A stretch of 35,674 nt of DNA. Origin: Actinomycetota bacterium. GTDB taxonomy: Bacteria; Actinomycetota; Actinomycetes; Nanopelagicales; Nanopelagicaceae. The stretch is taken from positions 1 to 35,674 of the forward strand of contig SYAM01000038.1 in assembly GCA_005787645.1 (NCBI GenBank), given 5' to 3'. The notes beneath the pieces were generated by a model. It did no database searches and was not told the DNA's origin. It worked only from the letters and a program-made list of their open reading frames with translations. This document shows, in pieces, positions 1 to 35,674 of this stretch. Numbering within the stretch: the first letter of the stretch is position 1; every line of letters begins with the position of its first letter. Made by a program: the position numbers and the translations under genes.

Positions 1-90
1 ATGGGCGCACAAGGCCGAACTTGGATGGAGAGTCAATGGAGTTGGCAAGTAATCGGCCAACGTTTTCGCACGCTACTTGAGTTGAACTAG
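1..90 (+). CDS. C-terminal fragment of a probable GT4-type glycosyltransferase (5' end outside window)
   Basis: Frame 1 reads MGAQGRTWMESQWSWQVIGQRFRTLLELN-stop; it resembles the typical GT4 C-terminal 'MG.rGR.wve..wsW..ia.r...ll' pattern. Tail overlaps the convergent response-regulator gene by 18 bp. Confidence 0.5.
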   Translation: MGAQGRTWMESQWSWQVIGQRFRTLLELN

Positions 91-711
91 TCCTAGAGAT
101 AACGCACGAACAACTGCAGAGGTACGGTTATCGCACTCTAGCTTCCGGTAGATACTTGAGAGATGCGTTTTAACAGTTGGCAAACTGATGAAGAGAGATT
201 TACTGATTGCATCAAGTTCTGCCCCTGAACTTAGCCGTTCCAGAATCTCTAATTCACGCGGAGTGAGCTTTGGTTTCTCTCGCTCTCGCTTGATTGCGTT
301 TGCCAAACCTTCTGCAGTAAAACTCTTCGGGGCTTTTATTGCTACATCAATCGCGGAAATCAACGTAGTGATAGGGGCGGATTTATGAATCAACGCATTA
401 GCGCCTGATTCGGCAGCAGGGATCAAAAATTCTGGGCTATTTTCGACGGTAAGTATGACGATTGCCATAGAGGGCTTGATTTTTCGGGCCCAACTAATCA
501 TTTGGAAACTTAGCCCGTCAGGCAGATGGAGATCTGTAATGAGGACATCAGGATTGACCCTTGCAAGTTGACCGCGCCCTTCACCACAACTAGCAGCCTC
601 GAAAATTTTGTTAAATCCATGCGCTTCAAGCGCTCGCATTAATCCTTGGCGAACAATGGGGTGGTCTTCGACGATGAGAAGTCCATTTTCAAGATTGACT
701 TCTGTTTTCAT
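73..711 (-). CDS. NarL/FixJ-family response regulator (REC + LuxR HTH)
   Basis: LIVEDHPIVRQG, LITDLHLPDG phospho-acceptor motif, C-terminal LTPRELEILERLSSG...ISLPTVKTHLSSIYRKL LuxR-type HTH. Confidence 0.93.
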   Translation of the reverse strand: MKTEVNLENGLLIVEDHPIVRQGLMRALEAHGFNKIFEAASCGEGRGQLARVNPDVLITDLHLPDGLSFQMISWARKIKPSMAIVILTVENSPEFLIPAAESGANALIHKSAPITTLISAIDVAIKAPKSFTAEGLANAIKREREKPKLTPRELEILERLSSGAELDAISKSLFISLPTVKTHLSSIYRKLECDNRTSAVVRALSLGLVQLK

Positions 712-1322
712 CGGGGAATCCGAATTTCGTAGGAATTTATCTCACCCGTACGCTGATAGATGATTGTTCCACCAATAGATGCGATTCGTTCACGGATAGT
801 TGTGATGCCAAAGTGATAATTACTTTTCTGGGCGCTATCAAAAGAATCATTCACATGCCCATTGTCGTTTATCGCAATCTTCAATTCTGAGTCAGATGAG
901 TCTTCATTCATTGTGATGCCTCGTGCACCTGAATGTGAGAGGATGTTCATAAGAATTTCCCGGACCGCACGATAAAGTTCGAGCTCAACGTCTTTTTCAA
1001 CCCGGAGTTCTGGAGATATTTCGTTGCTTATCGAAACTGAATTCAAGGATTCAAGTTCAGAGCAGAGATTTGCAAGTAGTCTGCCGAATGGCAACGCGCT
1101 ATCCCGAAGAACACCAAGCTCATCACGAAGCATCAGGGTCACTAGAGAGATACGCGTTCGGATAGCAATCAATGATTCGCGCGCGTCACCCATAGCAGAG
1201 AGGGCGATTGCCTCATCACATGCATAACCCAGGGCAGCAATTTCTTGCGAGACGGTGTCATGCAAGTCGCGAGCGACTTTTAGCCGCTCGCTCGTATCAG
1301 TCGTAGAGCTTCTCAATCTCAA
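708..1322 (-). CDS. Short sensor histidine kinase (HisKA_3 + HATPase_c) without an N-terminal sensor domain
   Basis: ERLKVARDLHDTVSQEIAALGY (HisKA_3 H-box), REILMNILSHS N-box, INDNGHV and HFGITTIRERI G-boxes; 4-bp overlap with the response regulator; start (TTG) lies inside the 3' end of the upstream acyl-CoA synthetase gene. Confidence 0.85.
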   Translation of the reverse strand: MRLRSSTTDTSERLKVARDLHDTVSQEIAALGYACDEAIALSAMGDARESLIAIRTRISLVTLMLRDELGVLRDSALPFGRLLANLCSELESLNSVSISNEISPELRVEKDVELELYRAVREILMNILSHSGARGITMNEDSSDSELKIAINDNGHVNDSFDSAQKSNYHFGITTIRERIASIGGTIIYQRTGEINSYEIRIPR

Positions 1323-3084
1323 CTGCGAACTCTTTGGCGACCACGTGACGTTTCACAGAGAGTTTTGCAGTGAGGTGTCCACCAGCGATAGTGAAATCCA
1401 CGGGCAAGATCGAGAATTTACGAATCGATTCTGCCTTGCTCACTGCCTTGTTCGCCTCATCGACGGCTGTTTGAACAACAGCGATGAGAGCAGAGTCTTT
1501 TGCAAGGTCTTCGATTGCAGCGCCACCTTTATTATTTGCAGCCGCCCAGACCTTCACAGCGTCTTGGTCAAGGGTGACAAGCGCTGCGATATAAGGCTTG
1601 TTATCACCGACAACCATGCATTGGCTGACGAGTGGATGAGAGCGAAGTCGATCTTCAAGGACCGCCGGGGCTACATTTTTGCCACCAGATGTGACAATCA
1701 ATTCCTTCTTGCGACCGACGATGTATAGGAAGCCATTTTCATCGAGCCGACCTAGATCACCGGAACGGAAATAACCATCAGAGGTGAATACCTCCTTATT
1801 TGCGGCATCGTTCTGCCAGTAGCCGTTCATCACGATCGGACCTTTGATGAGGACCTCGCCATCATCATCAATCTTGATGGTGGTTCCGGGGATAGGTCGT
1901 CCAACTGAACCGATCTTTACTGAGGAGGTGAGATTGAGCGTTGCTCCAGCGGTGGTTTCGGTTAATCCATAACCTTCGAGTACACGCACTCCAGCGCCGC
2001 GGAAGAAGTGGCCCAGGCGTTCGCCAAGGGGTGCACCGCCAGAGATTGCAGCATCGACATTTCCACCCATGACATGGCGGATCTTGCTGTAGACCAGTTT
2101 GTCAAAGAGCGCATGTTTGACGCGCAAACCCGGAGAGATGTGGCCATGTTGCATTCCTTCGCTGTAAGCAATGGCAATCCCCGCAGCCTTACGGAAGATT
2201 TTTCCTTTACCTGCTGCATCGGCCTTCGCTTCTGCGCTGTTATAGATCTTTTCGAAAATTCGGGGGACGGAGAGAACGAAGTTTGGTTTGAAACTTGCTA
2301 GATCACCTAGTAATCGCCCCACCGGATCGCTGCAATGAGCGAGATGCAATCCAGCGCGAATCGCGCCGATTTCGATCATTCGACCAAAGACGTGCGCGAG
2401 GGGGAGAAAGAGGAGGGTGGATCCACCAGGTCGCAAGAAGAGATCAGATGCACCTTCGACGACGTTGCCACATTCAGAGAGGAAGTTTGCGTGTGTCAGT
2501 TGAACGCCCTTGGGCTTACCGGTCGTTCCAGAGGTGTAAATGAGAGTGGCAAGCGTCTCTGGCTTGAGACTATTGCGTCGCTGCGTTACCTGATCATCGG
2601 AGATGCTACTTCCGCTTTGTGATAGATGCGCTAATGCATCTTCAGTGATGATCCATATGTTGTCGAGATTCTTGGTTCGTACAGATTCCACGAGTGCAGC
2701 GTGCGCAGGTGTCTCCACCACCATCGCTACTGCACCAGAGTCTTGCAAAATCCACTCGACCTGCTCAGCAGAGGAGGTTTCGTACACGGGAACGACAACA
2801 CCACCGGCAAACCAAATAGCAAAATCCATGATGGTCCACTCATAACGCGTGCGGGAAAGTAAGCCGACCCGATCGCCACTCTTTACTCCGGCGGCAATCA
2901 AACCTTTCGCTACGGCGCGAACTTCAGCTTCGAGGGTCCGAGCGCTAACAGGTTGCCACCCTTCGCCAACTGGGCGTGAGAGCATGATTCGCTCGGGTTC
3001 GAAATGGGCTCTATTTATAAGTAAGTCGGTGAGATTTCCCTCGGTAGCGGGTGGTACGAGGGCAGGTACAGATACCTCTTTCAT
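1297..3084 (-). CDS. Long-chain acyl-CoA synthetase (AMP-dependent, FadD15-like)
   Basis: LIYTSGTTGKPKGVQLTH, GYGLTETTAG, YFRSGDLGRLDENGFLYIVGRKKELIVTSGGKNV. ORF extends to 3108, but the ATG at 3084 follows an AAAGGAG Shine-Dalgarno sequence. Confidence 0.93.
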   Translation of the reverse strand: MKEVSVPALVPPATEGNLTDLLINRAHFEPERIMLSRPVGEGWQPVSARTLEAEVRAVAKGLIAAGVKSGDRVGLLSRTRYEWTIMDFAIWFAGGVVVPVYETSSAEQVEWILQDSGAVAMVVETPAHAALVESVRTKNLDNIWIITEDALAHLSQSGSSISDDQVTQRRNSLKPETLATLIYTSGTTGKPKGVQLTHANFLSECGNVVEGASDLFLRPGGSTLLFLPLAHVFGRMIEIGAIRAGLHLAHCSDPVGRLLGDLASFKPNFVLSVPRIFEKIYNSAEAKADAAGKGKIFRKAAGIAIAYSEGMQHGHISPGLRVKHALFDKLVYSKIRHVMGGNVDAAISGGAPLGERLGHFFRGAGVRVLEGYGLTETTAGATLNLTSSVKIGSVGRPIPGTTIKIDDDGEVLIKGPIVMNGYWQNDAANKEVFTSDGYFRSGDLGRLDENGFLYIVGRKKELIVTSGGKNVAPAVLEDRLRSHPLVSQCMVVGDNKPYIAALVTLDQDAVKVWAAANNKGGAAIEDLAKDSALIAVVQTAVDEANKAVSKAESIRKFSILPVDFTIAGGHLTAKLSVKRHVVAKEFAVEIEKLYD

Positions 3085-3184
3085 AGCGCGCTCCTTTAGC
3101 GACTTCACCAGTAATGGCGTGAGTTACGTGAGGGGTAGAGGCTAGCCCAGGCACCCACTTCTGGAGAAGGGTAACCTTCGGTCC

Positions 3185-3613
3185 ATGAGTGAAACCAAAT
3201 CAACCATCATCATTGAAGCCCCGTTATCCCAGGTAGCGGAGGCAATTGCCTCGGTAGGCACTTATCCGAGCTGGTCTGGTTCGATGAAAGCGGTCAAAGT
3301 CCTAGAGGGCGATGCGATGAAGCCGACCAAGGTCGAAATGTCCCTTGTTTCTGGCGCGCTCCGCGACGAGGCAACGCTGATCTTCGACTGGAGCAATTTT
3401 CCTACCTCTCTCACCTTTACTTTGGAGAGCGCAGATTTACTTACTGCCATGGACGGTAAACAAGAACTCAAGAGCATTGGTGAAGAGACTGAGATAAGTT
3501 ATGCGCTCACCGTTGCGCTCTCAATGCCTGTGCCCGACATGATGCGCCAGAAAGCCGAGAAAGCGGTTGTCGATCAAACGTTGAAGGAACTTAAAGCGCA
3601 TATCGAAGAATAA
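3185..3613 (+). CDS. SRPBCC family protein (polyketide cyclase/START-like)
   Basis: STIIIEAPLSQVAEAIASVGTYPSWSGSMKAVKVL start is typical of SRPBCC proteins; length 142 aa. Confidence 0.8.
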   Translation: MSETKSTIIIEAPLSQVAEAIASVGTYPSWSGSMKAVKVLEGDAMKPTKVEMSLVSGALRDEATLIFDWSNFPTSLTFTLESADLLTAMDGKQELKSIGEETEISYALTVALSMPVPDMMRQKAEKAVVDQTLKELKAHIEE

Positions 3614-3650
3614 GAGATAAAAAGAAGAACTGAGCGAGAGAAGCGCACAT

Positions 3651-4598
3651 ATGTCTTTGGCTATCGGCATCGATGTCGGCGGCACCAAGCTGCTTGGTGG
3701 CGTCGTAGATGACGAGGGACGTGTGATTGCTCGGTTGCGACGTGAGACTCCTCGTGAAGGTGGCAGAGCGCTCACTCTTTTAGTTGCTGAGTTGGTCAAT
3801 CAATTACAAAAAGATGTGAAGGAAGAAATTTCTAAAATTGGGCTTTCGGCTGCAGGCTTCGTCTCGGCCGATCGTGAACGAATGCTCGCAGCAACAAATA
3901 TCGCGGGTTGGACTGGAGTAAATCTCGCTGAAGAACTCGAACCACTTATTGGTTCTCGCGTCATTGTCGAGAACGATGCGAATGCAGCATGCTGGGGTGA
4001 ATACCGGTACGGCGCTGGACGGAACTCACGGAACATGATCTTTTTCATCTTAGGAACTGGGATGGGTGGCGCATTGATTGTCGATGGTCAACTCTTTAGA
4101 GGTGCTCATGGCACAGCAGCTGAGTTTGGCCACATGCGAGTCAATGCCAATGGGCCGCTCTGTGGTTGCGGAGCCCGCGGATGCTTTGAGCAATATTGTG
4201 CCGGTCCAGCATTGATGCGCCATGTGGAAGAAGCAATAGCGGCAGCTCCGGAACGTGCATTTGAATTGTTGCGATACGGTGATGGAACGCTCGAAGGATT
4301 GAATGGACGACATGTGAGCGCAGCCGCACAAGCGGGAGATCGCATCGCAACTACTGCCTTTAAACTCACAGGGGAGTGGCTTGGTTTCGGTTTAGCCTCA
4401 TTGGTTGTTATCTTGGACCCTGATTTAATTGTTTTAGGAGGCGGGGTGTCTGAAGCAGGAGAAATCCTTGCTGCACCCGCGCGCGAGTCCCTTGCACGTA
4501 GCGCCTCATTCTCGGGCCACTCATTACCGAATATCGTCACTGCCCAAATGGGAAATGATGCGGGCCTCGTTGGTGTTGCAGATTTGGCGCGCGGCTAA
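3651..4598 (+). CDS. ROK family kinase (glucokinase-like)
   Basis: AIGIDVGGTKLLGGVVD, VENDANAACWGEYRYGAGR, ILGTGMGGALIVDG, GCGARGCFEQYCAG (ROK zinc motif). Confidence 0.92.
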   Translation: MSLAIGIDVGGTKLLGGVVDDEGRVIARLRRETPREGGRALTLLVAELVNQLQKDVKEEISKIGLSAAGFVSADRERMLAATNIAGWTGVNLAEELEPLIGSRVIVENDANAACWGEYRYGAGRNSRNMIFFILGTGMGGALIVDGQLFRGAHGTAAEFGHMRVNANGPLCGCGARGCFEQYCAGPALMRHVEEAIAAAPERAFELLRYGDGTLEGLNGRHVSAAAQAGDRIATTAFKLTGEWLGFGLASLVVILDPDLIVLGGGVSEAGEILAAPARESLARSASFSGHSLPNIVTAQMGNDAGLVGVADLARG

Positions 4599-5299
4599 TG
4601 CCCTATCGACTGCTTAAATCTTTTCTCACCCCAATTCTTTTCCTCCTTTTTCGACCTAAGGTGCGTGGTCTTGATTCGATACCGAATTCAGGTCCAGTGA
4701 TCATCGCCTCAAATCACCTCTCCTTCAGTGATTCGATCTTCATGCCTTTAGTCGTCTCTCGGAAAGTGACTTTTCTTGCTAAGCAGGAGTACTTCACTCA
4801 GCCAGGAATCAAAGGGTTAATTAAGAAATTGACTTTCCTAGCCCTTGGTCAAGTGCCGGTCGATCGTTCCGGTGGTCGAGCCAGTGAAGCAGCGGTGCGA
4901 ACTGGTATTGAGTTACTTGCAAAGGGTGAGTGCATCGGTATTTACCCAGAAGGTACCCGCTCTCCTGATGGTCGCCTGTATCGAGGCCGAACGGGTATCG
5001 CACGATTAGCAATCGAATCTGGCGCAACAGTGGTTCCGGTGGCGATGATTAACACTGAAAAAATCCAGCCAACAGGAAAGGTAATTCCAAAAATCATGAG
5101 AGTGGGGGTTTACTTCGGGAAGCCAATGAATTTCAAAGATTATGGCGACCCGAGTGATCCATTCGTTCTACGTAGCATTACTGATTCCATCATGAAAGAG
5201 ATTCAATCGATGAGTGGCCAGGAATATGTTGATATTTACGCCACTCGAGCAAAGGAACTACTTCAAAAAGGCGAAGAGATCGACGAAGATAACGAATAG
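4598..5299 (+). CDS. 1-acyl-sn-glycerol-3-phosphate acyltransferase (PlsC-like)
   Basis: NHLSFSDSIF (HX4D variant), GIYPEGTRSPDGRLYRGRTGIARLA; TAATG stop-start overlap with the ROK gene. Confidence 0.9.
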   Translation: MPYRLLKSFLTPILFLLFRPKVRGLDSIPNSGPVIIASNHLSFSDSIFMPLVVSRKVTFLAKQEYFTQPGIKGLIKKLTFLALGQVPVDRSGGRASEAAVRTGIELLAKGECIGIYPEGTRSPDGRLYRGRTGIARLAIESGATVVPVAMINTEKIQPTGKVIPKIMRVGVYFGKPMNFKDYGDPSDPFVLRSITDSIMKEIQSMSGQEYVDIYATRAKELLQKGEEIDEDNE

Positions 5300-5304
5300 G
5301 GTAA

Positions 5305-5955
5305 TCATTCAATCTGTATGAGAACTAGAGCGCCAAGAATTATCATCACAATCCCGCCAGCACTCCTTAGAAGAACTATGCGCATTACATTCGTTGCTAA
5401 CCATTGTCGAACCGTACCTGCCAATATTCCCCAAGATCCATCGCAGATCAGCGCTAAGAGTGCGAATATCGCACCTAGCAAGATTAATTGAAGTACGACT
5501 TTTCCTGCACTGCGATCGATGAATTGTGGGGTGACTGCGGCATTAAAGACGATGCTCTTGGGGTTTAGGATGCCAACCACAAAACCATCTCTCATTACTC
5601 GTATGGTTGATGGGGCGCTGGTACCTCCCTTTTCTAGCATCTGACTCGTATGTTCATTCCGTTTCCGGATCGCATCGATGCCAAGGTAAATCAGATAGAG
5701 CCCGCCACTCCATTGCACCGCCGCATAGGCAAAGTCTGAGCTTTGAATGATTGGCCCGATCCCCACTGCCACCAAAAGTGACATCGCGAAGAAGCCGCTC
5801 GCATTACCCACGACAGTGAAAATGGCAACTCTTCTACCCCAAGCAATTGCGCGTGCGATAGTGAAGAGCACTGAAGGTCCCGGCGCAAGAATTATGGCGA
5901 GAGAAACGATGATGTATTCGCCGATTTTTGAGGGAATTGGAATTCCTAGGAGCAC
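5305..5955 (-). CDS. LysE/RhtB family transporter
   Basis: LAPGPSVLFTIARAIAWGRRVAIFTVVGNASGFF, LNPKSIVFNAAVTPQFID; multi-TM; GTG start. Confidence 0.88.
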   Translation of the reverse strand: MLLGIPIPSKIGEYIIVSLAIILAPGPSVLFTIARAIAWGRRVAIFTVVGNASGFFAMSLLVAVGIGPIIQSSDFAYAAVQWSGGLYLIYLGIDAIRKRNEHTSQMLEKGGTSAPSTIRVMRDGFVVGILNPKSIVFNAAVTPQFIDRSAGKVVLQLILLGAIFALLALICDGSWGILAGTVRQWLATNVMRIVLLRSAGGIVMIILGALVLIQIE

Positions 5956-5986
5956 GAAATCAGCCTAGCAAGAAACTTATGAGGAA

Positions 5987-6020
5987 TAAAAAAAGGGCGA
6001 GGATTTCTCCCCGCCCTTTT
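5987..6020 (-). terminator. Rho-independent terminator of the uracil/xanthine permease gene
   Basis: GC-rich hairpin GGGCGAGGATTTCTCCCCGCCC flanked by an A-run on the + strand (T-run on the - strand), directly after the permease stop; T4 on the other side makes it possibly bidirectional. Confidence 0.8.
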
Positions 6021-6038
6021 CTGGCAATTGCTTACCGG

Positions 6039-7310
6039 TTATCGCTTTTGCATTGCATGGAGTATGTGGTAGCCCAATATTGCAACCAGTGTTGCATTGA
6101 TGATTCCGTTGAATGTGTAATCGCCAATCTTGAATGAAACATCAGCGATACCAATGATCACCGAAGAGCCGGCAATAATAAGGTTCGTTGAGTTGCTGAG
6201 GTCGACTTTGGACTCAATCCAAATCTTCGCTCCAAGCATTCCAATCATTCCAAAGAGGGCAACGCTGGCGCCTCCAAGTACACCTACTGGAGTAGCGCTC
6301 AGTACCGCACCAAACTTTGGACAGAGTGCAAGGAGGATTGCTCCCACACCAGCGATGTAATAGGCAATAGTGGAGTACACCTTTGTCGCAGCCATGACAC
6401 CAATATTTTCCGCATAGGTGGTGGTCCCAGAACCTCCGCCAGCGCCGGCGAGGGTGGTTGCTAAGCCATCACCCATAAGCGCATTACCCATCTGGTCATC
6501 AAGATTCTTGCCAGTCATGGCTGCCACAGCTTTGACGTGCCCGACATTCTCAGCAATCAAGACCAGCACCACTGGAATAAAGAGCAATATCGCACTCATG
6601 GTGAAAGTAGGAGAGGTGAAAGTGGGTAGCGCAATCCACTTCGCATCAGAAATTGGTTTGGTATCAACATCGCCGCGAACTAGCGCAACTACATATCCCA
6701 CGACTAGACCAAGGAAAATTGAGATACGGCCAATAAATCCTCTGGAGATCGCCGCTATGAGTCCGATTGCAAGAAGCGTAATGATTCCAAGGAGTGGGCC
6801 TTGAGCCTGAAGTTGACCTGCACCGGGGCCGGTCCCACTCCATGCTTTGTTGTAGGCAACGCTTGCCAAGTTAAATCCGATGACCATGACAATCGTTCCC
6901 GTGACTACTGGCGGCATTAGCCAATTGATCCACGATGCACCTACTGCTCTCACAACTAATCCAACAAGTACGAGCAGGATGCCAGTGGCCACTACTCCGC
7001 CAAGGGCTGCCGCCGCTCCGCCACTACCTGCAGTGGCTGCTGCAATAGGCCCTAAGAAGGCAAACGAGGAGCCCAAGTAACTAGGCACCTTGTTCTGAGT
7101 GATTATGAGAAAGAGGATGGTGCCAATTCCGGAGAAGAAGAGGGTGGTTGCTGGCGGCAATCCGGTAAGAACTGGTACCAAGAAAGTGGCGCCGAACATC
7201 GCGGCGATATGTTGGAAGCCAATGCCGATGGTCCGTGGCCAGGAGAGGCGCTCATCTGGGGCGACTACATCGCCGCCAGAGTGGACTTTCCAGGTGAAGA
7301 GTGAAGCCAT
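6039..7310 (-). CDS. Uracil/xanthine permease (NCS2 family)
   Basis: GFQHIAAMFGATFLVPVLTGLPPATTLFFSGIGT, GGSGTTTYAENIGVMAATKVYS. ORF track starts at 7454 but the homologous part begins MASLFTWKVHSGG at 7310. Confidence 0.9.
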   Translation of the reverse strand: MASLFTWKVHSGGDVVAPDERLSWPRTIGIGFQHIAAMFGATFLVPVLTGLPPATTLFFSGIGTILFLIITQNKVPSYLGSSFAFLGPIAAATAGSGGAAAALGGVVATGILLVLVGLVVRAVGASWINWLMPPVVTGTIVMVIGFNLASVAYNKAWSGTGPGAGQLQAQGPLLGIITLLAIGLIAAISRGFIGRISIFLGLVVGYVVALVRGDVDTKPISDAKWIALPTFTSPTFTMSAILLFIPVVLVLIAENVGHVKAVAAMTGKNLDDQMGNALMGDGLATTLAGAGGGSGTTTYAENIGVMAATKVYSTIAYYIAGVGAILLALCPKFGAVLSATPVGVLGGASVALFGMIGMLGAKIWIESKVDLSNSTNLIIAGSSVIIGIADVSFKIGDYTFNGIINATLVAILGYHILHAMQKR

Positions 7311-7333
7311 AGTGGGGGATTCCTTCCGTTTGT

Positions 7334-7358
7334 CCGTTCCGCCCTCAACGAGGAACGG
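7334..7358 (-). promoter_or_regulatory. Leader hairpin in front of the permease gene
   Basis: Perfect 7-bp inverted repeat CCGTTCC-N11-GGAACGG just upstream of a GGAAGGA Shine-Dalgarno-like sequence on the - strand. Confidence 0.45.
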
Positions 7359-7494
7359 GGTAAGCCATGTGCGCTGGCTCACTAAGTAAAAAGGGTAAGG
7401 CTCTCTACCTGGGTAAATGGGCAGGTGCGGACAGGGCGCGCCGAGGGAGTTCACAACTTGCCCTCGAGGTGGGTTGCCGCTTAGATATGGCAGG

Positions 7495-7520
7495 CCGATG
7501 TATCGGTTCGATGTATCGAA
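7495..7520 (+). promoter_or_regulatory. Two abutting palindromes upstream of the PadR gene (candidate operator)
   Basis: CCGAT-GT-ATCGG (7495-7506) immediately followed by TTCGAT-GT-ATCGAA (7507-7520); both arm pairs are perfect. Confidence 0.55.
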
Positions 7521-7551
7521 ATATCATGTGTCCTGTCCGGAAGGGGTATCT

Positions 7552-8085
7552 GTGGCGCTGCGAAGTCAACCACTGGAATTTACCCTCCTTGGGCTTCTCG
7601 CCGGTGGACCACTCCATGGGTATGAATTGCGAAAGCGATCGCTCACCATCCTGGGCCCCTTCCGAGCGCTCTCCTTTGGCTCCCTTTATCCCTTACTGAA
7701 AAGGATGGCTGAAGGGGGAGCAATCGAAGTCATTGAGAGCGAGAGCGGCAAATCGCGGCGAACTCGTATCGCCTATCAGATCACGAAGAAGGGTCTACTT
7801 CGTTTTCAAGAGCTCACCGAAACTCTTGATGCTACTGAGGATGAAGCTTTTGGCGTGCACTTTGCATTTTTTGGACCAACGTCACATACCAATCGCGTGC
7901 GAATTCTCGAAGCGCGAAGACGACGTCTTCGCGAAAAGGCAGATTTACTTCGTCATGAATTAGAGCGCTCGCCGATTGGACTAGATAAGTACTTCATTGA
8001 GTGGCGCCGTCACTCACTTGATTCGGCTGAGCGTGAAATCGCCTGGCTAGATGAAATGATCAAAGCAGAGAGGAAATCCCAGTGA
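7552..8085 (+). CDS. PadR family transcriptional regulator
   Basis: [22 protein letters not shown]...[21 protein letters not shown]...[15 protein letters not shown] start at 7552 preceded by GGAAGGGG (ORF track extends to 7417). Confidence 0.88.
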
Positions 8086-9161
8086 GCAAGATCCGAGTAG
8101 CAATCGTTGGTGTAGGAAACTGCGCCAATTCGCTTGTACAAGGTGTGACCTATTACAAGGATGCTGCAGTCGACCAGGAGATTCCAGGCCTGATGCATGC
8201 TGTCATCGGGGGCTATCACATTCGCGACATCGAGTTTGTCGCTGCATATGATGTCGATGCCAAGAAGGTCGGTCTAGATCTTGCAGATGCCATGTGGGCA
8301 AGCGAGAACAACACCATCAAATTCTGCAATGTTAGCAAGACTGGCGTTACCGTCGAGCGTGGCACAACACATGATGGCCTTGGTCGCTACTACAGAGAGA
8401 CAATTAAAGAATCTGACGCGACGCCAGTCGATATGGTCGCATCTCTCAAGGAGAAGAAGGTCGATGTCCTGATTTGTTATCTACCTGTCGGATCTGAGGA
8501 TGCAACTCGCTTCTATGCACAAGCAGCGATTGATGCGCACTGCGCATTTGTAAATGCTCTTCCGGTATTTATCGCCTCTGATCCAGTCTGGGCAAAGAAA
8601 TTTAGCGATGCCAAGGTGCCAATCGTCGGAGATGACATCAAGAGCCAAGTGGGTGCCACTATTACCCACCGCATTCTTGCCAAGCTCTTCCAAGATCGAG
8701 GCGTCCATCTTGATCGCACATTGCAGTTAAATGTCGGTGGAAACATGGATTTCAAGAATATGCTCGAGCGCGATCGTCTAGAGTCGAAGAAAATCTCTAA
8801 GACGCAGTCGGTGACTTCGCAACTCGACCACGACATGGGCGAAGGGAATGTACATATCGGACCATCCGATTACGTTTCCTGGCTCGATGATCGTAAGTGG
8901 GCTTATGTACGCCTTGAAGGGCGAGCTTTTGGCGATGTGCCACTAAGTCTTGAATACAAACTAGAAGTGTGGGATTCGCCAAACTCGGCAGGAGTCATTA
9001 TCGACGCGCTCCGATGCGCGAAGATCGGTCTAGATCGGGGAATCGGTGGACCACTTCTCTCGTCGTCGAGTTACTTTATGAAGTCACCTCCTGAGCAATA
9101 TTCTGACGAGACTGCTCGTAATCGCACCGAAGAATTCATCGCTGGAACCATCGAAAGATAA
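8082..9161 (+). CDS. ino1: myo-Inositol-1-phosphate synthase
   Basis: [74 protein letters not shown]; 4-bp overlap with the PadR gene. Confidence 0.95.
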
Positions 9162-9175
9162 GCGAGAACTTTCAG

Positions 9176-9931
9176 ATGTCGACCACTGATATTGCTATCT
9201 CCAGAGACCAGGGCGTCCTAGCGCTTGGACTCAACCGTCCACAAAAGATCAACGCCATCACCCGAGAGATGTATGCAATCCTCGCTCGTGAAATCAACGA
9301 TGCCAATGTTGATGATGAGATTGGCAGTGTTCTGATCTATGGCGAGGGTGATGACTTCACTTCGGGAAATGATCTCAATGATTTCCTCGAACACCCACCA
9401 ACGGGAGATGAATCACCTGTATGGCACTTCCTCACTGCGCTCCGCGATTTTTCCAAACCGCTGGTGGCCGCCATCAGTGGGCGTGCAGTTGGTGTGGGCG
9501 TCACAATGCTTTTTCATTGCGATTATGTGATTGCAGGGAAAAACTCAAAGCTTTCTATGCCTTTTGTCAATCTTGGGTTAGTGCCAGAAGCTGGTTCTTC
9601 CTATCTACTACCGCTGATCGCCGGTCATCATCGTGCCGCTGAGATGTTTATGTTAGGTGAAGTCTTCTCAGCGCAACGCGGTTATGAATCGGGCTTCATC
9701 AATGAGGTCGTCGCTGAGGAAGAGGTAGCAGTTCGTGCAGGAGAGAGAGCCAAGCATCTTGCTGATCAACCTAGAACTGCGATTCGTGAGACCAAGCGTT
9801 TGTTGCGCCAGGACCATAAGGAGCATTTGACTTCAGTCATGGCGGAAGAAGCCAGGCTCTTTACTGCTGCGCTGCAAAGCGATGAGGCTCGAGAGGCTTT
9901 TATGAAATTCTTAATGAAAAAAAGCAAGTAA
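9176..9931 (+). CDS. Enoyl-CoA hydratase/isomerase family protein
   Basis: LGLNRPQKINAITREMY, GDDFTSGNDLNDF, KPLVAAISGRAVGVGVTMLFHCDYVIAG. Confidence 0.9.
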   Translation: MSTTDIAISRDQGVLALGLNRPQKINAITREMYAILAREINDANVDDEIGSVLIYGEGDDFTSGNDLNDFLEHPPTGDESPVWHFLTALRDFSKPLVAAISGRAVGVGVTMLFHCDYVIAGKNSKLSMPFVNLGLVPEAGSSYLLPLIAGHHRAAEMFMLGEVFSAQRGYESGFINEVVAEEEVAVRAGERAKHLADQPRTAIRETKRLLRQDHKEHLTSVMAEEARLFTAALQSDEAREAFMKFLMKKSK

Positions 9932-9965
9932 TAGCAAGTACTAGAGGGTAGAGAGAGCAGGAACG

Positions 9966-10802
9966 ATGTCCACCGAAACAACACTTGCCGGTAAGAAGAT
10001 TTTCATCACTGGCGCATCACGAGGTATTGGTTTAGCTATTGCAAAACGCGCTGCTCAAGATGGCGCGCTGGTCGCTATTGCAGCTAAGACCACCGAACCC
10101 CATCCAAAACTTCCAGGAACCATTTTTACTGCTGCTGAAGAGATTGAGGCAGCGGGTGGTAAGGCGCTACCAATCCAATGTGACCTGCGAGATGAAGAAC
10201 AGATTTCAGGAGCAGTTGCGAAAGCTGTGGCGGAGTTTGGCGGGCTCGATATCCTGATAAATAACGCATCGGCTATCAATCTCACGCCCACACTTCAAAC
10301 CCCCGCAAAGAGATTTGATCTGATGTTCTCGGTGAATGTCCGCGCAACCTTCCTCACCTCTCAGGCCGCAATTCCATCTCTCAAAGAATCAGCAGCGGCA
10401 GGGCGAAACCCACAGATCTTGATGATGGCTCCACCGCTATCGATGAAATCTAAATGGTTTAAGAATCATCTGGCCTACACAATGGCTAAATATGGAATGA
10501 GTATGTGTGTATTGGGCCTTGCCGATGAACTCAAGCGCGACGGCATCAAAGTCAACGCCTTGTGGCCGCGGACTGCAATCGACACGGCAGCGTTGCAGAT
10601 GATCCCCGGTATCGATACCGCTGCATGTCGCACAACAGAGATTCTTGCTGATGCTGCCCATGTCATTCTTACTGGAACTGAGCGAACCGGAGAATTCTTA
10701 GTTGACGATGAAGTCTTGGCCAGCGTTGGAATCACCGATCTCGATAAGTACGCAGTAGTGCCAGGTACGAAAGACTTTCTTCTCGACTTTTTCTTAGACT
10801 AA
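9966..10802 (+). CDS. SDR family oxidoreductase (HSDL2-like)
   Basis: GKKIFITGASRGIGLAIAKRAAQDGA, DILINNASAINLTPTLQTPAKRFDLMFSVNVRATFLTSQAAIP, YTMAKYGMSMCVLGLADEL. Confidence 0.9.
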   Translation: MSTETTLAGKKIFITGASRGIGLAIAKRAAQDGALVAIAAKTTEPHPKLPGTIFTAAEEIEAAGGKALPIQCDLRDEEQISGAVAKAVAEFGGLDILINNASAINLTPTLQTPAKRFDLMFSVNVRATFLTSQAAIPSLKESAAAGRNPQILMMAPPLSMKSKWFKNHLAYTMAKYGMSMCVLGLADELKRDGIKVNALWPRTAIDTAALQMIPGIDTAACRTTEILADAAHVILTGTERTGEFLVDDEVLASVGITDLDKYAVVPGTKDFLLDFFLD

Positions 10803-10809
10803 ATTTCGT

Positions 10810-11553
10810 TTAAAAAGAAAATCCATGCGGTAGTTCTAGGCGATTAGCTGTTAACAATCTTTGGTTGCGGAGAATATTTACAGTCAAATCGTCAGCGACA
10901 ATCTCGCCTTGATTAAGAATTAGCGAACGTTGACAGAGCTCAAAAGCATACGGAAGATCATGTGTGACCATAAGTATCGTTACATCAAGACTAAGTAGAA
11001 TCTCTGATAGTTCCCGCCGAGAGGCTGGATCAAGGTTTGACGATGGCTCATCAAGGATCAAGATCTCAGGTTCCATTGCCAAGACAGTTGCAACAGCAAC
11101 CCGTCGTCGTTGCCCAAACGACAAATGATGTGGGGCCCGATCTCTAAGTTCTACCATTCCGACCATTTCAAGCGCCCTAGTGCTACGTCGTTCGATCTCT
11201 TCCCTGGCTAGACCCATATTGGTCGGTCCGAATGCGACATCTTCGTAAACAGTGGGCATGAAGAGTTGATCATCAGGATCCTGAAAGACGATTCCCACCC
11301 TCTCGCGGACCTTTTTGGTGACCTCTTTGTTCTTTTCATCGAGAGCAAATTCGCCAATATCGATTGAGCCAGATGTGGGAGAGAGAATCCCATTGAGATG
11401 CATCACCAAAGTGGTTTTACCGGCGCCATTTGGCCCCAGCAATGCAACTCGCTCACCTTTTGTGATGGTGAGGTCAACGCCATTGAGCGCTTTGTTCCCA
11501 TCGGGGTATGCATAATGAAGTGCGCTTACATGCACACTAGGTTTTGCCATCAT
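10810..11553 (-). CDS. cbiO: Metal ECF transporter ATP-binding protein (CbiO)
   Basis: LLGPNGAGKTTLVMHLNG, GIVFQDPDDQLFMPTVYEDVAFGP, HLSFGQRRRVAVATVLAMEPEILILDEPSSNLDP. Confidence 0.9.
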   Translation of the reverse strand: MMAKPSVHVSALHYAYPDGNKALNGVDLTITKGERVALLGPNGAGKTTLVMHLNGILSPTSGSIDIGEFALDEKNKEVTKKVRERVGIVFQDPDDQLFMPTVYEDVAFGPTNMGLAREEIERRSTRALEMVGMVELRDRAPHHLSFGQRRRVAVATVLAMEPEILILDEPSSNLDPASRRELSEILLSLDVTILMVTHDLPYAFELCQRSLILNQGEIVADDLTVNILRNQRLLTANRLELPHGFSF

Positions 11554-12344
11554 GAGAAGAGCACTCTACCGAGTAAAAATGAGAGTGCTGCCAAAAAAGG
11601 GAAAGTCAGACCCGCTCGCCAATGTTTAGGTCGAACATTTTCAACTGATAGCGAAGAGAGAGTTCCGGCATACCCACGGGCAAGCATCGCTAAATGGACT
11701 CGCTCACCACGCTCGTAGGAACGGATAAAGAGAGCACCAAGGGTTGAAGTAAATATCGGCCAACTACGGATACCTTGCGCCTGAAAGCCCCGTGATTCTC
11801 GGGCGACTTTCATACGAGCCATTTGGTCATTGATGACATTCAGATAGCGAATCATGAAAGCGGCTATCTGCACAAAAAGTGATGGGGTCTTTATTCGAAC
11901 AAATCCTGCAAGTAGCGAATGTGTAGTTGTTGAACCGGCGAGAATCATCGAACAGAAGACGCCGAGGGTTGCTTTAGTTATGAGATTCAGACCAGCAATA
12001 CTTCCTTCGCGAGAGAGACTTACTGGGCCAATATCGAACATCTCTCCACCTGCGGTAAAAGGCATAAGAAGGGCAAAGATAATGAAGGGAAATTCTATAG
12101 TTGCTCGTTTAGCAAGAGTGAGCATAGGTAACTTCGAGAGCGCTAGTGCAACAGAGATGATGAGAAAGTAGCCCACAAAAGATTGCCACTGTTGAATAGG
12201 GGTGAGAACGGCGATGATGATAAAGACGAAGAATGCAACAAGCTTGATGTGTCCGGGAAGTTCGTGAACGAATGAGTGACGATGGATGTAGAGACGTTCA
12301 CCGACGCTATGGCCATGTGTATGGGCATGGGATTCGGTATGCAT
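11550..12344 (-). CDS. cbiQ: Metal ECF transporter transmembrane protein (CbiQ) with His-rich N-terminus
   Basis: ELPGHIKLVAFFVFIIIAVLTP, RYLNVINDQMARMKVARESRGFQ motif; ORF extends to 12371, but the ATG at 12344 (MHTESHAHTHGHS) avoids overlap with the preceding gene. Confidence 0.87.
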   Translation of the reverse strand: MHTESHAHTHGHSVGERLYIHRHSFVHELPGHIKLVAFFVFIIIAVLTPIQQWQSFVGYFLIISVALALSKLPMLTLAKRATIEFPFIIFALLMPFTAGGEMFDIGPVSLSREGSIAGLNLITKATLGVFCSMILAGSTTTHSLLAGFVRIKTPSLFVQIAAFMIRYLNVINDQMARMKVARESRGFQAQGIRSWPIFTSTLGALFIRSYERGERVHLAMLARGYAGTLSSLSVENVRPKHWRAGLTFPFLAALSFLLGRVLFS

Positions 12345-12351
12345 TTGCTTC

Positions 12352-12645
12352 TTAATTTTTCTTTTTACCAATCAGACGGATAAATAAATACATCACTAGA
12401 CCCGTGGCAATCACGCCAATCACGCCAGCAATTCCTACAGAGAGTCTCTCATTCTCGATTCCCGATACTCCGTAGTCAGCCAAAGCCGAGCCAGCAACCG
12501 CCGATTCTTGGGCCGAATCGATAAATCCAAGATCGATTGCAACCTTCTCTAAACCGTCTGGGGAGGAGGAGGCATAGAACGAGAAAAAGCCAGCAATCAC
12601 CAATGCGATTGCAATTCCAACAAGGTAGAAGCGCCTATTCTTCAT
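12352..12645 (-). CDS. PDGLE-domain / CbiN-like component
   Basis: FFSFYASSSPDGLEKVAIDLGF; two TM segments; located between CbiM and CbiQ with a 4-bp overlap to CbiM. Confidence 0.87.
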   Translation of the reverse strand: MKNRRFYLVGIAIALVIAGFFSFYASSSPDGLEKVAIDLGFIDSAQESAVAGSALADYGVSGIENERLSVGIAGVIGVIATGLVMYLFIRLIGKKKN

Positions 12646-13295
12646 TTTCGAACCTTGAGCATTCCAAAAACTAGATCTGGTCGAGTCTTGAGTATTGCTC
12701 CGACGGTGAGCGTAGTAATGATTGCCTCACCGATTCCAATCAGCAGATGGGTTGTGAACATAGCTGCGAAAACAGTCGATGCTGCGAAGGTTCCCTGCCC
12801 ACCGATTGCATATTGAATACTGAAAAAGGTTGCTGCAAGCGGCACAGAGATAAATGCACCAACTGCAGAACCAATAAGTACCGAAGTGCGCGTGTATCGA
12901 AAAATTTTCCGCATTAACACGAAGGCGCCGTAGCCTCCCCACACTCCAACCACGGACATGTTGAAAACATTTAGACCAAGTGCGGTCAAGCCTCCATCAG
13001 CGAAGAGCAGCGCTTGGATCGCCAACACAACGGTCAGGGCGAGCGAGGCCGCATGTGGTCCCACCAGCACCGCGGCCAGAGCGCCCCCAAGTAGATGGCC
13101 AGAGGTACCAGCGGCTACCGGAAAATTAATCATTTGGCCGGCGAAGATAAAGACCGCTACCAACCCAACCAGGGGGGCGGCTCTCTCATCGAGCTTCTCC
13201 CGGGCGGCCCGCACCGAATAGCCCAAGCCAGTGGCGGCCAGGGCGGCTGAGGCTGTGGCTGTCGGGATATTGATGAAGCCATCAGGGATATGCAT
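12642..13295 (-). CDS. cbiM: Metal ECF transporter substrate-specific component (CbiM/NikM-like)
   Basis: MHIPDGFINIPTATASAALAATGLGYSVR (N-terminal MHIPDG is the metal-coordinating motif of CbiM/NikM), FPVAAGTSGHLLGGALAAVLVGP. Confidence 0.93.
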   Translation of the reverse strand: MHIPDGFINIPTATASAALAATGLGYSVRAAREKLDERAAPLVGLVAVFIFAGQMINFPVAAGTSGHLLGGALAAVLVGPHAASLALTVVLAIQALLFADGGLTALGLNVFNMSVVGVWGGYGAFVLMRKIFRYTRTSVLIGSAVGAFISVPLAATFFSIQYAIGGQGTFAASTVFAAMFTTHLLIGIGEAIITTLTVGAILKTRPDLVFGMLKVRK

Positions 13296-13307
13296 AAGAG
13301 AAGATTA

Positions 13308-13324
13308 TTGCAAATCATTTGCAA
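13308..13324 (-). promoter_or_regulatory. Nur-type (nickel-responsive FUR family) operator upstream of cbiM
   Basis: TTGCAAATCATTTGCAA = TTGCAA-N5-TTGCAA with perfect 8-bp arms; abuts a TAATCT -10-like hexamer 6 nt before the cbiM ATG. Confidence 0.7.
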
Positions 13325-13404
13325 CTACAACCTGAAATGCGGCGCACAGGCTATATCAGGTGCGGAAAATTGTTCCACCTGCTCTGGCAGAAAATCTCTA
13401 ACCG

Positions 13405-14586
13405 TTATTGAGTTGAACCGTACAGTCTCGAGAGATTGAACTCTCGGTGGCCACCTCGCTCGGCTGCGGTCAGTTTCCCATTAGCGACATCAACAATCTC
13501 TGCAAAGATGCGTTCACCAACCTCTGCGAGCGTTTCAGTGCCATCAGCAATAGTTCCGGCATTTAAGTCGATCAGATCTGGGAGTGCAATTGCCATCTCA
13601 GTGTTGGTTGCCGCCTTAATGGTTGGGATGACAGCAGAACCAGTTGGTGTGCCGCGACCAGTGGTGAAGACCGTGATATTGACATCGGCTGCAGCAAATC
13701 CAGTCAATTGCTCGATGTCATGCCCTGGAGTGTCCATGAAGTAGAGACCCGGCTCCGTGGGGACATATGCATAATCGAGCACCCCTGTAAACGGGGCGTT
13801 CCCCGCTTTCTTGGCAGCGCCGAGTGATTTCTCTTCGAGAGTGGTTAAACCGCCTTCGATATTCCCACGGCTGGGTTGCGCTCCTCGAATATCAATTCCC
13901 TCATAGGTGATGGAACGCTCATATCGAGCGACGACATCAATAATCGCTTGCCCAACTTCAGGTGTTTTTGCACGCGCAGCGAGTAGATGTTCAGCACCAA
14001 GAATCTCCATAGTTTCTGCGAGTATCGAGGTGCCTCCCAATTCCACAAATTTGTCGCTGGCAACTCCGAGCGCAGGATTGGCAGTAATTCCCGAATATGC
14101 ATCTGAACCGCCGCATTCGAGACCTAGCACTATCGCGCTCCATGGTGCGCTCTCACGTTTGATGGATGTAACCAGAGGAAAGACTTCCGAGACCGACTCC
14201 GCGACGAGTTTTCGCAAATTATCAAAGCCACCTGAATCTTTTAAGGTCAAATAAGCAATGGGCATCTCGCGTTTGGCTCGCGCCGCTTGCACGATCTCTT
14301 CCTCTACTGCTGACCCCACGCCAATCACGATCGTCGCCCCCACATTTGGATTGACTGCGAAACCGGAAAAGACTCGATGAATGCGATCCCAATCGCTATC
14401 GATTTCACCACTCCAGTCATGGGCAACCGAGGTAATTACTGTTTGAGCGGGGTGGCTTACCCGCACCTCTTCAGCAAGTTGATTGAGCGCATTATGTAGC
14501 GGGAGGATGAGGATGTAGTTTCGAAATCCCCACTTTCCATTTTTTCGCAGAAAGCCAGTAAGTAGAGATGGAGTAGAGATACTCAT
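13405..14586 (-). CDS. UxaA/GarD family dehydratase, C-terminal catalytic subunit
   Basis: LGLECGGSDAYSGITANPALG, YFMDTPGHDIEQLTGFAAADVNITVFTTGRGTPTGSAVIPTIKAATNT as in altronate/galactarate dehydratases. Confidence 0.88.
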   Translation of the reverse strand: MSISTPSLLTGFLRKNGKWGFRNYILILPLHNALNQLAEEVRVSHPAQTVITSVAHDWSGEIDSDWDRIHRVFSGFAVNPNVGATIVIGVGSAVEEEIVQAARAKREMPIAYLTLKDSGGFDNLRKLVAESVSEVFPLVTSIKRESAPWSAIVLGLECGGSDAYSGITANPALGVASDKFVELGGTSILAETMEILGAEHLLAARAKTPEVGQAIIDVVARYERSITYEGIDIRGAQPSRGNIEGGLTTLEEKSLGAAKKAGNAPFTGVLDYAYVPTEPGLYFMDTPGHDIEQLTGFAAADVNITVFTTGRGTPTGSAVIPTIKAATNTEMAIALPDLIDLNAGTIADGTETLAEVGERIFAEIVDVANGKLTAAERGGHREFNLSRLYGSTQ

Positions 14587-15392
14587 TACACGCTCCGCAC
14601 CATACGAGGAACGACGATATTTCCAATCTTATTTCTCTCGGCCTTGCTCGCTTCGCCGTTGGCGACTACGAATAATTTCTCAAGTAATTGCTCGGGCGAG
14701 GTACCGCTCACACAATCGAAATCATCGATTAGTGCCTGGTGTAGAAGGGATTGAGCGTTAGCAATGGTGACCACTGGAATCAGCGGAAGTCCGGTGGGGG
14801 GTTGATTACCATCAGGGAATGAGGCAATTACATGGGCCTTTTCGCGGACAAGTTTGGCAAAATTTCGAGAAGGCTCTTTGAAATCATTAGCGATCACTAG
14901 TGAGTGTCCTGCCTTTGTAACGAGATCTCCAAAACCATCGAGAAATCTCGCTTCAGGGTTTCCTTCAACGCCAATCACTAAGTGATCAAGGGGAGCCTGC
15001 GGAGACTTAACGTGAAGCTGGCGCGCCGCTGCAACGCTAAGTTCAAGTGCCCCAGCCATACCCGCGCTCTCTTGAATTACAACATATCGCGTCTGGGGAA
15101 ATTTAACTGCAATGCTGTCGGTAAGTTCATTACCTTGGATGGTTTCGCACCCCAGTCCGAGCACGAGGGTGGATTGGACATTTGGGTGCCCAGCGAGAGC
15201 AACAAAGAATTCATTTACTCCAGCAACATCAGGCCCGATAATCCCGCACCCATGCTGATGTGAAAAAGTTATTGCGCCTACCTCTTCAGCAACTTTCTTA
15301 GAGAGGTGAGTTGAGCAGACCACCGATGGAAGAATCAATTGGAGACTTCGAATGCCAACCCCTCGCGAGTTATTTGCGTAACCAGTAATCAT
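14586..15392 (-). CDS. UxaA/GarD family second-domain subunit
   Basis: RGVGIRSLQLILPSVVCSTHLSKKVAEEV, FSHQHGCGIIGPDV (HxHGCx metal motif of the second domain), NVQSTLVLGLGCETIQG; ends before the C-terminal domain. Confidence 0.82.
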   Translation of the reverse strand: MITGYANNSRGVGIRSLQLILPSVVCSTHLSKKVAEEVGAITFSHQHGCGIIGPDVAGVNEFFVALAGHPNVQSTLVLGLGCETIQGNELTDSIAVKFPQTRYVVIQESAGMAGALELSVAAARQLHVKSPQAPLDHLVIGVEGNPEARFLDGFGDLVTKAGHSLVIANDFKEPSRNFAKLVREKAHVIASFPDGNQPPTGLPLIPVVTIANAQSLLHQALIDDFDCVSGTSPEQLLEKLFVVANGEASKAERNKIGNIVVPRMVRSV

Positions 15393-15682
15393 CCGGTTGG
15401 CTCCGTAGATACTCGATCGCCAATCACATTGTGGGTATGCGCATGAGCTCCACGAACTATTGGAAGATAAGCATGGCCCATCCGTTCGCCATATTTGATG
15501 ATGGGGTCGCCTTTTGCAATATCTACTAGTGCAATCTTGTGGCCACGAGGGATTATGGTCTTCACCTCTAATATGGATGCGATATCACTCTGTTCGATTC
15601 GCATTCCAACAGGAAGTTCTTGCAAGGCGATTGCGATGTTGTCTCTAGCGTCTAAGACAATCAAGGAATTCACTCGTGCCAT
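15389..15682 (-). CDS. UxaA family SAF-domain small subunit
   Basis: 97 aa: LIVLDARDNIAIALQELPVGM...IPRGHKIALVDIAKGDPIIKYGERMG...GAHAHTHNV; 4-bp overlap with the next subunit. Confidence 0.85.
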   Translation of the reverse strand: MARVNSLIVLDARDNIAIALQELPVGMRIEQSDIASILEVKTIIPRGHKIALVDIAKGDPIIKYGERMGHAYLPIVRGAHAHTHNVIGDRVSTEPTG

Positions 15683-15696
15683 GCCAAAACTTTATC

Positions 15697-15741
15697 GGAA
15701 AAAGTAGAGACCCCCGACGGTATGAGGCGCCGAGGGTCTCT
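15697..15741 (-). terminator. Rho-independent terminator of glnA
   Basis: AGAGACCC...GGGTCTCT stem with an additional inner GC stem, followed on the - strand by CTACTTTTTCC. Confidence 0.82.
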
Positions 15742-15754
15742 GATCTAGAGGGGT

Positions 15755-17185
15755 TTAGATATCGAAGTAGAGCTCGAACTCTGCTGGATGTGGACGAAGT
15801 CGAACGTAGTCGACCTCTTCCTTTCGCTTGAAAGCAATCCAGGTATCAATCAGATCTTGTGCGAAGACGCCACCTTGAGTAAGGAATGCGTGATCCTTCT
15901 CGAGGTTATCGAGAACTTCGCCAAGTGAACCTGGCACTTGCGGAATCGAGGCTGCTTCGGCCCCTTCAAGTTCGTAGAGGTCCTTATCGACTGGCTTTGG
16001 TGGCTCGATCTTGTTCTTGATGCCATCAAGGCCTGCCATCAACATCGCAGCAAATGCGAGGTATGGATTGGAAGATGGATCTGGGCAACGGAATTCGATT
16101 CGCTTTGCCTTGGGGTTTGAACCGGTGATTGGAATTCGAATACATGCAGAGCGGTTACGCGCTGAGTAGACCAAGTTAACTGGCGCTTCGTACCCAGGAA
16201 CAAGACGGCGGTAAGAGTTTACGGTCGGGTTGGTGAAGGCCAGTAGTGATGGCGCGTGCTTGAGTAAGCCTCCGATGTACCAACGTGCCATGTCAGAGAG
16301 ATCGCCATAACCCTCTCCCCAGAAGAGTGGCTTGCCGTCCTTCCATAGCGACTGGTGAACGTGCATTCCTGAACCATTGTCTCCAAAGAGAGGCTTTGGC
16401 ATGAAGGTTGCAGTCTTACCCGCCTGCCATGCGGTGTTCTTGATGATGTACTTGAACTTCATCAATTCATCGCCTGCGCTCAAGATGTCAGTGAACCTGT
16501 AGTTAATCTCCATCTGACCAGCAGTTCCGACTTCGTGGTGTGAACGTTCAACTTGAAGTCCCACTTTTCCAAGGTTCATCACCATTTGATCGCGTAGATC
16601 TGCGAATTGATCTGTTGGCGAGACCGGGAAGTAGCCACCCTTGATTCGAGTGCGATAGCCACGGTTTGGCGTTCCATCTGCATCGTATTCGATGCCAGTG
16701 TTCCACGCGCCTTCGTATGAATCGATGTGGTGATAAGCCTCATTCATTCCAGTCTTAAAGCGAACGCTGTCGAATACATAGAACTCCGCCTCGGGTGCGA
16801 AGAATGCGGTGTCCGCAATTCCAATTGATCGCATGTACTCAACGGCCTTAGCAACGATTCCTCGTGGATCACGCGAATACGGTGAGTTGTCGACGGGGTT
16901 ATGCACGGAGAAGAGAATGACGAGCGTCTTCTCTTTACGGAATGGATCGATAAATGCAGAACCTGGTATCGGAAGTAGTTTCATATCAGATTCATGAATC
17001 GATTGGAATCCGCGAATCGATGAACCATCGAACATTAAGCCTTCAGTGAATACTGCTTCGTCGAAAGATTCGGCAGGAACATTGAAGTGGTGCTGGATGC
17101 CTGGTAGATCGATAAATCGGACATCGACTAACTTGATATCCTCTTTCTTAATATAGGCAAGGATTTCGCTTGCGCTCTTAAACAT
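15755..17185 (-). CDS. glnA: Type I glutamine synthetase
   Basis: [75 protein letters not shown] (adenylylation-site context). MFKSASEIL start at 17185 is preceded by GGAGG (ORF track start 17203). Confidence 0.96.
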
Positions 17186-17204
17186 CTCTTCCTCCATTTT
17201 CATT

Positions 17205-17226
17205 CTCTTAAGCGTTTACTTAAGAG
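17205..17226 (-). promoter_or_regulatory. Perfect inverted repeat in the glnA leader
   Basis: CTCTTAAG-N6-CTTAAGAG, 20 nt upstream of the glnA ATG at 17185. Confidence 0.6.
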
Positions 17227-17320
17227 GCGTGCTCATACATGTGGATGAAGAGCCATTCAGCGTCTTTGGTGAAGGGCGCTCCAACGAAGGCACACGTTAG
17301 GCCAAAACCATGAAGCGGGA

Positions 17321-17347
17321 ATAACCCCCATGTTTCGGGATTGTTAC
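17321..17347 (-). promoter_or_regulatory. GlnR-type box in the glnA/RDD intergenic region
   Basis: On the - strand: GTAAC-N6-GAAAC-N6-GTTAT, fitting the actinobacterial GlnR pattern gTnAC-n6-GaAAC (third half-site is 4/5). Confidence 0.62.
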
Positions 17348-17390
17348 CTTTGGTGGAGCCAACCTTGAGGGTTGCCCGTACTCTTGGGGA

Positions 17391-17783
17391 GTGAGCCAAA
17401 ATCGAGATAATCTCAGCGAATCGGGGGAGCCGGCCATGGCAATTGCCGGCTACAGCCGCAGGCTCTCTGCCCTGATTATCGATTGGCTTGCCGCCGGTCT
17501 CATCGCGGGGTTGATAACCCAAAAAACCCTCGACCAGGGGTGGCTTCAACTAGCAGTTTTCTTCGCAGAGGTCGCGCTCTTCACTGCGCTCTTGGGGGGT
17601 TCGGCCGGTCAAGTGGTTGTCGGTATTCGCATTGTGGATATCGATACCCATATGAAAATCGGGGTTCTGCCCTCCCTTATCCGCACGCTACTTATCTGCC
17701 TGGTCGTGCCACCATTGTTAACCATCCATGGTCGTGGCCTGCACGATCGCGCGGTGCGCACAGTCCCTACGGTGCGAATTTAG
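17391..17783 (+). CDS. RDD family membrane protein
   Basis: AGYSRRLSALIIDWLAAGLIAGLI...GSAGQVVVGIRIVDID...RGLHDRAVRTVPTVRI; GTG start. Confidence 0.88.
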   Translation: MSQNRDNLSESGEPAMAIAGYSRRLSALIIDWLAAGLIAGLITQKTLDQGWLQLAVFFAEVALFTALLGGSAGQVVVGIRIVDIDTHMKIGVLPSLIRTLLICLVVPPLLTIHGRGLHDRAVRTVPTVRI

Positions 17784-18451
17784 CGTTTAGGGATCTTTCG
17801 CATATTTGGAAGTGGACCTTTAGGCATTGGCAATTTTGCTCCGCCTACAGATTTCTCGCGCGCTCTCGCTTCACGAAGTTGGGACTTGGTTAATTTCTTA
17901 GGAAGTTTCTTGAGGTGCTTCTGTAACTTGCGAAGTGGAACCCTTCCCTCACCTTCGCCGACGAGCACTTCATGAACTGGGACTCCAGAGAGGAATCGCT
18001 CCATCTTTCGGCGTTCGTCAGTCATCATCACGCGCACTGCATTTGTTCCTTCACCTGTCACTACGACTCCGGCTCGACCGAGGCTGCGATGCACCAGATC
18101 TTGATTGCGTGCGACTTGAACTCCGGCAGTAGTGGTCCATCCTTTACGAATGGACATGAGGACGCTTGCCCCTGCTCCAACTTGATCTTCGATTGATGAA
18201 TAAGCAGCAGATTCGGCTAAGCGAGAGAAGATAAAAAGGGTGAGAATGATGGCGAAAGGAATGGTCATTAAGGAGAGGTAAATTGTCCGCCCCAGTATGA
18301 CTCCAATGCCTATTCCCACTGCCATGACCAGAGCGAAGACGACTGTGAGCAGAACAGGTAGGAGTGGACGAGCCTCGCGCGTTACACGGTAGGCCTGCCT
18401 CAGAGTCTTAATCCACTCTGGTGATTTACGTGGTTTCTTCTCGCGCGCCAT
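17780..18451 (-). CDS. DUF4191 domain-containing membrane protein
   Basis: Two TM segments then YSSIEDQVGAGASVLMSIRKGWTTTAGVQVARNQDLVHRSLGRAGVVVTGEG, characteristic of the actinobacterial DUF4191 family near lipA. Confidence 0.88.
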   Translation of the reverse strand: MAREKKPRKSPEWIKTLRQAYRVTREARPLLPVLLTVVFALVMAVGIGIGVILGRTIYLSLMTIPFAIILTLFIFSRLAESAAYSSIEDQVGAGASVLMSIRKGWTTTAGVQVARNQDLVHRSLGRAGVVVTGEGTNAVRVMMTDERRKMERFLSGVPVHEVLVGEGEGRVPLRKLQKHLKKLPKKLTKSQLREARAREKSVGGAKLPMPKGPLPNMRKIPKR

Positions 18452-18461
18452 GTCCTAAAGG

Positions 18462-19178
18462 TTACCCTCTCTCTCCCTCGACCTCTTCCAGGGTAGGTGC
18501 GCTTCCACCTAGACGAGCCGGCGCCCACCATTGCCCCCGATGCTCATCAGGATATTCAGCTTGCACTTTCCGGAGCAATTTCTCCAAAGCTGACTTAATC
18601 TGCCCTTCAGCGCTCTCCACCTCTGTTTCACGAGTGAAAATAAGGGGTTCACCGACATAAATAGATATCGGGAATTTATTCCTGCGAAAATCTCGTTTTC
18701 GCCCCTTAGTCCAGATTCGTTGGCTTCCCCAAACAATCGTAGGAAAGACTGGAACGTTGGCGCCAATCGCCAAACGGGCGGCTCCAGATTTCATCGATTT
18801 AATCTCGAAACTTTTCGAGATTGTCGCTTCGGGGAAGATGCCGACTATTTCACCAGCCTTGAGCGCGCGCAGTGCAGCAACAAACGATCCCGATCCTGAA
18901 TTGCGATCCACGCTGATGTGATGCATACCGCGCATAAGCGGGCCAGCAATCTTGTTATCAAAGATCTGCTTCTTGGCCATGTAGCGGACGTATCGCTTCG
19001 CCGGCAAGGCCGCTGTTCCCGAGAGCGCAAAATCGAGATAACCAACGTGGTTGATTGCTAGGACCGCACCACCGGTGCGTGGGATGTTTTCTTCACCTTT
19101 GATAATCAATCGTAAGCCCAGGTACTTCCATAGAAGCCGGACGACGAGAATGACTACTGGGTAGACCCGATCAGTCAT
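18462..19178 (-). CDS. Lysophospholipid/1-acylglycerol-3-phosphate acyltransferase family protein
   Basis: [51 protein letters not shown] at 19178 overlaps the lipA stop (ATGACTGA). Confidence 0.88.
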
Positions 19179-20115
19179 GTGCGGAGAACGCCTGCTTAGC
19201 ATCTCTGGCCTGTACATATAACTTTCCTGCTCGATAACTTGAACGGACTAATGGTCCACTCATCACTCCAGCAAATCCAATCTCTTTCGCAAGAGCGGCT
19301 AATTCCACAAACTCCTCAGGTTTTACCCAACGCTCGACTGGGTGATGCTTCGCGGTAGGTCGTAGATATTGGGTGATGGTGATCAAATCACAACCTGCCT
19401 GATGGAGATTTACCAGCGCTTCTTCGATTTCCGCTCGCGTCTCACCTAATCCGAGGATGAGATTGGATTTTGTGATGAGCCCAAAGTTTCGTGCCTGTGA
19501 GATGACATCTAATGAACGTTCATACGTGAATGCAGGTCGGATTTGGCGAAATATTCGTGGCACTGTCTCAAGGTTATGTGCAAATACTTCGGGGCGAGCG
19601 GCGAAGACCTGTTCGAGCAATTCAGGTCGGGCATTGAAGTCGGGCGCGAGCATCTCGACGCCGCAACCCGGCACCAATTCGTGGATTTTGATAATCGTTT
19701 CGGCATAGAGCCAAGCGCCTTCGTCATCTAAATCATCGCGAGCAACTCCAGTAACCGTTGCGTAACGAAGCTCCATCTTTGCCACCGACTCTGCCACGCG
19801 TCGTGGTTCATCGCGATCAAGGGGGAGGGGCTTTCCAGTATCGATATTGCAAAAATCGCAGCGCCGGGTGCAGACCGAACCTCCGATGAGGAAGGTTGCT
19901 TCACGATCTTCCCAACATTCGAAGATGTTCGGGCATGCTGCTTCTTGGCAGACTGTATGTAACCCCTCGCCAGAAACTAGTGAGCGAAGACTTGTGTATT
20001 CCGGTCCCATTTTTGCTTTGGTCTTAATCCATTCAGGTTTTCTTTCGATGGGAGTTTGAGCATTGCGAGCTTCGATTCGCAATAAGCGTCTTCCATCAGG
20101 AGCGGGCGCGTTCAT
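19171..20115 (-). CDS. lipA: Lipoyl synthase
   Basis: [37 protein letters not shown] (auxiliary and radical-SAM CxxxCxxC clusters), [31 protein letters not shown]. Confidence 0.97.
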
Positions 20116-20759
20116 GCAAGAACTCTCTCAAACTCGATAGCCAATTCCTCTGAGACAATCGGAATGACTTCTGCAAGGCTCACAACTCTGCCAAGTTCAG
20201 CACTCATGGAGGTGCTCATCACATCAGGAATTCCACACGGGATTATTCGCTCGAAATAGGAGAGATCAGGATTGACATTGAGTGCGAAGCCATGGGTAAC
20301 AATCCCTTTCGCCACACGGATTCCAATAGCCGCAATTTTGCGCTCTCCCCGTGAATCATTTAACCAGACACCAGAGTTATCGCAGATCTGACGTCCCTGA
20401 ATACCAAAATGTTTGAGCGCAGATATAAGAGCGCGCTCAAGGGTGCGAACAAAATCAACCACTTTGGTCGGTTCCTTTAATTTCACGACTGGATAGCCAA
20501 CAAGTTGCCCGGGACCATGCCAGGTGATTTTTCCTCCGCGATCAACATCGATAACCGGAACACCATTTATCGGACGTTCATGATCTTGCGTCCTTCGCCC
20601 CGCGGTATAGACCGATGGATGTTCGAGCAATAAAAGCGTTGATTGCGCAGTTCCACTAAGAATTTTATCGTGGAGATCTCGCTGGATGTGCAGCGCATCT
20701 TCATACTCAATAAGGCCAAGGTTGCGCACAAGAAACCGTGAGTCCGTCACAACCGCCAT
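20112..20759 (-). CDS. lipB: Lipoyl(octanoyl) transferase
   Basis: [77 protein letters not shown] at 20759 sits 7 nt after TAGGCT (ORF track start 20786). Confidence 0.95.
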
Positions 20760-20872
20760 AGGCAATAGCCTACTCAAGAGGGGCAAATCGAAGGTATTTC
20801 TCCTGTTGGCGCTAGGATTTGCAGGTGCTCATCACAAGGTATTGATGCTTGAATTGAGAGGAATTTCGCCCC

Positions 20873-23068
20873 GTGTCTAATGAAATGAATACATCTACGC
20901 TCGCGCACCGAACCGGTCGTGCTCGCAAGGGTCTCTGGATCGCCATCGTCGTTGTTTTCGGATGGATGGCAATCGGCGGGATATCAGGGCCGGTCTTCTC
21001 CAAGATCTCAACGGTGCAGGAGAACGACAACTCTGCATTCTTGCCAGAGAGCGCCGAATCGACGATCGCAAGCAAGATTACGGTTAAGTTCTCCAACCAG
21101 TCTTCTGATCTTCTACCGACCCTACTTCTGGCGGTGGGTAATGTGAGCCCAGAGAGTAATCCGCAACTTTTTGCAAAACTCAACTCCTACGCAGGCGCTC
21201 TTGGAGCACAAATCCTTCCCGAATCGAAAAAACCGCTTCGAGAGTACTTCATTGCTGGCGCCCCGCTCCAAGCCATTCCATCTGCAGATGGCAAGGCGGT
21301 GTTAATCAACGTTCAACTTAATTCAAAGATCGCTGGCGAGAATATCGACGAGGAGCCCATCCTTCCGTTGATAATCGATTTTATTCGTGAGGACCTAGAG
21401 GAGAATTTTGGTGGAGATTCAATTGAAACTCACGTCACGGGACCTGGTGGAATCTTTGCGGATCTCTTTGGGGCGTTTGGTTCGATTGATACCCGATTGC
21501 TATCTACCACTCTGATTGTCGTCGCCATTATTTTGATTATTGTGTATCGCTCACCTTTCCTTTGGACCATCCCGCTCTTCACAGCTGCGCTCGCGCTTGC
21601 CTTTGCAACCATGATTGTCTACTACCTTGCAAAAGCAGACATCATCGATCTCAACGGTCAGACTCAAGGAATCCTTGACGTACTCGTACTTGGAGCAGCA
21701 ACCGACTATGCGCTTCTCCTAATTTCACGTTATCGAGAGGAACTTCATCTTCACCAATCGTGCTTCACTGCAATGCGCGTTGCTCTGCGAGGAGTGGTTG
21801 AGCCAATTCTGGCCTCCGGCTCAACTGTGATTGCAGGTTTAATGGTCCTCTTATTGAGCGACCTTTCAAGTAATCGAGGTTTAGGTCCAGTTGGTTCGAT
21901 CGGTATTGCATGTGCCATGTTTGCCGCGCTCACCTTGCTTCCTGCAGCGCTAGTCTTGGTCGGACGTTGGGTGTTCTGGCCAAAGAAGCCAAAGTTTGAT
22001 TCAGAGGACGAGAAACTCTCCGGTTTGTGGTCAAAGGTTGGGAATTTGGTGGATAGAAAACCAAAGCCTGTCTGGATCAGCACCGCGATCCTCTTAGTGA
22101 TTTTTGCTGGCTTCTCGTTTACCTTGAAATCTGATGGATTGGCGCAAACCGACGCGTTCACGACGCGACCTGATTCCGTGATTGGCCTTGAGAAACTGGG
22201 GGAGCACTTCCCTAGTGGAGAAGGAACGCCGGTAGAGGTAGTGGTCAAAGAGAGTGATCTCCAGCGGTCAATTTCTGCGATCTCTCAGGTCAAGAATGTG
22301 GCATCGGTAGTCCCCGTCACCAATTTTGACGTAGCAACAATGACTCCGACCAAAGATGTGAAAGTGGTAGACGGTAATGTTTTGCTCTACGCAACCCTTT
22401 CAGTTGCCGCTGATTCCACAGAAGCAAAGAACACTATCCCGCTCATCAGGGAAGCGGCAAAATCCATAAATTCAACAAGTCTTGTCGGTGGTCAGACTGC
22501 GATTGGTTATGATGTCGATCAATCATCTAAGCGCGATAATCGCGTGATTATCCCGATCGTACTTCTCCTCATCGCTCTGATTCTCGGGTTGCTCTTACGA
22601 AGTATTTTTGCTGCAGCACTACTACTGGTAACAGTCGTACTCTCATTCTTTGCAACTCTTGGTGTATGTGCGCTGGTCTTCGAGTATGTCTTCGGCTTTG
22701 AAGGCACAGATGCGAGTTTCCCACTCTTTGCATTTGTCTTCCTCGTAGCATTGGGTATCGATTACAACATCTTCCTGATGACTCGTGTCCGTGAAGAAGC
22801 GCAGAAGATTGGCACGAAGGCTGGAGTCATTCGTGGTCTCACTGTCACCGGTGGAGTCATCACCTCAGCAGGAATCGTGCTGGCGGCAACTTTTGGTGTC
22901 CTTGGCGTTTTGCCACTTGTATTCCTCGCCGAACTTGGTTTTGCGGTGGCATTTGGAGTATTGCTCGACACCATCGTTGTTCGTTCACTCTTGGTGCCTG
23001 CGTTAGTTCGAATTTTTGGCAAGAAGATTTGGTGGCCATCCAAACTCTCCAAGGTTGGTATCGATTGA
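20873..23068 (+). CDS. MMPL family (RND-like) transporter
   Basis: 731 aa, repeated multi-TM blocks; LDVLVLGAATDYALLLISRYREEL and FVFLVALGIDYNIFLMTRVREEA motifs. Confidence 0.93.
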   Translation: MSNEMNTSTLAHRTGRARKGLWIAIVVVFGWMAIGGISGPVFSKISTVQENDNSAFLPESAESTIASKITVKFSNQSSDLLPTLLLAVGNVSPESNPQLFAKLNSYAGALGAQILPESKKPLREYFIAGAPLQAIPSADGKAVLINVQLNSKIAGENIDEEPILPLIIDFIREDLEENFGGDSIETHVTGPGGIFADLFGAFGSIDTRLLSTTLIVVAIILIIVYRSPFLWTIPLFTAALALAFATMIVYYLAKADIIDLNGQTQGILDVLVLGAATDYALLLISRYREELHLHQSCFTAMRVALRGVVEPILASGSTVIAGLMVLLLSDLSSNRGLGPVGSIGIACAMFAALTLLPAALVLVGRWVFWPKKPKFDSEDEKLSGLWSKVGNLVDRKPKPVWISTAILLVIFAGFSFTLKSDGLAQTDAFTTRPDSVIGLEKLGEHFPSGEGTPVEVVVKESDLQRSISAISQVKNVASVVPVTNFDVATMTPTKDVKVVDGNVLLYATLSVAADSTEAKNTIPLIREAAKSINSTSLVGGQTAIGYDVDQSSKRDNRVIIPIVLLLIALILGLLLRSIFAAALLLVTVVLSFFATLGVCALVFEYVFGFEGTDASFPLFAFVFLVALGIDYNIFLMTRVREEAQKIGTKAGVIRGLTVTGGVITSAGIVLAATFGVLGVLPLVFLAELGFAVAFGVLLDTIVVRSLLVPALVRIFGKKIWWPSKLSKVGID

Positions 23069-24087
23069 GTTCGCTACGAGTTGGATTAGTTGGATATGGG
23101 TTAGGTGGTCGGGTTTTTCACGCACCTCTTCTGGTGGGGGCAGGGTTTGAAATCGGAGCAATCCTTACCAATTCGCCCGAGCGAAGTTCTCAGGCAAAGA
23201 GGGATTTTCCAAGCGCGATAATCGTCTCAACTCTGGACGAGTTACTGTCATCTACTCCAGATGTAGTGGTCATCTCTTCGGCAAATCACGTGCATGCCGA
23301 GCAAGCGCTCGCAAGTATTGCTGCGGGAGTGGCAACAATCATTGATAAACCCGTTGGCCGAGACCTGCCAGAAACCAAAGCAATCTTTAGCGCTGCTGAG
23401 AGCGCAGGAGTAAAGGTATGCGCCTTCTTCAACCGTCGGTGGGATAGCGATGCCCTGACCCTAAAAAGGGTGATTCGCGAGAGATCTCTCGGTTCGATTC
23501 ACCGCTTTGAATCCAGGTTCGAAAGATATAAACCTGAAATCGCTAATTTCGGATGGCGGGATGCGAGCGATCGCGAATCCGGTGGAGGATGGTTATTAGA
23601 TATCCAAACTCATTTGGTTGCTGGAGCGCTTGATCTTTTTGGACCTGCGGAGGTGGGTTTTGCTTCGATGCGTAATATTCGTGGCGCCTCCGATGATGAT
23701 GTGATCATCGTGCTCCACCATTTGATGGGAGTGGATTCTTATCTCACTGCAAGTGCGGTTGCCGGATTCACAGGTCCGCGAGTGCGTTTATCTGCTCGAG
23801 GCGGAACCGTCGTTATAGATGATCTTGATCCTCAGGAGGATTTGCTCAAGAGTGGAAAAATTCCCCATGGTGGTAAATGGTCGATGTCTACTCAATCGCA
23901 AGCGAAGCTTTATCGAGGAGATAACAGTTCCTTTGAAGAGATCCCTGCCGAGAATGGGAGCTATGTCGATTTCTATCTCCAAGTACGGCGCGCGCTAGAG
24001 AGTGATGCACCCATGCCAGTACCAAATAAAGACGCACTTGAGGTTGCCCGCCTTATCGATATCGCCCGAGAGATATCACTGAGGTGA
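23065..24087 (+). CDS. Gfo/Idh/MocA family oxidoreductase
   Basis: RVGLVGYGLGGRVFHAPLL, IDKPVGRDLPETKAI, FNRRWDSDALTLKRVI; TTG start at 23065 overlapping the MMPL TGA (ORF track start 23029). Confidence 0.88.
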   Translation: MSSLRVGLVGYGLGGRVFHAPLLVGAGFEIGAILTNSPERSSQAKRDFPSAIIVSTLDELLSSTPDVVVISSANHVHAEQALASIAAGVATIIDKPVGRDLPETKAIFSAAESAGVKVCAFFNRRWDSDALTLKRVIRERSLGSIHRFESRFERYKPEIANFGWRDASDRESGGGWLLDIQTHLVAGALDLFGPAEVGFASMRNIRGASDDDVIIVLHHLMGVDSYLTASAVAGFTGPRVRLSARGGTVVIDDLDPQEDLLKSGKIPHGGKWSMSTQSQAKLYRGDNSSFEEIPAENGSYVDFYLQVRRALESDAPMPVPNKDALEVARLIDIAREISLR

Positions 24088-25256
24088 TTGTAGTAATTGG
24101 CGGCGGCCTAACAGGATTACGGGCTTCGCTGACCATACAAGAAAGTGGTCAACAGGTTCAGTTGATTGAGGGAAATAGCAATATTGGTGGACGAGTCTCT
24201 TCACAAGAGATCGATGGTTTCACAATTGATCGTGGGTTTCAGGTCATCAACCCCGGTTATCGGGAATTACAACGGCTTCATATTCGCACCCATTTCCACC
24301 CGATCCCCGCGGGTGCGGCAGCGATGGTCGGCGGACAGTGGCGCTTCTTTGGTGATCCGCGGCGAGAGATTCGAACGATTGTCGAAGCGCTCCCCAGCAT
24401 CGCAAGCAATCCGCTGCCCTTCTTTTCGCTGTTGCGTGCAGTCTTATTCGCCAGAATTGACGAAGGAGAGAGCGCGGCGACATTTCTCCAGCGAATCGGA
24501 ATAAATGGTGAAATTTATGATGCGATAGTCGAGCCTTTTCTTCGTGGTGTTTTTCTCATTGAACTAACGCAGGTAGATGCGAGATTTGCCAGGCGCGTAC
24601 TCCGTTCACTTTATCGCCAAGTTCCAGGCCTTCCCGACGGAGGCGTGCAAGCTCTCTCGCAGGAGCTACGTAATAGATTAAAATCCATTCATTGTGGTGA
24701 GTTGGTCCACGAGGTAACCCGCTCTGGAAAAGGATTCTCCGTAAGAACGGAGAGTTCGACAATCTCCGCTCGAAAAGTGATCGTTGCCGCAGATTACTCA
24801 AGTGCTCTAAAATTCTCAGATCATCTGCCGAGCATCCATCATGCTCGCTCGACTGCCTGGTATTTCACACTCGAACACCCGTTACATATGCAACACCAAC
24901 TCCACGTTGCATCATTGAATTCTGGGCCCATAGTCACGGCAATAGATCTTGCAGCTGTAGTGCCCAGTTATTCACCAGATGGTCGAGGCTTGCTCTCCGT
25001 CACAACTCTTGATACATGCGATGAATCTGCGGTGCGAAGTCAACTGGCAGAAATGTATGGCGAAGCGATAACTGGCGATCTCATCACTGTATTTGATATC
25101 GATAATGCGCTACCTATCCTTGCACCGGGAGCGAGTCGAAGCGGAATTCTTGAAGAAGATGGGCTGATCTTCGCAGGTGACTACCTCACCGAACCATCTC
25201 AGAATGGCGCGCTGCTATCAGGTCGTTTAGCGGGGGAATCTGCAATCAACAACTAA
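24084..25256 (+). CDS. FAD-dependent amine oxidase / protoporphyrinogen-oxidase-like oxidoreductase
   Basis: VIGGGLTGLRASLTIQESGQQVQLIEGNSNIGGRVSS dinucleotide fold, C-terminal LIFAGDYLTEPSQNGALLSGRLAGES; GTGA overlap with the previous gene. Confidence 0.87.
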   Translation: MIVVIGGGLTGLRASLTIQESGQQVQLIEGNSNIGGRVSSQEIDGFTIDRGFQVINPGYRELQRLHIRTHFHPIPAGAAAMVGGQWRFFGDPRREIRTIVEALPSIASNPLPFFSLLRAVLFARIDEGESAATFLQRIGINGEIYDAIVEPFLRGVFLIELTQVDARFARRVLRSLYRQVPGLPDGGVQALSQELRNRLKSIHCGELVHEVTRSGKGFSVRTESSTISARKVIVAADYSSALKFSDHLPSIHHARSTAWYFTLEHPLHMQHQLHVASLNSGPIVTAIDLAAVVPSYSPDGRGLLSVTTLDTCDESAVRSQLAEMYGEAITGDLITVFDIDNALPILAPGASRSGILEEDGLIFAGDYLTEPSQNGALLSGRLAGESAINN

Positions 25257-25276
25257 TGGTAATTCAGAGTGCAGGA

Positions 25277-26161
25277 TTAGTGTGCAGCCAATTTCGCTAA
25301 TGCTGGAGCAAGATGGGGGTGGTCAAAGGTAAAGCCTGCCTCATTGAGCCGTTCTGGGAGAACGCGTTTTGAACCGAGGATCTCGGTAGAGAATCCACCC
25401 AATGTGAGCTTGAGCGCGAAGCCTGGCACCGGCAGGAGCGCTGGCCTACGAAGCGCGCGAGCAAGAGCCGCAGTAAATTCACTATTCGTTGCTGGATTAG
25501 GGGCAGTGAGATTGATAGGCCCCGAAAGATCGCTGTCAATGAGGAAATCGATTGCGCGAACCTCATCATGAATAGTGATCCAGGACCACCATTGCTTTCC
25601 TGAGCCTAGTTTTCCTCCGAAGCCAAATTTGAAAAGCGGCATCATTCTTCCCAAGGCTCCGCCAGTGGGATCAAGGACTAGACCAGTACGTATCTTCACC
25701 GTTCTCACAGATGGAGCGCTATCAGCGGCGCGCTCCCACTCAAGACATACATGCGCAAGGAAATCATCCCCGCCACGATCGTTTTCAGTTACGGCACGAT
25801 TTCCCGTCTCTCCGTACCAGCCAATTGCACTTGATGAGACAAGTGATTTGATTTTCAATTCCTCGGCGGCATTGGCAATAGTTGTCGTTCCATAGAGTCG
25901 AGAATTGAGAATCTCACCCTTGTATGCGGTGCTCCACCGTTTATCTCCGACACCAGCGCCTGCAAGGTGCACAATCGAATCAACTCCTTCAAGGGCGACA
26001 AGATCCACCTTGCCCTCCATGGGATCCCAGAGCGCTTCATCCTTTGCTCGTGGTTCGCGTCGGACCAGTTTGATGACAGTGTCACCTTTCTCACGTAGGT
26101 GAGCAACAAGTGCCGAACCAATCAGACCTGAAGCGCCAGTAACTGCGATGGTCCGTGACAT
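25277..26161 (-). CDS. TIGR01777 family NAD-dependent epimerase (YfcH-like)
   Basis: IAVTGASGLIGSALVAHLREKGDTVIKLVRR, SIVHLAGAGVGDKRWS, SSSAIGWYGETGNRAVTE, WWSWITIHDEVRAIDFLI. Confidence 0.93.
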   Translation of the reverse strand: MSRTIAVTGASGLIGSALVAHLREKGDTVIKLVRREPRAKDEALWDPMEGKVDLVALEGVDSIVHLAGAGVGDKRWSTAYKGEILNSRLYGTTTIANAAEELKIKSLVSSSAIGWYGETGNRAVTENDRGGDDFLAHVCLEWERAADSAPSVRTVKIRTGLVLDPTGGALGRMMPLFKFGFGGKLGSGKQWWSWITIHDEVRAIDFLIDSDLSGPINLTAPNPATNSEFTAALARALRRPALLPVPGFALKLTLGGFSTEILGSKRVLPERLNEAGFTFDHPHLAPALAKLAAH

Positions 26162-26166
26162 CGCCT

Positions 26167-27816
26167 TTATATTCCTAAGTCAGCTTCGAAGCGACCAAGT
26201 TCTAAACGCTCTTTGAGCGTGCCCAAGAATCGTGCTGCATCGGCGCCGTCAACGATCCGATGGTCATAAGAGATTGCAAGGTAAACCATTGATCGGATCG
26301 CAATCTTCTCTTCACCATCACTCTCAGTAATGACGACTGGACGTTTCACAATCGAGCCAATTCCCAGAATTGCTACCTGAGGTTGGTTGATGATCGGGGT
26401 ATCAAAGAGCGCACCCCGACTTCCCGTGTTCGTAATTGTGAATGTGCCACCGCTTAATTCATCAGGATTGATCTTGCTTTCGCGGGTCCGTAATGCAACA
26501 TCATTGATTCGGCGGGCTAAACCACCGAGATTCAAGTCACCAGCATCTTTTATCACCGGAACGAGCAGGCCGCGTTCTGTATCTACGGCGATGCCAAGAT
26601 TCTCCGTGCCATGATAGACGATATTTTCACCATCAATCGAGGCATTCACGACTGGATGTTGTTTGAGCGCCTCACAGACTGCTACCGCAAAGAACGGCAG
26701 GAAAGTGAGGTTGACCCCTTCGCGCTCTTGGAAAGCGTTCTTTGCTTTTGCACGCAGTTTCGCAATCTTGGTCACATCTACCTCGATAACAGTGGTGAGT
26801 TGCGCAGCTGTTTGGAGCGATTCAACCATTCGCGAGGCGATGACTTTTCGCAAGCGCGTCATTGGAACACTCGTGCCGCGAAGTGGAGAGGTGGTAACGG
26901 TAGCTGCTGGACTTGATGGTGCGCTAACCGCCTGAACTGGAGCTGGCGTCACATTTGCAACCGGAGTCAGCGCGCGTGCTCGTTCAGCAGCATCGTAAAC
27001 ATCTTGTTTGCGAATCCGTCCACCAACGCCTGTTCCAGAGATGCTCGCAAGATCAACCTGAAGCTCTGCAGCAAGTTTTCGTACTAGTGGTGTTACGTAC
27101 GAATCAGATTCAACGCCTCTGCTCTGGGCAACCTGGGCAACCTGGGCAACCGGTGCGGGAATCGTATTCATGGGAGCGGGCTGTGCAGGAGCAGCAACAG
27201 GAGCAGCAACAGGAGCCGATGGAGCGCTCACTCCACCAGATGGAGTAATCGCAGCGAGTTTGCCGCCCACTGGGACCACAGAATCTGCAGGAGCAAAAAT
27301 CTCACTGACCGATCCAGCTACAGGAGAGGGGATTTCGGTATCAACTTTGTCGGTGGAGACTTCAAGGAGAGCTTCATCCATTGCGATGGATTCACCAACA
27401 TTCTTGAGCCAACGGGTAACAGTGCCTTCGGTGACGCTCTCACCAAGTGCTGGCATCACCACAATTTCTGCAGACTTTGCAGAGGTGTTAGCGCTCACAA
27501 CAGCTGGTACTGCTGGTGGAGCAGGAGTTGGCGCTGGCGTGGCTGGAGCAGGAGTTGAAAGCGGAGCCGCAGCGGGTGAACCATCATTGATGACGACTAA
27601 TTCGGCGCCCACCGGAACAGTTTGATCAACTGCAACGAGAATCTTTGCAACGGTGCCAGCGACGGGAGAGGGGATTTCGGTATCGACCTTGTCGGTCGAA
27701 ACCTCTAGGAGCGGTTCGTCGACTGCGACCTGATCGCCTTCATTCTTGAGCCAACGAGTAACGGTGCCTTCGGTCACGCTCTCACCAAGGGCTGGCATCA
27801 CCACATTAAATGACAT
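26167..27816 (-). CDS. sucB: 2-Oxoglutarate dehydrogenase E2 (dihydrolipoamide succinyltransferase), two lipoyl domains
   Basis: Two [20 protein letters not shown]...[17 protein letters not shown] lipoyl domains, E3-binding domain [33 protein letters not shown], catalytic [15 protein letters not shown]. Confidence 0.95.
27124..27150. repeat. Three tandem copies of CTGGGCAAC in the sucB linker
   Basis: Exact 9-bp unit x3, encoding (VAQ)3 on the - strand. Confidence 0.9.
27187..27216. repeat. 12-bp tandem microrepeat AGGAGCAGCAAC (about 2.5 copies) in the sucB linker
   Basis: Direct reading: AGGAGCAGCAAC AGGAGCAGCAAC AGGAGC; Ala/Pro-rich interdomain linker. Confidence 0.85.
27322..27462 (-). 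repeat. Lipoyl-domain direct repeat, copy 2 (paired with 27664-27804, offset 342 bp)
   Basis: High nucleotide similarity with copy 1, including GGAGAGGGGATTTCGGTATC and GTGCCTTCGGT.ACGCTCTCACCAAG.GCTGGCATCACCAC. Confidence 0.8.
27664..27804 (-). repeat. Lipoyl-domain direct repeat, copy 1
   Basis: See the paired repeat 27322-27462. Confidence 0.8.
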
Positions 27817-27850
27817 CGTCTTCTCCTCTTATTCTCGCTAATCGTAATAA

Positions 27851-29215
27851 CTATCCGTGAGCGTGCAATGGCTTGCCCGCCAAAGCCAGGTGAGCCTCGC
27901 CCATCGCCTCTGACATGGTGGGGTGGGCGTGGATTAGCGGGGCGACATCATCGGCGCTCGCCTCCCAGTTGAAGATTAATTGCGCCTCAGCGAGTAATTC
28001 TCCAACGCGAGAGCCAACCATATGTATTCCCAATACCGGACCGTTCTTCTCTGAAACTAGTTTTATCGAACCTGAGGTACGCAAGATTTGAGATTTCCCA
28101 TTTCCCGCCAAATCGTAAACCAGCTCCACCACATCATGTCCGCGCTCTTTTGCCTGCGCCGTCGTCAATCCCACTGATGCAACTTCTGGCTCCGAATAGG
28201 TCACCCGTGGAACACCGTCGTAGTTGATTGGTCGAGGGTTTAGTCCTGCAATCTCTTCGGCGACAAGAATCCCCTCACCAAAACCTACATGTGCCAGTTG
28301 GAGCGTAGGAATCAGATCGCCAACGGCAAATACATTTGGCAGATTAGTGCGGCACTTCTCATTGACGAGAACGTACCCACGCTCCATAGCCACGCCAATC
28401 TCTTCATACCCCAGGTTTGCAGATGTTGGTCCGCGGCCGACGGAGACAAGAAGGAGATCTGCTTCGAATTCACGTCCATCTTCGAGTAGAACCTTCACGC
28501 CATTTTCAGTTGGCGTAGCGCTCTTGAAGCGCACTCCGAGTTCGAAATTGATTCCACGTTTCCGGTAAGCGCGCTCTAGCAACTTCGAGGACGATTCATC
28601 CTCTAGTGGAACGAGGTGTTGCAATCCTTCAATGATGCGCACTTCAGAACCAAATGATTTCCAGACCGAAGCAAACTCACACCCGATCACGCCACCACCA
28701 AGAACAATGACGCTCTTGGGAACATAGTCCAATCCCAGGGCATGATCACTGGTGACGATCGTGGTCCCATTGATCTCGAGTCCCGGAAGAGACTTGGGGT
28801 AGGAGCCAGTAGCAAGTACGAGATTTTTCCCAGTGTACTTTTCGCCATTTACTTCAACGGTGTCGGATGAGACCACTTTGCCATGGCCCTCGATAAAGGT
28901 GATGCCCCGACTTTTCACTAGACCTTGAAGGCCTTTGTAGAGTTTCGAGACCACACCATCTTTATAGGTGTTCACTCCAGGCATATCGATGCCACCTAAT
29001 TCAGCAACGACTCCAAACTCATGCGCTTCCCTCGTGTTATCGGCAATCTCCCCGGCATGAAGAAGGGCTTTGGTGGGGATGCAGCCTCGATGAAGACAGG
29101 TGCCACCTAACTTGCCCGCTTCAATCAGCGCCACGGAGAGACCAAGTTGAGCCGATCGAAGAGCGCAGGCATAGCCACCTGAGCCGCCACCAAGAATCAC
29201 TACATCAAAGGACAT
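27851..29215 (-). CDS. lpdA: Dihydrolipoyl dehydrogenase (E3)
   Basis: GGGSGGYACALRSAQLGLSVALIEAGKLGGTCLHRGCIPTKALLHAGEI (redox CxxxxC), VFAVGDLIPTLQLAHVGFGEG, HAHPTMSEAMGEA. Confidence 0.97.
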   Translation of the reverse strand: MSFDVVILGGGSGGYACALRSAQLGLSVALIEAGKLGGTCLHRGCIPTKALLHAGEIADNTREAHEFGVVAELGGIDMPGVNTYKDGVVSKLYKGLQGLVKSRGITFIEGHGKVVSSDTVEVNGEKYTGKNLVLATGSYPKSLPGLEINGTTIVTSDHALGLDYVPKSVIVLGGGVIGCEFASVWKSFGSEVRIIEGLQHLVPLEDESSSKLLERAYRKRGINFELGVRFKSATPTENGVKVLLEDGREFEADLLLVSVGRGPTSANLGYEEIGVAMERGYVLVNEKCRTNLPNVFAVGDLIPTLQLAHVGFGEGILVAEEIAGLNPRPINYDGVPRVTYSEPEVASVGLTTAQAKERGHDVVELVYDLAGNGKSQILRTSGSIKLVSEKNGPVLGIHMVGSRVGELLAEAQLIFNWEASADDVAPLIHAHPTMSEAMGEAHLALAGKPLHAHG

Positions 29216-29271
29216 CTACCTAACTCCACTCTCGGGTGCTATCACGTTTTGCAGGAGATATCCTCCCACTT

Positions 29272-30765
29272 TCACCGGGTACTCGTGACCTCGGCGAGAT
29301 GGACCAGCGAGCGAACGGCAAAGCCCACCCCGCCTACGGGGGTGTACCCGTGAGGATCTCCCTCGTTATAGGAGGGGCCGGCGATATCCAAATGGAGCCA
29401 GGGCAAATCGGTAGGAACGAACTCGCGTAAGAAGAGGCCAGCAACCAGCATCCCACCCATGCGCTCGCCGATATTTGCAAGATCAGCAGTTGGGGAATCT
29501 AACGAGGGGCGCAACTCCTCGGGAAGTGGCATAGGCCAAAAGTTCTCACCCGCACTTCTGGCCGCATTCAAGAATCGATCTCGGAATCGATCGTCGTTAC
29601 CCATCACTGCCGCAGTTCTTTTCCCAAGCGCGATGATTTGCGCTCCCGTTAACGTTGCAACATCGATGATGCCATCGAGATCTTTACTCACTTCAACTGC
29701 TCGCACCAAGGCATCAGCGAGGATTAATCGACCTTCTGCATCGGGATTCAAGACTTCGACAGTCTTCCCACCATAAATCGATATGACATCGCTAGGCCTA
29801 GTGGCAGATTCGCTCACCATGTTCTCAGCAAGTGGCGCCCATACATCAATCGCAACTGGAATCTTTAATTCGGCAATCGCAATGATTGCACCGACAACTG
29901 CGGCTGCGCCACTCATATCCGATTTCATCGCCTCCATACCTTGAGCTGGCTTTAACGCCAGACCCCCGGTGTCGAAGGTGATTCCTTTGCCTACATACGC
30001 ATATTTCCTCCGCGCTTTCGCAGGACGATATGAGAGATGGAGTAAACGAGGAGGATTGACAGAACCTTGGCCTACCGCAGTGATTCCACCGTAACCTTCA
30101 TTGCGAAGTTGTACATCGCTCTTCACTTGAACTTTCACAGAGCTAGGCAAAAGTTTTCTGACAAGCGCGACGAAAGTAGTTGGCGTCAGATAACTTGGCG
30201 GCATGTTGATGAGATCGCGCACCATGAGCACCTGTTTGACAATGATCTCGGATCTCTTGAGAGTTTGTGCGCTATTTTTGATTGAGCGCCCTGGAGCGAT
30301 TGTGATTCTCTCTAGTTGCTTTGGATTTATGGAAGAACCTTTAAATTGGTGGAATTGATAGGCGCCAAGAAGAGCACCCTCTGCGATCGCTGCCAATTCA
30401 TCACTATTTCCAATTTCAATGGCAAAAGTGGCGCGAGCGTGACCAGCAAGTGCTCGTGAGGCAGCGCCCGCGGCGCGTCGAAGTTGCTCCAGATCGCTCT
30501 TCGTCGGTAGCGCGGCAGCAATAATCAATCGACCCGCTGGATCAGTCAGCGACCGAGTTTCATCCGGTTCACCCTTTACATGCGTATTTTCCAGGGCGCG
30601 CGTAAGCCATTGTGCGCTCTCTGCGGAGAGCGCCTTGACTGCCAATGAGAGCGTGAGCGAACTTATGGAGTTTTTCACGCTCACTCGATAACCAACTACC
30701 AAAGGTTCGGATCTTCCTGGCGCTCCCAGCGCGAGTGCGGTGACTTTTGTCGAGATTGGCTTCAT
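29272..30765 (-). CDS. pepA: Leucyl aminopeptidase (M17)
   Basis: YVGKGITFDTGGLALKPAQGMEAMKSDMSGAAAVVGAI, EVLNPDAEGRLILADAL, TLTGAQIIALGKRTAAVMGND. Confidence 0.95.
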   Translation of the reverse strand: MKPISTKVTALALGAPGRSEPLVVGYRVSVKNSISSLTLSLAVKALSAESAQWLTRALENTHVKGEPDETRSLTDPAGRLIIAAALPTKSDLEQLRRAAGAASRALAGHARATFAIEIGNSDELAAIAEGALLGAYQFHQFKGSSINPKQLERITIAPGRSIKNSAQTLKRSEIIVKQVLMVRDLINMPPSYLTPTTFVALVRKLLPSSVKVQVKSDVQLRNEGYGGITAVGQGSVNPPRLLHLSYRPAKARRKYAYVGKGITFDTGGLALKPAQGMEAMKSDMSGAAAVVGAIIAIAELKIPVAIDVWAPLAENMVSESATRPSDVISIYGGKTVEVLNPDAEGRLILADALVRAVEVSKDLDGIIDVATLTGAQIIALGKRTAAVMGNDDRFRDRFLNAARSAGENFWPMPLPEELRPSLDSPTADLANIGERMGGMLVAGLFLREFVPTDLPWLHLDIAGPSYNEGDPHGYTPVGGVGFAVRSLVHLAEVTSTR

Positions 30766-30800
30766 GGTACGAGCCTAACGATTCGCGGTAAGTTGCGGTT

Positions 30801-31907
30801 ATGGAATCGCCCCTCCTTGAGCTCCATCGCTCCCTCGGGGCTAAGTTGGGTGACTTTGCAGGGTGGCAGATGCCTCTGGAGTATCCCGCTCCCATCGGGG
30901 GTGGAACTTTGGCCGAACATGAAGCGGTCCGTGAGACGGTGGCCATATTTGATGTTTCACATTTGGGAAAGATATCTATTTCCGGAACAGGTGCGAAGGC
31001 TTGGGTGAATGAGATTTTCACCAATAATTTAGAGAAAATTACCTCCGGGCAAGCGCAATACTCATTGCTCTGCGCACCGAATGGCGGAGTAATAGATGAC
31101 GTCATTATCTACTGCAAAGGTGATGACGAAATTCTCATCGTGCCAAATGCAGCAAATTCAGCAGAGGTCTTTCACATCTTAAATGAACAGCGCTCACTCT
31201 CTGATGCACATCTCAAACTGGCAAATCTCCATGAAGATTTCGCAGTCATTGCTGTGCAAGGGCCCCTTTCATCTCGTGCGTTGGCTCACGTCGGTATAGA
31301 TGTTTCGCTCGAATACATGTCCTTTACGGAAATCTCATTCGAAGGGTCCACATTTACGCTCTGTCGCACTGGTTATTCGGGTGAACATGGTTATGAGTTA
31401 ATTCCACCGCGTGAGATTGCAGTGTCATTGTGGAATACCTTGACTAGAGCAATTCTGGCGCTAGATGGAAAGATTGCAGGGCTTGGAGCGCGCGATACCT
31501 TACGTACGGAAATGGGTTATCCACTCCACGGCCACGAACTCTCTCTGGATATCTCTCCATTGGATGCCAATCTCTCCTGGGCGGTGGGCTGGCAAAAGAA
31601 ATCCTTCAGTGGCCACGAAGCCCTCCGCGAACAACAGGCAAAAGGGATCGAGCGAATACTCCGTGGTTTACTACTGACCGAAAAAGGAATTCCACGTGCG
31701 GGAATGTTGGTTCGCAATTCAGTTGGAGCGGTGGTTGGTGAAGTGACAAGTGGAACCTTTTCTCCAACGCTTAAGCAGGGGATAGCGCTAGCCTTCATTG
31801 AAGCCGGCATTGAAGTTGGCGAGCAGTTGCTCGTCGACGTTAGAGGACGGGCTTTAGGAGCGGTCGTGGTCAAACCGCCATTTGTTCCCTCGCATGTTCG
31901 CGATTAA
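30801..31907 (+). CDS. gcvT: Glycine cleavage system aminomethyltransferase (T protein)
   Basis: FAGWQMPLEYPAPIGGGTLAEHEAVRETVAIFDVSHLGKI, CRTGYSGEHGYELIPP, GLGARDTLRTEMGYPLHGHEL. Confidence 0.94.
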   Translation: MESPLLELHRSLGAKLGDFAGWQMPLEYPAPIGGGTLAEHEAVRETVAIFDVSHLGKISISGTGAKAWVNEIFTNNLEKITSGQAQYSLLCAPNGGVIDDVIIYCKGDDEILIVPNAANSAEVFHILNEQRSLSDAHLKLANLHEDFAVIAVQGPLSSRALAHVGIDVSLEYMSFTEISFEGSTFTLCRTGYSGEHGYELIPPREIAVSLWNTLTRAILALDGKIAGLGARDTLRTEMGYPLHGHELSLDISPLDANLSWAVGWQKKSFSGHEALREQQAKGIERILRGLLLTEKGIPRAGMLVRNSVGAVVGEVTSGTFSPTLKQGIALAFIEAGIEVGEQLLVDVRGRALGAVVVKPPFVPSHVRD

Positions 31908-32649
31908 TAAGAACGTTCCCTCGACGAATCGCTCGACGTAACGAATTCAGAATCGGACGACCGAGCAAGAGAATTAATATTGTGTTGAAAATTGCACGAG
32001 GAATATCCCAAGCAAGAGCAGTTGCAAAATGGAAGAGGACGAAACGTTGGAGATTGTCTAGTACCTCCGCACCAGGAAGGTATGCAATAGAGGTTGCAGG
32101 GGAGACTATCCAAGGCCATAGTTGTAGATCCATCATTGCACCGAAGAGAAGAGCGGTCACCGCCCCGTAACAAGCAAGAAGCGGTAATTCAATTGATTCC
32201 TTCACCTTGGGGAGCGCTCCAGCGCCCCAGCCAATCCATGCTGCGCACATCATTTGAAATGCAAGCCACGGTCCGACGCCTCCTGTGAGTAAAGCAGAGG
32301 CGAGCATTGTGGTGAGTCCGAGTATGAAACCAAATCTCTTCCCTAACGCCTTGCCTCCGATAATGATGAGAAACCAAATCGGCTCCAGGCCTACAGCGCC
32401 AGCGCCAATTGCTCGAAGGGCAGCGCCAGTTGCGCTCAGCACGCCAAGGAATGCCAGAGTCTTTACATCTAGTTGCCCCAGAGTGATTTCGACAATAAGA
32501 ATAATTGCCAGTAATGGCATTAATCCGAGAAATAACCATCGTGCGGCGCTGTCATTCTCTGCGGAAATAAAAAGTGGCCAGGTAAATGCGAGTAGACCGA
32601 TTAGTGAAGCAAGAAGTATCACTAGGGAAGAGAGCCGTTCTTTCTTCAT
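31870..32649 (-). CDS. ECF transporter S component (CbrT-like, probable cobalamin type)
   Basis: Multi-TM protein: LSATGAALRAIGAGAVGLEPIWFLIIIGGKALGKRFGFILGLTTMLASALLTGGVGPWLAFQMMCAAWIGWGAG; operon with the EcfA/EcfT genes. Confidence 0.82.
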   Translation of the reverse strand: MKKERLSSLVILLASLIGLLAFTWPLFISAENDSAARWLFLGLMPLLAIILIVEITLGQLDVKTLAFLGVLSATGAALRAIGAGAVGLEPIWFLIIIGGKALGKRFGFILGLTTMLASALLTGGVGPWLAFQMMCAAWIGWGAGALPKVKESIELPLLACYGAVTALLFGAMMDLQLWPWIVSPATSIAYLPGAEVLDNLQRFVLFHFATALAWDIPRAIFNTILILLLGRPILNSLRRAIRRGNVLINREHAREQMAV

Positions 32650-34265
32650 GGAGCGCTCCTGCCAATCGACTTCAATACTTCATTGACAGTCAGCCACTGG
32701 GCAGGTGCGAGCACCTTCGCAACTTGTGGTGCAAATGCCGGCGACGAGGTGAGTATTTCTCCAGCAGGACCATCTGCGACGATTTCTCCATCAGCGAGCA
32801 CGATTACCCGAGTAGCAATCTCTGCAATCAACTCCACATCATGAGAGGCGACTATTACCGCTGACTTAAGGTCTCTACACTCGCGAATCGCCGCAATAAG
32901 TCGATCTTTCGCTCGATAGTCGAGCCCTCTAGTCGGTTCATCCAATATCAAAAGAGGAGGATTATTTGCTAGAACAATTGCCAAGACTAGACAAAGTCGC
33001 TCACCTTCAGAGAGATCTCGAGGATGTACATCTGCATCGATATCAGGCAGCAGTCGAGCAAGTAATCGAGAGGTAGTGCCTGACGGTACGCCATTGTCAT
33101 TATCACTATGGCGCAATTCCTCTTCCACGCTCTGGGCATAGAGTAAGTCGCTAGCTTCTTGGGGAATAAATCCAATTTTCGTGATTAATTCCTTACCTTT
33201 GAGCATTTGGGGGTCGACACCACAGACTCTCACCAATCCCCGCTCGAGTTTTCGTAGACCTGCAATACTGGAAAGTAAAGTGGATTTACCGGCGCCATTG
33301 CGCCCCATAACCGCCACTATCTCGCCAGGAGAGATTGCGACTGAAATGTTTTTTAGTGCGACCTTGGCCCCATAGTTAACCGCAACATTCTCCAATTCCA
33401 GAATTGGTTCGGCAGTAATAGTGGGCTGATGTCTCTGCAATGGTGAGAGCCAGGCGGCTAGATCCCCGAGTTGCCTGCGAGCGTCGCGAACCGTGAGTGG
33501 AATTTCACTTTCGGACATCTCGCTAGCCAGACCACGGAAGAGATGGACAATCGGTGGCGCCAACGTGGAATCTTTTAATATTTCCTGTGGAAAACCCACG
33601 GCAACTTCTCGTTCGTTTCGAACATAAATTACCCGGTCAACAAATTGAAGCACGCGTTCCAATTTATGTTCGGCAATCACAACGGTGATACCGAGGTCAT
33701 GTACCAATCGAGAGAGAGTTGCCAAGACTTCCTCGGCAGCAATTGGGTCTAGCGCACTTGTTGGCTCGTCGAGTAGGAGAATTTTGGGATTCATAGTCAG
33801 GACCGAGGCAATTGCAACTCTCTGCGCCTCGCCACCGCTCAACGAACTCAGTTTTCGCTGTCGCAACGGCGTCAATGCGAGAAGATCGAGCATATCTTCC
33901 ACTCGCTTGCGCATAACCTCAGGCGCTACACCTAAGGACTCCATTCCAAATACCAATTCTTCTTCCACGGTATCCGTGACAAAACCCAAAGCGGGGTTTT
34001 GACCAACAATCGCAATGAGATCCACTAGATCTCGTGGTTTATGGAGCGCAGTATCTTTGCCATCAACCATAATCGTGCCGGAGAAGATGCCACCGGTGTG
34101 ATGAGGAACCAGCCCATTCATAAGTTTCAATAAGGTTGATTTACCTGCTCCGGTATCACCCATAACCAGAACAAATTCGCCCTCGGGTACTTCGAAGGAA
34201 AGGTCCTCAAAAATTGTTCGTTGAACATAGGGATACACGAGCGTGACTTTATTGAATCTAATCAC
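32646..34265 (-). CDS. ECF transporter ATP-binding protein, two ABC domains fused in one polypeptide
   Basis: Walker A GDTGAGKSTLLKLMNG and GRNGAGKSTLLSSIAG; signatures LSGGEAQRVAIA and LSEGERLCLVLA; Walker B LLLDEPTSALDP and LILDEPTRGLD. Confidence 0.93.
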   Translation of the reverse strand: MIRFNKVTLVYPYVQRTIFEDLSFEVPEGEFVLVMGDTGAGKSTLLKLMNGLVPHHTGGIFSGTIMVDGKDTALHKPRDLVDLIAIVGQNPALGFVTDTVEEELVFGMESLGVAPEVMRKRVEDMLDLLALTPLRQRKLSSLSGGEAQRVAIASVLTMNPKILLLDEPTSALDPIAAEEVLATLSRLVHDLGITVVIAEHKLERVLQFVDRVIYVRNEREVAVGFPQEILKDSTLAPPIVHLFRGLASEMSESEIPLTVRDARRQLGDLAAWLSPLQRHQPTITAEPILELENVAVNYGAKVALKNISVAISPGEIVAVMGRNGAGKSTLLSSIAGLRKLERGLVRVCGVDPQMLKGKELITKIGFIPQEASDLLYAQSVEEELRHSDNDNGVPSGTTSRLLARLLPDIDADVHPRDLSEGERLCLVLAIVLANNPPLLILDEPTRGLDYRAKDRLIAAIRECRDLKSAVIVASHDVELIAEIATRVIVLADGEIVADGPAGEILTSSPAFAPQVAKVLAPAQWLTVNEVLKSIGRSAP

Positions 34266-35260
34266 GTCAGGACTCGTTCTCGACTTGTAACAAATATTGG
34301 AGCAAGGGCAACTAGAAAAAGGAGTACTGCCAATAGCAGAGTAAAAGAAAGGCCAGCGAAAGCAATCGATATAACCCCCATCAGCAAGACAAAGGATTCA
34401 CGGAGCCCCCATTTTTGTGGACGGTATTTAGTTCTGGAGTTATTTCGATTTCCTAAGTACAAAGAGAACATAATCAGTGACAGAGCAAGTACAAGAGAAA
34501 TCTGGTAGCTATTGCCGATTACCAGAGAGATGATTGAGTATAGGAGTGCGAAGAGTCCTGCAAACATGGCCAAGGTAGGTAATAACGGATTTCCATTCTT
34601 TGGTTTATGCCCATAGCCACGAGCCTCCATCGATTCGGCAAGTATCAATGCGCGCTCCAGCGCCTCTTCAAAGAGTGGAACCAGGGTTTTTTTAAATCCG
34701 AATTTTTCCACATCTCCTCGTAGTGCGCGCGCTTGGCGGATCCTTTTTACACTCATCACAAAGTGGGGAATGAGCGTGGTGGCGATGATTAAAGCGACCC
34801 CCGCCTCATGAAGTACCCCGGGCAGCGCTCTTAAAGTCTGTTTTGGATTGGCTAGTGAGCTGGCTGCGGCGATTGCGACAACTAGTGCAAAGATTGTCAG
34901 CGATTCAAGAAAAACAAATTGGAGCCGTTCTTGCGTGACATCTCCACCAAGGAAAATACCAGCCAACCATTGAGGGAGCTTGATTCGGGGGATTGTAAAG
35001 AGAACCTTCCCTTGTTCTGGGATGCTAAAAAGAATAGCAATGAACATTCTTAAAAGCAGAGCGATACAAGCGATTTTGATTCCGATGCTGAGTGCGTTGG
35101 CCCAAGGATCGTCGGAGCGACGTGAGAACGTGACAATTACGGCAGCAAGGATAATTCCTCCCAGTAGCCAAAAATTCCCTGCTCGACTGGTGGCGATTGC
35201 AAGCGAAATGCCCCAACTCCACCAAGCAAGCGGATGTAACGTCCTCACATCGACCATCAA
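34262..35260 (-). CDS. ECF transporter T component
   Basis: Multi-TM; SVKRIRQARALRGD and ALILAESMEARGYG coupling motifs; 4-bp overlap with the ATPase gene. Confidence 0.9.
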   Translation of the reverse strand: MMVDVRTLHPLAWWSWGISLAIATSRAGNFWLLGGIILAAVIVTFSRRSDDPWANALSIGIKIACIALLLRMFIAILFSIPEQGKVLFTIPRIKLPQWLAGIFLGGDVTQERLQFVFLESLTIFALVVAIAAASSLANPKQTLRALPGVLHEAGVALIIATTLIPHFVMSVKRIRQARALRGDVEKFGFKKTLVPLFEEALERALILAESMEARGYGHKPKNGNPLLPTLAMFAGLFALLYSIISLVIGNSYQISLVLALSLIMFSLYLGNRNNSRTKYRPQKWGLRESFVLLMGVISIAFAGLSFTLLLAVLLFLVALAPIFVTSRERVLT

Positions 35261-35278
35261 ACTTCCATCATCCTTCAG

Positions 35279-35674
35279 CTATTTACGCATTGACTCAGGT
35301 ACTGCGATTGGATCTGCTCCGCAATCCTTGGAGGGAAAACCTGCAAGACCGCAGATGAATCCACCCTCACCAGCGCGTACCTCTGTTACAGCGTTAAGTA
35401 CATCGATACCTGAGGCATCTATAGGTACTGATGCGCACCCTTGTAGCGCAGTTGGAGCGATATCACCCTCGGGATGAATTGCAGTGTTACCAAATTCGAT
35501 GACATACCCAACTCGTTTTGCATCATCTTTTACCGCAGTAGAACCACAGAGTGTTTGGAAATCTGGCGCGAGAGTAGGAGGTTCTGCATCAACAACGCCT
35601 TCGGCTGAAAGTGTGTAATTCCATCCCTCGACTGTTCCATCTTGGGGGTCTGTGGTTGCTGGACCCTCCATGGC
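35279..35674 (-). CDS. SCO2322-like secreted/exported protein, truncated at window end
   Basis: EGPATTDPQDGTVEGWNYTLSAEG...DFQTLCGSTAVKDDAKRVGYVIEFG...ICGLAGFPSKDCGAD; four cysteines; immediately upstream of the ECF T gene. N-terminus is outside the window. Confidence 0.68.
   Translation of the reverse strand, partial: AMEGPATTDPQDGTVEGWNYTLSAEGVVDAEPPTLAPDFQTLCGSTAVKDDAKRVGYVIEFGNTAIHPEGDIAPTALQGCASVPIDASGIDVLNAVTEVRAGEGGFICGLAGFPSKDCGADPIAVPESMRK

Follow-up and report, generated by a model that had tools for sequence, protein, structure and literature searches.

The four genes at positions 10810-13295 very likely encode an ECF-type nickel importer, NikM-PDGLE-NikQ-NikO, which would be transcribed from one promoter and repressed by the nickel-loaded regulator Nur. 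The window, a stretch of 35,674 nucleotides, is the entire contig C5 of a 1.22 Mb genome in 124 contigs, estimated to be 88.85% complete. Among named organisms, this genome is nearest to acI Nanopelagicaceae, one of which is Actinobacteria bacterium IMCC26077 (acI strain C1), whose genome is complete. From the sequence we infer Nur binding, nickel as the corepressor, the transcription start and Ni2+ as the substrate. When nickel is sufficient, dimeric Ni-Nur would bind a 17-bp palindrome that separates the -35 and -10 elements and exclude RNA polymerase, switching uptake off. When nickel falls, apo-Nur would leave the operator, a leaderless mRNA would then begin at, or adjacent to, the cbiM ATG, and the ECF complex would import Ni2+, chiefly for Ni-superoxide dismutase. 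The importer genes are the following.

12642..13295, minus strand: cbiM/nikM, ECF substrate-binding subunit of 217 aa with His2 and His67 present (Pfam CbiM, 3.2e-58).
12352..12645, minus strand: PDGLE small membrane protein, N-type accessory subunit (Pfam PDGLE, 5.8e-18).
11550..12344, minus strand: cbiQ/nikQ, ECF transmembrane subunit, ATG at 12344 (TIGR02454, 4.6e-39, above cut-off), with TTG at 12371 as a further open start.
10810..11553, minus strand: cbiO/nikO, ECF ATPase (TIGR01166, 1.1e-65, above cut-off).

The M, N-type, Q and O components of a NikMNQO nickel ECF transporter are thus present together, and N-type, Q and O matches stand beside cbiM in 75 of 80 related loci. A genomic link to nickel is provided by the Nur box, and by a Nur protein and Ni-SOD whose genes are not adjacent to the importer. 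The N terminus of CbiQ is rich in histidine (MHTESHAHTHGH), with HHHGHDVGERLYLHRHS conserved in relatives, and is possibly a metal-handling tail.

The initial annotation had pointed to a perfect TTGCAA-N5-TTGCAA box that abuts a TAATCT hexamer 6 nt before the cbiM ATG and would cover the promoter. The sequence bears out the box, the hexamer, the 6-nt gap and the abutment, and the elements are arranged as follows.

13325..13330, minus strand: putative -35 element TTGTAG, 17 bp from the -10 element and weak relative to consensus; the aligned WTGCAG/TTGTAG is conserved in relatives.
13308..13324, no strand assigned: Nur-type operator TTGCAA-N5-TTGCAA with perfectly palindromic half-sites.
13302..13307, minus strand: putative -10 element TAATCT, 6 nt before the cbiM ATG; a leaderless start is predicted.

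In a pattern scan, 13308-13324 reads TTGCAAATCATTTGCAA with 0 mismatches. It is the sole perfect copy in the genome of 1,223,136 bases, for which base composition predicts about 0.07 perfect copies. Allowing one mismatch gives 6 sites in the genome, against 2 for a reversed control pattern. The box matches the consensus tTGCaa-N5-ttGCAA of Nur targets given in PMC3919588, and a Nur orthologue is encoded in the genome. Elsewhere in the window, a Nur-like site with one mismatch (TTGCAAGGCGATTGCGA, 15620-15636) lies within an ORF that has no Pfam match and is probably due to chance.

On the minus strand, TTGTAG (13330-13325) is followed by the box (13324-13308), TAATCT (13307-13302), TCTCTT and the cbiM ATG (13295), so that the box is the exact 17-bp spacer of the -35/-10 pair. 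Because the distance from the -10 element to the ATG leaves no room for a leader, the promoter looks leaderless; neither this nor the spacer position had been part of the initial annotation. A scan with the plain sigma-70 consensus reported no promoter at the box, both hexamers being weak in the window's genome. The promoter reading is based on the position and the TAnnnT motif conserved across loci rather than on hexamer strength.

This conservation was assessed in the 150-bp upstream regions of 80 cbiM relatives and the window (81 loci), which were scanned for TGCRAA-N3-TTYGCA with at most one mismatch. The box was found upstream of 69 of the 81 cbiM genes, 51 of them with a perfect copy, in loci that come from related species and are therefore non-independent samples. 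After dinucleotide shuffling of the same regions, 0.25% carried a box within one mismatch and none a perfect one. The end of the core lies exactly 13 nt before the cbiM ATG in 40 loci, and 39 of these 40 have TAnnnT at the identical place (TAACAT, TAAAAT, TAACCT, TATAAT and others; TATAAT is that of L028). The flanking DNA has diverged between loci, whereas the box has not. In other loci, among them that of Ca. Planktophila versatilis (L032), the box lies at different distances that are still near the start codon. Most of the 12 loci without the box, many of which are from Nocardioides, keep a degenerate dyad resembling TTGCAA-N5-ATGCAA. One relative (G001) has no box and also lacks the initial ~16 codons of cbiM, so that its gene looks decayed. 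A lack of conservation at orthologous cbiM genes, which would have told against the original proposal, was not observed.

Two FUR-family proteins are encoded in the window's genome, on contigs C72 and C68. The former, the Nur homologue that the initial annotation had proposed to search for, has S. coelicolor Nur (ScNur) as its best PDB match (3eyy, 1.5e-44; the next match is at 2.7e-16), and the latter matches Zur and adjoins a ZIP transporter gene. In a tree of 48 proteins, the C72 protein groups with ScNur and the C68 protein with ScZur (support 100/99). The nickel-site ligands of ScNur are presumably His 70, 72 and 126, and those of its second site (M-site) His 33, 86, 88 and 90. The first three are present in the C72 protein and in all aligned Nur proteins of the family, which keep His at ScNur positions 33, 70, 72, 88, 90 and 126; Zur proteins lack His 33, 70 and 126, and in all but one case His 72. 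Of the M-site positions, 33, 88 and 90 are kept in the C72 protein, whereas position 86 is Leu there and is variable across actinobacterial Nur proteins. The ligand counts of ScNur, without residue numbers, agree with a review (PMC7055735). The gene ygfZ follows nur on C72, and it is also next to nur in S. coelicolor (PMC4531530).

The presence of a Zur beside a ZIP gene in this genome, and the difference of only about one base pair per half-site between Nur and Zur boxes, raise the alternative that the box is read by Zur, the importer being zinc-regulated or itself a zinc importer. This is extremely unlikely, since Zur loci in the family carry a distinct box, TGAMAA-N3-TTKTCA. One such box (TGAAAATGGTTGTCA) lies 20 bp upstream of the ZIP gene in the window's own genome, and the window itself has none within one mismatch. 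Further evidence comes from NicO (PF03824), an unrelated single-protein permease whose genes stand behind the same Nur box as cbiM. Ten NicO genomes (G005, G011, G013, G016, G021, G025, G027, G029, G032 and G036) encode a single FUR protein, which is Nur-type by length and profile span, six of them being confirmed as Nur in the tree. In nine of these ten, a Nur-type box can be read upstream of NicO; in G025 the region is cut at a contig end. Repression by Nur is thus the preferred reading of the box.

As for the metal, the nickel enzyme anticipated in the initial annotation is present: the window's genome encodes Ni-SOD with the hook HCDLPCGVY, as do 35 of 37 family genomes in all. The other two (G016 and G031) have a boxed importer, yet Ni-SOD was not found in them, possibly owing to genome incompleteness. 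No Fe/Mn-SOD was found in the 37 genomes. Urease and [NiFe]-hydrogenase, which had also been suggested as nickel enzymes to look for, were not found in the window's genome and are rejected as nickel sinks there. Among the 37 genomes, urease is convincing in one (G014) and [NiFe]-hydrogenase was found in none, the weak matches being judged paralogues. It is therefore very probable that the importer brings in nickel for Ni superoxide dismutase, given that a Nur site is conserved at cbiM and that in relatives the same switch stands before a nickel importer of an unrelated kind.

Automatic annotation would make this set a cobalt importer for vitamin B12 synthesis, with a box that merely resembles a Nur site. 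The NCBIfam and Pfam names are indeed cobalt-based, and the published genome table of acI-C1 (PMC5301498) places the module under cobalt. This reading is nevertheless very unlikely. CbiC, the sole marker of B12 synthesis used, is absent from 37 of 37 family genomes, and PMC5301498 reports that acI genomes are unable to make cobalamin and possess an ECF module led by a riboswitch. The conservation of the box is also far above chance, and the box travels with a nickel permease family. The combination that would have spoken for cobalt, namely B12 genes with neither a FUR regulator nor a nickel enzyme, is thus not what this genome contains.

A riboswitch-led module of this kind is apparently present here. 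An Rfam scan found the window free of riboswitches, and a cobalamin riboswitch (RF00174) lies at C58:469-541 (contig C58, L284). The ORF cut at the end of the window (35279-35671) has its missing beginning encoded at the start of C58 (100% over 46 aa), and C58 therefore appears to continue C5. The module in question is the following.

31870..35260, minus strand: second ECF module with S, double ATPase and T subunits, then a lipoprotein-like ORF (35279..35671) cut by the contig end.

In a complete relative (G004), the riboswitch and this module are found in intact order on one contig. Since a cobalamin riboswitch stands in front of it, the module at 31870-35671 is probably a cobalamin importer, and the need for cobalt is probably met as B12 through it. 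The four-gene set at 10810-13295 therefore does not qualify as a cobalt CbiMNQO, CbiC being absent and the riboswitch of the genome preceding another ECF module. The cobalt and Zur readings were both tested and rejected as best explanations.

Some members of the Nik/CbiMNQO and NiCoT families carry both nickel and cobalt. A mixed importer under Nur is accordingly conceivable, with cobalt in a second role such as the salvage of incomplete corrinoids, and both-metal carriers are included in the two families in PMC2667541; by analogy, the importer described here may also transport some Co2+. We consider such a dual role unlikely, because Nur has no known effector other than nickel (PMC7055735) and the demand for cobalt is apparently met by the separate riboswitch-led module.

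The case for nickel is extended by the distribution of the two importers. Among the 37 family genomes, CbiM is found in 13 and NicO in 23, both are intact in none, and one (G022) alone has neither; these counts include one CbiM (G012) and one NicO (G006) that were judged from gene starts at contig ends. The exclusion is significant by Fisher's test (4e-9; 2e-7 when the two cut cases are left out), in a comparison that is not corrected for phylogeny. In ten genomes (G005, G009, G013, G015, G017, G021, G024, G027, G028 and G032), the box lies 12-13 nt before the NicO start in a cassette like that of cbiM. In G023, a NicO gene with its own box (L211:2934) has an in-frame stop and has lost its remainder, and a second box (L211:3325), ~0.4 kb beyond the first, precedes an intact cbiM (locus L211:2934-3339). 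Because this decayed, boxed NicO adjoins a boxed cbiM, and the congeneric G009 and G034 still use NicO, the locus is direct sequence evidence of a replacement of importers in which the kind of control was retained, and G023 would be a snapshot of it. Taken with Nur, Ni-SOD and the conserved box, the exchange supports the initial proposal that this cobalt-annotated CbiM-PDGLE-CbiQ-CbiO set is nickel-regulated.

Two further observations concern the NicO and CbiM loci. In some NicO genomes (L131, L123), NicO and a divergently oriented gene for a CopC-domain protein flank a Nur box, which may control both. The apparently complete genome that lacks both importers (G022; L212, L213) has Ni-SOD, Nur and two boxed DUF4395 copies, and could be explained by a gap in the assembly or by a different nickel importer.

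A second type of Nur site is found at DUF4395 genes. Outside the window's genus, 9 of 10 DUF4395 loci have a box within one mismatch in the 260 bp upstream, G012 being the miss, compared with 0.55% of shuffled upstream regions. Boxed copies are found at L209:2935 and at L212, L213, L218-L222, L225 and L227. DUF4395 is usually the first gene of an operon that contains nur, sometimes with rhodanese and DUF1416 genes, and G022 has an extra boxed copy on a contig other than that of nur. In the window's genus, a degenerate site (CGCRAATNACTTGCA) is conserved at DUF4395 in all 4 genomes examined. A boxed DUF4395 at the head of the nur operon suggests that nur is autoregulated and that DUF4395, which just two papers of the open-licence literature mention, has a nickel-related role. 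No good Nur box was found at any of 20 sodN loci, which leaves direct control of sodN by Nur unsupported. As there is neither an Fe-SOD gene that Nur could repress nor a good box at sodN, the circuit in Nanopelagicaceae looks reduced to the control of supply. As a tentative synthesis, plausible although somewhat short of probable, the cassette WTGCAG - 17-bp Nur box - TAACMT - 6 nt - start codon may be a conserved nickel switch behind which the importer changes, CbiMNQO taking the place of NicO, with G023 showing the change half completed. DUF4395, usually within the nur operon, would be under the control of this Nur as well, so that nur would regulate itself and DUF4395 would be a newly recognised component linked to nickel.

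The acI Nanopelagicaceae are among the most abundant lake bacteria. Since Ni-SOD is present in 35 of the 37 genomes and Fe/Mn-SOD in none, their superoxide defence probably hinges on nickel supply, and an importer listed under cobalt would be the gate. Expression of boxed importers makes nickel limitation of lake bacteria testable. The Nur box could also serve as a simple rule for assigning the metal to actinobacterial Cbi/NikMNQO systems, many of which have no assigned metal (13 organisms in PMC2667541).

Streptomyces already provides examples of Nur boxes and of nickel importers under Nur control, and it also has a Nur-linked ECF cluster, nikMNOPQ, although no report of this cluster was found in the open-licence literature. 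In the Nur regulon of S. coelicolor, the box overlaps the promoter (PMC3919588, citing Ahn 2006 and An 2009). The system described here shares with it the orthologous regulator beside ygfZ, a box of the same consensus over the promoter, the control of nickel uptake and Ni-SOD in the genome. In contrast, the Streptomyces targets that have been reviewed are the unrelated importer nikABCDE and sodF (PMC7055735), whereas here the target is an ECF importer, the box is the exact promoter spacer and a leaderless start is predicted. Fe/Mn-SOD is absent from the Nanopelagicaceae genomes examined, and the sodF/sodN sRNA switch therefore cannot operate in its Streptomyces form. The acI nickel circuit was not found described in the open-licence literature; its promoter geometry, with the operator as the spacer of a leaderless promoter, the swapping of importers and the DUF4395-nur Nur site seem to be unreported there.

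With regard to the transporter, the best PDB match of the window's CbiM is to NikM2 (4m58, 1.1e-25; see also 4m5b). The NikMNQO systems share the M, Q and O core with a small N-type subunit, the M1-His2 N terminus and His67, and differ in that the similarity is moderate, the N subunit of the window is PDGLE-type and its substrate is predicted. Cobalt CbiMNQO has the same ECF family and gene order, but the match to Rhodobacter capsulatus CbiM (5x3x) is weaker (4.4e-15), and the PDGLE protein matches the NCBIfam CbiN models weakly, so that no classical CbiN lies above the curated cut-offs. The window's operon also has no riboswitch and its genome no B12-synthesis marker. The NicO/NiCoT permeases of Nanopelagicaceae share the Nur box, with the leaderless-type cassette in ten genomes, and differ in occurring only where intact CbiM is absent. 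Finally, the ECF module of acI strain C1 is given as cobalt/nickel or cobalt in the relevant passages of PMC5301498, which make no mention of Nur or superoxide dismutase; the relative G004 carries the orthologous cbiM (82% identity) behind the same box in the same geometry.
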